From Eubacteriaceae bacterium (GTDB lineage: Bacteria > Bacillota > Clostridia > Eubacteriales > Eubacteriaceae): DNA of 64,000 bases. A program made the translations under genes and the position numbers. The stretch lies in contig JAENWK010000003.1 of NCBI GenBank assembly GCA_016650045.1, positions 22,894-86,893 on the forward strand, written 5' to 3'. This document shows positions 1-64,000 of this stretch, piece by piece. Every line of letters starts with the position of its first letter. Position 1 is the stretch's first letter. The notes under the pieces are model-generated. The model searched no databases. It had not been told where the DNA came from and worked only from the letters and a program-made list of their open reading frames with translations.

Positions 1-2
1 AA

Positions 3-527
3 AATCCTGATATCCGACTTTCCATATCCGAAACCACTCGGGGACCTCGGAATAACGAAAAGGATGGCATTGATTATTCCTATATTTCAAAGGAATGCTT
101 TGAAAAGAGAATAAAACAAGGTCAATATTTGGAATATGCCACTGTGTATGAAAATTACTATGGAACCCCTAAGGATTATGTGGAAAACCTGCTTAACTCA
201 GGTTTTGACGTTATTCTGGAAATTGATATTCAAGGGGCAGCCGAAGTACGCAGTAACGATAAAGAAGGTATTTATATTTTCATTGTCCCTCCCTCAATGC
301 AGGAGCTCAAGCGGCGTATTGAAGAACGCGGTACTGAAAGTAAGGAACAAATGGAAATGCGGTTAAATTGTGCTTATGGTGAAATGAAAAATGCCAATGA
401 TTATAGTTACATTGTTATTAATGATGAACTAGAGGATGCGACACAACGTGTTCAGTCCATTATTACGGCTGAAAAATGTCGAACAGAACGTTTGAAAAAT
501 AAAATTGAAGAAATTCTTGGGAGATAA
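3..527 (+). CDS. gmk: guanylate kinase, 5' end truncated by window edge
   Basis: Frame open from nt 3: NPDIRLSISETTRGPRNNEKDGIDYSYIS...QGQYLEYATVYENYYGTP...DVILEIDIQGA, typical guanylate kinase; followed by rpoZ. Confidence 0.93.
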   Translation, partial: NPDIRLSISETTRGPRNNEKDGIDYSYISKECFEKRIKQGQYLEYATVYENYYGTPKDYVENLLNSGFDVILEIDIQGAAEVRSNDKEGIYIFIVPPSMQELKRRIEERGTESKEQMEMRLNCAYGEMKNANDYSYIVINDELEDATQRVQSIITAEKCRTERLKNKIEEILGR

Positions 528-529
528 AT

Positions 530-826
530 ATGAGATATCCTGCACTAAATGATTTAATTGCAAAAGCTGACAATAAATATTCACTGGTTCTTGCCACGGC
601 AAAACGGGCCAGAGAAATAATTGATGGTGATGAACCTCTTGTAAAAATTAAAATTGATAACCCAGTGACCATTGCCACCAATGAAATTGCAGAAGATATG
701 ATTCACTGTATTTATCATGAAGGTAAACCTCATAAAACGGAAAAGCTCAATGACATTTTAAAGCATGAAGCAGATGTGACATTCGTTGAAGCAGAAATCG
801 AAGACGCACCTGTCATTAAAGGATAG
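530..826 (+). CDS. rpoZ: DNA-directed RNA polymerase omega subunit
   Basis: MRYPALNDLI...YSLVLATAKRAREI, omega signature; located after gmk. Confidence 0.9.
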   Translation: MRYPALNDLIAKADNKYSLVLATAKRAREIIDGDEPLVKIKIDNPVTIATNEIAEDMIHCIYHEGKPHKTEKLNDILKHEADVTFVEAEIEDAPVIKG

Positions 827-839
827 GATTAATAAAGCT

Positions 840-3224
840 TTGAAAATTGCAGAAGTCTTTTTAAACCAGAAAAACAAGCGTATCGATCAAGCCTATGACT
901 ATGTTGTTCCAGAAAATTTGGAGAAGAAAGTTAGAATGGGGATGCGTGTGGTGGTTCCCTTTGGTTTTGGGAACCGGCGGATAGAAGGATTTGTTACCGG
1001 TGTTAAAAAAAACTCGGATTACACCGGGAAAATGAAAGAAGTTCTGGAATGCATAGATAAAGAACCCATTTTACTTAAAGAACAGGTAGAGCTTTGTCTT
1101 TGGATGAAGTCCTATTATTGTTCTTTATTTTATGAAAGCCTTTCTTATTTCACCGCATCGGTTAAAGCAATCCGAGAAATCGAATATCATCAAACCCAGG
1201 AGAAGGATCCGGAGTCGTTAACGGGCAATTGGTTCATAACATACTATTTTAAAAACAAAAATCAAGTGCTGAAAGATAAGAATGTTGAAAAAAAAGATCG
1301 ACACATTTTAGAGGAACTCCTAACCCTTGGGATACTTTATCCCATGAATACCTGGAGAACAGCATCCGATAAGGAAGAATTCTGCTACACCCTCACTGAA
1401 CTTGGGAAAGGCGCTCTTGAAAAAGAAAAAGGTCTTGGAGCTAACCAGCGAAGGCTTCTTGAGTTTCTAAACCAAAAGGATATGACCGATGCTTTGATTA
1501 AAGTATTCCCAGAAAATCTGAAAAGCAGTTTAAAAACCTTAATCAAAAAAGACTATGTTTCAGTCGATCAGATTAAACAACAGTCTTTAGGGAATATAAT
1601 ATTAAAAAGAAAGTCGGCTTGTTTTCCAGAGATTATTCTTGCCGAGAACGAGAAAAAATGGCATAGAGAAACCCAGGATTTAGTCAACGAAAAAAAGGAA
1701 ATTCTTTTTCATGTTTTTGATGGTGCCAGTAAATACCGTTTATTTTTTAAAAGTATTGAAGAAAACCTTAGAAAAGATAAAGGCGTCATTGTTTTATTTC
1801 CGGAAATTAATATTACATTTCAGCGCATGGAAATGTTTTATAAATATTTTGGAGATCAGGTGGGTGTTTTTCATGGGCGACTTACTCAAAAGGAACGCTA
1901 TAACCTTGTTCAAAAAATTCGCAATGGCCAGATTCGCATCATTATTGGTGTCAGAGCAGCCTTGTTTTTACCGATGGAAAACCTTGGGCTAATTATCATT
2001 GATGATGAACATGATCCTTCCTATGTTTCTATGGCAGCCCCAAGATTTCATGCCACCACCATTGCTCGGAAATACTGTGAGCTAACCGGCGCTTCGCTAA
2101 TTCTCGGAGATGATATGCCCCGGATATCGACCTGGTATAAAACAAAAAAAGGCAGAATGAATGTAATAAAAATTGGAGAAGCCCCTGAGGTTCAAAAGCC
2201 CATTGAAGTCATTGATATGCAAAATGAAATTCATCAGGGAAATATGGGTTTTTTTAGTCGACGATTAATTGAATTATTAAAATCAGGTTTGTATCAACAG
2301 AGTTTAAGTGTTCTCTTTATTAATAAAAAAGGATATGCCAACTGTGTTTTTTGCAGAGCATGCGGGCATGTGGAAAAATGTCCTCACTGTGGCATTGCTT
2401 TAAAGTATTTTGAGGGTGGACAACTACTCAATTGTCATTATTGCGGCTACCAAAAAAAAATTCCACTACAGTGCCCAACCTGTGGAAGTGACCAGATAAG
2501 ACATATGGGATTTGGTATTGACCAAGTTGAAGCCCTTCTAAGCAAAGGGTTTCCAGAAGCTCGAGTCCTAAATGTTCAAGGTAATCTTAAACCCACTGAA
2601 ATAAAAAAAATCAACGAGGAATTATTAAAGGGGCAAATTGATATTCTGATTGGTACCCAAATTATTATTAAACACTTTGATTTATCAAAAGCAGGCCTGG
2701 CAGCTGCGCTGCTTATTGACAGTGATCTTAACCAAGGTGATTATCGGTCGGCAGAAAATGTCTATCAAACCTATGGTCGCTTTTTCGGAAAAACCATCAA
2801 GGGAGATACCATTGGGCTCATTCAAACCAATGATCCCGAAAATGACACCATTTATTCCATCGTACATGAAAATTATGAGGATTTTTATGAGGGGGAAATC
2901 AATTACCGAGAGATTATGAAGTACCCACCCATTATGAACATGATTGTCTATGGGGTTTTCCAGGACAACGCCAAAGAGGCTGAAAGTGACGCAATTAAAC
3001 TTTATTTAGCATTAAAGACCAATTTGAAAGAAACCCAGGATTCACAGTACTTTCGAATCTTTAAACCCATCAGTATTGGGGCTATTTCTGGAGGAAATCA
3101 AAAATATCAGATTATCTTGAAAATAAATGATTTAAAAACATTTCGAAAAATAATGTCGGAAATTATTGAATCCGGCACGATTGAAAAATTAAAATCAAAG
3201 GTTTCAATCGAAATTAATCCGTAA
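840..3224 (+). CDS. priA: primosomal protein PriA homologue with degenerate helicase motifs; TTG start at 840 preferred over the tracked start at 786
   Basis: N-terminal AEVFLNQKNKRIDQAYDYVVPENL, zinc-binding CRACGHVEKCPHCG...CHYCGYQKKIPLQCPTCG, PriA-like C-terminus; syntenic before def-fmt. Confidence 0.88.
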   Translation: MKIAEVFLNQKNKRIDQAYDYVVPENLEKKVRMGMRVVVPFGFGNRRIEGFVTGVKKNSDYTGKMKEVLECIDKEPILLKEQVELCLWMKSYYCSLFYESLSYFTASVKAIREIEYHQTQEKDPESLTGNWFITYYFKNKNQVLKDKNVEKKDRHILEELLTLGILYPMNTWRTASDKEEFCYTLTELGKGALEKEKGLGANQRRLLEFLNQKDMTDALIKVFPENLKSSLKTLIKKDYVSVDQIKQQSLGNIILKRKSACFPEIILAENEKKWHRETQDLVNEKKEILFHVFDGASKYRLFFKSIEENLRKDKGVIVLFPEINITFQRMEMFYKYFGDQVGVFHGRLTQKERYNLVQKIRNGQIRIIIGVRAALFLPMENLGLIIIDDEHDPSYVSMAAPRFHATTIARKYCELTGASLILGDDMPRISTWYKTKKGRMNVIKIGEAPEVQKPIEVIDMQNEIHQGNMGFFSRRLIELLKSGLYQQSLSVLFINKKGYANCVFCRACGHVEKCPHCGIALKYFEGGQLLNCHYCGYQKKIPLQCPTCGSDQIRHMGFGIDQVEALLSKGFPEARVLNVQGNLKPTEIKKINEELLKGQIDILIGTQIIIKHFDLSKAGLAAALLIDSDLNQGDYRSAENVYQTYGRFFGKTIKGDTIGLIQTNDPENDTIYSIVHENYEDFYEGEINYREIMKYPPIMNMIVYGVFQDNAKEAESDAIKLYLALKTNLKETQDSQYFRIFKPISIGAISGGNQKYQIILKINDLKTFRKIMSEIIESGTIEKLKSKVSIEINP

Positions 3225-3249
3225 AAAGGATTTGATATAGGAGGAAAAA

Positions 3250-3690
3250 ATGGCAGTGAGACAATTACGAATCGATGACGACCCAATTTTAAGAAAAACA
3301 TCCCGGGTGATAGAAGAAATCGATGATAAAATTCAAACGTTAATAGCAGATATGATTGAAACAATGAATGAAGCGGATGGGGTTGGATTGGCAGCTCCCC
3401 AAATCGGCATTTTAAAAAGAATGGTGATTATTGATGTTGGGAATGGACCGGTGACTTTTATAAATCCAACGATCTTAACAAGTGAAGGTGAAGTATCTGA
3501 TGAAGAAGCCTGTTTAAGTCTCCCTGATCGTTCCGGTTTTGTAATACGCCCGCAATCTTTGGTGGTCGAGGCAATGGACAGTGACGGGAATATTTTTCAA
3601 CTTGAATGTTCGGATTTATTGGCACGTGCGGTTTGTCACGAACTGGATCATCTTGATGGCATTTTGTTTATTGATCACGTAGTAAAATGA
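3250..3690 (+). CDS. def: peptide deformylase
   Basis: GVGLAAPQIG, EACLSLP, CHELDHLDGILF motifs. Confidence 0.96.
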   Translation: MAVRQLRIDDDPILRKTSRVIEEIDDKIQTLIADMIETMNEADGVGLAAPQIGILKRMVIIDVGNGPVTFINPTILTSEGEVSDEEACLSLPDRSGFVIRPQSLVVEAMDSDGNIFQLECSDLLARAVCHELDHLDGILFIDHVVK

Positions 3691-4628
3691 AAAAATTAAG
3701 AATTGTTTTTATGGGAACCACCAATTTTGGGGTTCCGGCGCTTGAAAAACTGGTTAATTCCAAATATGAGGTAGTCGCCGTTATCGCTCAGCCGGATCGG
3801 CCGAATAAACGGGGAAAAAAAATCATGGCTTTACCATTAAAGACTAAAGCCATAGAATTGGGACTTAAGGTATTACAACCTGAAAACATAAAGGATCCCG
3901 AATTTGTTAAAAAATTAAAATCTTATAAAGCTGATGTTTTTATTGTGGCTGCTTACGGTCAGATTTTATCAGAGGCAATTCTTTTCATGCCCAAATATGG
4001 TTCATTGAACATTCATGGCTCGTTGCTGCCTAAATACCGGGGAGCAGCACCCATTCAATGGGCCGTTATTAATGGTGAGGAAAAATCAGGGGTTACCATT
4101 ATGCAAATGGATTTAGGAATGGATACCGGAAATATGCTTTCAAAAGCAGAGCTGCCCATTACTGCAGAAACTACCTTTGAAACACTTCACAATGATTTGT
4201 CCTTTCTAGGATCAAATCTTTTATTAAAAACCCTGGATGATTTGGTTTTAGGAAAGCTAAATCCTGTGGTCCAGAATGAGGTGGAGGCAACCTATGCTCC
4301 AAAAATCCAAAAGGATACCGGGCATATTTCATGGGCGTTGACAAGCCACGAAATTTTGGCTCTGATCAATGGCACCGATCCTCAACCAGGTGCCTATTTC
4401 ATCTATGATAATGAAAAAATTAAATGCTTTAAACCGGAAATAGTCCCATGGTTTGGAACAGAAACCCCAGGAACTCTTATTAGAGCTAGCGGACAAGATG
4501 GCTTATGGGTGAAAACAGGGGATGATGCATTAAATATAAGAGAGATCCAGGCCCCCGGTAAAAAAAGAATGGAAGCCAAGGTTTATCTTCGCGGCAATAG
4601 CCTGGAGATGGGAATGCTGCTGAAATAG
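3687..4628 (+). CDS. fmt: methionyl-tRNA formyltransferase
   Basis: RIVFMGTTNFGVPAL, NIHGSLLPKYRGAAPIQWA. Confidence 0.96.
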   Translation: MKKLRIVFMGTTNFGVPALEKLVNSKYEVVAVIAQPDRPNKRGKKIMALPLKTKAIELGLKVLQPENIKDPEFVKKLKSYKADVFIVAAYGQILSEAILFMPKYGSLNIHGSLLPKYRGAAPIQWAVINGEEKSGVTIMQMDLGMDTGNMLSKAELPITAETTFETLHNDLSFLGSNLLLKTLDDLVLGKLNPVVQNEVEATYAPKIQKDTGHISWALTSHEILALINGTDPQPGAYFIYDNEKIKCFKPEIVPWFGTETPGTLIRASGQDGLWVKTGDDALNIREIQAPGKKRMEAKVYLRGNSLEMGMLLK

Positions 4629-4694
4629 AACTAAGATGATTTTTAGAAAACCATGCTAATATAAAACTACAATTAAAGAATCGGAGGATAGAAT

Positions 4695-5369
4695 ATGTAT
4701 TTTTTGACATTTATTATACTTATCCCAGGATTATTGCTGGCGGCTTATGCCCAATATCAGGTAAGCAGTGCTTACAAAACATACAGCAATGTTCCTACAA
4801 AAACAGGCATTACCGGTGCCGGTGCAGCCCGAGCAATACTTAATACCAATGACCTTGAAAGCGTTGGCATTGAAGATATTGCGGGGAATCTTACGGATCA
4901 CTATGATCCAAGAAAAAAGGTAATGCGGCTTTCCCAGGGAGTATCACAAAAGGCAAGTATTGCTTCCGTTGGCGTAGCCGCCCATGAAACAGGGCATGCC
5001 CTTCAGGATAAAGATGGATACTGGCCACTGCGAGCTAGAAATATTATTGTTCCGGTTGCCGGTTTCGGTTCCAATTTAGCCTGGCCTTTGTTTTTTATCG
5101 GGTTAATCTTTGCCCAGGGCTGGTTAATGGATCTGGGAATTTTACTTTTTTCCATAGCCTTGCTGTTTACCGTTATTACCCTGCCCGTCGAATTTAACGC
5201 CAGCAGCCGTGCAGTGAAGTCATTAATTGATAATCAAATTATCCAACCGGGGGAAGAAGTTGGCGTGAAAAAAGTTTTAAGAGCTGCGGCCCTGACCTAT
5301 GTGGCAGCTGCACTTATGGCTTTTCTAAATCTATTGCGTTTAGTTATCCTCAGAGGGTCCAGAAATTGA
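4695..5369 (+). CDS. zinc-dependent membrane metallopeptidase (YugP-like)
   Basis: AAHETGHALQD HExxH motif plus transmembrane segments; characteristic location between fmt and rsmB. Confidence 0.85.
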   Translation: MYFLTFIILIPGLLLAAYAQYQVSSAYKTYSNVPTKTGITGAGAARAILNTNDLESVGIEDIAGNLTDHYDPRKKVMRLSQGVSQKASIASVGVAAHETGHALQDKDGYWPLRARNIIVPVAGFGSNLAWPLFFIGLIFAQGWLMDLGILLFSIALLFTVITLPVEFNASSRAVKSLIDNQIIQPGEEVGVKKVLRAAALTYVAAALMAFLNLLRLVILRGSRN

Positions 5370-6694
5370 TGAATATTAGACAACAAGCCCTGGAGACATT
5401 ACTACGGATAAATTATGAAGGTGCCTATTCTAATCTTGAGACAAAGAAGGTTCTTTCAACCAAGGATCTTAAAGCTGAGGATGGACGACTATATTTAAAC
5501 ATTGTTTATGGTTGCCTTCAAAATAGAAGTTATTTGGATTACATCATTAAACAGCAAAGCAGCAAACCCATTAAAGAACTCCATAAAGAGGTTTCGGAAA
5601 TTCTCAGAATGGCCATCTATCAGATTTACTTTCTTGATAAAATTCCCGATTATGCCATCGTCAACGAAGCTGTCAATCTAACCCTTGAGGTTCAACCCCA
5701 GGCAAAAGGTTTTGTGAATGGTGTGTTAAGAAATATAATGAGAAAAATTGAAAAAGTTGGCAAAGATTTTAAATTTGAAAATTGGGATAATGAAAAGGAA
5801 GCACTTTCCATTCGTTATTCACTGCCAATATGGATTGTTTATAAATACTACGAAACCTATGGCGATGAAGCGGCAGAAGCTATTATTCCTCTTCTTAATG
5901 AGAAACCCCCATTTACCATCCGATGTAATACACTCAAGACAACCATGGAAGAATTAATGAACGATCTTAAGGCACTGGGAGTTGAACCCGTCAAAGGTTC
6001 TTTATCATCAAATGCCATTCATATTTCAAATCTAGGGGTTTTTGAAAATAGTATCGAAGAAACCCCACTGTACCCGAATGGTCATTTCGCCATTCAGGAT
6101 CAAGCAGCTTTGGTGACGGTTGATCGATTAGATCCAAAGCCAGGGGATCGGGTATTGGATATGTGTGCCGCGCCGGGAGGAAAAACAACCTATCTTAGCC
6201 AACTGATGGAGAACAAAGGCGTAATTGTTGGACGGGATGTTTCGTCCAATCGATTAAAATTAATTGTTGAAGCGAGTAACCGGCTGGGGTGCACAAACAT
6301 TGTGGTTGAAGCACAGGATGGTTGCGAGCTGCAGGAAAAAGACCGGGAGTCTTTTGATAAAATACTGCTGGATGCGCCTTGTTCAGGACTGGGTGTGATA
6401 CGACGAAAACCTGAAATTCGATATCATATTACTAAGAAAGATCGCAAGGAACTGGTAAAAATTCAGTTTGATCTTTTGGAGAATGCCGTGGCCTGTTTAA
6501 AACATGGAGGAGAACTTCTTTATTCAACCTGTACCATTAATCGAGATGAAAATGAAAATCAAATCAAAAATATTTTGATAAATCATCCTGAATTGAAAGT
6601 GGTTCCAGACGAACAGGGCAATCATTTTACTCAAACCAGTCCATTAATGGACCTTAGTGATGGATTTTTTATGTGTTTATTAAAAAAAGAATAA
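5369..6694 (+). CDS. rsmB: 16S rRNA (cytosine-967-C5)-methyltransferase
   Basis: NusB-like N-terminus; DMCAAPGGKTTYL, DAPCSGLGVIRRKPEIR; ATG at 5369 overlaps the upstream stop. Confidence 0.93.
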   Translation: MNIRQQALETLLRINYEGAYSNLETKKVLSTKDLKAEDGRLYLNIVYGCLQNRSYLDYIIKQQSSKPIKELHKEVSEILRMAIYQIYFLDKIPDYAIVNEAVNLTLEVQPQAKGFVNGVLRNIMRKIEKVGKDFKFENWDNEKEALSIRYSLPIWIVYKYYETYGDEAAEAIIPLLNEKPPFTIRCNTLKTTMEELMNDLKALGVEPVKGSLSSNAIHISNLGVFENSIEETPLYPNGHFAIQDQAALVTVDRLDPKPGDRVLDMCAAPGGKTTYLSQLMENKGVIVGRDVSSNRLKLIVEASNRLGCTNIVVEAQDGCELQEKDRESFDKILLDAPCSGLGVIRRKPEIRYHITKKDRKELVKIQFDLLENAVACLKHGGELLYSTCTINRDENENQIKNILINHPELKVVPDEQGNHFTQTSPLMDLSDGFFMCLLKKE

Positions 6695-6893
6695 AGAATA
6701 AAGAATGACAATCGAAGTTGCTTTAGGGATAAAGTAGCTTTTTTTGTATTAATTTATGGTTTAAAATAAGGGCTGAAATAAAAAAGATTTTGAATAAATT
6801 GTATTGAGGATGGATTTTTGATATAATGTCTAAGTCTGTGTGAAGCCATCGTCGTGAAAACAGTGCTTCATTAAAAGAATTGGAGGTGAAAGC

Positions 6894-7925
6894 TTGAAGG
6901 AAAATATTTTCGGAAAACAACTAAAAGAATGTGAAACTCTGATGGTTGAACAAGGTGAGCCAAAATACCGAGGTGGACAGCTATTTCAGTGGTTGTACAA
7001 TAAGAAATCCGAGGATTTTAGTGAAATGACAAATTTCTCCAACAAGCTCAGAGAAACCCTTTCAAAAAACTATTCACTGACTCATGGGAAAATTAAAGAG
7101 ATCCAAAGAGATTCATATGATGGCACAAAAAAATATCTCATTGAACTATCCGATGGAGAATGCATCGAATCGGTGCTGATGCACTATCAACATGGGGATT
7201 CACTTTGCGTGTCAACTCAGGCAGGGTGTAATATGGGATGCAAATTTTGTGCGTCAACCCAGGGTGGTAAGATTCGAGATCTCACCTCAGGTGAAATATT
7301 GGATCAAATTTTTTTAATAGAGCAAAAAGAAAAACTACGAGTTTCCAATGTGGTGATTATGGGAATTGGGGAACCGCTTGATAATTATGACCAGGTTCTG
7401 AAATTCATTCGCATTGCCAACACCGGTTTCGGAATTGGGCAACGAAAAATTACCCTTTCAACCTGTGGTTTAGTTCCCGGTATTAATGCGCTGTCAGAAG
7501 AAAATCTTCAGATAAATCTTGCGATTTCTCTGCATTCCGTTTTTCAGGAGCAACGGGAGCAATTAATGCCCATTGCTAAAAAATATGGTTTGAAAGAGTT
7601 ATTAAAAGCCATTGATGATTATTTTATTAAAACAGGACGGCAGGTAACCTATGAATATGCACTGATGGATGGTTTTAACGATCGGGATGTGGATATTAAT
7701 GGTTTAGTTAAACTTTTAAGAGGGTCCCAAAACCACTTGAATCTCATTGGCTTAAATGAAATTCAAGAAGTGGCCTTTAAAGAAAGTTTACAACTCAATG
7801 CTTTCTTCCAGGAACTGGAAAATCGAGGTATTAATGTTACAATAAGACGAAAAATGGGAAGAGAAATTGATGCAGCCTGTGGTCAGCTTCGAAAAAAAAG
7901 AAATAAGGATAAGGTGATTATATGA
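6894..7925 (+). CDS. rlmN: 23S rRNA (adenine-2503-C2)-methyltransferase, radical SAM
   Basis: CNMGCKFCASTQGG radical SAM motif, IMGIGEPLDNYD; TTG start with ggaggtg RBS. Confidence 0.95.
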   Translation: MKENIFGKQLKECETLMVEQGEPKYRGGQLFQWLYNKKSEDFSEMTNFSNKLRETLSKNYSLTHGKIKEIQRDSYDGTKKYLIELSDGECIESVLMHYQHGDSLCVSTQAGCNMGCKFCASTQGGKIRDLTSGEILDQIFLIEQKEKLRVSNVVIMGIGEPLDNYDQVLKFIRIANTGFGIGQRKITLSTCGLVPGINALSEENLQINLAISLHSVFQEQREQLMPIAKKYGLKELLKAIDDYFIKTGRQVTYEYALMDGFNDRDVDINGLVKLLRGSQNHLNLIGLNEIQEVAFKESLQLNAFFQELENRGINVTIRRKMGREIDAACGQLRKKRNKDKVII

Positions 7926-8668
7926 AATGTGCCTATGGATCCAATGTAGGATTATTGAGAAAGGTCAATCAAGATGCCTATTTGGCAGCGACTATAAAAA
8001 ATGTTGATCGAATATCCTATGCTTTTGCAGTTGCAGATGGCCTAGGGGGTCATCTTAGTGGTGAAATCGCCAGTAAAACAGCGGTGGATTTTATTAAAAA
8101 TAATTTATCCACCATTCGCAATTATTTTGATCCTGAAGAAATGATGTCGTTTGTGAATGATATTAACCAGGAATTAAAAAAAATAGGTGATGATGAACCG
8201 GCCCGTTTGGGAATGGCAACAACCCTTACCATGTGTATTCTTGATGCTAATGATTTGTGTATTTGCCATGTTGGAGATAGTCGAGCCTATGTCATTACCA
8301 AGGATGAAATCACTCAATTGACAAAGGATCATTCGTTGGTCCAGATTTTAATTGATGAAGGAAAGATCACTCAGGAGGAAGCAGAAATACATCCTCAGAA
8401 AAATGTCATTACCCGAGCATTGGGAACAGATAATTCGGTAAAAGTAGATTTTTATCGCTATGAAGTAAATCCTAAAGCTGTTTATCTCATTTGCTCTGAT
8501 GGTCTGTTTAATATGGTTTCAGATAGTGAAATGCAGGCCATTGTGAATGAAAATAATCTTGAAGACAGTGCAAAAATGCTCATTGATTCAGCCAATAAAA
8601 ATGGAGGGAATGATAATATCACCGTTGTGCTTTTTGACCCTCTGGAAGGAGTATCGAATGCTCAGTAG
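7922..8668 (+). CDS. prpC: PP2C-type Ser/Thr protein phosphatase
   Basis: GLLRKVNQDA, ADGLGGH, CHVGDSRAY, GNDNITVVL motifs; next to a PASTA kinase. Confidence 0.93.
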   Translation: MKCAYGSNVGLLRKVNQDAYLAATIKNVDRISYAFAVADGLGGHLSGEIASKTAVDFIKNNLSTIRNYFDPEEMMSFVNDINQELKKIGDDEPARLGMATTLTMCILDANDLCICHVGDSRAYVITKDEITQLTKDHSLVQILIDEGKITQEEAEIHPQKNVITRALGTDNSVKVDFYRYEVNPKAVYLICSDGLFNMVSDSEMQAIVNENNLEDSAKMLIDSANKNGGNDNITVVLFDPLEGVSNAQ

Positions 8669-10586
8669 AACACTGGTAAAACGTTACGAGATCATTGAGC
8701 TTATTGGTCGAGGCGGCATGGCTTATGTTTATAAAGCCCGAGATTTAAAGCTCAATCGTTATGTTGCGGTTAAAGTGCTCCGCGAAGAATATACCGAAAA
8801 CGAACAATTTATTAAAAAATTTGATCGCGAATCTCAAGCAGTCGCATGTTTATCACATCCAAACATCGTCGGTATTTTTGATGTTGGGGTTCATGATAAT
8901 ATTTATTTTATTATCATGGAGTATGTGGAGGGCATTACTCTTAAACAATATCTCATGAGAAAAGGGCGATTAGAATATGCTGAGGCAACAAAGTTTGTAT
9001 GGGATATTTCCAATGCACTTCGCTGTGCCCATGAAAATAAAATCATCCATCGTGACATTAAGCCCCATAATATTTTATTAACCCGTGATTTAGTGCCAAA
9101 GGTAGCGGATTTTGGAATTGCCAGAGCCATTACCAGTTCCACATTGACGATGACAAATCAAACCATGGGTTCGGTGCATTATATTTCTCCTGAACAGGCC
9201 CGGGGTGGTTTTGTTGATGAACGGTCAGATCTTTATTCCCTGGGAATTTTATACTATGAATTACTGACAGGAAAACTTCCCTTTGATGAGGAAAATACCG
9301 TAACCATTGCCATTAAACATATTCAAGAAGAAATCGTACCGCCGAAAGTATTAGAACCCAGCATACCGGATGCAGTTAATAATATAGTTGTAAAGCTAAC
9401 CCAGAAAAAACCGGCTGATCGATATCAAAATACGGATGAATTAATGGAAGATCTTCAAATAATTCTTGATGGCAGTGATTCATCCTCAAAGGATGGTCAT
9501 GTTATTGGTGGTGGCAGAAATGATACTCAGATAGTCCGTGAAGGTCTTTTCCATGTTGAAAATACTGGAAGTCAACCAACGATTCCTCCTAATAAGGATG
9601 ATGAAGATGATGAATACTATTATGAAACACCTGAAGAAGTGGCGGCACGAAAAAAGAAACGCAAAATCATACTGATTGCGGTTCTTGCTGTTATTGCCGC
9701 CATAGGCATTGGAATCACTGTTTATGGATATTTTGCAGGAAAAACGGTTCAGGTTCCTGATATTAAAGGCAAGACAGTGGCAGAAGCCACCGCAACCCTT
9801 CAACCATTAGGATTGACCCTTGAAGTTGAAAAACAAGTTTACAATTCTGACGTCGCCGCTGATTTGATCATTACCCAAAATCCGGAAAATGCAACAGCTT
9901 TACAACGTGGAAAAACCGTCAAGGTAACAGTGAGTCGAGGAACCAAAACAGGTGCTATTCCAAATGTCGTTGGTAAGAGTGAAGCAGAAGCGGTAAAAAC
10001 CATTGAAGCAGCTAATTTTGTGGTTGGAGAAATAAAACGTGAGTTCAACTCTGGTTATGATGCGGATATTGTTTATGATATGAATCCAGCAGGAACCACC
10101 GTTGTCAATGAGGGAACAAAGGTTACCATTCATGTGAGTAAGGGTCAAGATCGAGTGAGTGTACCCAGTGTGGTTGGTCAAACCGAAACAGATGCCCGAA
10201 CAACCATTTCCAATGCAGGGCTTACAACAGGCACAGTTTCCTATGAATCCAGCACAATTTCCGCTAAAGATACCGTGATTCGTCAATCCCCAGGTGAAGG
10301 TGCGAGTCTTGCCCGAGGTGGCGCCGTGGCCATTATTGTGAGCAGCGGTAAAATTTCAACACAAAAGCTGACCATTAAAGTCAGTGATTATGAGAAATCA
10401 ACCCCTCCAAAACCAGTTAAGGTTAAGGTTGTTTTGTACACTGCGGATAAAAGTGAAAAAGTCGTTTATGAAGGTGTGAATACGTCAAATGATACATTTT
10501 CAGTAAATGTTGAAGGCACTGGCCGACAGCTTTATGAAGTCTTTATTGACGGCACGAGTGCGGGCAGTAGTTATATTGATTTTTAG
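8658..10586 (+). CDS. pknB: PASTA-domain Ser/Thr protein kinase (PknB/PrkC type); ATG at 8658 preferred over tracked start
   Basis: IGRGGMAYVYKA, HRDIKPHNILL, TM segment, three PASTA repeats and an additional C-terminal domain. Confidence 0.93.
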   Translation: MLSRTLVKRYEIIELIGRGGMAYVYKARDLKLNRYVAVKVLREEYTENEQFIKKFDRESQAVACLSHPNIVGIFDVGVHDNIYFIIMEYVEGITLKQYLMRKGRLEYAEATKFVWDISNALRCAHENKIIHRDIKPHNILLTRDLVPKVADFGIARAITSSTLTMTNQTMGSVHYISPEQARGGFVDERSDLYSLGILYYELLTGKLPFDEENTVTIAIKHIQEEIVPPKVLEPSIPDAVNNIVVKLTQKKPADRYQNTDELMEDLQIILDGSDSSSKDGHVIGGGRNDTQIVREGLFHVENTGSQPTIPPNKDDEDDEYYYETPEEVAARKKKRKIILIAVLAVIAAIGIGITVYGYFAGKTVQVPDIKGKTVAEATATLQPLGLTLEVEKQVYNSDVAADLIITQNPENATALQRGKTVKVTVSRGTKTGAIPNVVGKSEAEAVKTIEAANFVVGEIKREFNSGYDADIVYDMNPAGTTVVNEGTKVTIHVSKGQDRVSVPSVVGQTETDARTTISNAGLTTGTVSYESSTISAKDTVIRQSPGEGASLARGGAVAIIVSSGKISTQKLTIKVSDYEKSTPPKPVKVKVVLYTADKSEKVVYEGVNTSNDTFSVNVEGTGRQLYEVFIDGTSAGSSYIDF

Positions 10587-10604
10587 AAATCGGAGGCCTG
10601 GCAT

Positions 10605-11492
10605 TTGCTAGCACAAGAAAAACAAATTGGAAAAATAATTAAGGGCATTGGGGGCTTCTACTATGTGAAGCCCCAGGCCAGTGAAGAAATTGTGGAATGT
10701 AAGGCAAGAGGCGTCCTGCGTCATCAAAAAATGGTACCAACGGTTGGGGATGAAGTCATGATCCAATCCGATAATCCAGGGGAATGGACCATTGAATCCA
10801 TTGAACCACGAAAAAATATTTTTATAAGACCTCCTGTGGCCAATGTTGACATTGGCCTTATTGTTTTTTCCATGACAAGTCCTAAACCAAATCTCTTGCT
10901 TTTAGACAAGCTTTTGATCAGTTCGGAAATCCAGAATGTGGAACCATTGATTTGCTTTTCAAAAAAAGATTTGGTAAGTGCTGAAGAGGAAGAAGTCCTT
11001 CGGAAAATCTACAGTAAAACTCCATATAAGCTCTTTTTCTTCAGTGACCGGGATTTGGACGTCATGAACGAAATTGCCCATGAAATAAGCTGTAAAACCG
11101 CTTTTATGGCAGGACCATCAGGGGTTGGGAAGTCAACAATGGCAAACAACCTGTGTTCAAACCAAACCATGGAAACAGGAACCCTGAGTCAGAAGCTCAA
11201 AAGCGGAAAGCACACCACCCGTCATGTGGAATTACTCAAAATGAGAAGCGGCGGGTTTTTATTGGATACCCCGGGTTTTTCATCCTATAAATTATCAGAA
11301 TATATTAAAGCGGAAGAACTCAGAGAGTATTTTCCCGAGTTTTCAAGAGGTGAATGTCGGTTTAAAAGCTGTTTGCATCAAGGAGAACCGGGCTGTCAGA
11401 TTCTAGTGGATTTAAAAGAAGAAAAAATCAGTCAAACACGCTATGACCATTATCTATATTTATTAGATGAAATAAAAAGGGAGCAACACTAA
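10605..11492 (+). CDS. rsgA: ribosome small subunit-dependent GTPase A
   Basis: GPSGVGKSTMAN, LDTPGFSSY, circularly permuted GTPase and C-terminal zinc motif. Confidence 0.94.
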   Translation: MLAQEKQIGKIIKGIGGFYYVKPQASEEIVECKARGVLRHQKMVPTVGDEVMIQSDNPGEWTIESIEPRKNIFIRPPVANVDIGLIVFSMTSPKPNLLLLDKLLISSEIQNVEPLICFSKKDLVSAEEEEVLRKIYSKTPYKLFFFSDRDLDVMNEIAHEISCKTAFMAGPSGVGKSTMANNLCSNQTMETGTLSQKLKSGKHTTRHVELLKMRSGGFLLDTPGFSSYKLSEYIKAEELREYFPEFSRGECRFKSCLHQGEPGCQILVDLKEEKISQTRYDHYLYLLDEIKREQH

Positions 11493-12127
11493 TGAAAGCA
11501 TTTATTTTTACAAACGGAAGTTATGAGGATCCTGGCTTTTATAAGGAATATCTGAAAAAATTCAATACCCCTTATATTATTTGTGCCGATGGCGGTGCGA
11601 ATTTTACACAAAAAATCGGATTGATTCCCAATATAATTTTAGGTGATATGGATTCAATCAGTAAAGAAACCCTAAAATACTATGAAAATGTGGAATTACG
11701 ACGTTTCCCGGTTTGTAAAGACGAAACCGATACACAGCTTGCCATTAATCATGCTCTTGAAATTGGGGCAACAGAGATTGTTGTTTTTGGAGCGTTGGGA
11801 ACACGTCTGGATCATAGTCTTGGAAATATTTACCTTTTGACCCGTTTGTTAAAGCCGAGAATTCAAGGGATGATTGTTGATGAAAAAAACAGTATCTTTT
11901 TAGTTCAAGATAAAAAAAACTTGGACCTCCCAATAGGCACGATTGTTTCCCTATTACCACTCGGTGGAGATGTTGAAGGACTGAATATCCAGGGTTTTAA
12001 ATACCCGATTGCAAATGGGAAAATGACCCTTGCAAATCCCTATGGCATCAGTAACGTTGTGGTTACGGAACACCAAACAATTTCTCTTGAAAAGGGCATT
12101 CTGCTGGTAGATATTCCAAAGGATTAA
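11492..12127 (+). CDS. thiN: thiamine pyrophosphokinase
   Basis: CADGGANFTQKIGLIPNIILGDMDSI, DETDTQLAINHALE, GALGTRLDHSLGN. Confidence 0.93.
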   Translation: MKAFIFTNGSYEDPGFYKEYLKKFNTPYIICADGGANFTQKIGLIPNIILGDMDSISKETLKYYENVELRRFPVCKDETDTQLAINHALEIGATEIVVFGALGTRLDHSLGNIYLLTRLLKPRIQGMIVDEKNSIFLVQDKKNLDLPIGTIVSLLPLGGDVEGLNIQGFKYPIANGKMTLANPYGISNVVVTEHQTISLEKGILLVDIPKD

Positions 12128-12133
12128 GGGTAT

Positions 12134-12170
12134 AAAAAAAGAGTCTTTCAGTGAAGAAAGACTCCTTTCA
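12134..12170 (-). terminator. intrinsic terminator between convergent thiN and rpmB
   Basis: gagtctttc/gaaagactc stem; on the minus strand followed by TTTTTTT. Confidence 0.8.
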
Positions 12171-12193
12171 TATCTCTGGAAAATAAAAAGAGA

Positions 12194-12382
12194 CTAAGCT
12201 CTTTCGACTTTACCGGATCTCAAACAACGTGTACAAACACTGATTCGTTGTGGTGTGCCTTCAATAACAACTTTAATTCTTTGCAAATTGGGTTTCCAAA
12301 CGCGTTTACTGTGCTTATTTGAATGACTAACCTGGTTGCCAGAAACAACGGATTTTTTACATACAAAACATTCTTTAGCCAT
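12194..12382 (-). CDS. rpmB: 50S ribosomal protein L28
   Basis: MAKECFVCKKSVVSGNQVSHSNKHSKRVWKPNLQ. Confidence 0.96.
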   Translation of the reverse strand: MAKECFVCKKSVVSGNQVSHSNKHSKRVWKPNLQRIKVVIEGTPQRISVCTRCLRSGKVERA

Positions 12383-12521
12383 GACATAACCTCCCTTACG
12401 CTTACCTTTTATAAAACAAAGTGTATTATATCATGAAAAATAAAAATAAAGCAACAGAAATTTTGACTTCCTATAATTAATTATGTAAAATAGAGATAGA
12501 TAAAACAAAGGAGATAAAACA

Positions 12522-12866
12522 ATGAAGATAATAACTGAGTTGGGAACGATAGATATTACACGTAAGGCCATTGCGGATATTGCCGGTAATGCAGCCATGG
12601 AGTGTTATGGTTTGGTTGGTATGGCACATAAACAGGGCAAGGATGGTTTAATAGAAATCCTGTCAGGGGATCAGGCCAATAAAGGGGTCGGTGTGAAAAT
12701 CGAAGATGACCGTTTAATTATTGACCTGTATGTCATTGTGGAGTATGCAATAAAAATTTCAGTGGTTGCCGAAAATATTATTGCCAATGTGAAATATAAT
12801 GTCGAAAAGCAAACATCCTTAAAGGTAAAACGAATCAGTGTGAATGTTGTGAGCGTGCGTGTATAA
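12522..12866 (+). CDS. Asp23/Gls24 family envelope stress protein
   Basis: GTIDITRKAIADIAGNAAMECYGLVGMA; upstream of DAK2 protein as is common in Firmicutes. Confidence 0.9.
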   Translation: MKIITELGTIDITRKAIADIAGNAAMECYGLVGMAHKQGKDGLIEILSGDQANKGVGVKIEDDRLIIDLYVIVEYAIKISVVAENIIANVKYNVEKQTSLKVKRISVNVVSVRV

Positions 12867-12878
12867 ATGGAGGACAGA

Positions 12879-14492
12879 ATGAAAACCCAGAAAATCGACG
12901 GTGAGATGCTTAAAAAAATGTTTGAGTATGGAGCCAAAAACCTGGAAATCAACAAAAAAACTGTGGATGAGCTTAATGTCTTTCCTGTGCCTGATGGGGA
13001 TACCGGAACAAATATGTCGTTAACCTTTAACCACTCAGTTGCTGAACTTGATAAAATCGAAAACCCAAGCGTCTATAGTGTGGCAAAAACAGCTTCTTCA
13101 GGAGCACTGATTGGTGCCCGGGGAAACTCCGGTGTTATTCTATCCCAATTGCTTCGTGGCTTTGCAGAAGGCTGTAAAGGCCAGAATTATCTTGATATTA
13201 ATTTATCTGGAAATGCCCTTATGCTTGCAGCGGAGGTGGCATATAAAGCGGTTATGAAGCCTACAGAAGGCACAATACTAACCGTTGCTCGTGAAATGGG
13301 TGAGTTTGCAATGGCAAACATGAATGATTATGACAATTTGGAAGATTACCTTGAAGCAGTGCTTAAACATGGAAAAGCCACGCTGTCAAGAACTCCGGAA
13401 ATGCTTCCTGTTTTAAAGGAAGCCGGGGTGGTTGATGCCGGGGGCCAAGGTTTGATCTGTATTGTTGAAGGTGCCTTAAAAGCTCTGACAAATCAGGAAC
13501 TCGGAGCGAAACTTGAATTTACATCCAGTGATTTAGATAAATTCGTGGATGATTCCAATATGAAACCCGAGGATATTACCTTTGGCTATTGTACAGAGTT
13601 TATTATAAAAAACGCTGCTCAGATTGATGATGATCAGTTAAGAGAATACTTTAATACCCTTGGAGACAGTGTGCTGGTCATTAAAGATGATGCTGTTATT
13701 AAGGTCCATTTACACACTGATAATCCAGGTCTTGCCTTAGAAAGGGCAGGAAATCTCGGCAGCTTATCCCGCATTAAGATCGATAATATGCGTGAGCAAT
13801 TTGAAAGTAAGGGCACAGTCTCCGAACTTCCACCCGTGCCATACGGATTTATAGCCGTGTCTCCGGGAGAAGGTTTAACCAAGCTTTTTAAGGACTTGGG
13901 AATCACTCAGGTTATTTCAGGGGGGCAAACCATGAACCCCAGTACCCAGGACTTTTTAAATGAAATTGATAAGATCAATGCAGGAGTGGTGTTTCTTTTT
14001 CCAAATAACAGTAACATCATTATGGCCGCCAAACAGGCCTGTGAGATATCGGATAAACAGGTTTATGTCATTCCGTCGAAAAACATTCCCCAGTGTATCT
14101 CAGCAATGTTGGCTTTTTCACCGGATGCCGAAGCAGCGGAGAACGAAAAAGCAATGAACGATGCCATTAACAGTGTGAAAACAGGGGAAGTAACCTATGC
14201 CGTAAGAGACACAAAAATTAATGGGCTTACAATTAAAAAAGACAATGCCATTGGGATTTCCGGTGGAGAAATAAAATTCACCGGCACTGATATACACACT
14301 GTGACCGAAGATTTATTAAGCGAAATGGTCAATGAAGATAGCGAACTTATTTCAATTTATTACGGAAAAGATACCACAAAAGAAGATGCCGAGGTTTTAG
14401 CAGAGGACATTGCAGCTGTGTTTGAAGAGTGTGATGTTGAAATTCACTATGGCGGACAACCGCTGTATTATTATATCGTATCAGTAGAATAA
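12879..14492 (+). CDS. fakA: DAK2 domain protein, fatty acid kinase catalytic subunit-like
   Basis: NVFPVPDGDTGTNMSLTF, GARGNSGVILSQLLRGF; ggagg RBS before ATG 12879. Confidence 0.88.
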   Translation: MKTQKIDGEMLKKMFEYGAKNLEINKKTVDELNVFPVPDGDTGTNMSLTFNHSVAELDKIENPSVYSVAKTASSGALIGARGNSGVILSQLLRGFAEGCKGQNYLDINLSGNALMLAAEVAYKAVMKPTEGTILTVAREMGEFAMANMNDYDNLEDYLEAVLKHGKATLSRTPEMLPVLKEAGVVDAGGQGLICIVEGALKALTNQELGAKLEFTSSDLDKFVDDSNMKPEDITFGYCTEFIIKNAAQIDDDQLREYFNTLGDSVLVIKDDAVIKVHLHTDNPGLALERAGNLGSLSRIKIDNMREQFESKGTVSELPPVPYGFIAVSPGEGLTKLFKDLGITQVISGGQTMNPSTQDFLNEIDKINAGVVFLFPNNSNIIMAAKQACEISDKQVYVIPSKNIPQCISAMLAFSPDAEAAENEKAMNDAINSVKTGEVTYAVRDTKINGLTIKKDNAIGISGGEIKFTGTDIHTVTEDLLSEMVNEDSELISIYYGKDTTKEDAEVLAEDIAAVFEECDVEIHYGGQPLYYYIVSVE

Positions 14493-14528
14493 CAAAAAAT
14501 TCTGTGGGTCTGAAACCAGGAGGTAACC

Positions 14529-16568
14529 ATGGATTGGAATGACTCAGTATTAACGCTAAAAGGGGTAGGACCAAAACGTGGGAAAGCACTGGAAGAGCAT
14601 CAGATTAAAACAGTGGGAAACTTGCTGAGTTTTTACCCGAAAAAATATATTGATCGAAACGTCATGGGTTCACCTGATGAATTTACGGAGAATCGAGCTT
14701 TAACTGTTAAAGCTCTTGTCCTGGGTTCTGGTCGACTCCAACGGATTCGTGGTAACCTTTCAATTTTCACTATTCCGCTTTTATTGGATGAAGTTAAAAT
14801 AACCGCTGTTTTTTTCAACCAGCCCTATTTAAAGGGAGTGCTAAAAGAAAATCAGGAATATTATTTTTACGGAAAAGCTGAAAAATACGGTGAAAAATTT
14901 AAATTAATGAACCCCCAGTTCGCACCGGCAAACAACCCTGGGCGGTTTTTTGAGTTAACCCCTGTTTATTCAAAAATCCAGGGAATTCCCAATGATGCCA
15001 TTCGAAAAATGCTGGTCCAGATTTTCAGTGGTGACCCAAAAATAGCGGATGGTCTTCCTGAATCAATTCGAAAAAGTCATAAATTACCAACCATGGTTTC
15101 TGCTCTGGCGGCCATTCATTTTCCGAAAACAATGGCTGAGGTTAGCATTGGAAAAGAGCGCTTGAAATTTAATGAAGCTTTAAAAATAAATATGGGAATC
15201 TTATCAAATGCCGGAGAAAGTAAATTTTCGAACATTTCAATTAATACTTTCAAAGGGATGAAGGCCCTGATTAATAATCTTCCCTATGAACTCACCCAAA
15301 GTCAAAAAACGGTTATTGATGATATTCTTGAGGATTTTAGAAATGGCCATGTGATGAACCGATTAGTTCAGGGAGACGTTGGCTCAGGAAAAACTGTGAT
15401 TGCCATCATCTCTGCTTGTTTAATGGCGCAAAACGGTTATCAAACCGCCTATATGGCTCCTACTGAAATATTAGCCCAGCAGCATGGTCGAAGCTTTAAT
15501 ACCTTATTAAAAGACTCTGGAGTCTCTGTGGAAATCATTACCGGAAGCCTGAAAACCCAGGAGCGAAGAGAAATCTTAGAGCGTGTGGCCAATGGTGAAA
15601 CCTCGGTTATTATTGGTACCCATGCTCTTTTTCAAGACTCAGTGGATTATTATAATTTAGGACTGGTCATCACGGATGAACAGCATCGGTTCGGGGTGAA
15701 ACAACGGGGTCGGCTTTCCCTGAAAGGCAATCAACCCCATACCATGGTGATGAGTGCAACTCCGATTCCACGAACCCTGGCTTTAATTATTTACGGTGAT
15801 TTAGCCGTTTCATATATTGATGAATTACCCAAGGGACGAAAACCCATTAAAACCTATTGCTATGATGAAGCATCCCTTCACAAAATATTTTCTTTTTTAG
15901 AAGTTGAAATGAAAAAGGGGCGTCAGGCCTTTGTGATTTGCCCATTTATTGAGGCTTCTGAGGAAATGGCTGAAGTCAATGACATTGAATCGGTATACAG
16001 TGATATTGAAAAACATTTTTGGGGAAAGTATCAAACAGGATTTCTTCACAGTCGCCTGGGCAACGATGAAAAAGAAGAGATTATTAAAGCCTTTAATTTA
16101 GGAACGATTAAATTGCTGGTTGCCACCAGTATTATTGAAGTGGGAATTGATGTTCCAAACGTTAGTGTTATGGCAATACTCAGTGCCGAGCGTTTTGGAC
16201 TTTCACAGTTGCATCAATTAAGAGGCCGTGTTGGACGAGGTGAACATCAATCCTTTTGTTTCCTGGTTACGAACTCCAAAAGTCCTGAGACTCTGGCCCG
16301 GATGGAAGTTATTGTTAAAAATCGAAGTGGCAAAAAAATAGCTGATGAGGATTACCGATTAAGGGGACCGGGAGATTATTTTGGATTCAAACAGCATGGA
16401 CTTCCAGATTTTGGAGTACTCAATCCTATGGAAGATCTGTTGCTGATTCAAGAAACAAGAGAATTGGCCGAGATGATTTTTCACTCAGTCGAAAAAGAAA
16501 TGATGATGTACCGGGAAAAGGTTCTCAAAACATTTTTCAAAGAAGTAGAAGAAATATCGTTAAATTAG
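14529..16568 (+). CDS. recG: ATP-dependent DNA helicase RecG
   Basis: QGDVGSGKTVIA, DEQHRFGVKQR, HQLRGRVGRG. Confidence 0.96.
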   Translation: MDWNDSVLTLKGVGPKRGKALEEHQIKTVGNLLSFYPKKYIDRNVMGSPDEFTENRALTVKALVLGSGRLQRIRGNLSIFTIPLLLDEVKITAVFFNQPYLKGVLKENQEYYFYGKAEKYGEKFKLMNPQFAPANNPGRFFELTPVYSKIQGIPNDAIRKMLVQIFSGDPKIADGLPESIRKSHKLPTMVSALAAIHFPKTMAEVSIGKERLKFNEALKINMGILSNAGESKFSNISINTFKGMKALINNLPYELTQSQKTVIDDILEDFRNGHVMNRLVQGDVGSGKTVIAIISACLMAQNGYQTAYMAPTEILAQQHGRSFNTLLKDSGVSVEIITGSLKTQERREILERVANGETSVIIGTHALFQDSVDYYNLGLVITDEQHRFGVKQRGRLSLKGNQPHTMVMSATPIPRTLALIIYGDLAVSYIDELPKGRKPIKTYCYDEASLHKIFSFLEVEMKKGRQAFVICPFIEASEEMAEVNDIESVYSDIEKHFWGKYQTGFLHSRLGNDEKEEIIKAFNLGTIKLLVATSIIEVGIDVPNVSVMAILSAERFGLSQLHQLRGRVGRGEHQSFCFLVTNSKSPETLARMEVIVKNRSGKKIADEDYRLRGPGDYFGFKQHGLPDFGVLNPMEDLLLIQETRELAEMIFHSVEKEMMMYREKVLKTFFKEVEEISLN

Positions 16569-16576
16569 GAGAGAAA

Positions 16577-17173
16577 ATGCGAGTGATAGCAGGGGATAAG
16601 CGTGGAAAAAAATTATCAAGTATTCCAGGTGATAAGATTCGGCCGACCACGGATAAAGTTAAAGGTGCTATTTTTAATAGCCTTCAGTTTGAGTTGAAAA
16701 ATGCCAGGGTTTTTGTGGATCTTTTTTCTGGAAGTGGTGCCATGGGAATCGAAGCCCTAAGTCGAGGCATTGAAACAGCTTATTTCTTTGATGTTTCACA
16801 GGAGAGCATTGATCTCATTAAAAAAAATATTGCCCTTACCGGATATGAATCCAGAGCCAGGGTTTTTAAAATACCTGGAATCAAAGGCCTTGAAAGGTTA
16901 TCTCAAAATAAGGTAACCTGCGATATTATTTTTCTGGATCCTCCTTATATTCAGGGAGAAGGCACGGGAAAGATCTTAGAAATAATTTCTGAAAAAGAAA
17001 TTCTTTCTGAAAACGGAAAAGTAGTGATAGAATCAGAGAAATCTGTTATAATGCCATTAGAAAAAAATAATTTAGTGTGCTATAAATCTAAAAATTATGG
17101 GAATTCCATTATAAGTTATTATTGTAGGGAGAAAAATGAGTTTGAAAATAGCAGTCTATCCGGGGAGTTTTGA
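16577..17173 (+). CDS. rsmD: 16S rRNA (guanine-966-N2)-methyltransferase
   Basis: MRVIAGDKRGKKL, DLFSGSGAMGIEALSRG, FLDPPY. Confidence 0.94.
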   Translation: MRVIAGDKRGKKLSSIPGDKIRPTTDKVKGAIFNSLQFELKNARVFVDLFSGSGAMGIEALSRGIETAYFFDVSQESIDLIKKNIALTGYESRARVFKIPGIKGLERLSQNKVTCDIIFLDPPYIQGEGTGKILEIISEKEILSENGKVVIESEKSVIMPLEKNNLVCYKSKNYGNSIISYYCREKNEFENSSLSGEF

Positions 17174-17633
17174 TCCTCTTACAAAAGGTCATTTTGATAT
17201 TATTCAAAGAGCAGCTACTGTTTTTGACAAGCTGATTGTATGTGTTATGGTAAATAATAGCAAGAATTATCTCTTTAGCAGTGAGGAACGCAAAAATCTG
17301 ATTAAAGAAAATCTGAGCGAACTGGATAATGTTGAAGTGGATACCTATGATGGCCTCCTCATCGATTACGTAAAGTCAAGAAATACCAATATTATTGTCA
17401 AGGGGCTTCGAGCCTTAACCGATTTTGAGAATGAGTTTCAAATGGCATTAACAAATAAACATCTTGATAATAATATTGAAACGTTTTTTATGATGACCAG
17501 TAATAAGTACTCATATTTAAGCTCTAGTTTAGTCAAAGAACTTGTAAAGTTTCAGGGAAATGTCTCTGATTTTATACCAGCAAATGTAGAAAAAGCGATC
17601 CAAAAAAAGCATGAGGAAGGAAGTATAAAATGA
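17136..17633 (+). CDS. coaD: phosphopantetheine adenylyltransferase
   Basis: AVYPGSFDPLTKGHFDII, SSSLVKEL. Confidence 0.96.
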   Translation: MSLKIAVYPGSFDPLTKGHFDIIQRAATVFDKLIVCVMVNNSKNYLFSSEERKNLIKENLSELDNVEVDTYDGLLIDYVKSRNTNIIVKGLRALTDFENEFQMALTNKHLDNNIETFFMMTSNKYSYLSSSLVKELVKFQGNVSDFIPANVEKAIQKKHEEGSIK

Positions 17634-18076
17634 GGGTAATTGAATTATTGGCAGAATTAGAAGAAGTCATTGAAAAAGGAAACACGCTCCCTTTTTCATC
17701 CAAAGCTTTAGTAAATCCAGAAGAATTAATTGAAATTATTGATGAAATTCGCGATGCAATGCCAGGAGAGTTAACCGAGGCAAAAAAAATTGTGGCTGAA
17801 CGTAAAAAAATAATTTTTGCGGCCCAAAGTAAAGCAGATCATATTAAAGCTGAAGCGGAAAAGCGCCTCAAAGAATTGATTGATACCAATGAAATTACAA
17901 AAACAGCATCGGCTCATGCCAACGAAATGATGAATAATGCCAATGCCAGTGCGAAAGCACTGAAAATAGGTACCAAAAACTATGCGGATCGGCTTCTTTA
18001 CAATTTTCAGCTGCAGTTAAAAGAAATGAATGATAAGGTTGAACAAAACCGAAATGAATTAAAAAACATGAAATAA
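17630..18076 (+). CDS. coiled-coil protein of unknown function
   Basis: 148-aa charged, coiled-coil-like protein, translationally coupled to coaD. Confidence 0.6.
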   Translation: MRVIELLAELEEVIEKGNTLPFSSKALVNPEELIEIIDEIRDAMPGELTEAKKIVAERKKIIFAAQSKADHIKAEAEKRLKELIDTNEITKTASAHANEMMNNANASAKALKIGTKNYADRLLYNFQLQLKEMNDKVEQNRNELKNMK

Positions 18077-18096
18077 ATAAAAAATGAGGTTTGCGA

Positions 18097-18936
18097 ATGA
18101 TAGAAACAGGAAAAATTCAAACACTTGAAATTAATCGAATTACAGCCATAGGGGCATTTTTATACGATGGCACAGATGCACAAAATGTGGTGCTCCTTCC
18201 AGAAAAAGAAGTGCCTAAAAGCGCCCGAGTCAATGATGATATTGAAGTCTTTGTCTATCGGGATTCTAAGGATCGAATCATCTCAACCACCCGCCGTCCT
18301 AAGATACTTTTAGGAGAGTTTGGTCATTTGAAAGTTGCAGATATTACAAAAGTTGGGGCTTTCATGGAATGGGGTCTCGAAAAAGATCTCTTACTCCCAT
18401 ACAATGAACAGACCACAAAGATTCAAAAAGGCCGGGATTATCTGGTATATCTTTATTTGGATAAAAGTGACCGACTTTGCGCAACCATGAAAATTTATCC
18501 ACTACTTAAAGTGGGCTCAGACCATAAAATCGGTGAATGGGTAGAAGGATATGTTTATCAGATCAACCCTGAATTAGGAGCTTTTGTGGCAGTGGAAAAC
18601 TTATACCATGGGCTGATTCTTATGAAGGATGCTGATATCGATATCCAATGTGGTGAAAAAGTGAACGCTCGGATTTCAGAAATTAGACTTGATGGAAAGC
18701 TTATCCTTACGCCTAATCGACAGGCATATAAAGAAATACCAAAGGATGCTATTTTAATATTAACAAAGATGAACGAAAATCAGGGACTCTTACCCTATAA
18801 TGATCATACCAGCCCACATATCATCAAGAAAGAATTAAATATGAGCAAAAGTTCCTTTAAGCGTGCTGTTGGTAAATTATTAAAAGAAAAAAAAGTGAGG
18901 ATCACCGAAAGAGGTATTGAAAAAAATGGAAGATAA
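18097..18936 (+). CDS. S1 RNA-binding domain protein (CvfB-like)
   Basis: Tandem S1-like motifs (GAFLYDG, GAFMEWGLEKDLLLPYNEQ) and C-terminal winged-helix; gaggt RBS before ATG 18097. Confidence 0.82.
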   Translation: MIETGKIQTLEINRITAIGAFLYDGTDAQNVVLLPEKEVPKSARVNDDIEVFVYRDSKDRIISTTRRPKILLGEFGHLKVADITKVGAFMEWGLEKDLLLPYNEQTTKIQKGRDYLVYLYLDKSDRLCATMKIYPLLKVGSDHKIGEWVEGYVYQINPELGAFVAVENLYHGLILMKDADIDIQCGEKVNARISEIRLDGKLILTPNRQAYKEIPKDAILILTKMNENQGLLPYNDHTSPHIIKKELNMSKSSFKRAVGKLLKEKKVRITERGIEKNGR

Positions 18937-20095
18937 TAAATCAAGAGTAGTAATTATGGGGTGTGAATCCTATGAGTCCAATCTGGTTTATGAAAAATTA
19001 AAATCTGCCATTGATTTACTGGGTGGAATCGAAGCTTTTGTTTCTAAAGAAGAAAAAGTTTTGCTTAAGCCAAACCTGCTGCGCGGACGAAACCCCGAAT
19101 CTGCAACAACCACGCATCCCGCAGTTTTTGAAGCCATGATACGGATTTTAAAAGAACATCAGATTGATAATTTATTTTATGGCGATTCTCCTGGAATTGG
19201 ATCCCCTTTAGGAGCTGCGAAGGAAAGTGGACTCACTCAAATCGCTGAAAAACACAAAGTGCCAATGCTTGATTTTAGCCATGGGAAGACCATGGATTTT
19301 TACCTGGGATTGGTGAAAAAACGATTTGAAATTGCCAACGGTGTATTGGAAAGTGATGTCATTATCAGTTTGGCAAAAATGAAGACTCACGGCTTAACTC
19401 GGATTACCGGTGCAGTGAAAAACCAGTTTGGTTGTGTTTATGGACTCAATAAAGGAACGTCACACGCCTGTTACCCTGATGCGTTAAGCTTTTCAAAAAT
19501 GATTGTGGATCTTAATCGATTTCTGAGTCCCAAATTAAGACTCTTCATTATGGATGGCATCCTGGCCATGGAAGGAAATGGACCGGCATCCGGAACGGCA
19601 GTACTCATGAAGGTGCTGTTAGTTTCCGATGATCCTGTGGCTTTAGATGCTACCTATGCTCGAATGATCAATTTAGATCCAACCTTTGTTCCCACCATCG
19701 TCCTTGGTGAGGAAATGAAATTAGGTAATGCTTCCGAGGAAAGTATCAAACTTTTAGGGGATCCCATGGAAAAATTCTTCAATCCCAATTTTGATGTTGT
19801 TCGAGAACAGGTTGATGAAAAAGTTGTCTCAGGCTTGGGCTCTTTAACAAAGATTAAGGGAATTCTCGTGCGAAAACCAGTAGTTGATAAGGATAAATGT
19901 ATTGGCTGCGGCATATGCGAGAAAAGTTGTCCTTTAGAGAAAAAAGCCATCAAAATGGTTCAGCGTAAGCGTAGAAGCTACCCTCTTTATTATTATGACC
20001 GTTGCATTCGCTGTTATTGTTGCCAGGAAATGTGTCCGGAAGGCGCAATTTCTATTAAAACCCCACTTTTGGGTAAACTCATTGTTTATAGATAA
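18926..20095 (+). CDS. DUF362 protein with C-terminal 2x[4Fe-4S] ferredoxin domain
   Basis: DUF362-like N-terminus; CIGCGICEKSCP...CIRCYCCQEMCPEGAI. Confidence 0.87.
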   Translation: MEDNKSRVVIMGCESYESNLVYEKLKSAIDLLGGIEAFVSKEEKVLLKPNLLRGRNPESATTTHPAVFEAMIRILKEHQIDNLFYGDSPGIGSPLGAAKESGLTQIAEKHKVPMLDFSHGKTMDFYLGLVKKRFEIANGVLESDVIISLAKMKTHGLTRITGAVKNQFGCVYGLNKGTSHACYPDALSFSKMIVDLNRFLSPKLRLFIMDGILAMEGNGPASGTAVLMKVLLVSDDPVALDATYARMINLDPTFVPTIVLGEEMKLGNASEESIKLLGDPMEKFFNPNFDVVREQVDEKVVSGLGSLTKIKGILVRKPVVDKDKCIGCGICEKSCPLEKKAIKMVQRKRRSYPLYYYDRCIRCYCCQEMCPEGAISIKTPLLGKLIVYR

Positions 20096-20113
20096 AAATA
20101 ATAATTTTAATAT

Positions 20114-20155
20114 AAAAGATCAGAATCTGTTTAATTTCAGGAACTGGTCTTTTTA
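20114..20155 (+). terminator. intrinsic terminator after the DUF362 gene
   Basis: aaaagatcag ... ctggtctttt stem with a T-rich tail. Confidence 0.65.
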
Positions 20156-20191
20156 ATTTTTTAAAATACTCTTTATATATAAAAAAAACCA

Positions 20192-20220
20192 TTGACAGAT
20201 TACAGATGATTGAATATGAT
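20192..20220 (+). promoter_or_regulatory. sigma-A-type promoter of ilvBN
   Basis: TTGACA (20192-20197) - 17 nt - TATGAT (20215-20220). Confidence 0.7.
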
Positions 20221-20243
20221 GTTCCGAAATACTTGAAAAGGGA

Positions 20244-21890
20244 GTGATTCCACTGTTAGCATCAAAATTAATTTTAAAGTGTCTCGAAAGAGAAAATGTT
20301 GAGTATGTGTTTGGTTATCCGGGAGGTGCTGTGTTACCTCTATATGAAGCGTTTAGAACATCCCCAATTAAACATATTTTAGTGCGTAACGAACAGGCGG
20401 GACCCCATTATGCCAGTGGATATGCCCGTGAGTCAGGGAGAGTCGGAGTGTGTCTTGCAACTTCAGGTCCGGGTGCGACAAACTTGGTGACTGGCATTGC
20501 CACGGCCTATCTTGATTCTATTCCAATTGTGGCCATTACCGGGCAGGTGGATCGCGCCCTCATTGGAACTGATGCTTTCCAGGAAGCGGATATTACCGGA
20601 GCTACTGCACCTTTTACAAAGCATAGCTATTTGGTTAAGAATGCTGCTGATATTCCAAGAATATTCAGAGAAGCATTTCATATTGCATCTACCGGCCGAC
20701 CGGGACCGGTACTCATTGATATTCCAAGAGATGTTCAGTTGGAAAATGTTAAAACCCCATTGACTTGGGACAAGGTTGAAATTTTAGGCTATAATCCGAC
20801 CTACACCGGTCATAGCGGACAAATTAAACGGGCTGTTAAAAAAATAAAAGAAGCAAATCATCCGGTGATTTATGCCGGTGGCGGTGTGATATTAGGCCAT
20901 GCCGAAAAAGAGCTTTTGGCTTTTGTGGAAAAAAACAACATTCCCGTGATTACTTCGCTGATGGGAATAGGAAGCTTTCCCGAAGATCATCCATTATACT
21001 GTGGAATTGTGGGAAGTCATGGTTTCGAATATTCTAATGTGGTGATGAATGCATCAGATCTGATTATTAATATTGGCGCCCGGATGTCCAATCGTGCTAC
21101 CTCAAATCTGACAAACTTTGAAAATAACATCGAGTTTGTTCATATTGATATTGATCCGGCTGAAATAGGCAAAAACATGGAAGCCAACATTCCCATTGTT
21201 GGGGATGCAAAAACAATTTTAATCGGCCTTTTAGAAAAAGATACGGTTGGAGAGCATACCCAGTGGCTTTCAGATATTGAACTTATGAAGGTGAAATATC
21301 CCCTGGTGTATGATGCTGATCCACCTTGTAGTGAATTAATCAATCCCAAGGTCTTATTCAGAGCTCTTTCTGGCATGACCTCGGATAATGCCACGATGGT
21401 TGCTGATGTTGGCCTGAATCAGATTTGGTCAGCATTATATTATCGTATTATTAAAGATCGTAAGTTTTTCACTTCTGGTGGCCTGGGAACCATGGGTTAC
21501 AGTATACCAGCCGCCAGTGGTGCCTGCTTTGCCACACTTGATAATCCTAAAGAAATTTTTGTTGTTTGCGGTGATGGCAGCTTCCAAATGGGAATGGGTG
21601 AACTTGGCGTGATTGCAGAGTATCAGCTTAATGTTAATATTATTCTGATTACCAACACCAAACTTGGAATGGTTAGGCAACTTCAGTTTGATAATTATGG
21701 CAAAGACCATTACAGTGGCACGGATCTTAATTTTGAAATTGATTTTATGAAGCTTGCCGAAGCCTATGGCATCAAAGGCTTTAAAGTGGATAATAATGCA
21801 GACTTTGAAAAAGTCATGCCTGAAGCGATTAAGCACAAGGGACCAACATTGATCCAGTGCCAGGTCCATCCGGATTTCATTAGAATATAG
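20244..21890 (+). CDS. ilvB: acetolactate synthase large subunit
   Basis: GYPGGAVLPLYEA, EQAGPHYASGYAR, GDGSFQMGMGELGVIAEYQLN. Confidence 0.93.
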   Translation: MIPLLASKLILKCLERENVEYVFGYPGGAVLPLYEAFRTSPIKHILVRNEQAGPHYASGYARESGRVGVCLATSGPGATNLVTGIATAYLDSIPIVAITGQVDRALIGTDAFQEADITGATAPFTKHSYLVKNAADIPRIFREAFHIASTGRPGPVLIDIPRDVQLENVKTPLTWDKVEILGYNPTYTGHSGQIKRAVKKIKEANHPVIYAGGGVILGHAEKELLAFVEKNNIPVITSLMGIGSFPEDHPLYCGIVGSHGFEYSNVVMNASDLIINIGARMSNRATSNLTNFENNIEFVHIDIDPAEIGKNMEANIPIVGDAKTILIGLLEKDTVGEHTQWLSDIELMKVKYPLVYDADPPCSELINPKVLFRALSGMTSDNATMVADVGLNQIWSALYYRIIKDRKFFTSGGLGTMGYSIPAASGACFATLDNPKEIFVVCGDGSFQMGMGELGVIAEYQLNVNIILITNTKLGMVRQLQFDNYGKDHYSGTDLNFEIDFMKLAEAYGIKGFKVDNNADFEKVMPEAIKHKGPTLIQCQVHPDFIRI

Positions 21891-21900
21891 AGGGAGAGAT

Positions 21901-22398
21901 ATGGAAAAAAAAACCTGTTTGTCATTACTCGTAGAAAATAATTTTGGTGTTCTAAGTCGGATATCCGGTTTATTTGCAAGACGAGGGTATAATATTGATA
22001 GTCTTACCGTAGGAACCACCGAGGATGCAAAATTTTCTCGGATCACCATTACTGTTACTGGTGATGAACAAATTCTGATTCAAATTAAGAAGCAGCTCAA
22101 CAAACTGATTGATGTGATTACAGTCATTGAATTAAAGCCAGAAGAGTCCATTACCAGGGAACTTGTTTTTATTAAGGTGAAAACCGATGATATTACACGG
22201 TCTCAAATTGTGGAAATTGCTAATATGTTCCGAGCAAATATTGTCGATGTTGCCAGAGAAAGTCTGGTCATAGAGATTACTGGAACTCGGCATAAAATTG
22301 AAGGCTTTTTTAATATGATTGAACCTTATGGAATTTTGGAATTTGTCCGTTCTGGCGATACTGGTTTACAACGTGGAGCACATGTTTTATCCTTTTAG
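21901..22398 (+). CDS. ilvN: acetolactate synthase small subunit
   Basis: CLSLLVENNFGVLSRISGLFARRGYNIDSLTVG ACT domain. Confidence 0.95.
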   Translation: MEKKTCLSLLVENNFGVLSRISGLFARRGYNIDSLTVGTTEDAKFSRITITVTGDEQILIQIKKQLNKLIDVITVIELKPEESITRELVFIKVKTDDITRSQIVEIANMFRANIVDVARESLVIEITGTRHKIEGFFNMIEPYGILEFVRSGDTGLQRGAHVLSF

Positions 22399-22420
22399 TC
22401 ATTAATGTTGAGTTTTATAA

Positions 22421-22466
22421 AAATGTCATTGACCGCTGGAATTTTTTCCAGCGGTCAATGACGTTT
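22421..22466. terminator. long hairpin between ilvN and the stn-like operon
   Basis: aaatGTCATTGACCGCTGGAA tttt TTCCAGCGGTCAATGACgttt, ~21-bp stem with 4-nt loop. Confidence 0.7.
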
Positions 22467-22611
22467 ATGCAGTTGCTACAAAGGAAAACGAAAGATTGTT
22501 CATAATAAACTAGCATTAAACCATTTTTTATCATATGAAAAGTGTATAATTATAAAGAATGAATAATTTTAAATTACTATATCTGCTGAATTTGAAAGGA
22601 GTTTTAATTAT

Positions 22612-23151
22612 ATGAGTCACGAAACACATGAACATGGTTGCGGCTGTGGCTGCAATGACGAAAGGATTAAGCCCTTCGATGATTTAACATCGGTACTTAA
22701 AAAATATGCCGATGTCCCGGGAAGTCTGATTACTGTTTTACAGAAAGCCCAGGAGATTTATGGGTTTTTATCATTTGATTTAATGCGTTATATTGCCTTG
22801 GAAACAGATATCAGTATCGCAAAGGTTTATGGCGTGGCCACCTTTTATACCCAATTTCGCTTTGAACCGATCGGAAAATATCTGGTGATGCTATGCCAGG
22901 GAACCGCCTGTCATGTCAATGGGGCCAAGATGATTGAAGAAGTCGTCATGGACGATTTAAATATTAAAGAAGGCGAAACTACGGCGGATGGACTGTTCAC
23001 ATTAAACAATGTCGCCTGTTTAGGCTGCTGCAGTCTTTCCCCGGTGATGATGATTAATGACACGACCTATGGTCAGCTGACCCCGGATAAGGTTAAGAAT
23101 ATCCTGACCGAAATTAAAGAAAAGAATGATTCTCAGGAGGGCCAGAAATGA
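22612..23151 (+). CDS. stnA: NuoE-like [2Fe-2S] subunit, StnA-like
   Basis: CQGTACHVNGA...CLGCCSLSPVMMI NuoE cluster motif; first gene of a NuoE-NuoF-(Fd/GltD/NuoG) cluster. Confidence 0.8.
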   Translation: MSHETHEHGCGCGCNDERIKPFDDLTSVLKKYADVPGSLITVLQKAQEIYGFLSFDLMRYIALETDISIAKVYGVATFYTQFRFEPIGKYLVMLCQGTACHVNGAKMIEEVVMDDLNIKEGETTADGLFTLNNVACLGCCSLSPVMMINDTTYGQLTPDKVKNILTEIKEKNDSQEGQK

Positions 23152-24899
23152 AAATAGTGATTGGAAAAGGAAGCTGCGGCATTGCCGCCGGAGCCAATAA
23201 AATACAAAGTGCCTTTGAAGAAAATCTTTCTTTAGCAGGCCTTGATATCCCGATTGAGACCACCGGATGTATTGGTGCCTGTTACCTTGAACCCATTGTT
23301 GATGTTTTTGATGATGCGGGGAACAAGATCACTTTTGTGAATGTGACAACCGATAACGCCAGAGAAATTGTGGAACAACACATTTTAGAAAAACAAGCCC
23401 TTAAAGGACTTCAGATTACCGACGCCGACATGACCATGATCGGCAAACAAAAACGGATTGTCCTAAAAAACTCCGGGATTATTAATCCGGAGCGGATTGA
23501 AGATTATTTATCAGTGGATGGCTATGAGGCGGCAAAAAAATGTCTGACCGAATTAACCCCGGAAGAGATTATTGAAACCCTTAAAATCGCCGGGCTTAAG
23601 GGCCGGGGCGGTGCCGGCTTTCCAACCTGGTTTAAGTGGAATGCTGCTTATAAATCTCCGGGAGCCGTTAAATATATGGTATGTAATGCTGACGAAGGGG
23701 ATCCCGGGGCCTTCATGGACCGCAGCGTTTTAGAAAGTGATCCTCATGCCCTCATTGAAGGGATGCTTATTGGGGCCAGAGCCATCGGCGCCAACGAAGG
23801 CGTGGTTTATGTTCGAGCCGAATACCCCCTAGCCATTGTCAGGTTGCAGGGCGCCATTAACCAGGCCCGGGAAAGCGGCTATCTGGGGGAAAATATCTTT
23901 AATACCGGATTCGACTTCGATTTGCGGATCAAAGCCGGAGCCGGAGCCTTTGTCTGTGGCGAAGAAACCGCCCTCATTGCCTCTCTGGAAGGGGAACGGG
24001 GCATGCCCCGATTAAAGCCGCCATTTCCAGCCCAGAAAGGCTATTGGAACAAGCCGACCAACATTAACAACGTGGAAACCTTTGCCAACGTACCCTGGAT
24101 TTTCAGAAATGGCGGGGAAGCCTATGCGGCCATCGGCACCAAAGACAGCAAGGGCACCAAGGTCTTCGCCCTGACCGGCAAGATTGCCCATGGCGGTCTG
24201 GTTGAAATTCCGATGGGACTGACGCTTCGGGATGTTATTTATGACATTGGCGGCGGCATCAAAAATAACAAAGCATTTAAAGCCGTGCAGATGGGCGGCC
24301 CTTCCGGGGGATGCGTTCCTGATTCACTGCTGGATACGCTCATCGACTATGGTGAAATTACCAGAACCGGTGCCATTATGGGATCCGGCGGCATGGTGGT
24401 CATGGATGAAACTACCTGTATGGTGGATATGGCCCGTTTCTTTCTGGATTTCACCTGTAAAGAATCCTGTGGAAAATGCACCTATTGCCGGGTTGGAACT
24501 AAAAGAATGCTTGAAATTCTGACCCGCATTACCAAGGGTCAGGGGGTTGACGGCGATATTGAGCTGTTGGAAGAGCTGTGTTATAAAATTAAAGAAGGAT
24601 CTATGTGTGGTTTGGGACAAACAGCGCCAAACCCGATATTAACCACCATTAAATATTTCAGAAACGAATATGAAGACCATATTTATAATAAAAAATGCAC
24701 CGCCAGGAGTTGTAAAGCGCTATTGACCTATGCGATTAATGAAGAAAATTGTATCGGTTGTGGCAGCTGTAAAAAGAAATGCCCGGTGGAAGCCATTGAA
24801 GGTGAAAAGAAAAAAGTTCATAAAATAAACCAGGACCTTTGTATTAAATGCGGGAAATGTTTCACCGTTTGTAAATTCGATGCAGTCCTGGTGGACTAG
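23148..24899 (+). CDS. stnB: NuoF-like FMN/[4Fe-4S] subunit with N-terminal thioredoxin-like [2Fe-2S] and C-terminal 2x[4Fe-4S] domains, StnB/HydB-like
   Basis: GRGGAGFPTWFKW, CNADEGDPGAFMDR, ESCGKCTYCRVGTKRM, CIGCGSCKKKCP...CIKCGKCFTVC. Confidence 0.82.
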   Translation: MKIVIGKGSCGIAAGANKIQSAFEENLSLAGLDIPIETTGCIGACYLEPIVDVFDDAGNKITFVNVTTDNAREIVEQHILEKQALKGLQITDADMTMIGKQKRIVLKNSGIINPERIEDYLSVDGYEAAKKCLTELTPEEIIETLKIAGLKGRGGAGFPTWFKWNAAYKSPGAVKYMVCNADEGDPGAFMDRSVLESDPHALIEGMLIGARAIGANEGVVYVRAEYPLAIVRLQGAINQARESGYLGENIFNTGFDFDLRIKAGAGAFVCGEETALIASLEGERGMPRLKPPFPAQKGYWNKPTNINNVETFANVPWIFRNGGEAYAAIGTKDSKGTKVFALTGKIAHGGLVEIPMGLTLRDVIYDIGGGIKNNKAFKAVQMGGPSGGCVPDSLLDTLIDYGEITRTGAIMGSGGMVVMDETTCMVDMARFFLDFTCKESCGKCTYCRVGTKRMLEILTRITKGQGVDGDIELLEELCYKIKEGSMCGLGQTAPNPILTTIKYFRNEYEDHIYNKKCTARSCKALLTYAINEENCIGCGSCKKKCPVEAIEGEKKKVHKINQDLCIKCGKCFTVCKFDAVLVD

Positions 24900-24913
24900 A
24901 AAGGAGTGGGAAA

Positions 24914-27900
24914 ATGAAAAAATTTAAATTAAATATAGATGGTAAAGAAGTCACCGGCTTTCCGGGACAAACGATTTTAGAAATTGCCCGGGAAAATAAC
25001 ATCGATATTCCCACACTTTGTTATGATGAACGGCTGGAAATTTTTGGATCCTGCGGACTTTGTATGGTCGAGGTGGAAGGCATTCCCAAACTGTTCAAAG
25101 CCTGTGCCACAGAAATTTCGAAAAATATGGTCGTTAAAACAAAAACCGATCGTGTGATCGAATCACGAAAAACAAATCTGGAGCTGCTGCTGTCCAAACA
25201 TATCGGAGATTGTGTTGCCCCTTGTAAGCTTGCCTGTCCGGGAACAACCGACTGCCAGGGTTATGTGGGCCTTATTGCCAATGGGGAGTTTAAAGAAGCC
25301 CTGAAGCTGATTAAAGAACAGCTGCCGCTGCCGGGATGTATCGGCCGGGTTTGCCCGCATCCCTGTGAAACAGCCTGTCGCCGGGGAGAAGTGGATGAAC
25401 CCATTGCCATTGCCTGGCTCAAACGTTTTGCCGGTGATTTTGATTTGACCCATGACCTGTTCTTACCGGAAATTAAAGAAGCCACCGGCAAATCCATCGG
25501 GATTATCGGTGGCGGCCCAGGCGGTCTCACTGCTGCCTACTACCTGATCCAGTCCGGCCATGACGTCATCATTTATGAAGCGATGCCGAAAATGGGGGGA
25601 ATGTTGCGCTATGGTATTCCCGAATACCGTTTGCCCAAAGGGATTGTAGATGAAGAAGTGGGACTCATAGAAGAAATGGGCGTTGTTTTTAAAAACAATG
25701 TCCGCGTTGGGAAAGATATCGCTTTTGACACCATCCGCGAAAACCACGATGCGGTTTTTGTGGCCCTGGGGGCGTGGACAAGCTCGGGACTGCGCTGTGA
25801 CGGTATCGACGCCAAAAACGTCATTGGCGGCATTGAACTGCTGCAACAGGTGGCCAATAATGAACCCATTGTGTTAGGTGAGAAAGTCGCCATTGTCGGT
25901 GGTGGGAATACCGCTATGGATGCCTGTCGCACGGCCCTGCGACTGGGCGCAAAAGAAGTCACGAATATCTACAGGCGAACCATTGCCGAAATGCCTGCGG
26001 AACAAATTGAAATCACTGAAGCCCAGGAAGAAGGCGTTGTCTTTAAAAACCTGGCCAGCCCCATTGAAGTCATTAAAGGGGCAGACGGACAGATTGTTCA
26101 AATGCGTCTCCAAAAAATGGCTTTGGGGGAACCGGATGCCAGCGGACGTCGCCGTCCGGTACCCATTAAAGGGGAAGAAGAAACCATTGCTGTGGATACC
26201 CTGATTCTGGCCATTGGCCAGGGGATTAATCCCGAGGGACTGACGGCATTGACCCTGACTAAATTTAATACTGTGGCTGCCGATGAACAAACCTTCAGAA
26301 CCAGTTTAGAAGGGGTTTTCGCCGCCGGAGATTGTATTAACGATGGCGCGTCCATTGCCATTAAAGCCATTGGGGATGCCAAAAAAGCAGTTGGCTTTAT
26401 TGAAGGCTATTTAAAAGGCGAAGACATTCAGTATCACGAACCGTACTACGTGACCAGGGAATCGGCAGATCCCGATTATCTGGAAAGCATTAAAAAGAAT
26501 AAACGACCGACAATGAGTCACCTAACCCCGAATGAGAGAAATGACAATTTTCTGGAAGTGGTGGAAGGGTTTGATCCAATCCAGGCGGTGGCCGAAGCCA
26601 ACCGTTGTCTGGAGTGCGGGTGTCAGGATTATTTTGAGTGCAAACTCATTAAAAATGCCAATGCCTATGATGTGAAACCGGCCCGGTTTGCCGGAGCCAA
26701 TCCCGAGAAAAAAATCCAGGAGGATCATCCTTTTGTGATAAGGGACAACAATAAGTGCATTACCTGTGGCCTGTGCGTCCGGGTTTGTGATGAAATTGTG
26801 GGCGCCTCTGCCCTGGGTTTGGTGGATCGTGGATTTGAAACCGAAATCGAGCCGGCTTTAAAACAACCACTGGCCGAAACCGGATGTATCAGCTGCGGTT
26901 TATGTATCAGTGTTTGTCCCACTGGCGCCTTAAAAGAAGGTTTAATCGGAATAAAAACCGTGCCAATGAATACCAGCAAAACCGAAAGCACCTGTGGCTA
27001 CTGTTCCGCCGGTTGCCAGACCGTCATTGAATCCATGGGGGACACCATCATCAAAGCGGTTCCTCAGTCAAACCAACCCCGGCTTAATCAGGGCGTGATG
27101 TGCGGCCGCGGCCGTTTTGGAACGAATCTGGTCCAATGGGGAGATCGGCTGACCACACCACTGATTCGCAATAAACAGGGTAAACTTGAAGAAGCCAGCT
27201 GGTATGACGCCTTTGTCACCATTGCTAAAAAAGCTCAGAGCATTGCCGCCCGCTATGGTGCGGAGACCTTAAAAATGGGCATTTCACCTAAATATACCAA
27301 CGAAGAAATTTATGCCATGACCCAGCTTGCCAAAGGTCTTCGGGCTGAAACTTTTAGTTTCAGCAACGTGGTTAAGGGCGAAGCGAACGTTCTTACCGGT
27401 GACTATATGGTTCAGGAGATGGATGCGTTGATTTCAGCTGACGTCATTCTTGTATTGGGATTCCTCCCGGTGAATAACCCTATTGTGAAATACAAACTGG
27501 TTCAGGCTTCAAAAAACGGGGCTGAAATCTTTGTGATTAATCACATTGAAAGTGGTTTTGACAAGTTTGGGGATGAATTCATTACCGATTGTGAGGATTT
27601 AGAATTTTTGGGAGAAATCACAAAATACGTTCTTGAAAATGGGGAACTTAATCCCCAGGCCAACAACAGTGAGAGCCTAAAAGCTTCGCTGAAAGACTTT
27701 GATATTTGCCCAGAGGCTGAATTTATCGGTGCCGGATTAGTCAAAGCCAAAAACCCGGTGATTGTTCTGGGCGATAAATATGTAACCATGGAAACAGCTA
27801 CCCTGGCCGGTAATATTATGGGTCTTTTAGGTAAAGTAGAAGGCAGCCGACAGGGAATTTTCAGAGTGGCGGTAAAGAATAACAGTGTTGGCTTAAATGC

Positions 27901-28420
27901 ACTGGGTGTCATTTTGACAGATGCCGTCCTTGACAATGCCAAAGGATTACTCCTCTTTGGGGAAGATCCTAATGCCGACTTAGATGTTTATGAATTTCTG
28001 ATGGTCCAGGATACTCATTTAACCCAGGCTTGTGCCAGAGCCGATGTGGTACTGCCGGCATTAGCCTTCCCAGAAGTGAATGGTACCTTTGTCAATACTG
28101 AAGGTCGCCTCTTAGAGGTAAAAAAAGCCGTGGAAAGTCCCGTTGACTTTACGAATATAGAAATGATTCAGGCTATGGCAGAAATTCTTTCCAGAGATTT
28201 GGGATCTCCAAACCCTGAAACAATTTTAAAAACCATTGGTCAAGTGACTCCGAGTTTTAAAAATGTCGGAGTTGGAGAAACCCTGAGGGTAAACAATGCC
28301 GGAAGAACTACTGTTAATCTTAAACCCTATGTTGACGGAAGGCTCTTTACCGAGATTCCATATACCGATTACCTCATGAATGAAATTCAGGGGGAATTAA
28401 ATAAGGTGACGAAGCAATAA
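24914..28420 (+). CDS. stnC: multidomain oxidoreductase: [2Fe-2S] ferredoxin - GltD/NfnB-like FAD/NADPH domain - 2x[4Fe-4S] - NuoG/FdhA-like domain, StnC-like
   Basis: CYDERLEIFGSCGLCMVEV; CPGTTDCQGYV...IGRVCPHPCETACRRGEVDEPIAI; GIIGGGPGGLTAAY; CITCGLCVRVC...CISCGLCISVCP; CGYCSAGC...CGRGRFG. Confidence 0.82.
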   Translation: MKKFKLNIDGKEVTGFPGQTILEIARENNIDIPTLCYDERLEIFGSCGLCMVEVEGIPKLFKACATEISKNMVVKTKTDRVIESRKTNLELLLSKHIGDCVAPCKLACPGTTDCQGYVGLIANGEFKEALKLIKEQLPLPGCIGRVCPHPCETACRRGEVDEPIAIAWLKRFAGDFDLTHDLFLPEIKEATGKSIGIIGGGPGGLTAAYYLIQSGHDVIIYEAMPKMGGMLRYGIPEYRLPKGIVDEEVGLIEEMGVVFKNNVRVGKDIAFDTIRENHDAVFVALGAWTSSGLRCDGIDAKNVIGGIELLQQVANNEPIVLGEKVAIVGGGNTAMDACRTALRLGAKEVTNIYRRTIAEMPAEQIEITEAQEEGVVFKNLASPIEVIKGADGQIVQMRLQKMALGEPDASGRRRPVPIKGEEETIAVDTLILAIGQGINPEGLTALTLTKFNTVAADEQTFRTSLEGVFAAGDCINDGASIAIKAIGDAKKAVGFIEGYLKGEDIQYHEPYYVTRESADPDYLESIKKNKRPTMSHLTPNERNDNFLEVVEGFDPIQAVAEANRCLECGCQDYFECKLIKNANAYDVKPARFAGANPEKKIQEDHPFVIRDNNKCITCGLCVRVCDEIVGASALGLVDRGFETEIEPALKQPLAETGCISCGLCISVCPTGALKEGLIGIKTVPMNTSKTESTCGYCSAGCQTVIESMGDTIIKAVPQSNQPRLNQGVMCGRGRFGTNLVQWGDRLTTPLIRNKQGKLEEASWYDAFVTIAKKAQSIAARYGAETLKMGISPKYTNEEIYAMTQLAKGLRAETFSFSNVVKGEANVLTGDYMVQEMDALISADVILVLGFLPVNNPIVKYKLVQASKNGAEIFVINHIESGFDKFGDEFITDCEDLEFLGEITKYVLENGELNPQANNSESLKASLKDFDICPEAEFIGAGLVKAKNPVIVLGDKYVTMETATLAGNIMGLLGKVEGSRQGIFRVAVKNNSVGLNALGVILTDAVLDNAKGLLLFGEDPNADLDVYEFLMVQDTHLTQACARADVVLPALAFPEVNGTFVNTEGRLLEVKKAVESPVDFTNIEMIQAMAEILSRDLGSPNPETILKTIGQVTPSFKNVGVGETLRVNNAGRTTVNLKPYVDGRLFTEIPYTDYLMNEIQGELNKVTKQ

Positions 28421-28432
28421 AATATAAACAAC

Positions 28433-28470
28433 AAAAAGGCCATCACAAATTTTTGTGATGGCCTTTTTAT
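28433..28470 (+). terminator. intrinsic terminator of the stn-like operon
   Basis: aaaaaggccatcacaaa/tttgtgatggccttttt near-perfect stem. Confidence 0.9.
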
Positions 28471-28510
28471 TTTACTGAAAATTTGTATCATAGCCTGTAG
28501 AAGTGAGTGT

Positions 28511-29254
28511 CTATCTCGCATTTTCCAACTGACCATGTTGATATTTAATGGCATTAACTGAATATGCCAGGGTTTGGGCGATCCATAGAAAGCCAAGCAG
28601 CAGATAGGGGTAAATGCCAATATTGATTATAATTGAGATCAACAGTGAAATGATCATGGCGCCACTATAGGCAAAGTTCATAAACTGGTAGCATTTGTAT
28701 GCAGCTTTATACACAACGTATTTTTCAGCTTCATCGCAGCTTTCAATCCAAACCTTGTCAAAATTGAAATCCAATGGATTCCCTTTTTTTTCGGGATAGA
28801 GCACTTTAGTTAACTTAATGACTTTGGTGATCATGATAAGGGTAAAGGCAATGTTACCCAAAAAGATAATCAGCGCCCAGGGGTTGAAATTTTCGGAAAA
28901 GCTAATAATAGAAACACCAAAGAAACAAAAGCTGAAAATCATATCCACAGAAATGAATGGAAGTAAAAAGTTGAGGCGACGATCCATACCATCGAAAAAC
29001 GCCTCTTCGTCCTCTTTAAGCTGGGACAATTTTCTTTTTGCGGTAACATATAGGATGATGATAATTAGGGCTGAAATTCCCAGGATAACGCTTTGAATAA
29101 TCAAATTGTAATTAAGGATAAAAGCTTCAAGTTTTATAAAAAAACCAGTGATGGCTGCTTCTCCCATAGAAAGAGTCCCTCCTAGGATGCCGCCAAAAAT
29201 ACCGGAAATGATCATGATGATAAAAAACTTTGCCGTGATATTTAATTTTTTCAT
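28511..29254 (-). CDS. multi-pass membrane protein, DUF3169-like (tentative family)
   Basis: Several hydrophobic TM segments; overlaps the stop of an upstream XRE regulator gene. Confidence 0.6.
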   Translation of the reverse strand: MKKLNITAKFFIIMIISGIFGGILGGTLSMGEAAITGFFIKLEAFILNYNLIIQSVILGISALIIIILYVTAKRKLSQLKEDEEAFFDGMDRRLNFLLPFISVDMIFSFCFFGVSIISFSENFNPWALIIFLGNIAFTLIMITKVIKLTKVLYPEKKGNPLDFNFDKVWIESCDEAEKYVVYKAAYKCYQFMNFAYSGAMIISLLISIIINIGIYPYLLLGFLWIAQTLAYSVNAIKYQHGQLENAR

Positions 29255-29463
29255 AGTGTTTTCTCCTCTTCAAATAAAAATAATGATTCTACCGTTGTAC
29301 CAAAAACTTTTGCAATTTTCAAAGCCAACACAACCGAGGGAGAATAGTCCCCCCGTTCAATCAGGCTAATGGTTTGCCGGGAAGCTCCCACCAGTTTTCC
29401 TAAATCCGATTGATTCAGGTTATTGCGGGCACGATATTCCTTTAAACGATTTTCAAGTGCCAT
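29251..29463 (-). CDS. XRE-family HTH transcriptional regulator
   Basis: LKEYRARNNLNQSDLGKLVGASRQTISLIERGDYSPSVVLALKIAKVF. Confidence 0.93.
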   Translation of the reverse strand: MALENRLKEYRARNNLNQSDLGKLVGASRQTISLIERGDYSPSVVLALKIAKVFGTTVESLFLFEEEKTL

Positions 29464-29501
29464 AGATTAATCCTCCTGCATTTCTTCAATGAAAATGATA
29501 C

Positions 29502-29562
29502 TTGTCAAGTTGACAATAATATATGTCAAATACAGTATATATCTGACAACGATACTTGTCAA
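29502..29562 (-). promoter_or_regulatory. promoter and TGTCA-box operator cluster of the XRE/membrane-protein operon
   Basis: Minus strand TTGACA-17-TATACT; repeated TTGACAAGTATC and TGTCA/TGACA half-sites. Confidence 0.6.
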
Positions 29563-29662
29563 TACATAATAATATATTTATTATGCTTTATTCAATGTTC
29601 ACAGGACCGGACTTTTGGTATAATAGTAGGGAAAAATAACCGATGACCAAGAAGGGGACCAA

Positions 29663-32305
29663 ATGAAAAGCATACTCATTGACGGCAACAGCCTCATATA
29701 CCGAACATTTTACGCCATACATGAAATGTCCAACTCAAAGGGAATACCGACCAATGCCATTTATGGTTTTGTTAATATTTTAGTGAAAATACAAGAAGAA
29801 TATCAGCCAGACTATTTAGGCATCGCTTTTGATTTAAATGCTCCAACCTTTAGAAATCTGGCCTATGCCGATTACAAGGGTGGCCGTCATAAAATGCCTG
29901 AGGGTTTGCAGGAACAATTTCCAATTCTCAAGGAACTTCTTGAAAAAATGGGTATCGCTATTCTGGAAATCGAAGGATATGAAGCCGATGATATTATTGG
30001 GACTTTGGCCCGGATTGGTTCAGAAAAAGGTTACCAAACTGAAATTATCACCGGCGACCGTGACGCATTCCAACTAGTGGGACCTAATACAAAGGTTCTC
30101 TTCACAAAAAAAGGGATTTCTCAATTAGACGAGGTTGACGAAGCCTGGATCACTGAAAACTATGGCATGACCCCAAAAGACCTCATTGATTTAAAAGCAC
30201 TTATGGGAGATAAATCCGATAATATTCCAGGCATCCCAGGGATTGGCGAAAAAACGGCCATGAAACTCATTCAAAAATATACAACCCTGGAAAATCTCTA
30301 TGAACATATTGATGAAGAAAAAGGAAAACAAAAGGAAAAGCTCATCAATGGGAAAGAAAATGCGTTTCTAAGTCGGATGCTGGGAACAATCGCTTTGGAT
30401 GTTCCCGGGTTTAATGATTTTGAGCGGCTCACTTTCCAACCGCTTTTTAATGATCAGAGTATCGCACTTTTAAAAGAACTGGAATTTAATACCCTGTTAT
30501 CAAGAATAGACGCCACAGAGACCGTTGAAACCATACATAAACCAGTGGAATATGTAGGGGTAAAAAATATTCAGGAAATGGATCAATTAATAAATGCTTT
30601 ATCAAAAACCAAAGAAGTAACGATTTATTATCACCAGGAAGAAACCCTTATTTATTTAGCATTAAAAGTGGCAGAAAACTATTATTACATCAATCCTGAA
30701 GAATGTGAAAAATTTGGTTTTTTTGACAAAATTCGAGAACTGCCAAATTTAAAAACCTTGGAATTCATAAGCCAGGACTTAAAAAATCTCATTCATATTT
30801 TTCATAGATATGGCATTGAAGATATTAATGATACCTTCGATACCTACATTGCAATCTACTTGTTAAGCCCTGGTGATCAGCGCTATGATCTTAAAACAGC
30901 GGCGTACAAATACCTGAAACGCGATATTTTAAGTGATGATGAGCTCTTTGGAAAAGGTAAAAGTCTGGTTGAAGCAGATAGTCTGGATGAAGCTCTATTG
31001 GCAACCTATATGGTTAAAAATTGTGAGACCGTTTATGATCTCAAAGCAGTCCTAACCAATGAACTGGAAAAAGCAGGAATGACCGAACTATACAATACCA
31101 TAGAAATACCCCTGCTTCATGTGATGGCGTCCATGGAAATTATCGGATTTACGGTGGACTTAAAACAGTTGGAAGCACTTTCGGCTGATTTCGAAAAGAA
31201 ACTTACCTTATTAACCCAGGAAATATATGAGCTGGCGGAGAAGTCTGATTTTAATATTAATTCACCCAAACAGCTGGGAGAAGTTCTTTTTGAAGATCTG
31301 AAATTACCCGTGATTAAAAAAACGAAAACCGGCTATTCCACAAACATTGATGTTCTGGAGCAACTGGTGCTTTTCCACCCCATTATCCAGAAAATTATTG
31401 ACTATCGAACTCTTTCAAAACTGGATTCAACCTATGGGCGAGGCTTAATGACCTTTGTTGATCCGAATACCCATAAGATACACTCAACCTTTAATCAAAC
31501 CGTTGCGGCCACCGGCAGAATCAGCAGTACAGCACCAAATCTTCAGAACATCCCGATAAAAACAGAAATGGGCCGAGAAATCCGCCGGGTATTTGTGCCA
31601 TCCGATGAAAATCATATTTTAGTGGGTGCGGATTATAATCAAATTGAACTTCGCGTGTTGGCGTGTTTGTCAGAGGATGAAAATCTCATTGATACCTTTA
31701 AAAATGGCGAGGATATCCATACCAGAACTGCTTGCGAAATTTTTGATGTGCCGTTGGCAGAGGTTACAAGAGAACAGCGTGGACATGCAAAGGCCATCAA
31801 TTTCGGACTGATTTATGGAAAACAGGCCTTTAGTCTCGGAAAAGATTTGGGGATTTCAAGAAAAGAAGCCCAGGCTTATATTGATCGTTATTTTTCACGA
31901 TATCCCAAGATCCAGGCATATTTGGCCAATGTGGTAAAAAAAGCCAAGGAAGATAGCTATGTTACCTCCATATGGGGACGCCGCCGTTATCTTCCAGAGC
32001 TGAATTCCAGAAACGCCATATTAGTTCAGGCCGGGGAACGTATGGCTTTAAACACGCCAATACAAGGAAGTGCCGCCGACATTATCAAACTGGCCATGCT
32101 TAAGGTATACAACCGAATAAAAAAAGAAAATCTTAAAGCAGAGCTTATTTTACAAGTGCATGATGAGCTTATTATCAATACCCCAAAAGATGAACAGACC
32201 CAGGTTGAACGACTTATTAAGGAAGAAATGGAAAGTGTTGCAGACCTTTGTGTGACTATGACTGTGGACGTTCACAGCGGATCATCCTGGTTTGACTTAA
32301 AATAG
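29663..32305 (+). CDS. polA: DNA polymerase I
   Basis: 5'-nuclease domain N-terminus, DYNQIELRVLA, NFGLIYGKQAF, QVHDELI. Confidence 0.97.
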   Translation: MKSILIDGNSLIYRTFYAIHEMSNSKGIPTNAIYGFVNILVKIQEEYQPDYLGIAFDLNAPTFRNLAYADYKGGRHKMPEGLQEQFPILKELLEKMGIAILEIEGYEADDIIGTLARIGSEKGYQTEIITGDRDAFQLVGPNTKVLFTKKGISQLDEVDEAWITENYGMTPKDLIDLKALMGDKSDNIPGIPGIGEKTAMKLIQKYTTLENLYEHIDEEKGKQKEKLINGKENAFLSRMLGTIALDVPGFNDFERLTFQPLFNDQSIALLKELEFNTLLSRIDATETVETIHKPVEYVGVKNIQEMDQLINALSKTKEVTIYYHQEETLIYLALKVAENYYYINPEECEKFGFFDKIRELPNLKTLEFISQDLKNLIHIFHRYGIEDINDTFDTYIAIYLLSPGDQRYDLKTAAYKYLKRDILSDDELFGKGKSLVEADSLDEALLATYMVKNCETVYDLKAVLTNELEKAGMTELYNTIEIPLLHVMASMEIIGFTVDLKQLEALSADFEKKLTLLTQEIYELAEKSDFNINSPKQLGEVLFEDLKLPVIKKTKTGYSTNIDVLEQLVLFHPIIQKIIDYRTLSKLDSTYGRGLMTFVDPNTHKIHSTFNQTVAATGRISSTAPNLQNIPIKTEMGREIRRVFVPSDENHILVGADYNQIELRVLACLSEDENLIDTFKNGEDIHTRTACEIFDVPLAEVTREQRGHAKAINFGLIYGKQAFSLGKDLGISRKEAQAYIDRYFSRYPKIQAYLANVVKKAKEDSYVTSIWGRRRYLPELNSRNAILVQAGERMALNTPIQGSAADIIKLAMLKVYNRIKKENLKAELILQVHDELIINTPKDEQTQVERLIKEEMESVADLCVTMTVDVHSGSSWFDLK

Positions 32306-32346
32306 CCGTTCACCATAAGAAATAATGAGAGGATTCAGGGATCAAC

Positions 32347-32952
32347 ATGAAAATAATTGGTTTAACCGGTGGAATCGCTTCAGGAAAATCAACCATTACC
32401 ACCATATTGCAAAAGCGTTTTAGTTCTATTGTGATCGATGCAGATGAGTTGGCAAGATTGGCCGTTCAAAAGGGGAGCAAAGGTCTTGATAAAATTGTGA
32501 TGACCTTTGGTAAGCAGATCCTGAATGATAACGGCGAACTCAACCGAAAGTTGCTGGGAGAGATGATTGCGGAGAATGCGGATATTCGAAAAAAGCTCAA
32601 TGCTATTGTTCATCCCGAAGTCAAAAGACTCTATGATGAACAACTCGCTGATTTAGAAAGCAAGGGAGTTCCCATTGTTTTCTTCGATTGTCCCCTTCTT
32701 TTTGAAGTAAATCTCCAGAATACGGTTGATGAAATCATGTTGGTGGTTGCGGATGAAGAAATCCGAATCAATCGTATTATGGCAAGAGACGATGTGTTCA
32801 GAGACCAGGCAGAGAAAAAGATTCAAATGCAGATGCCTGATTCTGAAAAAATAAAATTGGCAAACATCATTATTGAAAACAACGGAACCCTTGATGATTT
32901 ATTAATTACATTCAATGCCTATTTTACCACCCGCAAGCTCGGGGTAAAATAA
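32347..32952 (+). CDS. coaE: dephospho-CoA kinase
   Basis: IGLTGGIASGKSTI, DADELARLAVQKG, FFDCPLLFE. Confidence 0.95.
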   Translation: MKIIGLTGGIASGKSTITTILQKRFSSIVIDADELARLAVQKGSKGLDKIVMTFGKQILNDNGELNRKLLGEMIAENADIRKKLNAIVHPEVKRLYDEQLADLESKGVPIVFFDCPLLFEVNLQNTVDEIMLVVADEEIRINRIMARDDVFRDQAEKKIQMQMPDSEKIKLANIIIENNGTLDDLLITFNAYFTTRKLGVK

Positions 32953-33171
32953 GCAATAGAGTTTTTCGAAGATAATATTTATCTGATTTTATCTGTTATA
33001 GTGAACAGTCCCAGAATGCCACGTTTATTTTTCTTTGGGTTACATAATTTGCTTTGAATTCAGGTTTTATCAACAGGCTGATTGAAGTTTATAAAAACTT
33101 TCAATTTATGATTGCAATTTTCTGAGAGATCCTTTATAATAGTCTTCAGGGTTAAAAACCCAACCATTTGT

Positions 33172-33258
33172 GCGAGGGTGGTGGAACGGCAGACACGCAG
33201 GTTTGAGGGATCTGTTGCAGATAATGCAGTGAGGGTTCAAATCCCTTTCCTCGCACCA
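33172..33258 (+). tRNA. tRNA-Leu (anticodon GAG), CCA encoded
   Basis: GCGAGGG/TCCTCGC acceptor, CAGGT-TTGAGGG-ATCTG anticodon arm, long variable arm, GAGGGTTCAAATCCCTT T-arm; TATAAT upstream at ~33135. Confidence 0.93.
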
Positions 33259-33277
33259 ATAATAATGAATCATAGGT

Positions 33278-33306
33278 CGATTGCAAATGCAGTCGGCTTT
33301 TTTTAT
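33278..33306 (+). terminator. terminator after tRNA-Leu
   Basis: CGATTGCA/TGCAGTCG stem then GGCTTTTTTT. Confidence 0.7.
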
Positions 33307-33450
33307 TTCTTTGAGAAAGTATCCACTGAGATGATATGTTTAAAACAATGAGTGGAGGGTAATTTTAATAACATAGAAAAAATGGCGAGGCAGAAAAAAT
33401 ATTTTATATTAGAAAAAGCTTTAATGATTCCGGTATCATCCAAAAAACAA

Positions 33451-33479
33451 TTGACAAAAATTAAAAATTGCCATATGAT
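33451..33479 (+). promoter_or_regulatory. promoter of the trp T-box leader
   Basis: TTGACA (33451-33456) - 17 nt - TATGAT (33474-33479). Confidence 0.75.
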
Positions 33480-33489
33480 AATAAGAATT

Positions 33490-33787
33490 TAATAGATCAT
33501 TAAACCGTTGACGTGGAGATAACGGTGTATCGTGCAGTAACAGAGAGTAAGGAAAGCTGAGAGCCTTACACAACGCAGAACATCAAATGGACCACTGAGG
33601 GCGTAGTTAAAGGAAAATTTATTTTCTGAGTACTCTATGACGTTTGGCATACGTAAGTTGCAAAGAATATGATAGTATTCTGATAAGTGTACAGAGGATT
33701 ACTCTGTAAATTAAGGTGGTACCACGGGTGAATTTTTGCGCTCGTCCTTGACAATTTTATGTTGTCGAGGACGAGCGCTTTTTTTTA
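33490..33787 (+). promoter_or_regulatory. T-box leader (tryptophan), including T-box sequence and terminator
   Basis: AAGGTGGTACCACGGGT at 33713-33729; candidate TGG specifier at 33588-33590; terminator gcgctcgtccttgacaa...ttgtcgaggacgagcgcTTTTTTTT at 33738-33787; precedes trpE. Confidence 0.93.
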
Positions 33788-33808
33788 TATTTAGAAGGGA
33801 GATAAAAA

Positions 33809-35272
33809 ATGATTAAACCAACCATTGAAGAATCAAGAAAATATTGCAGTGAAAATAAAATTATACCAATCAGCTTAGAACTGTATTCCGATATTAAAAC
33901 CCCCATTGAGGTGTTAAAATCATTAAAAGCAACAAGCAAAAAGTGCTTTCTTTTAGAAAGTGTTGAAGGTGGAGAAAAATGGGGCCGTTATTCTTTCCTG
34001 GGATTTGATCCTGAGCAGAGTATCAAATGTTTAGACGGAGAGGTTGAAATTACAAATGGTCAAACCACCAAGATTCTGGCCGACCACCCCATAGAAGTCC
34101 TGAGAAATATCCTTGAGGAATGGAAAAGTCCGAAATTAGACTTCTTACCGGTATTTACCGGAGGATTTGTTGGATATATTTCCTATGATTTTGTAAAATA
34201 TACCGAAAGAAATCTCAGGCTTGACAATCAGAATCCAGAAGAGTTTGATGATATGAACCTCATGCTTTTTGATAAAGTCATCGCCTTTGATCATCTCAGA
34301 CAAAAAATCATTATTATAGTGAATATTAGAACCGATAATTTAGAAAAAAATTATATTGACGGGGTGATTAAGCTTAAAGAAATTGAAGCGCTCATTAAAA
34401 GTTCCAGCAATACTCAGAATTTCGACGGAGGGCTCACCTCGGAATTCAAACCCCTTTTCACCAAAGATTATTATTGCAGCATGGTTGAAACAGCAAAAGA
34501 CCACATTGTTCAGGGAGACATTTTCCAGGCAGTGATCTCAAACCGATTGGAAGCCGATTTCCAGGGAGACCTTTTATCCACCTATCGAGTACTCAGAACC
34601 TTGAACCCTTCACCGTATATGTTCTATATCGATTTTGACCAAATTCAGGTGGCAGGGGCATCTCCGGAAACTTTGGTATCCCTTCGAAACGGTGAGCTGT
34701 CCACCTATCCCATTGCCGGCACCTGCCCCAGAGGAAAAACTCCGGCCGAAGACGCGGCAAATATTAAAGCACTTTTGGAAAATGAAAAGGAACTGGCAGA
34801 GCACAACATGCTGGTTGATCTGGGAAGAAATGATTTAGGAAAAATAAGTGAGTTCGGCACAGTAAAGGTGGAAGGCTATCAGGAAGTTCTTAAATTTTCC
34901 CATGTGTCACATATTGCATCAACGGTTACCGGTATACTGAAATCCGGAATGGATCAAATGGATGCCATTGCCGCAGTGCTTCCGGCAGGAACCCTGTCAG
35001 GCGCTCCCAAAAAACGAGCCATTGAAATCATCAACGAACTGGAAAACCAAAAAAGAGGAGTTTACGGCGGAGCCGTCGGCTACATTGATTTCTCCGGAAA
35101 CATGGATATGTGTATTGCCATCCGAATGGCAGTAAAGAAGAACAACAAAGTTTACGTTTCAGCGGGAGCAGGCATTGTCGCTGACAGTATTCCCGAGAAT
35201 GAATATAATGAATCATACAATAAGGCCCGAGCCATGGTTGAATCCCTGAAACGTGCCAAGGAGGTGGAATAA
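33809..35272 (+). CDS. trpE: anthranilate synthase component I
   Basis: SPSPYMFYIDF-like region, PIAGTCPRGKTPAEDA, AGTLSGAPKKRAIEII. Confidence 0.96.
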   Translation: MIKPTIEESRKYCSENKIIPISLELYSDIKTPIEVLKSLKATSKKCFLLESVEGGEKWGRYSFLGFDPEQSIKCLDGEVEITNGQTTKILADHPIEVLRNILEEWKSPKLDFLPVFTGGFVGYISYDFVKYTERNLRLDNQNPEEFDDMNLMLFDKVIAFDHLRQKIIIIVNIRTDNLEKNYIDGVIKLKEIEALIKSSSNTQNFDGGLTSEFKPLFTKDYYCSMVETAKDHIVQGDIFQAVISNRLEADFQGDLLSTYRVLRTLNPSPYMFYIDFDQIQVAGASPETLVSLRNGELSTYPIAGTCPRGKTPAEDAANIKALLENEKELAEHNMLVDLGRNDLGKISEFGTVKVEGYQEVLKFSHVSHIASTVTGILKSGMDQMDAIAAVLPAGTLSGAPKKRAIEIINELENQKRGVYGGAVGYIDFSGNMDMCIAIRMAVKKNNKVYVSAGAGIVADSIPENEYNESYNKARAMVESLKRAKEVE

Positions 35273-35856
35273 TGATACTAATTATCGATAATTACGACAG
35301 CTTTTCCTACAATCTTTATCAATATGTGGGAATCATTAATCCCGATGTCCGGGTCATTAAAAATGACGAAATGAGTTTAGGTGAAATCGATGCCTTAAAT
35401 CCCAGTCATATTATTATTTCTCCGGGACCGGGTCGACCCAAGGATGCCGGCATCTGTGAAGCAGTGATTGCCGACTTTAAAGAGAAAACACCCATTCTGG
35501 GGGTATGTCTGGGGCATCAGGCCATTTGTGAAGTTTTTGGAGGGGTCATTACCTATGCCAAAACCCTGATGCACGGTAAGCAAAGCTCTGTTCACATAGC
35601 CAACGGCAGTCCCATTTTCCGCGGACTCCCGCCTATTATTGAAGCAGCGCGGTACCATTCCCTGTGTGCTGAGAGAGAAAGTCTGCCCGATGATATTCTC
35701 ATTATTGCCGAGGACAACGAAGGCGAAGTGATGGCAGTGAAACATCGACACTATGATATTTACGGGGTGCAATTTCATCCTGAATCCATTTTAACTAAAG
35801 ATGGTCACAAAATCATTGAAAACTTTTTGAAGATTGGAGGGGATACCAATGATTAA
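35272..35856 (+). CDS. trpG: anthranilate synthase component II (glutamine amidotransferase)
   Basis: MILIIDNYDSFSYNL, SPGPGRP, GVCLGHQAI, GVQFHPESI. Confidence 0.96.
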   Translation: MILIIDNYDSFSYNLYQYVGIINPDVRVIKNDEMSLGEIDALNPSHIIISPGPGRPKDAGICEAVIADFKEKTPILGVCLGHQAICEVFGGVITYAKTLMHGKQSSVHIANGSPIFRGLPPIIEAARYHSLCAERESLPDDILIIAEDNEGEVMAVKHRHYDIYGVQFHPESILTKDGHKIIENFLKIGGDTND

Positions 35857-36865
35857 AGCAGCCATATATGACATGATGAATGGAAAGGATTTATCCCTGG
35901 ATCAAACGCAGGAGGTAATGAATCAGATTATGAATGGCGAAGCCACCAATGCTCAAATCGGTTCGTTTTTGACCGCTATGCGATTAAAGGGCGAAACCAT
36001 TGATGAGATCACTGCCTGTGCCATGGTCATGCGTGAGAAATGCACAAAAATTTATCCAAAAACCGATGTGCTGGACATTGTGGGAACCGGTGGGGATGAA
36101 GTCTCAACCTTTAATATTTCGACGGTATCTTCTTTTGTGATCGCCGCCGGCGGAGTTCCTGTTGCCAAACACGGAAATCGCAGTGTATCGAGTCAATGCG
36201 GCAGTGCGGATTTATTAGAGGCATTGGGGGTTAATATTAATTTAAGCGCCGAACAAAGTGCAAAAATATTGGACGAAATCGGCATGTGCTTTATGTTTGC
36301 ACCAACCTATCATGCCTCGATGAAATATGCCGGGCCGGTGCGAAAAGAATTGGGCATTCGAACTATTTTTAATATTTTGGGTCCACTGGCAAACCCGGCC
36401 GGGGCCAATATGCAACTTCTTGGCGTCTATGATGAGAACCTGGTGGAACCTCTGGCCAACGTGCTTAATAAGCTGAATGTGAAACGGGGAATGGTGGTTC
36501 ACGGACACGATGGCCTGGATGAAATCACCCTGACGGATACCACCACCATTTGCGAGATTACCGATGGAAAAATCAATAGCTTCTTTATTACCCCGGAACA
36601 ATTGGGCCTTAAACGGTGTAAGTTAGCAGATTTGATCGGTGGAGAAAAAGAAGAAAATGCCATCATTGCCTGGGACATTTTAAATGGGCAAAAAGGACCA
36701 AAACGTGATGTGGTGGTTTTAAATTCCGCATTTTGTTTATATATGTCCCATAATAATATCACCCTTCGAGATTGTGTGAAAATGGCTGAAAATCTCATTG
36801 ACAGTGGTTTAGCCAAGAAAAAACTGGAGGAATTCATAAAGTTAACCAATGAGGTAAAGTCATGA
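35849..36865 (+). CDS. trpD: anthranilate phosphoribosyltransferase
   Basis: DIVGTGGDEVSTFNISTVSSFVIAAGGVPVAKHGNRSVSS; ggagggg RBS before ATG 35849. Confidence 0.96.
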   Translation: MIKAAIYDMMNGKDLSLDQTQEVMNQIMNGEATNAQIGSFLTAMRLKGETIDEITACAMVMREKCTKIYPKTDVLDIVGTGGDEVSTFNISTVSSFVIAAGGVPVAKHGNRSVSSQCGSADLLEALGVNINLSAEQSAKILDEIGMCFMFAPTYHASMKYAGPVRKELGIRTIFNILGPLANPAGANMQLLGVYDENLVEPLANVLNKLNVKRGMVVHGHDGLDEITLTDTTTICEITDGKINSFFITPEQLGLKRCKLADLIGGEKEENAIIAWDILNGQKGPKRDVVVLNSAFCLYMSHNNITLRDCVKMAENLIDSGLAKKKLEEFIKLTNEVKS

Positions 36866-37638
36866 TACTGGATCGAATCGTCGCGTCCACAAAAATCCGG
36901 GTGGCACAATTAAAAGAAAATTATGCCCTAGACGTTCTTAAAGAACAGGCAAAGCCGTTGGAACCGCCTTTTTTGTTTGAAAAAGCATTAAGGGTGAATG
37001 ATATTGCCTTTATCTGCGAAGTGAAAAAAGCATCCCCTTCCAAAGGGATCATTGCAGTGGATTTTCCCTATGTGAACATTGCCAAAGAATATGAGGCCGC
37101 AGGGGCTAATGCTATTTCGGTTTTAACCGAACCGGAATTTTTTCAGGGGGCCAATGCGTTTTTAATTGAGATCAAAGAAAATGTGAATATTCCAATATTA
37201 AGAAAAGATTTTATCATTGATGAATCCCAGATTTACGAGTCGAGAATCATCGGAGCTGACGCTATCCTGCTTATTTGTTCAATGCTAGATGAAGAAACCA
37301 TCAGACAGTTTATTAAATTGGCGGATGAGCTTGGGATGTCCTGTTTGGTTGAAGCCCATGATGAGGCTGAGGTGCAAAAGGCGATGCACTCTGGGGCACG
37401 AGTCATTGGGGTGAATAACCGTAATCTTAAAACCTTTGAGGTGGATATCAAAAACAGCGTCCGACTTCGCAAAATGGTACCGCCGGAAATTACCTTTGTG
37501 TCAGAAAGTGGGATTAACACACCGGAAGACATTAAAATTATACGAGAAAATGGGACGAATGCTGTATTAATTGGTGAAATACTGATGCGAAGTGGTGACA
37601 AATCCCTGGAAATAAAGAAATTAAAGGGATTCGATTAA
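36862..37638 (+). CDS. trpC: indole-3-glycerol phosphate synthase
   Basis: FICEVKKASPSKGII, LRKDFIIDESQIYESR, GVNNRNLKTFEVD. Confidence 0.96.
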   Translation: MILDRIVASTKIRVAQLKENYALDVLKEQAKPLEPPFLFEKALRVNDIAFICEVKKASPSKGIIAVDFPYVNIAKEYEAAGANAISVLTEPEFFQGANAFLIEIKENVNIPILRKDFIIDESQIYESRIIGADAILLICSMLDEETIRQFIKLADELGMSCLVEAHDEAEVQKAMHSGARVIGVNNRNLKTFEVDIKNSVRLRKMVPPEITFVSESGINTPEDIKIIRENGTNAVLIGEILMRSGDKSLEIKKLKGFD

Positions 37639-37661
37639 TGACAATTGCGAAAGTACTGTGA

Positions 37662-37769
37662 GCTTCGCTGTCTGTTTACATGAAACATTTTTTACACTAT
37701 ACGTCGTACAGTTCGTTGAACTGTTCGCCTATACGTTACAAAAATGTTTATGAAAACTGACATCAAAGC
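37662..37769. repeat. palindromic intergenic repeat, copy 1
   Basis: Imperfect inverted repeat GCTT...GTCTGTTTACATGAAACATTTTTTACACTATACGTCGTACAGTTC / complementary right arm; reverse complement closely matches 59620-59726. Confidence 0.8.
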
Positions 37770-37834
37770 AATTTACGTTTATTTTTATAAAATTGTCAAA
37801 CGTCTAAATATTATTAGAAATAAGAAGGTAAAGC

Positions 37835-38446
37835 ATGACTAAAATAAAAATATGCGGACTCACCAGGATTGAAGATATTGATGCTGTCAATGAAGCCAAG
37901 CCGGATTATATCGGGTTTGTGTTTGCAAAAAGTAAACGACAAGTTGATTTTGAAACTGCAAAGTGTTTAAAATCAGGACTGAGTCAAGAAATCAAAGCGG
38001 TTGGGGTCTTTGTAAATCAGCCGATGGAAGAGATCATTGCTTTGGCAAATGAAAAAGTGATTGATGTCATTCAGCTTCATGGTGATGAAGATGAAGACAC
38101 GATTGCCAGACTGAGAGAAGTGGTTTCATTGCCTATCATAAAAGCCATAAGAATCAGCCAAAAAAGTGATGTCAAAAAAACAAGTGCGGATTTTATGCTG
38201 TTTGATACCTATGATAAAGATCACTATGGCGGCTCGGGTGTGAGCTTCAATTGGGAAGTGTTACAAGGTTATGAAGGAGACTTCTTTTTAGCCGGGGGAC
38301 TAAACAGTGAAAATATCGCAGAGGCCATTAAAAGGGTCAAACCATATTGTGTGGATATCAGCAGCGGGGTTGAAACCAATGGGCATAAGGATCAAAAAAA
38401 AATTAGTGAGATAGTAGAAAAAGTAAGGAGAATAAATTATGAGTAA
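37835..38446 (+). CDS. trpF: phosphoribosylanthranilate isomerase
   Basis: [38 protein letters not shown]. Confidence 0.94.
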
Positions 38447-39623
38447 AGGAAAATTTGGCGTTCATGGAGGGCAGTACATTCCTGAAACATTAATGAATGC
38501 AATCATCGAACTTGAAAAAGCTTATACATTTTATAAACAGGATAAGGAATTTCAGGATGAGCTCACTGAGCTGTTAAACGACTATGCAGGGCGTCCCTCA
38601 CGGTTATACTTTGCGAAAAAGATGACTGAAGATTTGGGCGGAGCAAAAATATATTTAAAAAGAGAAGATTTAAACCATACCGGTTCACATAAAATTAATA
38701 ACGTGCTTGGCCAGGCGCTTCTTGCAAAAAGAATGGGTAAAACACGACTTATTGCCGAAACCGGTGCCGGTCAACACGGCGTGGCAACAGCCACTGCGGC
38801 GGCTCTCATGGGTTTTGAATGTGAAATATTTATGGGAAAAGAAGATACGGATCGACAGGCACTCAATGTTTATCGAATGAAGCTGTTAGGGGCAAAGGTT
38901 AATGTGGTAACTTCGGGAACCATGACCCTTAAAGATGCAGTTAATGATACCATGCGAGAATGGACCAAACGGGTTGAAGATACGCATTACGTTTTAGGTT
39001 CAGTTATGGGGCCTCATCCCTTTCCGGAAATTGTCCGTGATTTTCAAAGCATTATCAGTAAAGAAGCAAGACAGCAAATTCTTGAGAAAGAGGGGAAGTT
39101 ACCGAATGCCATTATCGCCTGTGTCGGCGGAGGAAGCAACGCCATTGGCGCTTTTTATAACTTTATTCCCGACCAAGAGGTGCGCCTCATCGGTTGTGAA
39201 GCCGCCGGCAAAGGAGTGGATACAGCCTTACATGCCGCTACCATTACCAAGGGAAGTCTGGGGATTTTTCACGGCATGAAATCCTATTTCTGTCAGGACG
39301 AATATGGGCAGATCGCACCGGTTTATTCCATTTCAGCCGGGCTTGATTATCCGGGCATCGGTCCGGAACATGCACATTTATTTGATACTAAACGAGCGGA
39401 ATACGTGCCGATTACCGATGATGAAGCCGTAGATGCATTTGAATATCTGTCAAAAACTGAAGGGATTATTCCAGCCATTGAATCCGCCCATGCAGTTGCC
39501 TATGTCATGGTTCTTGCACCAACCATGAAAAAGGATGAGATCATCATCATCAATTTATCCGGTCGCGGTGACAAAGATGTGGCAGCAATTGCACGCTATA
39601 AGGGAGAAGATATCCATGAATAA
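38439..39623 (+). CDS. trpB: tryptophan synthase beta subunit
   Basis: [41 protein letters not shown]. Confidence 0.97.
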
Positions 39624-40386
39624 AATATCAGAGATTTTCAAAAATAACAAAGCGTTTATCGGTTTTCTCACTGCTGGCGATCCAACCCTTGAAAAAACCG
39701 AAGAATTTATTCTTTCTATGGAAAAAGCAGGTGCGGATCTGGTTGAAATTGGGATACCTTTTTCAGATCCCATTGCCGAGGGTCCGGTCATTGAAAAAGC
39801 AAATATCCGAGCACTAAGCGTTGGCACCACCACCGATAAAATATTTGATATGGTGAAACGCATTCGCATAAAAACCGCTATGCCGCTGGTATTTTTAACC
39901 TATATGAATCCTGTTTTTGTTTACGGGGTTGAAAAATTCTTTAAAAATTGCCATCAAACAGGTATGAATGGGATTATTATTCCAGATCTTCCTTTTGAAG
40001 AAAAAGATGAAGTATTGGATGTTGCAACATCCTATGGGATTGATGTGATTACCCTCATTGCACCTACATCGAAAGATCGAATTCAGATGTTGGCTAAAGA
40101 TGCTACCGGGTTTGTTTATCTGGTTTCATCCATGGGAGTTACCGGGGTAAGAAGCGAGATAAAAACGGATATTAATGCCATGATCGAAGACATCAGACAG
40201 GTGTCGGATACCCCTATTGCTGTGGGTTTTGGAATCTCCACGCCGGTTCAGGCCAAAGAAATTTCAAAAACAGCCGATGGCGTGATTGTCGGCAGTGCCA
40301 TTGTGCGAATCATTGCTGAACATGGAGAAAATGCCGGTAATTATTTATTTGACTATGTGAAATCCTTAAAAGATGCCATTTCTTAA
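39616..40386 (+). CDS. trpA: tryptophan synthase alpha subunit
   Basis: [39 protein letters not shown] 39616. Confidence 0.96.
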
Positions 40387-40570
40387 AATGTAAACGGAAC
40401 ATGGAATTGTGATTGATATTTCAAAGAAAGTCTTCTTTTTCATATTTTCGAAAATATACCCATATTGGTGTTAAAAAGATAGCATTAAATTGATTTTTTA
40501 TCTTTTAAAAGGGTAGAAATATGTTATAGTGTAAACTAAGATACTAATAATATTTATAGGAGGAAGTCTT

Positions 40571-41563
40571 ATGAAAAAATTTATTAACGATGTTGAAAAT
40601 GTGGAAAATGAAATGCTGGAAGGTATCGTCCTTGCCCATCCTGAATATGTTAACCGTATTCCTGGTTTTGATGTTCTTGTAAGAGCAGAGAAAAAAGTTG
40701 GTAAAGTTGCTTTAGTCAGTGGTGGCGGAAGTGGACACGAACCAGCTCATGGCGGATTTGTTGGAAAAGGGATGTTGGATGGTGCTGTTGCAGGTGCAAT
40801 ATTCACGTCACCAACTCCTGACCAGGTATTTGAAGCAATCAAAGCAGTTGATGCAGGCAAAGGCGTATTATTAGTTGTTAAAAATTATACCGGTGATATC
40901 ATGAACTTCGAAATGGCCGCAGAGCTTGCAGAAGCTGAAGGCATTAAAGTTGCCAATGTTGTCACCAATGATGATGTTGCCGTTGAAGACAGTTTATACA
41001 CCACAGGACGTCGTGGCGTTGCCGGAACCATTTTTGTTCATAAAATTGCGGGAGCAAAAGCTGAAACAGGTGCGAGCCTTGAAGAGGTCCAAGCTATAGC
41101 TGAAAAAGTTATTGCAAATGTAAGAACCATGGGGGTTGCATTAAAACCATGTACGGTGCCAGCAGCTGGAAAACCAGGCTTTGAATTATCAGACGAAGAA
41201 ATGGAACTGGGAATCGGGATCCATGGCGAACCTGGAATCGAAAGAAAGCCAATGCAAAAAGCGGATGAAATCGTAGATTACCTTATGGCTAGAATTCTTA
41301 AAGACATGAATCCACAATCAGGGGATGAAGTGGCCGTAATGGTCAACGGTGCCGGAGCTACTCCGCCAATGGAACTATATATTCTAAACCGTCGGGTTAG
41401 CCAAATTTTAGCAGAAAAAGGCGTTAAAGTTTTTAAAACCTTTGTGGGAGATTTTATGACTTCCATTGATATGGCAGGAGCTTCCATTACACTGTTAAAA
41501 CTTGATAACGAATTAAAAACATTACTATTGGCAGAAGCAGACACCATTGCTTTAAAAATGTAA
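40571..41563 (+). CDS. dhaK: dihydroxyacetone kinase subunit DhaK
   Basis: VALVSGGGSGHEPAHGGFVGKGMLDGAVAGAIFTSPTPDQV. Confidence 0.95.
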   Translation: MKKFINDVENVENEMLEGIVLAHPEYVNRIPGFDVLVRAEKKVGKVALVSGGGSGHEPAHGGFVGKGMLDGAVAGAIFTSPTPDQVFEAIKAVDAGKGVLLVVKNYTGDIMNFEMAAELAEAEGIKVANVVTNDDVAVEDSLYTTGRRGVAGTIFVHKIAGAKAETGASLEEVQAIAEKVIANVRTMGVALKPCTVPAAGKPGFELSDEEMELGIGIHGEPGIERKPMQKADEIVDYLMARILKDMNPQSGDEVAVMVNGAGATPPMELYILNRRVSQILAEKGVKVFKTFVGDFMTSIDMAGASITLLKLDNELKTLLLAEADTIALKM

Positions 41564-41611
41564 ATAAGAAATTTCAGAAGGTCGTAATAGAAAAAGAAAT
41601 GAGGAACTGGA

Positions 41612-42250
41612 ATGGCAACAAAGGCTGAGGTGCTGAATTTTGTCCGGATTTATGTGGATAAAATGGCAGAACATCGACAAGAATTAACTGATTTAGACCA
41701 GGCCATTGGGGACGGGGATCATGGGATTAATATGAACCGCGGATTTAAGGCTGTGGATGAAAAATTACTGACATTTGCAGACAAAACCATTGAAGAAATT
41801 TTAAACGCTGTGGGCATGACCTTGGTTTCTACAGTTGGAGGCGCATCGGGTCCACTTTATGGGACTGCTTTTTTGAGAGCAGGGGCGTCTGCAAAAGGCA
41901 AAGAAGCATTATCTGATCAAGATGTGATTCTTGCTTTTGACGAAGGGGTAGGAGGAATTCAGTATCGAGGGAAAGCTGTAAAAGGCGAGAAAACCATTCT
42001 TGATAGTATGCTCCCTGCGATTGATGCGATGAAAAAAAGTATCGGTGAAGGTAAATCCATGACCGTTGCCCTCGAAGAAGCAGAAAAAGCAGCCTGGGCA
42101 GGGGTCGAATATACAAAGACGATTATCGCAACGAAAGGAAGAGCTAGTTACCTTGGTGAACGAAGTATTGGTCACCAGGATCCCGGAGCAACCTCCATGG
42201 CCTACTTGTTTCAAGCTGCCAAGGAAGCAGCTCAAAAAGCTGGTAAATAA
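41612..42250 (+). CDS. dhaL: dihydroxyacetone kinase subunit DhaL
   Basis: LDQAIGDGDHGINMNRGF, GRASYLGERSIGHQDPGATS. Confidence 0.95.
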   Translation: MATKAEVLNFVRIYVDKMAEHRQELTDLDQAIGDGDHGINMNRGFKAVDEKLLTFADKTIEEILNAVGMTLVSTVGGASGPLYGTAFLRAGASAKGKEALSDQDVILAFDEGVGGIQYRGKAVKGEKTILDSMLPAIDAMKKSIGEGKSMTVALEEAEKAAWAGVEYTKTIIATKGRASYLGERSIGHQDPGATSMAYLFQAAKEAAQKAGK

Positions 42251-42253
42251 AGC

Positions 42254-42637
42254 ATGGTAGGAATTGTAATAGTTTCCCATAGCCAGAAAATAGCTGAAGG
42301 TGCACGCGAGCTCGCTTTGCAAATGGCACCGAGTGCAAAAATAGCTTCAGCTGGCGGAATGAAAAATGGCGATATTGGAACGGATGTCGAAAAAATATTT
42401 GCCGGAATTAAAGAGGTAAAATCCGATGAAGGGGTTGTTATCTTAGTCGATCTCGGGAGTGCTGTGATGAGTTCAGAAATGGCCATTGAAATGATTTCTG
42501 ATAACGAAAATATTATTCTTGTGGATTCACCTTTAGTTGAAGGTGCAATTTTCAGTGCGGTTGAAGCTTCCATAGGATCACCTCTGGCAAAAGTGGTTGA
42601 GGTTCTTAAAGGGGCAAAAAATTATAAGAAGTTTTAG
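42254..42637 (+). CDS. dhaM: PTS-dependent dihydroxyacetone kinase phosphotransferase subunit DhaM (EIIA-like)
   Basis: MVGIVIVSHSQKIAEGARELALQM, VVILVDLGSAVMSSEMA. Confidence 0.93.
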   Translation: MVGIVIVSHSQKIAEGARELALQMAPSAKIASAGGMKNGDIGTDVEKIFAGIKEVKSDEGVVILVDLGSAVMSSEMAIEMISDNENIILVDSPLVEGAIFSAVEASIGSPLAKVVEVLKGAKNYKKF

Positions 42638-42711
42638 TTTGCGACTTCGAGAACTTTTTTAACTTAGAATGCTAAGGATAAACCATCTGTTTAAAATCCA
42701 TTATGAACGGA

Positions 42712-42752
42712 AAGAAAGGGTAAGAGATATCTCTTACCCTTTCTTACTTTTT
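42712..42752 (+). terminator. intrinsic terminator of dhaKLM
   Basis: Perfect palindrome AAGAAAGGGTAAGAGATATCTCTTACCCTTTCTT followed by actttttg. Confidence 0.85.
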
Positions 42753-42883
42753 GTTGTCAAGATTCCAATGATGAAAAATCAATATTATGAACAGATCCGA
42801 TATTATAAACTATGGTCAGGATTATATTGCAAACTGATCAATGATAAATCTTTCATGCAAAGTTGAAAAAGAGGTTAGAAGTG

Positions 42884-43702
42884 ATGAAAAAAATAGGTTC
42901 AGTCCTGGTGGTAATTATTTTAATACTTGCTTACATACTGTTTTCTCCCAGTTTTGCAGGGCTAAGAAGTAATTTGGCACTTCAAATTCAAGGAGAAAGT
43001 TTCAGGTCAAAAAGCGTCTTTAATCAAGTTGGATTACAGTTGGATATTCCCATAGGCAAAGATGATAATTTAAGAGGATGGACTGGAAATATGAAGCTTT
43101 ATCATCCGGGTAATAACTTTCCTCATGGAGAGGGAATAGGAGAAATGAGTATACTCTACAATTTTGGTGATTTTGAAAAGGGCCATTCAACATTTTATGA
43201 TCCGAATTCGGAATATTTTAATGCCCATTATGGCGTTTATGCCATTCAACTTGAAAAAGGTATTTTTGGTTGGGATAATGAAAAATTAAACGAAGAAGCC
43301 ATGACAAAAGTTGTCGCCTTTGATCAGTTAGAGCTCGTGATGGAGTCTTTAGGCTGTCCAGTATCCAAACGGCATTTTGACTATGAAATAACCGCTATCA
43401 AGGAAGGTCCGGTCATGGCAGGTTTCTCCGACTGGATTCAAATTGATGCATTAATAAATACCAATTCACCCCAGCATCATCAAAGGGAAAATCATTTGGG
43501 CTATGTTCAGTACGGTGCACCGCCTAGTGATTACACTGGCGTAGATTTCCCTGTAGTCTCCATGGCAGGGAGGCTTTACCTGCGCTATGACACTTTACAT
43601 AATGTAACGATTATCTACTTTGTGATCGGAAAAACCCAGAAATTTATTGATGAAACAAGTGTTGATTATTTAATACCAATTCAGTGGAAGAATCTTGATT
43701 AA
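42884..43702 (+). CDS. hypothetical protein with N-terminal membrane anchor/signal
   Basis: MKKIGSVLVVIILILAYILF TM segment; gaggttagaag RBS; no family recognised. Confidence 0.65.
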   Translation: MKKIGSVLVVIILILAYILFSPSFAGLRSNLALQIQGESFRSKSVFNQVGLQLDIPIGKDDNLRGWTGNMKLYHPGNNFPHGEGIGEMSILYNFGDFEKGHSTFYDPNSEYFNAHYGVYAIQLEKGIFGWDNEKLNEEAMTKVVAFDQLELVMESLGCPVSKRHFDYEITAIKEGPVMAGFSDWIQIDALINTNSPQHHQRENHLGYVQYGAPPSDYTGVDFPVVSMAGRLYLRYDTLHNVTIIYFVIGKTQKFIDETSVDYLIPIQWKNLD

Positions 43703-43759
43703 GATAGTTTACAGGGCGTGATCTGAGAAATCACTTTATAAAAAATCAAGTTAAAAAAA

Positions 43760-43807
43760 TAATCCCCAGAGTTTCGAAGTAATCGAATCTCTAGGGATTA
43801 TTTTTGT
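43760..43807 (+). terminator. intrinsic terminator
   Basis: aataatccc(c)agag...ctctagggattattttt stem-loop with U-tract. Confidence 0.7.
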
Positions 43808-43813
43808 AGTTAA

Positions 43814-43979
43814 AGCTTAAATAAGTGGTGTGATATCGAAGAGAGTTATAAAAAAGATGGCATTAGTGAATTCTATTTAAAGATTTCGCCCTATGTCTTT
43901 GACAGCCAGGAATTCTTTCATGGGACGGTTCATATTAATCAAAATGGTAAAATTGACAGCTTTGAAATGGAACATTAAA
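43814..43979 (+). pseudogene. C-terminal remnant of an unidentified protein
   Basis: Open frame SLNKWCDIEESYKKDGISEFYLKISPYVFDSQEFFHGTVHINQNGKIDSFEMEH* with no start codon. Confidence 0.45.
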
Positions 43980-44064
43980 TTTGACTTGTTTATATTATTT
44001 ACCACGAATTTTCAAGCTATCTTCAGGGGGCACCCTATCAAAGAAATTTCAATTACACTCACTA

Positions 44065-44105
44065 AAAAACCTGATGTCCATATTCACGGGACATCAGGTT
44101 TTTAG
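44065..44105. terminator. terminator downstream of the serpin gene
   Basis: aaaaacctgatgtcc/ggacatcaggttttt perfect stem. Confidence 0.85.
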
Positions 44106-44146
44106 ATTTCTTTATATTTATTATGGCTATTTTGAGATATTTAATA

Positions 44147-45445
44147 TTAGGGATGCTTTACGATCCCAATAAACAGAATGGCACCGGTTTGATTTTCTTG
44201 GATTACAAACATAAATGGACGGTCACAATTAAATACCTTGGGTTCATCCACGGGGATACTGGTTGTGCTCATTTCAACCACAGTAACCGCGGCGGCTTCG
44301 GTTCCTTTTTCATCAACGGTAATGGAGGTGTTTTGAAATAAATCACTAATATACACATTTCCAGCAGATGTTTCAATCATGTTTGAGAAATCAGCGTTTT
44401 CACTTGAAAAGGCTGTTGCCATACCTGCTAAAGAAAGGGGATCTTTGAGCTGGTTGCTTGCTTCATATTGAAATTTTGGGAAATCCATTATTAAACGGGA
44501 GGAATTTTTTTTTGCACCTTCTATTTTGGAAACAATATCATCAAAGGAAGCGTCATTAATAAATGAAGCGATATCCTGCTTTGGCAACAACACATACATA
44601 GTGCTTCCGCCATAATAAGGCAATCCGGCAATTTGGGTTGATGCATCTTCAAAGTATTCAAAACTATTTTCCTGGTGCATCATATCCACGTTTACAGTTT
44701 CGGATGTACTGACATTAAAGGGTTTTTGTGTGGTTTGAGAAGCGTCGAATATTTTAATCCAATTGCCTTTAAAATAAACGGTGTTCATGAGAAAAGCAAT
44801 GGTATCGGGATTGATTTGTGACAGGGTATCTTTTAATAAATGGTTTGTCTTTTCTTCAATCCATTGATTGATTTGATCCACTGTTTTCGGGTCATTAAAA
44901 TTTGTTCGATAGACTTTAGCATCGTAGGATGCTTTTAGGGTATTGACAAAATCCTGCTTCGGACTGATATCGTCTTTAAACCAAAAGGAATTGGCAATAC
45001 TAAGAGTCATCAATGGAGATGTATCATTGCTGTCTTTTTTTTCTTCTGAAGGGAGCTGATTGAAATAATTTAACAGCGTGTTAAATCGCGTATTTATGCC
45101 TGGATCAGAATCTAGCATAGCGGTAAAAATGCCGTTTCTTGTTTCTCCATTAGCACCATTTTGAACCATGGCCTGAGCGAATGAAAGACTCATCGGGGAG
45201 AGTAGGGTATTCGCTGCTGTTGAATTTCTAGACATATCTTGTATAAGACTGTAACCTGCCAGATTAGATCCTTTAATACTCTTTGCAATATCATCACTCT
45301 TGACAGCGTCAGAAACGTTTTTACTCTGGGTATCAAAACTGACTGTTGGATTAACCAAACCTTTAGAGGTTGTTTTTTGAAATGCACTGCAACCGCTTAA
45401 TACCAGTATGAAGGATAATAAAATTGTAAATAGTTTAAATTTCAT
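44147..45445 (-). CDS. serpin family lipoprotein, inhibitory-type hinge
   Basis: Lipobox FILVLSGC; serpin hinge VDEKGTEAAAVTVV and FNCDRPFMFVIQENQTGAILFIGIV signature; aaggtgg RBS before ATG 45445. Confidence 0.93.
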   Translation of the reverse strand: MKFKLFTILLSFILVLSGCSAFQKTTSKGLVNPTVSFDTQSKNVSDAVKSDDIAKSIKGSNLAGYSLIQDMSRNSTAANTLLSPMSLSFAQAMVQNGANGETRNGIFTAMLDSDPGINTRFNTLLNYFNQLPSEEKKDSNDTSPLMTLSIANSFWFKDDISPKQDFVNTLKASYDAKVYRTNFNDPKTVDQINQWIEEKTNHLLKDTLSQINPDTIAFLMNTVYFKGNWIKIFDASQTTQKPFNVSTSETVNVDMMHQENSFEYFEDASTQIAGLPYYGGSTMYVLLPKQDIASFINDASFDDIVSKIEGAKKNSSRLIMDFPKFQYEASNQLKDPLSLAGMATAFSSENADFSNMIETSAGNVYISDLFQNTSITVDEKGTEAAAVTVVEMSTTSIPVDEPKVFNCDRPFMFVIQENQTGAILFIGIVKHP

Positions 45446-45561
45446 ATCAACCACCTTTTTTAATTTAATTATATCTTTTCAGATCAGGTTTTGTCAAAAA
45501 AAAATAAATTTTAAAATTCACTTTTTTTTCATTATATATTTTTTATCCTTAACCCGGATTT

Positions 45562-45611
45562 CGAGTAACAAGGCCTGCAGGTGCTGCAACACCGGCATTA
45601 CTCGTTTTTTT
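45562..45611 (+). terminator. terminator-like bulged hairpin
   Basis: CGAGTAA caag GCC tgca GGTG ctgcaa CACCGGC a TTACTCG then TTTTTTT. Confidence 0.5.
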
Positions 45612-45775
45612 CTGTCACTACCTTCTCTCGTTAACCGTTGTTTTCCTGCGTTTGATTAAATTGACAATCCCGAAGATCTGATAGATCTCATGATGGTTCT
45701 TTTCAGGGTTTCCGGTGACACGGATATTGTAAAGGGTTCCATCCTGGCCGGTCATGATAATAGTTGACCGCTGAT

Positions 45776-46337
45776 GGTTTGATGTTAGTTGTGTGGCGCA
45801 GAACTATTTACCGGAAATTGTGCGATGACCGTATCAGTCATCAGAAAAGAAATTACCATCGGTTCAATGTTTAAAAACTGGACGATTGTGTATTTCGCTA
45901 ATTTTATCGGAGCCGTTTTATTGGCCTGGTTACTTTATAAAAGCGGTTTATATGGATCAGAAGCGATGACTGCCAAAGCCATCGGAATAGCAGAAGCTAA
46001 GGTTGCCTTACCACTAGGCGCGGTTATCATTCGCGCTGTATTTTGCAACATCCTGGTTGTGCTAGCTGTTTGGATGCAGACTGGCGGTAAAGACATTATT
46101 AGTAAGATATTTGCAATGTGGTTTCCAATTATGCTATTTGTTTTTGCAGGATTTGAGCATAGTGTTGCGAATATGTTCTTTTTACCCATTGGTTACATGT
46201 TGGGAGCCAACTTTACTTTGAGTGAGATGATCCTTAATAATCTTATTCCGGTAACTATCGGGAATATTATTGGCGGTGCCATTGTGATTCCAATGGTTTA
46301 CTACTATACCTATTTAAGAAAAGACCTACAAAAATAA
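45776..46337 (+). pseudogene. formate/nitrite transporter (FNT/FocA family), N-terminally truncated and frameshifted
   Basis: GLMLVV then -2 frameshift then CGAELFTGNCAM...IVYFANFIGAVLLAWL...FAGFEHSVANMFFLPIG. Confidence 0.75.
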
Positions 46338-46347
46338 TTAATATAAA

Positions 46348-46400
46348 TAATAAAGCCAGAGCCAATGATATATTTATATCATTGGCTCTGGCTTATTTAA
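46348..46400. terminator. terminator hairpin between convergent genes
   Basis: aagccagagccaatgatata/tatcattggctctggctt. Confidence 0.8.
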
Positions 46401-46628
46401 TTTGAATATTTAAAATCACACAAGATTTTTCAATCTAAAGCAATACTAATCTTGAACTTAATGTCATCAACATCAAATTCAGAACAAATAATCTGATCTT
46501 TATTCATACTTAACTCAATATCCTCTCCGTACATAAGGGTGGGGACTGAAATATCAACATTAATGCCTTCATTTGAAAAATTTATTCCGGCAGAATTAGC
46601 TAATAGGAATAAATGGCTTTTTTAAGGT

Positions 46629-47318
46629 TTATTCATCCAGACAAGCTTTCAAATTAATTTCTTTGTATATTGTCTGCATTTCCATATCTAAGTGAGTTAT
46701 TGATTCAGCACAGGATTTAAGACGATCCCGTAGGTTCTCGGATATTTCATGTTGACCCTTATATTTAAGCTGATGTTCAAGAGTGGCCCAGAAATCCATG
46801 GCGATGGTTCGAATTTGAATTTCTACAGGAATTGATTCAGTTCTTTCGGCTAAAAATATTGGAACCAAAACAATGAGGTGCAGGCTGCGGTAACCATTTT
46901 CCTTGGGACAGGTAATATAATCATTTTTGCGGATCAAAGTGATATCATCCTGACGGAGCAGCAAGTTGGTAATGCGATTAATATCGTTTAAATAGTTGCA
47001 GATCACACGAACTCCAGCAATATCTGTTAAACTTTTTCTAATGGAATCAACCGTAATTTCCAAACCCCTTTTCTCCATTTTTTCAACAATGCTTTTGGGG
47101 GACTTTAATCGGTATTCCATATGATTGATTGGATTATGGTCGTATTTGGCTTCAAATTCTTCATCCAGTATCTCAAGTTTTGTTTTTATTTCTTTAATGG
47201 CAGCCCGATAAACCTGTTGCTGGAGAACAAATTCTTTTAAATGTTCATTGATTTCCGGATTTTCGGAAAAAGGGTTCTGCGTTGAATTGATTTGCATTCT
47301 TAATGTCACTTTTTTCAT
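46629..47318 (-). CDS. small alarmone synthetase, GTP pyrophosphokinase family (RelQ/YjbM-like)
   Basis: RLKSPKSIVEKMEKRG, DIAGVRVICNYLND, KENGYRSLHLIV, VEIQIRTIAMDFWATLEHQLKYK. Confidence 0.92.
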   Translation of the reverse strand: MKKVTLRMQINSTQNPFSENPEINEHLKEFVLQQQVYRAAIKEIKTKLEILDEEFEAKYDHNPINHMEYRLKSPKSIVEKMEKRGLEITVDSIRKSLTDIAGVRVICNYLNDINRITNLLLRQDDITLIRKNDYITCPKENGYRSLHLIVLVPIFLAERTESIPVEIQIRTIAMDFWATLEHQLKYKGQHEISENLRDRLKSCAESITHLDMEMQTIYKEINLKACLDE

Positions 47319-47567
47319 CTTGCGGATAAAAAAGGCCTTTCTCTCATAATTATGATGGGTAAAGATATAAAAATCACTACAAAAGTTACTGCTAGAAAAA
47401 AAATGCTAATATCATCCATAGGATGAATAATCTTACCGTCGTGTTATTCTATTCCTTAAACCTTAGGTGTTGCCTTAATCAGAAATCCAATAGTTGGGGT
47501 GCGCTTTTATCTGAATATCCAAAACGGGTTGGCAATGATAACCGGACACCAAAGCGTCTGAATTATT

Positions 47568-48254
47568 TTAACCGTTAGTCTTTAGGGTGATATTACGCCC
47601 TTTAAAATCTGGAATAAAGGTATCCGTGGGTTCGACCATCACTTTAAACTTTTTAATAATGGCAAAATCGTCACGAAAATGCATGGGAATCAACACTTTT
47701 GGATGAAATTCTTCGATAAAATATTTTCCAGCTTTGTAAAAAGAATCACCTAGCCGAGGATCCACACCAATAAAGGTGAATTCCATGGGAAGTCCTTTCA
47801 TTTTTGCGAGCTCCGATTTAAAATCTTCTTCTTCCTGGACAGGATCAATATCGGGTCTTAGGGCCGGATCCCAATCCCACCAATTAAGATCTCCGGCATG
47901 GAAGATCCGGTGGTTATTGGTGGCAATGTAAAAAGAGACGCCAAGATCAGTGGAACCAAAGGTTCTAATGTCCATACCACCGAATGACATGTGTTGGTAT
48001 GGTGCCATCCGATAGTTTCTGGGAGTACTCATTTCAGGAATGTCATCGCTGAAAATATAGGTTGGCTGAAACTCGCTTCCAACATTCAATATATCTTTGG
48101 AATAATGGTCGCTGTGTCCATGGGTTACGAAAAAATAATGGGGCAGCCCTTTTCGCATAAAGTTGTTTGGGATTTTTGTAAAACAATCAAAGATCAGTGT
48201 TTTGTCTTCGAATTGGATCAAAAAACCGCTGTGATGTAAATGGATAATTTTCAT
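47568..48254 (-). CDS. MBL-fold metallohydrolase
   Basis: FVTHGHSDHYS, FHAGDLNWWDW, VLIPMHFRDDF. Confidence 0.88.
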   Translation of the reverse strand: MKIIHLHHSGFLIQFEDKTLIFDCFTKIPNNFMRKGLPHYFFVTHGHSDHYSKDILNVGSEFQPTYIFSDDIPEMSTPRNYRMAPYQHMSFGGMDIRTFGSTDLGVSFYIATNNHRIFHAGDLNWWDWDPALRPDIDPVQEEEDFKSELAKMKGLPMEFTFIGVDPRLGDSFYKAGKYFIEEFHPKVLIPMHFRDDFAIIKKFKVMVEPTDTFIPDFKGRNITLKTNG

Positions 48255-48349
48255 GATACACCTCTCATTAAATTCTTACTTTAGTATCATACCTTTTTTT
48301 CCTTGAATTACTCACGAATTATAAAGATAGTTTAAGAAAAATAAAAAAA

Positions 48350-48401
48350 AAATCCGAACGTTTCAAATTCTATTGAAATAATCGTTCGGAAATAGTAAAA
48401 T
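48350..48401 (+). promoter_or_regulatory. purL promoter with inverted PurR (PurBox) operator
   Basis: aaatCCGAACgttt and (inverted) aatcgttcggaaat spaced 16 nt; -35 TTGAAA (48373-48378), 17-nt spacer, -10 TAAAAT (48396-48401). Confidence 0.8.
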
Positions 48402-48433
48402 AGTATCATCATTAAAAAAAAGGTGGAATTATA

Positions 48434-51400
48434 TTGATTAAACGAATATTTGCAGAAAAGAAACAGGGGTTTGATGTTGAAGCCCAGTCCCTCGTTCAGT
48501 CATTTCAAAAAATATTGAAAATTCAAAGTCTTAATGATGTTCGCATCCTCTATCGTTATGATATGGAAGATGTGATCGAGGATGTTTTGGAGCAGGTCAT
48601 TAACACGATTCTATCTGAACCCAATGTAGATAGGGTATATTACGATAATATTACTATTGGAGAAAAAGATAAAATCTTTGGAATATCATATTTACCGGGT
48701 CAATATGATCAACACGCGGATTCAGCAGTACAGTGTGTTCAAATCCTTACAGGGGAGCGTCCTTTGATTAAGGTTGGAAAAATTGTTATTCTTCAAGGTG
48801 ATATCAATCTCAAAGAATTCAATCAAATTAAAAAATTCATGATCAACCCCGTTGATTCTGAAGAAACAACCATGGAGAATTTTAAGGTCCTGGTAGATGA
48901 AGTTCAGGAACCGGCAGATATAAAAACGCTGGAATCTTTTATTGACTTGAATAATTCTGACTTGGAGAAATTAAGATTGGATCATGGCTTCGCCATGGCA
49001 CCTGAAGACATTGTTTTTGTTCAGCAGTATTTTAAGGCGGATGAAGGGCGAAATCCCACCATTACCGAATTAAAAGTCATTGATACCTATTGGTCCGATC
49101 ATTGCCGTCATACGACCTTTCAAACGCAAATAATGGATGTTTCATTTAACGGAGAGGATTTGATTTCCAAAGAAATTGGATTGGCTTTTGAAGAATACCT
49201 TGATTCCCGGTTGGAGGTCTATGGAGAAAATACTGATCGCCCTGTCACTTTAATGGATTTGGCAGTGATTGGGACTAAAGTTCTTAAAAAAAGGGATCTC
49301 ATTGAAGATTTAGACGAATCCGAAGAAATCAATGCCTGCAGCATTAAAATAACCGTGGATCATGATGGTGTGGATGAAGAATGGCTTTTAATGTTTAAAA
49401 ATGAAACTCATAATCATCCCACTGAAATAGAACCTTTTGGTGGTGCCGCCACTTGTTTAGGCGGTGCCATTCGAGATCCTCTTTCGGGACGAAGTTATGT
49501 TTACCAGGCCATGCGGGTAACCGGAGCCTGGGATCCCAGAACACCCATTGCAGATACGATTCCAGGAAAGTTACCGCAAAGAAAAATTTCCAAAGAAGCG
49601 GCGCATGGCTATAGTTCATATGGAAACCAGATTGGATTGGCAACCGGACAGGTTGTCGAAGTCTATGATCCTGGTTTTCTGGCAAAACGCATGGAAGTTG
49701 GTGCGGTTATAGGTGCGGCGCCTAAAGAAAATATCATTCGTGAACGGCCAACCCCGGGAGATGTGGTTCTTTTAGTCGGGGGACGTACCGGACGGGATGG
49801 CTGCGGTGGTGCAACAGGTTCTTCAAAGGCTCATACCGAGGAATCCATTCAGGAATGCGGTGCGGAAGTTCAAAAGGGGAATCCTGTTGAAGAACGGAAA
49901 ATCCAACGACTGTTTAGAAATAAAGAATGTTCAACGCTCATTAAACGTTGTAATGATTTTGGGGCAGGTGGCGTTTCGGTTGCCATTGGCGAATTAGCCG
50001 ATAGCCTGGAAATTGATTTAGATAAAGTTCCAAAAAAATATGAAGGCCTGGATGGCACCGAACTGGCTATCTCAGAATCTCAGGAACGCATGGCAGTGGT
50101 GGTTGAACCCAAGGATGTTGAAACTTTTATAAAAATGGGAAACGAAGAAAACCTCGAGGTGACTCCGGTGGCTTTGGTTACCGATACCGGCCGATTAATC
50201 ATGAAATGGCGTGGGGCTGAAATCCTTAATTTATCCCGAAGCTTTTTAGAAACCAACGGAGCCCCTCAGTTTACTGAAATTGTGATTGAAGGACCTCATA
50301 AATCTGAACAAGCTTTAGAGACCCGGGAAATTTCATTCAAAGAACAGCTGGTCGAAACCCTTCAAGACCTGAATATCGCCAGCCAGCGCGGCCTGGTGGA
50401 AATGTTTGATTCCACCATTGGCGCCGGTACTGTTACGATGCCCTTTGGTGGGAAAAATGCATTATCACCGATGGATGGGATGGTTGCGAAAATTCCAATG
50501 ATCCAGGGGGATACAACCACCTGCAGCATCATGACCTATGGCTATAACCCGTTCATTGCCAAAGAAAGTCCGTTTTTAGGAGGGATGATGGGGGTTATTG
50601 AAAGTCTTGCCAAGATCGTTGTGTTGGGAGGAGATTATAAAAAAGCCCGACTCAGTTTCCAGGAATATTTTGAGCGGCTGGGAAAAGATCCTTTAAAATG
50701 GGGTCGTCCTTTTGCTGCACTTTTAGGTGCCCATCGGGTTCAAAAAGTGATGGGCACACCTGCTATCGGCGGAAAAGACAGTATGTCTGGATCTTTTGAA
50801 GAGTTAACAGTTCCCCCAACTTTAATTTCTTTTGGAGTAACCACTGCCCATATTGATGAAATTTTAACCAGTGATCTTAAATCAACCAAATCCATTTTGC
50901 AACTCTTTGAGTTGCCGATGAAGGAAAAGGGTATTCCTGATTTGGAGGGTATTAAAGATGTTTTCGAAAGGGTTCAAACCCATGCCAAAGCCGGAAATAT
51001 TCTCAGTGCTAAAACCATTGGCTTGGGTGGTATTGCCGAGGCTATGATGAAAATGGCATTTGGCAATGGGATAGGGATTAATGTCATTTCTGATTTTACT
51101 CAGAATCAACTTTTCGCACCCTTATTCGGAAGTATTCTTGTTGAATCCAGGGAAAGTCTGGGAGATGGAATTATTGTTGGTCATACCAATGGTGACAGCA
51201 AAGTCATCTATCAAAATGAAGAGTTGGATTTAGCCGAACTCACTGAGGCATGGGAAGCCCCACTTCGGGAAGTTTACCCGGAAAAAATTAATGGTTTCGG
51301 AAAAGTCGAAACCCTGAGCTATTCTCAAATAACAGAGCTTAAGTCTTCACCGATATTTCGAAAACCGCAAATCTTTATTCCTGTTTTTCCGGGAACAAAT

Positions 51401-52159
51401 TGTGAATATGACTCGGCCAGGGCTTTTGAGAATGCCGGAGGAAAACCGGTGACCGCAATTTTTCGGAATCAATCAGCCCAAGCGATTACTGAGTCCATTG
51501 ATGAAATGGTCAAACATATTCGAGAATCTCAGATTATTATGATTCCGGGAGGTTTCAGTGCCGGGGATCAGCCGGATGGTTCGGGTAAATTCATTGCCTC
51601 GGTGTTTAGAAACCCTAAAATGACTGACGCTGTTATGGATCTGCTTAACAATCGTGAGGGTTTAATACTTGGCATTTGCAATGGCTTCCAGGCTTTGGTT
51701 AAGCTTGGTCTGTTACCAAACGGAGAAATTTGTGACATCACCGAGGATATGCCAACATTAACCTTTAATAGTATTGGTCGGCACATTTCTAATATTCCAA
51801 TGACCCGGATTGCATCAAAACTTTCACCCTGGTTGGCAAAAACCGAGGTTGGCGAGGTCTATCGTATTCCTATGTCTCATGGAGAAGGCCGTTTTGTAGC
51901 CAATGATGAGGTGATGACATCCCTTATTGAAAATGGACAAATTGCTGCCCAATATGTTGATTTCGATGGGGAAGCCACCTTGGATGGCACCTTTAACCCT
52001 AACGGATCAGTTTATGCGGTAGAAGGTATTACCAGTTTGGATGGTCGTGTTTTTGGAAAAATGGGACATTCAGAGCGTGTCGGAAATGGATTATATAGAA
52101 ACATTCCCGGAAAAATGGACCAGCAAATATTTAAAGCCGGAGTGGAATATTTCAAATAA
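48434..52159 (+). CDS. purL: phosphoribosylformylglycinamidine synthase (single-chain, with C-terminal glutaminase domain)
   Basis: TYWSDHCRHTTFQT, FKNETHNHPTEIEPFGGAATCLGGAIRDP, PVFPGTNCEYDSARAFENAGG, GICNGFQALVKLGLLPNG. Confidence 0.96.
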   Translation: MIKRIFAEKKQGFDVEAQSLVQSFQKILKIQSLNDVRILYRYDMEDVIEDVLEQVINTILSEPNVDRVYYDNITIGEKDKIFGISYLPGQYDQHADSAVQCVQILTGERPLIKVGKIVILQGDINLKEFNQIKKFMINPVDSEETTMENFKVLVDEVQEPADIKTLESFIDLNNSDLEKLRLDHGFAMAPEDIVFVQQYFKADEGRNPTITELKVIDTYWSDHCRHTTFQTQIMDVSFNGEDLISKEIGLAFEEYLDSRLEVYGENTDRPVTLMDLAVIGTKVLKKRDLIEDLDESEEINACSIKITVDHDGVDEEWLLMFKNETHNHPTEIEPFGGAATCLGGAIRDPLSGRSYVYQAMRVTGAWDPRTPIADTIPGKLPQRKISKEAAHGYSSYGNQIGLATGQVVEVYDPGFLAKRMEVGAVIGAAPKENIIRERPTPGDVVLLVGGRTGRDGCGGATGSSKAHTEESIQECGAEVQKGNPVEERKIQRLFRNKECSTLIKRCNDFGAGGVSVAIGELADSLEIDLDKVPKKYEGLDGTELAISESQERMAVVVEPKDVETFIKMGNEENLEVTPVALVTDTGRLIMKWRGAEILNLSRSFLETNGAPQFTEIVIEGPHKSEQALETREISFKEQLVETLQDLNIASQRGLVEMFDSTIGAGTVTMPFGGKNALSPMDGMVAKIPMIQGDTTTCSIMTYGYNPFIAKESPFLGGMMGVIESLAKIVVLGGDYKKARLSFQEYFERLGKDPLKWGRPFAALLGAHRVQKVMGTPAIGGKDSMSGSFEELTVPPTLISFGVTTAHIDEILTSDLKSTKSILQLFELPMKEKGIPDLEGIKDVFERVQTHAKAGNILSAKTIGLGGIAEAMMKMAFGNGIGINVISDFTQNQLFAPLFGSILVESRESLGDGIIVGHTNGDSKVIYQNEELDLAELTEAWEAPLREVYPEKINGFGKVETLSYSQITELKSSPIFRKPQIFIPVFPGTNCEYDSARAFENAGGKPVTAIFRNQSAQAITESIDEMVKHIRESQIIMIPGGFSAGDQPDGSGKFIASVFRNPKMTDAVMDLLNNREGLILGICNGFQALVKLGLLPNGEICDITEDMPTLTFNSIGRHISNIPMTRIASKLSPWLAKTEVGEVYRIPMSHGEGRFVANDEVMTSLIENGQIAAQYVDFDGEATLDGTFNPNGSVYAVEGITSLDGRVFGKMGHSERVGNGLYRNIPGKMDQQIFKAGVEYFK

Positions 52160-52193
52160 AAAAATAAAATAGGATAAGAATAAAGGAGTTAAC

Positions 52194-52691
52194 ATGGATG
52201 ATACACCAAAAGTTGCCGTCATTATGGGAAGCGATTCCGATTTTGATATTGTCAAAAAATGTTTAATAGCGCTTGAAAGATTTGGAATTGAGTATGATGT
52301 TCAGGTTATTTCAGCCCATCGAAATCCACAAAAAATCTTTGAGTACGCGGCTACCGCCGAAGAACGTGGTATCGAAGTCATTATCGGAGCGGCTGGAAAA
52401 GCGGCTCATTTACCAGGAGTCATTGCAGGGATTACACCATTACCGGTGATTGGCATTCCTATTGAAACCTCTTTTCAGGGAGGACTGGATTCACTCTTAT
52501 CCATTGTACAAATGCCTTCTGGGGTACCGGTGGCCACGGTGGCAGTGAATGGCTCAGAGAATGCAGGCATCTTAGCTGCCCAAATGCTTTCCATAAAATA
52601 TCCGGAAATCCGGAAGAAAATGAAAGCATATAAGATTTCGTTAAATGATGAGGTTGCTGCTAAAAACGAGAAGGTACAGAAAATACTGTAA
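52194..52691 (+). CDS. purE: 5-(carboxyamino)imidazole ribonucleotide mutase
   Basis: VAVIMGSDSDFDIVKKC, SAHRNPQKIFEYA, GAAGKAAHLPGVIA. Confidence 0.96.
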   Translation: MDDTPKVAVIMGSDSDFDIVKKCLIALERFGIEYDVQVISAHRNPQKIFEYAATAEERGIEVIIGAAGKAAHLPGVIAGITPLPVIGIPIETSFQGGLDSLLSIVQMPSGVPVATVAVNGSENAGILAAQMLSIKYPEIRKKMKAYKISLNDEVAAKNEKVQKIL

Positions 52692-52722
52692 ATAATTTAA
52701 TACAAATAACAAGGAGATTAAG

Positions 52723-53430
52723 ATGGAAAAATTAGAACAGCTCTATGAAGGCAAAGCAAAAAAGGTTTTTAAAACCGATAATCCCAATGAATTTATAATT
52801 GAATATAAGGATGATGCCACCGCTTTTAATGGTGAGAAAAAAGGGAGCATCGGTGGTAAAGGTGTGATCAACAATAAAATGACGGAATTGATTTACACCA
52901 TGCTTGAAGAAAAAGGAATCCCCACCCATTTTATTAAATTATTATCGGATTCAGAACAATTGGTGAAAGCTGTTACTATTTTCCCACTGGAAGTCATTAT
53001 TCGTAACACCGCAGCCGGTTCTATTTGCAAACGTGTTGGTTTAGAGGAAGGCTTGAAATTAGACACTCCGATTTTTGAATTTTCCTATAAAAACGATGCT
53101 TTTGGAGATCCTTTGATTAATGATTATCATGCCTTGGCCATGAAATTGGCGACGAAAGAAGAAATAGAAACCATCAGAGAAATGACTTTTAGGATTAATG
53201 ATATTTTAAAAGATTATTTCCTTGAAAAAGGGATTAATCTTGTTGATTTTAAAATTGAATTTGGAAAAACAGCGGATGGACAAATTGTTTTGGCAGATGA
53301 AATTTCACCGGACACCTGTCGCTTCTGGGATGTGAAAACCAATGAAAAGTTGGATAAGGACCGTTTTAGAAGAAATCTGGGAAATGTGGAAGAAGCTTAC
53401 ATAGAAATGTTAAAGCGGGTTAAAGATTAA
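52723..53430 (+). CDS. purC: SAICAR synthetase
   Basis: [35 protein letters not shown]. Confidence 0.97.
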
Positions 53431-53484
53431 ATTGTACCTGGAAAAACAAATTTATAAACGAAACCCGGAAGGAAATACAACCCA

Positions 53485-54873
53485 ATGATGAATGACAAAT
53501 TTCGTGATGAATGTGGAATAATGGGGGTTTATCGAAAGTCTTTAGAAAATAATTGCGCCTCATATATTTATTATGGTCTCTTTGCACTTCAACACAGAGG
53601 TCAGGAAAGCGCTGGCATTGCTGTTAATAAAGAAGGGAAAATCATGTCTCACAAAGAAGTCGGTCTTGTCAGTGATGCTTTTAAAGGAAATATTTTAAAA
53701 CAATTAAAAGGAAATATCGGCATTGGCCATGTCAGGTATTCCACCTCAGGTGAGGATGGCGTCACCAATGCCCAGCCATTAACTGTTAACCACAGTACCG
53801 GTCAAATCGCTTTAGCTCATAATGGCAACCTGGTTAATGATAAGGCCCTGCGTAATATGCTTGAGGATTCCGGGGTTGTTTTTCAGACAACCATTGACAC
53901 CGAAGTGATGGTGAACATTATTGCACGGGGACTTCGCCACGGCATGATCGAAGCCATCCAGCGCATGGTGGAAATCATCAAGGGCGCTTATGCCCTGGTC
54001 ATCACCATTGGAGACAAGCTGGTGGGGGTTCGAGATCCTTATGGGTTACGACCCTTGTGCATTGGAAAAAAAGATGATGATTATTTCTTAGCCTCTGAAA
54101 GCTGTGCTTTGGATGCGGCTGGAGCTGAACTTGTGAGAGATGTTGAACCTGGGGAAATTGTGGTTATTGATGAGAATGGTCTCACCAGCTATGGACAAAA
54201 CAATTGGGTTAAAAAGAAATCCTGTATTTTTGAGATTATTTATTTTGCCCGACCGGATTCGGTAATGGACGAAATCTCAGTTTATGCAGCACGTCATAAA
54301 GCCGGGGAAATTCTTGCAAAAGAAAGCCCTGTGGATGCGGATGTTGTCATCGGTGTACCTGATTCCGGGATCGGCGCTGCCATTGGTTATGCCGAGGCTT
54401 CGGGAATTCCTTATGGGGTTGGCCTCATTAAAAACAAATACATCGGACGTACCTTTATTCAGCCCAATCAAAAGCTGAGAGAAGAAGGGGTTCGGATTAA
54501 ACTAAACCCTTTAAAAGAAACCATTAAAGACAAACGGGTTGTGATTATCGATGATTCCATTGTTCGTGGAACCACATCAAAACGTTTGGTGGAAATATTG
54601 AAAAAAGCCGGAGCCAAAGAAGTCCACTTTCGTGTGACCAGCCCACCGGTTGCTTATAGCTGTTATTTTGGAATTGATACTCCACGTCGAAAATACTTAA
54701 TTGGTTCCCGAAAATCCGTTGAGGAAATCCGGGAAATTCTTGGCGCTGATAGCCTGGCTTATATTTCTCTTGATGGGCTCACCGAATCCGTGGGAGGAAA
54801 AACCCACTTCTGTCGCGCCTGTTTTGATGGGGAATACCCAATGGAAGTACCTGTTCTCAGTGCCAACGAATAA
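53485..54873 (+). CDS. purF: amidophosphoribosyltransferase
   Basis: DECGIMGVY, LQHRGQESAGIA, VVIIDDSIVRGTTSKRLVEIL. Confidence 0.97.
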   Translation: MMNDKFRDECGIMGVYRKSLENNCASYIYYGLFALQHRGQESAGIAVNKEGKIMSHKEVGLVSDAFKGNILKQLKGNIGIGHVRYSTSGEDGVTNAQPLTVNHSTGQIALAHNGNLVNDKALRNMLEDSGVVFQTTIDTEVMVNIIARGLRHGMIEAIQRMVEIIKGAYALVITIGDKLVGVRDPYGLRPLCIGKKDDDYFLASESCALDAAGAELVRDVEPGEIVVIDENGLTSYGQNNWVKKKSCIFEIIYFARPDSVMDEISVYAARHKAGEILAKESPVDADVVIGVPDSGIGAAIGYAEASGIPYGVGLIKNKYIGRTFIQPNQKLREEGVRIKLNPLKETIKDKRVVIIDDSIVRGTTSKRLVEILKKAGAKEVHFRVTSPPVAYSCYFGIDTPRRKYLIGSRKSVEEIREILGADSLAYISLDGLTESVGGKTHFCRACFDGEYPMEVPVLSANE

Positions 54874-54913
54874 TACGAAATTAGATTGAATAATTAAAAT
54901 AGATGGAGGAAAT

Positions 54914-55960
54914 ATGTCAGATAATCAAATAAAGGCGGATGCATATCGTGAATCCGGCGTCGATGTTGAAGCCGGGTATAAATCCGTAAAGCTCATGAAG
55001 GCGGATGTACAAAGAACATTTAATTCCCAGGTGCTTTCACATTTAGGCGGCTTTGGGGGATTATTTGAACTCCCGGAAGGCTATAAAAAACCAGTGCTTG
55101 TTTCTGGCACCGACGGTGTCGGAACAAAGCTAAAGCTGGCGTTTATGATGGACAAGCATGACACCATTGGGATTGATTGTGTGGCCATGTGTGTCAATGA
55201 TATTTTATGTCAGGGTGCGCAACCGATGTTCTTTTTGGACTACATTGCCTGTGGAAAAAATTATCCAGAAAAAATTGCCACGATTGTTAAAGGTATCAGC
55301 GAAGGATGTATCCAGGGGAACATGGCACTCATTGGCGGGGAAACTGCTGAAATGCCGGATATGTATTCCCTTGATGAATATGACTTGGCAGGTTTTGCTG
55401 TAGGGGTTGTTGAAAAAGAAGATATTGTCACTGGTGCAAATATTGGGGAAGGGGATGTCCTTGTGGGTTTACCTTCTTCAGGAGTTCATTCCAATGGCTT
55501 TTCTCTGATTCGAAAAGTCCTCTTTAAAGATCTTTCTATGGATGTTCATACCTATGTTGAGGATTTAGGAATGACTTTGGGAGAAGCCCTGCTAACACCA
55601 ACCAAGATTTATGTTAAAGCCCTGGCTGATCTGATTAAACGCTGCGGTGTTAAGGGAATGAGCCATGTTACCGGTGGCGGATTTTATGAAAATATTCCAC
55701 GGATGATGCCGGATGGGCTTTGTGCGGTTGTCGATACAAAGGTTATTGAAGCCTTACCGATATTTAAATTTATTCAGGAAGCTGGAAAAATTTCGTCCCA
55801 GGGGATGTACTCAACGTTTAATATGGGCATTGGCTTAGTGGCGGTTTTACCTCCAGATCAAGTGAATAACTTTATTAAGGGTTTAGAAGAAAAAGGCGAA
55901 AAACCAGTGATTCTGGGGTCTATTGTTAAAGGCGAGGAAAAAATAAACCTATGTCTTTAA
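54914..55960 (+). CDS. purM: phosphoribosylformylglycinamidine cyclo-ligase
   Basis: YRESGVDVEAGYKSVKLMK, VSGTDGVGTKLKLAF, GGETAEMPDMY. Confidence 0.97.
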   Translation: MSDNQIKADAYRESGVDVEAGYKSVKLMKADVQRTFNSQVLSHLGGFGGLFELPEGYKKPVLVSGTDGVGTKLKLAFMMDKHDTIGIDCVAMCVNDILCQGAQPMFFLDYIACGKNYPEKIATIVKGISEGCIQGNMALIGGETAEMPDMYSLDEYDLAGFAVGVVEKEDIVTGANIGEGDVLVGLPSSGVHSNGFSLIRKVLFKDLSMDVHTYVEDLGMTLGEALLTPTKIYVKALADLIKRCGVKGMSHVTGGGFYENIPRMMPDGLCAVVDTKVIEALPIFKFIQEAGKISSQGMYSTFNMGIGLVAVLPPDQVNNFIKGLEEKGEKPVILGSIVKGEEKINLCL

Positions 55961-56574
55961 AAAAAATTGGGGTATTAGTCTCAGGCAGCGGCAGTAATTT
56001 TCAACAACTCATTGATCAGATCCATGGAGTCTATGGGGAAATTGTCCTGGTGCTTTCAAATAAGGCGGATGCCTTTGGATTGACACGGGGTGAAACCGCC
56101 GGAATCGATGCTGTTTTTTTGGATCCGAAAAACTATGCCGGTGATGATGACTATAACAAAAAGATCATCGAAATATTAAAAGTAAAAGATGTTGAGCTGG
56201 TGGTTTTGGCAGGTTATATGAAGATCATTACCCCGAATTTTATTAAAGCCTACCCCAATAGAATTGTGAACGTACATCCGGCGTTGATTCCCTCTTTTTG
56301 CGGGGAAGGGTTTTATGGCATGCATGTCCATCAGGCAGTGAGCGATTATGGTGTGAAAGTCACAGGAGCTACGGTTCATTTCGTTAACGAGGTGGCCGAT
56401 GGAGGCCCAATCATTGCCCAGGAAACCGTGAAGGTGGCCGATGATGATACCCCGGAGTCCATTCAGAAAAAAGTTTTAGTAATTGAACACCAGCTTTTGC
56501 CAGCCGTGGTAAAAGCCATTTGTCTTGATGAACTTGAGGTCCACGGCCGACTTGTCAAAAAGCGAAAAAGATAA
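55951..56574 (+). CDS. purN: phosphoribosylglycinamide formyltransferase
   Basis: IGVLVSGSGSNFQQLID, NVHPALIPSF, VHFVNEVADGGPII. Confidence 0.96.
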   Translation: MSLKKIGVLVSGSGSNFQQLIDQIHGVYGEIVLVLSNKADAFGLTRGETAGIDAVFLDPKNYAGDDDYNKKIIEILKVKDVELVVLAGYMKIITPNFIKAYPNRIVNVHPALIPSFCGEGFYGMHVHQAVSDYGVKVTGATVHFVNEVADGGPIIAQETVKVADDDTPESIQKKVLVIEHQLLPAVVKAICLDELEVHGRLVKKRKR

Positions 56575-56626
56575 TACATATTTTGATATAGATGGTAACT
56601 TGTAATTTAAAATTATGGAGGAAAAA

Positions 56627-58156
56627 ATGAGAGCATTAATAAGTGTATCCGACAAAACGGGTATTGTTGAATTTGCACAAAAATTAGCTGCAATGGGTTG
56701 GGAAATCCTTTCGACAGGTGGTACGGCCAAAGCTTTAAGAGCAGCAGGTCTAACGATTATCAGTGTTTCAGATGTCACCGGATTTCCAGAATGTTTAGAT
56801 GGCCGTGTAAAAACATTGCACCCTAAAATTCACGGTGGAATTTTAGGCATCCGAAACAATGCAGATCATCAAAAACAAATGTCAGACTTAGATATTACTC
56901 CCATTGATTTAGTCGTCATTAATTTATATCCTTTTAAAAACACCATTTTAAAAGAAGGGGTTATTTTTGAAGATGCCATTGAAAACATTGATATTGGCGG
57001 GCCTACCATGCTTCGTTCAGCTGCGAAAAACTTTAATGATGTCACTGTGGTTGTGGACCCTGCTGATTATGCAATTGTATTATCTGAGCTTGAAGATCAG
57101 GGAAAAACTTATCGTGAAACGCGCTTTCGTTTATCACTTAAGGTATTTGAAACCACCTCACATTACGACACCATGATTGCCGATTATCTAAGAAAAAAAG
57201 CGAATGGTGAGGTTCTGGAAGAAACGATTACCTTGACCTTCGAAAAGCTTCAAGATCTGAGATATGGGGAAAACCCTCATCAGAAAGCAGCCTTTTACGG
57301 TGAAGTTGTACCGGTTAAAGGGGCCTTAACCTCAGCAAAACAGCTTCAGGGTAAAGAATTGTCATACAATAATATTAATGATACCAACGGAGCATTGGAA
57401 ATTCTTAAAGAATATGGTGATGAACCTACCATTGTGGCTGTTAAACATGCAAATCCCTGTGGGATTGCCAGTGATAATAACATTGCGGTTGCCTATAAAA
57501 AAGCCTACGAAAGCGACCCTGTATCTATTTTTGGCGGAATTATTGCAGCCAACCGTGAAATTGATGAGGCTGCTGCCAAGCTCATGGTTGAAACATTTTT
57601 GGAAGTGGTTGTGGCACCGGGCTTTACCAAAGAAGCCCTGGCAATCTTGTCTGCGAAACCAAACCTGAGAGTGCTGGCATTAGAAGATATTACCTATAAT
57701 GAACCCGGCTACGAAGTTAAAAAAGTCATGGGCGGTCTTCTGGTACAGGAACGGGATACCTTATTATTTGATGAATTGAAAGTTGTTACCAAGCGCCAGC
57801 CTACAGAAGAAGAAATGGCAGAACTTATCTTTGCCTGGAAAGCTGTAAAAAATACAAAATCCAATGCTATTAGCCTAACTAAAAACAAGTGTTTAATTGC
57901 CAATGGCCCGGGACAGGTAAACCGTATCTGGGCTCTTGAAAATGCCATTCGTCAAGGCGGTGAATCAGTAAAGGGTTCCGTGCTGGCTTCGGATGCGTTT
58001 TTCCCATTTGATGATTGTGTTAAAGCTGCTGATGCAGCAGGAATCACTGCCATTATCCAACCCGGTGGGGCAGGTCGTGATGCGGACTCTATTAAAGCCT
58101 GTGATGAAGCGGGAATGGTAATGATTTTTACCGGCATGCGTCACTTTAAACACTAA
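56627..58156 (+). CDS. purH: bifunctional AICAR formyltransferase/IMP cyclohydrolase
   Basis: [48 protein letters not shown]; ggagg RBS before ATG 56627. Confidence 0.97.
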
Positions 58157-58186
58157 ATTTGCTTTGTAATGGCTTATTGACGGTGT

Positions 58187-58265
58187 TGTCGGGGTGGATA
58201 CTACCCATCTGCAGATGCAGAGAGCATAGATCAAACATTGCAGGCGATTAATAATCGCCCCGACA
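58187..58265. other. potentially structured intergenic segment between purH and purD
   Basis: tgtcgggg/ccccgaca closing stem enclosing several small hairpins. Confidence 0.35.
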
Positions 58266-58329
58266 GATTTCAAATTACAGCAGCAGTAATAAATAACATG
58301 ATTCCAGATTAAACGAACAAGGAGAATAT

Positions 58330-59586
58330 ATGAAAATTTTAATAATTGGTTCCGGTGGTCGTGAACATGTTCTTACCTGGAAATTAGCTCAAAGCCCTCG
58401 TGTTGAAAAAATATATGCCGCCCCAGGCAATGGAGGAATGGCAAATCTGGCAGAATGTGTGGATTTATCGCCGACAGATATTCCTGGATGCCTGGCTTTT
58501 GCCAAAAAAAATGCCATTGATTTAACAGTTGTAGGACCGGAAGTTCCTTTGGTTATGGGGATGGTGGATGCCTTTGAGGCCCAAGGCCTCAGGGTTTTCG
58601 GACCAAATCAGCAGTGTGCCCAGTTTGAAGGAAGCAAGGTATTTACCAAAGAATTCCTTTTTCGACATCACATTCCAACAGCGGCCTATAAAGAATATAC
58701 GGATGTTCATGAAATCCTCAAAGATCTTGGACTCTATGGCTATCCGATGGTCATTAAGGCCGATGGTTTGGCCGCAGGTAAAGGCGTTCTCATTGTTGAA
58801 AATCAACGGGATGCAGAAGATGGCATTGAGATGATTATGGAAAAACGTGAGTTTGGTGATGCCGGTGATAAGGTAGTCATTGAAGAATTTCTTGCCGGAC
58901 AGGAAGCCTCAATGCTTTGTTTTGTGGATGGAAAAACCATTGTTCCAATGGAAAGTGCCCAGGATTATAAACGCGCCTACGATGGGGATAAAGGGCTGAA
59001 CACTGGTGGTATGGGAACCTATTCTCCCAATGTTCTGTTTAATGATGCCACTTTGAATAAACGAATCAAAGAAACAATTCTGAATCCCATTATTAATGGC
59101 TTGATTGCTGATAACATGAACTTTAAAGGCATTCTTTTCATTGGCTTAATGATTGAGAATGGCATCCCTAAGGTGCTTGAATTCAATGTGCGATTTGGTG
59201 ATCCTGAAGCTCAAAGTGTGCTCATGCGCATGGATTCGGATTTAGTTGATATTATGGAAGCAGTCATTGATGGCAAGCTTGCAGAATGTGACATCCAGTG
59301 GCAGCACCAGGAAGCGGTTTGTGTGGTCATTGCATCAGGAGGATACCCTGGGGCCTATGAAAAGGGAAAAGTGATCACTGGCATTGAAGACGTGAAAGAC
59401 TGCGTTGTTTTCCATGCCGGGACAAAACTGGTAAACGGCGAGCTTCAAACCAACGGCGGCCGTGTGCTGTGCGTCACAGCCTTTGGTGAAACCCGTGAAG
59501 CAGCTCGACAAACCGTCTATGACAATATTGATAAAATTCACTTTGAGGGAGCCCAATATCGGACAGATATTGCAAAATTCAGTTAA
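58330..59586 (+). CDS. purD: phosphoribosylamine-glycine ligase
   Basis: ILIIGSGGREHVLTWKLAQSP, KADGLAAGKGVLIV, FNVRFGDPEAQ. Confidence 0.97.
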   Translation: MKILIIGSGGREHVLTWKLAQSPRVEKIYAAPGNGGMANLAECVDLSPTDIPGCLAFAKKNAIDLTVVGPEVPLVMGMVDAFEAQGLRVFGPNQQCAQFEGSKVFTKEFLFRHHIPTAAYKEYTDVHEILKDLGLYGYPMVIKADGLAAGKGVLIVENQRDAEDGIEMIMEKREFGDAGDKVVIEEFLAGQEASMLCFVDGKTIVPMESAQDYKRAYDGDKGLNTGGMGTYSPNVLFNDATLNKRIKETILNPIINGLIADNMNFKGILFIGLMIENGIPKVLEFNVRFGDPEAQSVLMRMDSDLVDIMEAVIDGKLAECDIQWQHQEAVCVVIASGGYPGAYEKGKVITGIEDVKDCVVFHAGTKLVNGELQTNGGRVLCVTAFGETREAARQTVYDNIDKIHFEGAQYRTDIAKFS

Positions 59587-59619
59587 ATAAAAGTTTTAAT
59601 TCAAAACCAAAACTTAATT

Positions 59620-59726
59620 GCTTGTCTGTCAGTTTATATAAACAATTTTGTAACGTATAGGCGAACAGTCGATAGACTGTACGCTGTATAGTGGAAAAAT
59701 TGTTTCATATAAATAGATTGACAAGC
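59620..59726. repeat. palindromic intergenic repeat, copy 2
   Basis: GCTTGTC...GACAAGC ends; aaacaattttgtaacgtataggcgaacagtc gata gactgtacgctgtatagtggaaaaattgttt; matches reverse complement of 37662-37769. Confidence 0.8.
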
Positions 59727-59779
59727 TCACTTGACTTTTGTAAACCACATCGAATAAAAAGCATAAAGGAGGTCGTCTA

Positions 59780-60667
59780 TTGCAAAAGAGTATGATCAGC
59801 GCCATGATGGCATATGTTTTATGGGGAATCCTCCCAATTTACTGGAAAGCACTGGGTCCGGTGTCACCTTTATATATTTTAGCATCACGGATATTTTGGT
59901 CGTTTATTTTCTGCATGATTTTTGTGGAATTTACCCATAAATGGCCTGAAATCAAAATCATCATTAGGGATAGAAAACGACTGGGCTATTCGATTCTTTG
60001 CGGATTGTTGGTCTCTCTCAATTGGTACACCTTTATTTGGGCGGTTAACGCTAACTATATTATTGATGCCAGCCTGGGTTATTATATAAATCCTTTGGTG
60101 GTCGTTCTCTTTAGTTTTCTTTTTTTTGGAGAAAAATTCAATCGATTGGAAATGGCTTCCATTGCTCTGGCATTAATCGGAGTCCTATTTATTGCCTTTC
60201 AACTTGGAAAGTTTCCGGTGATTGCATTGGTATTGGCAATTTCTTTTGCACTTTACGGGGTCTTCAAGAAAAAACTCAATGCCAGTCCCATTGTTTCTTT
60301 GATCTTAGAAACCGCAGTGGTGACACCCTTTGCCTTTGGAGCCATGGTCTATTTAGAAAGCCAGGGTCAGGGAGTTATCGCTCTGGGTGATCCACTGGTT
60401 ACAGCCCTGGCTGTCCTTGCAGGTGTGGCGACCGCCATTCCGCTTCTTCTTTATGCCAAAGGGATCCAAGAAATTTCATTTTCACTACTGGGATTTTTCC
60501 AATATATTACCCCAACCATGATGCTTTTTTTAGGCGTATTTCTATATAAGGAAGCCTTTAACCTAACGGATTTATTGGGATTTAGTTTTATTTGGATTGC
60601 TCTTCTCATTTTTTCTTATTCAAAAGTCAAATCCGGCAAAGCGGAACCTCCAGAACCGGAACTATAA
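59780..60667 (+). CDS. rarD: EamA/RarD family transporter
   Basis: YVLWGILPIYWKALGPVSPLYILASRIFWSFIFC, LNWYTFIWAVN; TTG start after ggagg. Confidence 0.9.
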   Translation: MQKSMISAMMAYVLWGILPIYWKALGPVSPLYILASRIFWSFIFCMIFVEFTHKWPEIKIIIRDRKRLGYSILCGLLVSLNWYTFIWAVNANYIIDASLGYYINPLVVVLFSFLFFGEKFNRLEMASIALALIGVLFIAFQLGKFPVIALVLAISFALYGVFKKKLNASPIVSLILETAVVTPFAFGAMVYLESQGQGVIALGDPLVTALAVLAGVATAIPLLLYAKGIQEISFSLLGFFQYITPTMMLFLGVFLYKEAFNLTDLLGFSFIWIALLIFSYSKVKSGKAEPPEPEL

Positions 60668-60701
60668 AAAACTGTCACCGGAGATTCAAGGTTTCAATAT
60701 T

Positions 60702-60738
60702 CTACCCATTAATGTTTTAAGAATTAGTGGGTTTTTTC
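60702..60738 (+). terminator. intrinsic terminator after rarD
   Basis: acccattaat/attagtgggt stem then TTTTTT. Confidence 0.7.
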
Positions 60739-60831
60739 ATTTAAAATTTGCACTCAACTAAATTAAGGATTAAAATAATACTAAAAAGATAAATAAAATA
60801 ATCTAAAAATAGCATTATCTAAGGAGCGAAA

Positions 60832-61641
60832 ATGAAAAATACCATTGGATTTATTGGTTGTGGAAATATGGCAAGTGCGATGATTGGCGGATTAATCAGA
60901 AGTGATTTATTTTTACCGGAAAATATTCTCTGTTACGATCCCATGGAAGGTTCCAGAGGAATGCTGGCACAGAAATATGGGGTTAATGTTCTTAGTTCCA
61001 ATAAAGAAGTGGCAATGAAGTCTGATTATTTAGTATTGGCTGTTAAACCGTATCTGTATGACAAAGTTTTGCAGGAAATTGCCGAAAGCATTAAATCAAC
61101 GGTGATTATCATTTCAATTGCAGTGGGTGTTAGTTTTAATGATATTAAGGGTATTCTGGGAGAACAGATTAAAGTCATTCGGACTCAACCCAGTACGCCA
61201 GCCTTTGTAGGAGAATCAGACTCCACTATTTGTCCGGATGATCAAATGACCCAAGAGGATGTGCTGGATATTGTTGCGATTTTCAAAAGCTTTGGTACCG
61301 TAGAAATTATAAGCGAAAAATTAATGGAAGTTGTGCCAGGCATTGCCAGCTCAGCCCCAGCCTATGCCATGCTTCTTATTGAAGCCATGGCAGATGGCGG
61401 TGTTTTACACGGTTTTCCAAGAGATCAGGCTTACCGATTATCAGCCCAGGCAGTTTTAGGTGCTGCCAAGCTGGTTCTTGAATCAGGGGAACACCCAGGA
61501 AAATTAAAAGATCAAATTTGCACACCAGGTGGAACCACCATTGAAGCGGTTCGGGTTTTGGAAGCCAAAGGGTTTCGAGATGCGGTTATTTCCGCAGTGG
61601 ATGCCTGTGCAAAAAAATCAATGGCAATGGGAAAAAAATAA
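60832..61641 (+). CDS. proC: pyrroline-5-carboxylate reductase
   Basis: IGFIGCGNMASAMIGGLI, QICTPGGTTIEAVRVLE. Confidence 0.96.
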   Translation: MKNTIGFIGCGNMASAMIGGLIRSDLFLPENILCYDPMEGSRGMLAQKYGVNVLSSNKEVAMKSDYLVLAVKPYLYDKVLQEIAESIKSTVIIISIAVGVSFNDIKGILGEQIKVIRTQPSTPAFVGESDSTICPDDQMTQEDVLDIVAIFKSFGTVEIISEKLMEVVPGIASSAPAYAMLLIEAMADGGVLHGFPRDQAYRLSAQAVLGAAKLVLESGEHPGKLKDQICTPGGTTIEAVRVLEAKGFRDAVISAVDACAKKSMAMGKK

Positions 61642-61720
61642 ATCGGAAAATAGTGATCTTCAGAGTTTTGAAAAGCACAAGAAAAAACGTTTTAGTTAAT
61701 CTGTAGAGGAGTAGATTACA

Positions 61721-64000
61721 ATGGATAAAGGATTAATAACAAAAATCAGAAGAAACATGAGCCTTGAAGAAATGACATCACTTGGTTCAGGTAAAACAGC
61801 CTGGGAAACAATGAGTTACCCACAATATGGTATCGAATCGGTGGTAATGGCAGATGGTCCTCATGGTTTACGAGTCGAAGACGACGACGCTGTTTTGGGA
61901 ATTCCAGGGGCGAAGCCAGCCACTTGTTTTCCCCCGGCAGTTTTAACTGCATGTTCCTGGGATAGAGATCTTCTGAATGAAATTGCCGGAACCATTGCTT
62001 TGGAAGCCCGAGCGGAAGGGATTGACCTTATTCTTGGCCCGGGAATTACAATAAAACGTTCACCACTATGCGGACGAAATTTTGAATATTTTTCCGAAGA
62101 TCCATTATTATCCGGGACGCTGGGAAAAAGCTTTATTCTTGGTGCAAAAAGCATGGGTGTGGGTTCAACCGTTAAACATTTTATTGCCAATAATCAGGAA
62201 ACCCATCGCATGACTGTTAATGAAAAAATTGACGAAAGAGCTTTACGAGAAATTTATTTAAAAGCTTTTGAGATTGCCATTAAAGGTGGGGAACCCATGG
62301 CGGTGATGTGTTCCTATAATAGTGTCAATGGAAAGTATTTATCTCAAAACAGTTATTTTTTAAAAAAAATTCTTAGGGATGAGTGGCACTATGATGGCAT
62401 TGTGGTTTCAGATTGGGGAGCGGTATACGATCGAGTTAAAGGGGTAACCGCAGGTCTGGATCTGGAAATGCCTGGCAATGGCGGCGTTAATAATATTAAG
62501 ATCTTTGATCGCATAAAGGAAGGACGCTTGAGAATTACCGCCTTAAATGAAATGGTTGAACGTCTCATCGATTTTTCCTTTAAGGCTAAAGCAAATCGAA
62601 TACAAAATCCGCAAATACCTGTGATCGATGTTAAAAAACATCATGAAATTGCTAAAAAAGCAGCTGCTGAAAGCATGGTACTCTTAAAAAATGAGGATAA
62701 AATCCTTCCGATTAATCCAGAAAAAACAAAGAAACTGGCAGTCATTGGATGCATGGCTTTTGATCCCCGTTATCAGGGCAGCGGCAGTTCGAAAATCAAT
62801 CCCTATCGCATTGATGAAGCCTATGATCGGATAAAAGAGTTGGCAGAACCCAACATAAAAATATTCCCACATCAAGGTTATATTCATGACGAAGTGGTGG
62901 AACAGGTCCATTTGGAAGATAAAGCCGTTGAATTGGCAGAGAATTCGGATATGGCTCTTTTGTTTATGGGACTTCCGGATAGCTATGAATCTGAGGGTTA
63001 CGATCGAACAAGTCTGGAGCTTCCGGTTAAACAGATTTCGTTGATCCATAAAATTTGTAATGTTCAGCCAAACACCGTGGTGGTTTTATCAAATGGCGGT
63101 GTGGTGGATATGAGCTGGGAACACAAGCCAAAAGCTATTGTTGAAATGTTTCTTGGCGGTCAGGCTGGAGGCGGAGCCATTGCCGATTTACTTTTTGGAA
63201 AATCTAATTTTTCAGGAAAATTAGCGGAAACTGTTCCCATGAAACTTGAAGATACCCCTGCTTATATTAATTTCCCGGGGTTACAGGATGAAGTTATTTA
63301 TGGGGAAAGTATATTTGTGGGATATCGATATTATGATTTTACAAAAAAGAAGGTGCGATATCCCTTTGGTTATGGGCTTAGCTACACTACCTTTAAATAT
63401 GAAAATATGGAAACCAAACAACTGACGCTGGAACCGGAAAAAATAATTGAGGTTAAATGCCAGGTCACGAATACCGGAACCAGGGATGGAAAAGAAATCG
63501 TTCAACTTTATACCGGAAAGAAAGATACCCAAATCACCCGACCCTTACGAGAGTTGCGTCGATTTAAAAAAGTCTTTATTCCTTCAGGAGAGTCGGTTTT
63601 GGTGAGTTTCGAACTTAACTCAGATGATTTCACCTACTATAATCCAACAGCAAAACAATGGGAGTATGAAGGAGGAGATCATGAAATTTATCTTGGAACC
63701 TCCAGCCGAGATTTGGCGATTGTTAAAAAAATAAACATCAAAGAAGCGACATGGCGTCCTTTAACTCAATACTCCTATTTAGGTGACTTTGAAAAAAGTG
63801 AACGAGGGCGAATCATTGCCAAGGTGTTGTTTTCTGGTTTTGAAGAAGCGATGGGACTAAATTTCGATGAAAATGATGCGTTTTTTATGGCCATCATCAA
63901 GGGATCGCCTCTTAGAAAGCTCATCGAATTTTCCAAAGGAATCTTTACCGAAGAAAGCATTCAGAAAATACTGGATTTGGTAAACGGAAAAAGTTCATTG
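61721..64000 (+). CDS. glycoside hydrolase family 3 (beta-glucosidase-like), 3' end beyond window
   Basis: Uninterrupted frame from ATG 61721 (not in the ORF track because it lacks a stop): MADGPHGLR, FPPAVLTACSWDRDLL, VKHFIANNQE, GIVVSDWGAVYDR, YPFGYGLSYTTF. Confidence 0.9.
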   Translation, partial: MDKGLITKIRRNMSLEEMTSLGSGKTAWETMSYPQYGIESVVMADGPHGLRVEDDDAVLGIPGAKPATCFPPAVLTACSWDRDLLNEIAGTIALEARAEGIDLILGPGITIKRSPLCGRNFEYFSEDPLLSGTLGKSFILGAKSMGVGSTVKHFIANNQETHRMTVNEKIDERALREIYLKAFEIAIKGGEPMAVMCSYNSVNGKYLSQNSYFLKKILRDEWHYDGIVVSDWGAVYDRVKGVTAGLDLEMPGNGGVNNIKIFDRIKEGRLRITALNEMVERLIDFSFKAKANRIQNPQIPVIDVKKHHEIAKKAAAESMVLLKNEDKILPINPEKTKKLAVIGCMAFDPRYQGSGSSKINPYRIDEAYDRIKELAEPNIKIFPHQGYIHDEVVEQVHLEDKAVELAENSDMALLFMGLPDSYESEGYDRTSLELPVKQISLIHKICNVQPNTVVVLSNGGVVDMSWEHKPKAIVEMFLGGQAGGGAIADLLFGKSNFSGKLAETVPMKLEDTPAYINFPGLQDEVIYGESIFVGYRYYDFTKKKVRYPFGYGLSYTTFKYENMETKQLTLEPEKIIEVKCQVTNTGTRDGKEIVQLYTGKKDTQITRPLRELRRFKKVFIPSGESVLVSFELNSDDFTYYNPTAKQWEYEGGDHEIYLGTSSRDLAIVKKINIKEATWRPLTQYSYLGDFEKSERGRIIAKVLFSGFEEAMGLNFDENDAFFMAIIKGSPLRKLIEFSKGIFTEESIQKILDLVNGKSSL

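Follow-up and report, generated by a model that had tools for sequence, protein, structure and literature searches.

The 64,000-nucleotide stretch of DNA analysed here (the window) comes from a 2.23-Mb draft genome in 217 contigs, whose nearest named relative is Acetobacterium bakii (74% identity in PriA), and carries a priA gene whose helicase motifs have degenerated. The question that this locus raises is whether such a protein can still act in replication restart, and in what capacity. An earlier note on this DNA had read altered motifs I, II, III and VI beside an intact zinc-binding region and a retained overall fold, had suggested a PriA that recognises forks and loads the primosome without ATP-driven unwinding, and had proposed comparison with relatives, a search for a second priA and a dN/dS estimate as checks.

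The priA open reading frame is full-length and without interruption (Table 1). Its frame is already open from a TTG at position 786, but the TTG at position 840 is supported as the start because it is there that the homologues in the genus start, with (V/L)KIAEVFLNQ. The protein scores 396 bits against TIGR00595, the NCBIfam model for PriA (cut-off 230), and 80.3 bits against PF17764, the N-terminal 3'-DNA-binding domain (3'BD; cut-off 22.7), which was detected in 39 of the 40 family genomes; the full-length PRK05580 models also match it strongly, yet under their very high cut-offs. A guanylate-kinase-like gene and rpoZ lie upstream, and def, fmt and rsmB-like genes lie downstream, in the usual order priA-def-fmt. 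A motif scan found priA as a single copy at the conserved def/fmt locus, although the scan did not pick up def at all loci, and no second PriA was found in the window genome. The curated score, 3'BD, eight cysteines, fold and single copy together identify the protein as a PriA orthologue. The window protein and two others (L021 and L042) score above the TIGR00595 cut-off and are named 'replication restart helicase PriA' despite the lost motor, a name that over-calls activity for whole families.

Table 1. Positions of priA, its domains and motifs, and its neighbours in the window
Feature	Position	Strand	Residues	Remarks
rpoZ (RNA polymerase omega)	530..826	+		upstream neighbour of priA; assigned by eye
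priA CDS	840..3224	+		TTG start, 794 aa, predicted pseudohelicase PriA; TIGR00595 and PDB matches
3'-DNA-binding domain (PF17764)	855..1145	+	6-102	Y19, D20, G42, K66 retained
Degenerate motif I / Walker A	1701..1748	+	288-303	ILFHVFDGASKYRLFF; alignment
Altered motif II / Walker B	1992..2015	+	385-392	IIIDDEHD; alignment
Post-motif II region	2001..2075	+	388-412	P401, R402, F403 kept
Degenerate motif III	2100..2123	+	421-428	ILGDDMPR; alignment
Cysteine-rich zinc region (PF18319)	2352..2489	+	505-550	8/8 Cys
Motif V region	2646..2678	+	603-613	GT kept
Degenerate motif VI	2763..2816	+	642-659	YQTYGRFFGKTIKGDTIG; arginine fingers lost
def (peptide deformylase)	3250..3690	+		downstream neighbour of priA
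fmt	3687-4628			after def

The motifs were placed by aligning the window PriA with 57 relatives, and all four readings of the earlier note proved correct, as did its statements on the zinc region and the fold. In motif I, HVFDGASKYRLF stands opposite the canonical HGVTGSGKTEVY, with VFDGASKY replacing the Walker A residues GVTGSGKT; the resulting HVFDGASKY does not fit the pattern GxxxxGK[ST] of an active helicase. A nominal Walker lysine persists by position (K298, in ASKY) without the glycine-rich loop or the Thr. Motif II is the least altered: IIDDEHD stands opposite IIDEEHE, D388, E390 and H391 being kept and E389 replaced by D, so that DEEH has undergone only a conservative change to DDEH; in other genera this motif is lost. 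Motif III reads LGDDMPR opposite LGSATPS (GSATPS to GDDMPR) and motif VI reads RFFGKTIKG opposite QVAGRAGRG (FGKTIKG for GRAGRG), and neither retains the sequence of an active helicase.

A sequencing or assembly artefact, such as a frameshift, or motifs misplaced elsewhere in the protein might produce such a picture, and the draft state of the genome, though nothing else, speaks for it. The window residues, however, align exactly opposite the canonical motifs, the frame is unbroken, and identical residues recur in independently sequenced isolates and closed genomes, the same state being common to all 40 family genomes. Furthermore, the helicase motifs of RecG, encoded at 14529-16568 of the window, are intact, so that poor local sequence quality does not account for the motif loss in PriA. 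An artefact is thus refuted, and we give it a negligible probability.

Apart from these motifs, the protein closely follows canonical PriA. All eight cysteines of the cysteine-rich region (CRR) are present. An AlphaFold2 model made with 20 sequences (pLDDT 86.7, pTM 0.85) found PriA chains as all of its best nine PDB matches (among them 6dgd, TMt 0.80, and 4nl4), and the protein, as modelled, keeps the PriA fold. The pocket for the 3' end in E. coli PriA consists of F16, D17, G37 and K61, and the equivalents in the window protein (Table 1) are conserved across the family. The loop that wedges into the fork presumably corresponds to the post-motif II region, as placed by alignment; residue 403 within it is aromatic in nearly all family members. 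In E. coli PriA, the nascent leading-strand 3' end sits in the 3'BD, a pore formed with the zinc region threads the lagging-strand single-stranded DNA, and the corresponding loop of lobe 1 wedges into the junction (PMC10175261). With canonical PriA (TIGR00595; E. coli/Klebsiella structures 4nl4, 6dgd and 8fak) the protein shares its domain order, its fold, the zinc region, the pocket residues of the 3'BD and the genomic position beside def-fmt, whereas motifs I, III and VI are gone and it does not read as an active SF2 helicase.

The loss extends over the whole family. Motor-less PriA was found in all 40 genomes of the family (f1) examined, which represent nine genera; in two of the genomes only PriA fragments lacking motif I are present. 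Among the named members are A. bakii, A. paludosum, A. tundrae, A. fimetarium, A. dehalogenans and A. wieringae, as well as Eubacterium callanderi, E. barkeri, E. aggregans and Pseudoramibacter alactolyticus. GK[ST] is absent from every member that has the motif I region, and the eight zinc cysteines are present in all 40. In contrast, the motifs are intact in 18 of 18 PriAs from four sister families (f2-f5) of the same order. A tree calculated without the motif columns splits the motor-less from the intact PriAs on one branch with a support of 100, the family PriAs having long branches, and a single loss in the ancestor of the family would explain this most simply.

SF2 helicases use motifs I, II and VI for ATP, whereas motifs Ia, Ib, IV and V contact nucleic acid. 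Retention was scored at 139 positions that are conserved in at least 90% of intact PriAs: the family retains 13% of these in motif I, 18% in motif VI and 32% in motif III, compared with 80% in the 3'BD, 77% in the CRR (100% for the eight cysteines) and 82% in the C-terminal domain. No family member keeps the Thr of GKT or the second arginine of motif VI, and the PE pair of motif Ia and the GT pair of motif V are mostly retained. With the ATP motifs lost and the DNA-binding, zinc and C-terminal positions kept, the ATP side has therefore been lost selectively.

By a counting method applied to congeneric species pairs with dS under 2.5, dN/dS is approximately 0.13 for the whole of priA, approximately 0.09 for helicase lobe 1 and 0.10 for the zinc region, with values between species from 0.08 to 0.31. 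The family priA is under purifying selection, and strong constraint on the dead lobes agrees with a role for them as a scaffold that grips DNA. Helicase motifs are thus lost while PriA domains are retained under selection, as in the PriA of Deinococcus radiodurans. The long family branches might instead indicate a decaying pseudogene or relic, an unused PriA that is disappearing, but the frame is open in all genomes with a full-length copy, and both the dN/dS values and the invariant cysteines speak against decay. The selection data refute this explanation, and we regard it as extremely improbable.

We consider it highly probable that the single orthologous PriA of this Acetobacterium-group bacterium is a pseudohelicase, an ATP-independent fork-recognition scaffold that hands forks over to DnaD-DnaI. 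The loss of ATPase and helicase activity we infer from sequence, and the fork binding and hand-over are suggested by analogy with known PriAs. The 3'BD, the zinc region and the C-terminal domain are kept, as are the folded helicase lobes, which would serve to grip DNA. PriA would recognise stalled forks and D-loops through the nascent leading-strand 3' end, the lagging strand being threaded between the lobes and the zinc region, and ATP hydrolysis would no longer be coupled to unwinding; the protein would then recruit DnaD and the ATP-using loader DnaI, which would place the replicative helicase. The role that the earlier note had suggested is, in this conditional form, supported by the comparisons made here.

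The closest known parallel is D. radiodurans PriA, in which motifs I and II are degraded (the Walker A lysine is an arginine and motif II is poor), and which has no measurable ATPase or unwinding activity but still binds single-stranded DNA, forks and DnaB (PMC4504706, Lopper et al. 2015). The Eubacteriaceae protein is similar in its degenerate motif I, its altered motif II and its proposed role; it differs in having other sequence in place of the entire P-loop and of motifs III and VI, and in belonging to a different phylum with a different primosome (DnaD-DnaI). Its loss is apparently independent of that in Deinococcus-Thermus, as judged from synteny and the intact sister families rather than from Deinococcus sequences. 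The engineered E. coli variants K230R and K230A are motor-dead and are reported still to assemble primosomes and load DnaB (PMC4504706 citing Zavitz and Marians 1992; PMC10175261), and K230A is the form used in DnaB loading assays (PMC10175261). Those are laboratory point mutations, whereas the Eubacteriaceae loss is natural, ancient and extensive.

Against a wholly ATP-independent scaffold, the Walker lysine and D388, E390 and H391 survive in Acetobacterium, and weak nucleotide binding may remain. PriA might then not unwind, and ATP binding or very slow hydrolysis might toggle it between fork-bound and released states, as would suit a Walker position that is K in 19 and R in 11 of 38 family members and motif II acidic residues that are largely kept (D388 in 76%, E390 in 63%). 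However, all or almost all members lack the glycine-rich P-loop with its Thr and the arginines of motif VI, and several genera have lost motif II as well. We therefore think such a nucleotide switch unlikely.

DnaD and an adjoining DnaI/DnaC-type loader are encoded in all well-sampled family genomes, and the loader P-loop is intact where it was read (seven family loci and one sister-family locus). Since RecG is intact as well, PriA alone among the restart genes examined has lost its ATP motifs. The family evolves fast, and the protein could have a different task: restart might proceed mainly by another helicase-driven route, with PriA repurposed, for example for fork protection or SSB-linked scaffolding. 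The motor loss, the fast divergence and the presence of other fork helicases (RecG, PcrA and Rep/UvrD-like) would agree with this, but the family retains both the residues for fork recognition and the DnaD-DnaI loader genes, and a PriA-DnaD contact is known in Staphylococcus aureus (PMC4909229). Such repurposing seems to us quite improbable. PcrA, for which only presence in the family was checked, was also considered as a compensating partner helicase; it is an ordinary enzyme, and explains nothing by itself.

The scaffold reading gains a wider setting from other Bacillota. When 399 genomes of the phylum were scored with an intact PriA query, nearly all scored high; among 80 survey sequences read, 79 have intact core motifs where covered and one (L168) does not. 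Of the 12 full-length PriAs in the family of the latter, f108, 11 are motor-less and one is intact (L178/G249), with one genus intact and two dead, and the weakest scorers of the larger survey include motor-less PriAs in f149 (two genomes), f153 and f184. All eight cysteines are kept in the motor-less PriAs of these four families. The sequences concerned are L175-L186 (f108; genus L178 intact), L196 (f184), L197 (f153), and L199 and L200 (f149). L086, a metagenome-assembled genome of a CPR bacterium (Candidatus Paceibacterota Prado155), also encodes a PriA, of 675 aa, in which motifs I, II, III and VI are degenerate. With the intact query, no PriA was found in the near-complete genomes G122 (f45) and G375, which may reflect true absence or a gap.

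The best tree requires four changes, and its strongly supported branches force at least two, a lower bound for a sample in which only the weak scorers and a selection of sequences were read. That every motor-less PriA of the phylum goes back to a single origin is rejected (AU test, p=0.0007), though the test is weakened by long branches and the group tested was named after the tree was seen. Lineages of both kinds, motor-less and intact, were found to have def beside priA, which suggests vertical inheritance. The motor-less condition of PriA is likely to be a recurrent and stable state in Bacillota, reached in no fewer than two lineages and probably in four or five (Eubacteriaceae, f108, f149, f153 and f184), as well as in the Paceibacterota genome, with the fork-recognition and zinc parts kept. 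If so, helicase activity would be an optional accessory of restart and not its core, and DnaD-DnaI would do all of the ATP-dependent loading.

Motor-less PriA as such is already known in Deinococcus-Thermus. The actinobacterial PriA is probably degenerate as well. No report of a motor-less PriA in Bacillota was found in the open-access literature, and a literature search on PriA in Acetobacterium gave nothing relevant. What is new here is a family-wide and apparently independent loss, its greater extent, its DnaD-DnaI setting and its recurrence in four other Bacillota families. ATPase-dead priA alleles of E. coli are viable, and since this was found it has been a question whether restart depends on the helicase activity of PriA. 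Natural motor-less PriAs under strong selection provide a comparative system for what the motor does and what replaces it, and f108, with both intact and dead genera, allows a direct comparison within one family.

Elsewhere in the window, positions 24914-28420 encode a protein of 1168 aa that by eye is a GltD-like flavin oxidoreductase fused to a formate-dehydrogenase-like molybdopterin part; a NuoF/HytB-like subunit (23148-24899) adjoins it, and the two possibly belong to an electron-bifurcating complex. Positions 44147-45454 of the reverse strand encode a lipoprotein that by eye resembles a serpin (serine protease inhibitor), a type uncommon in bacteria.
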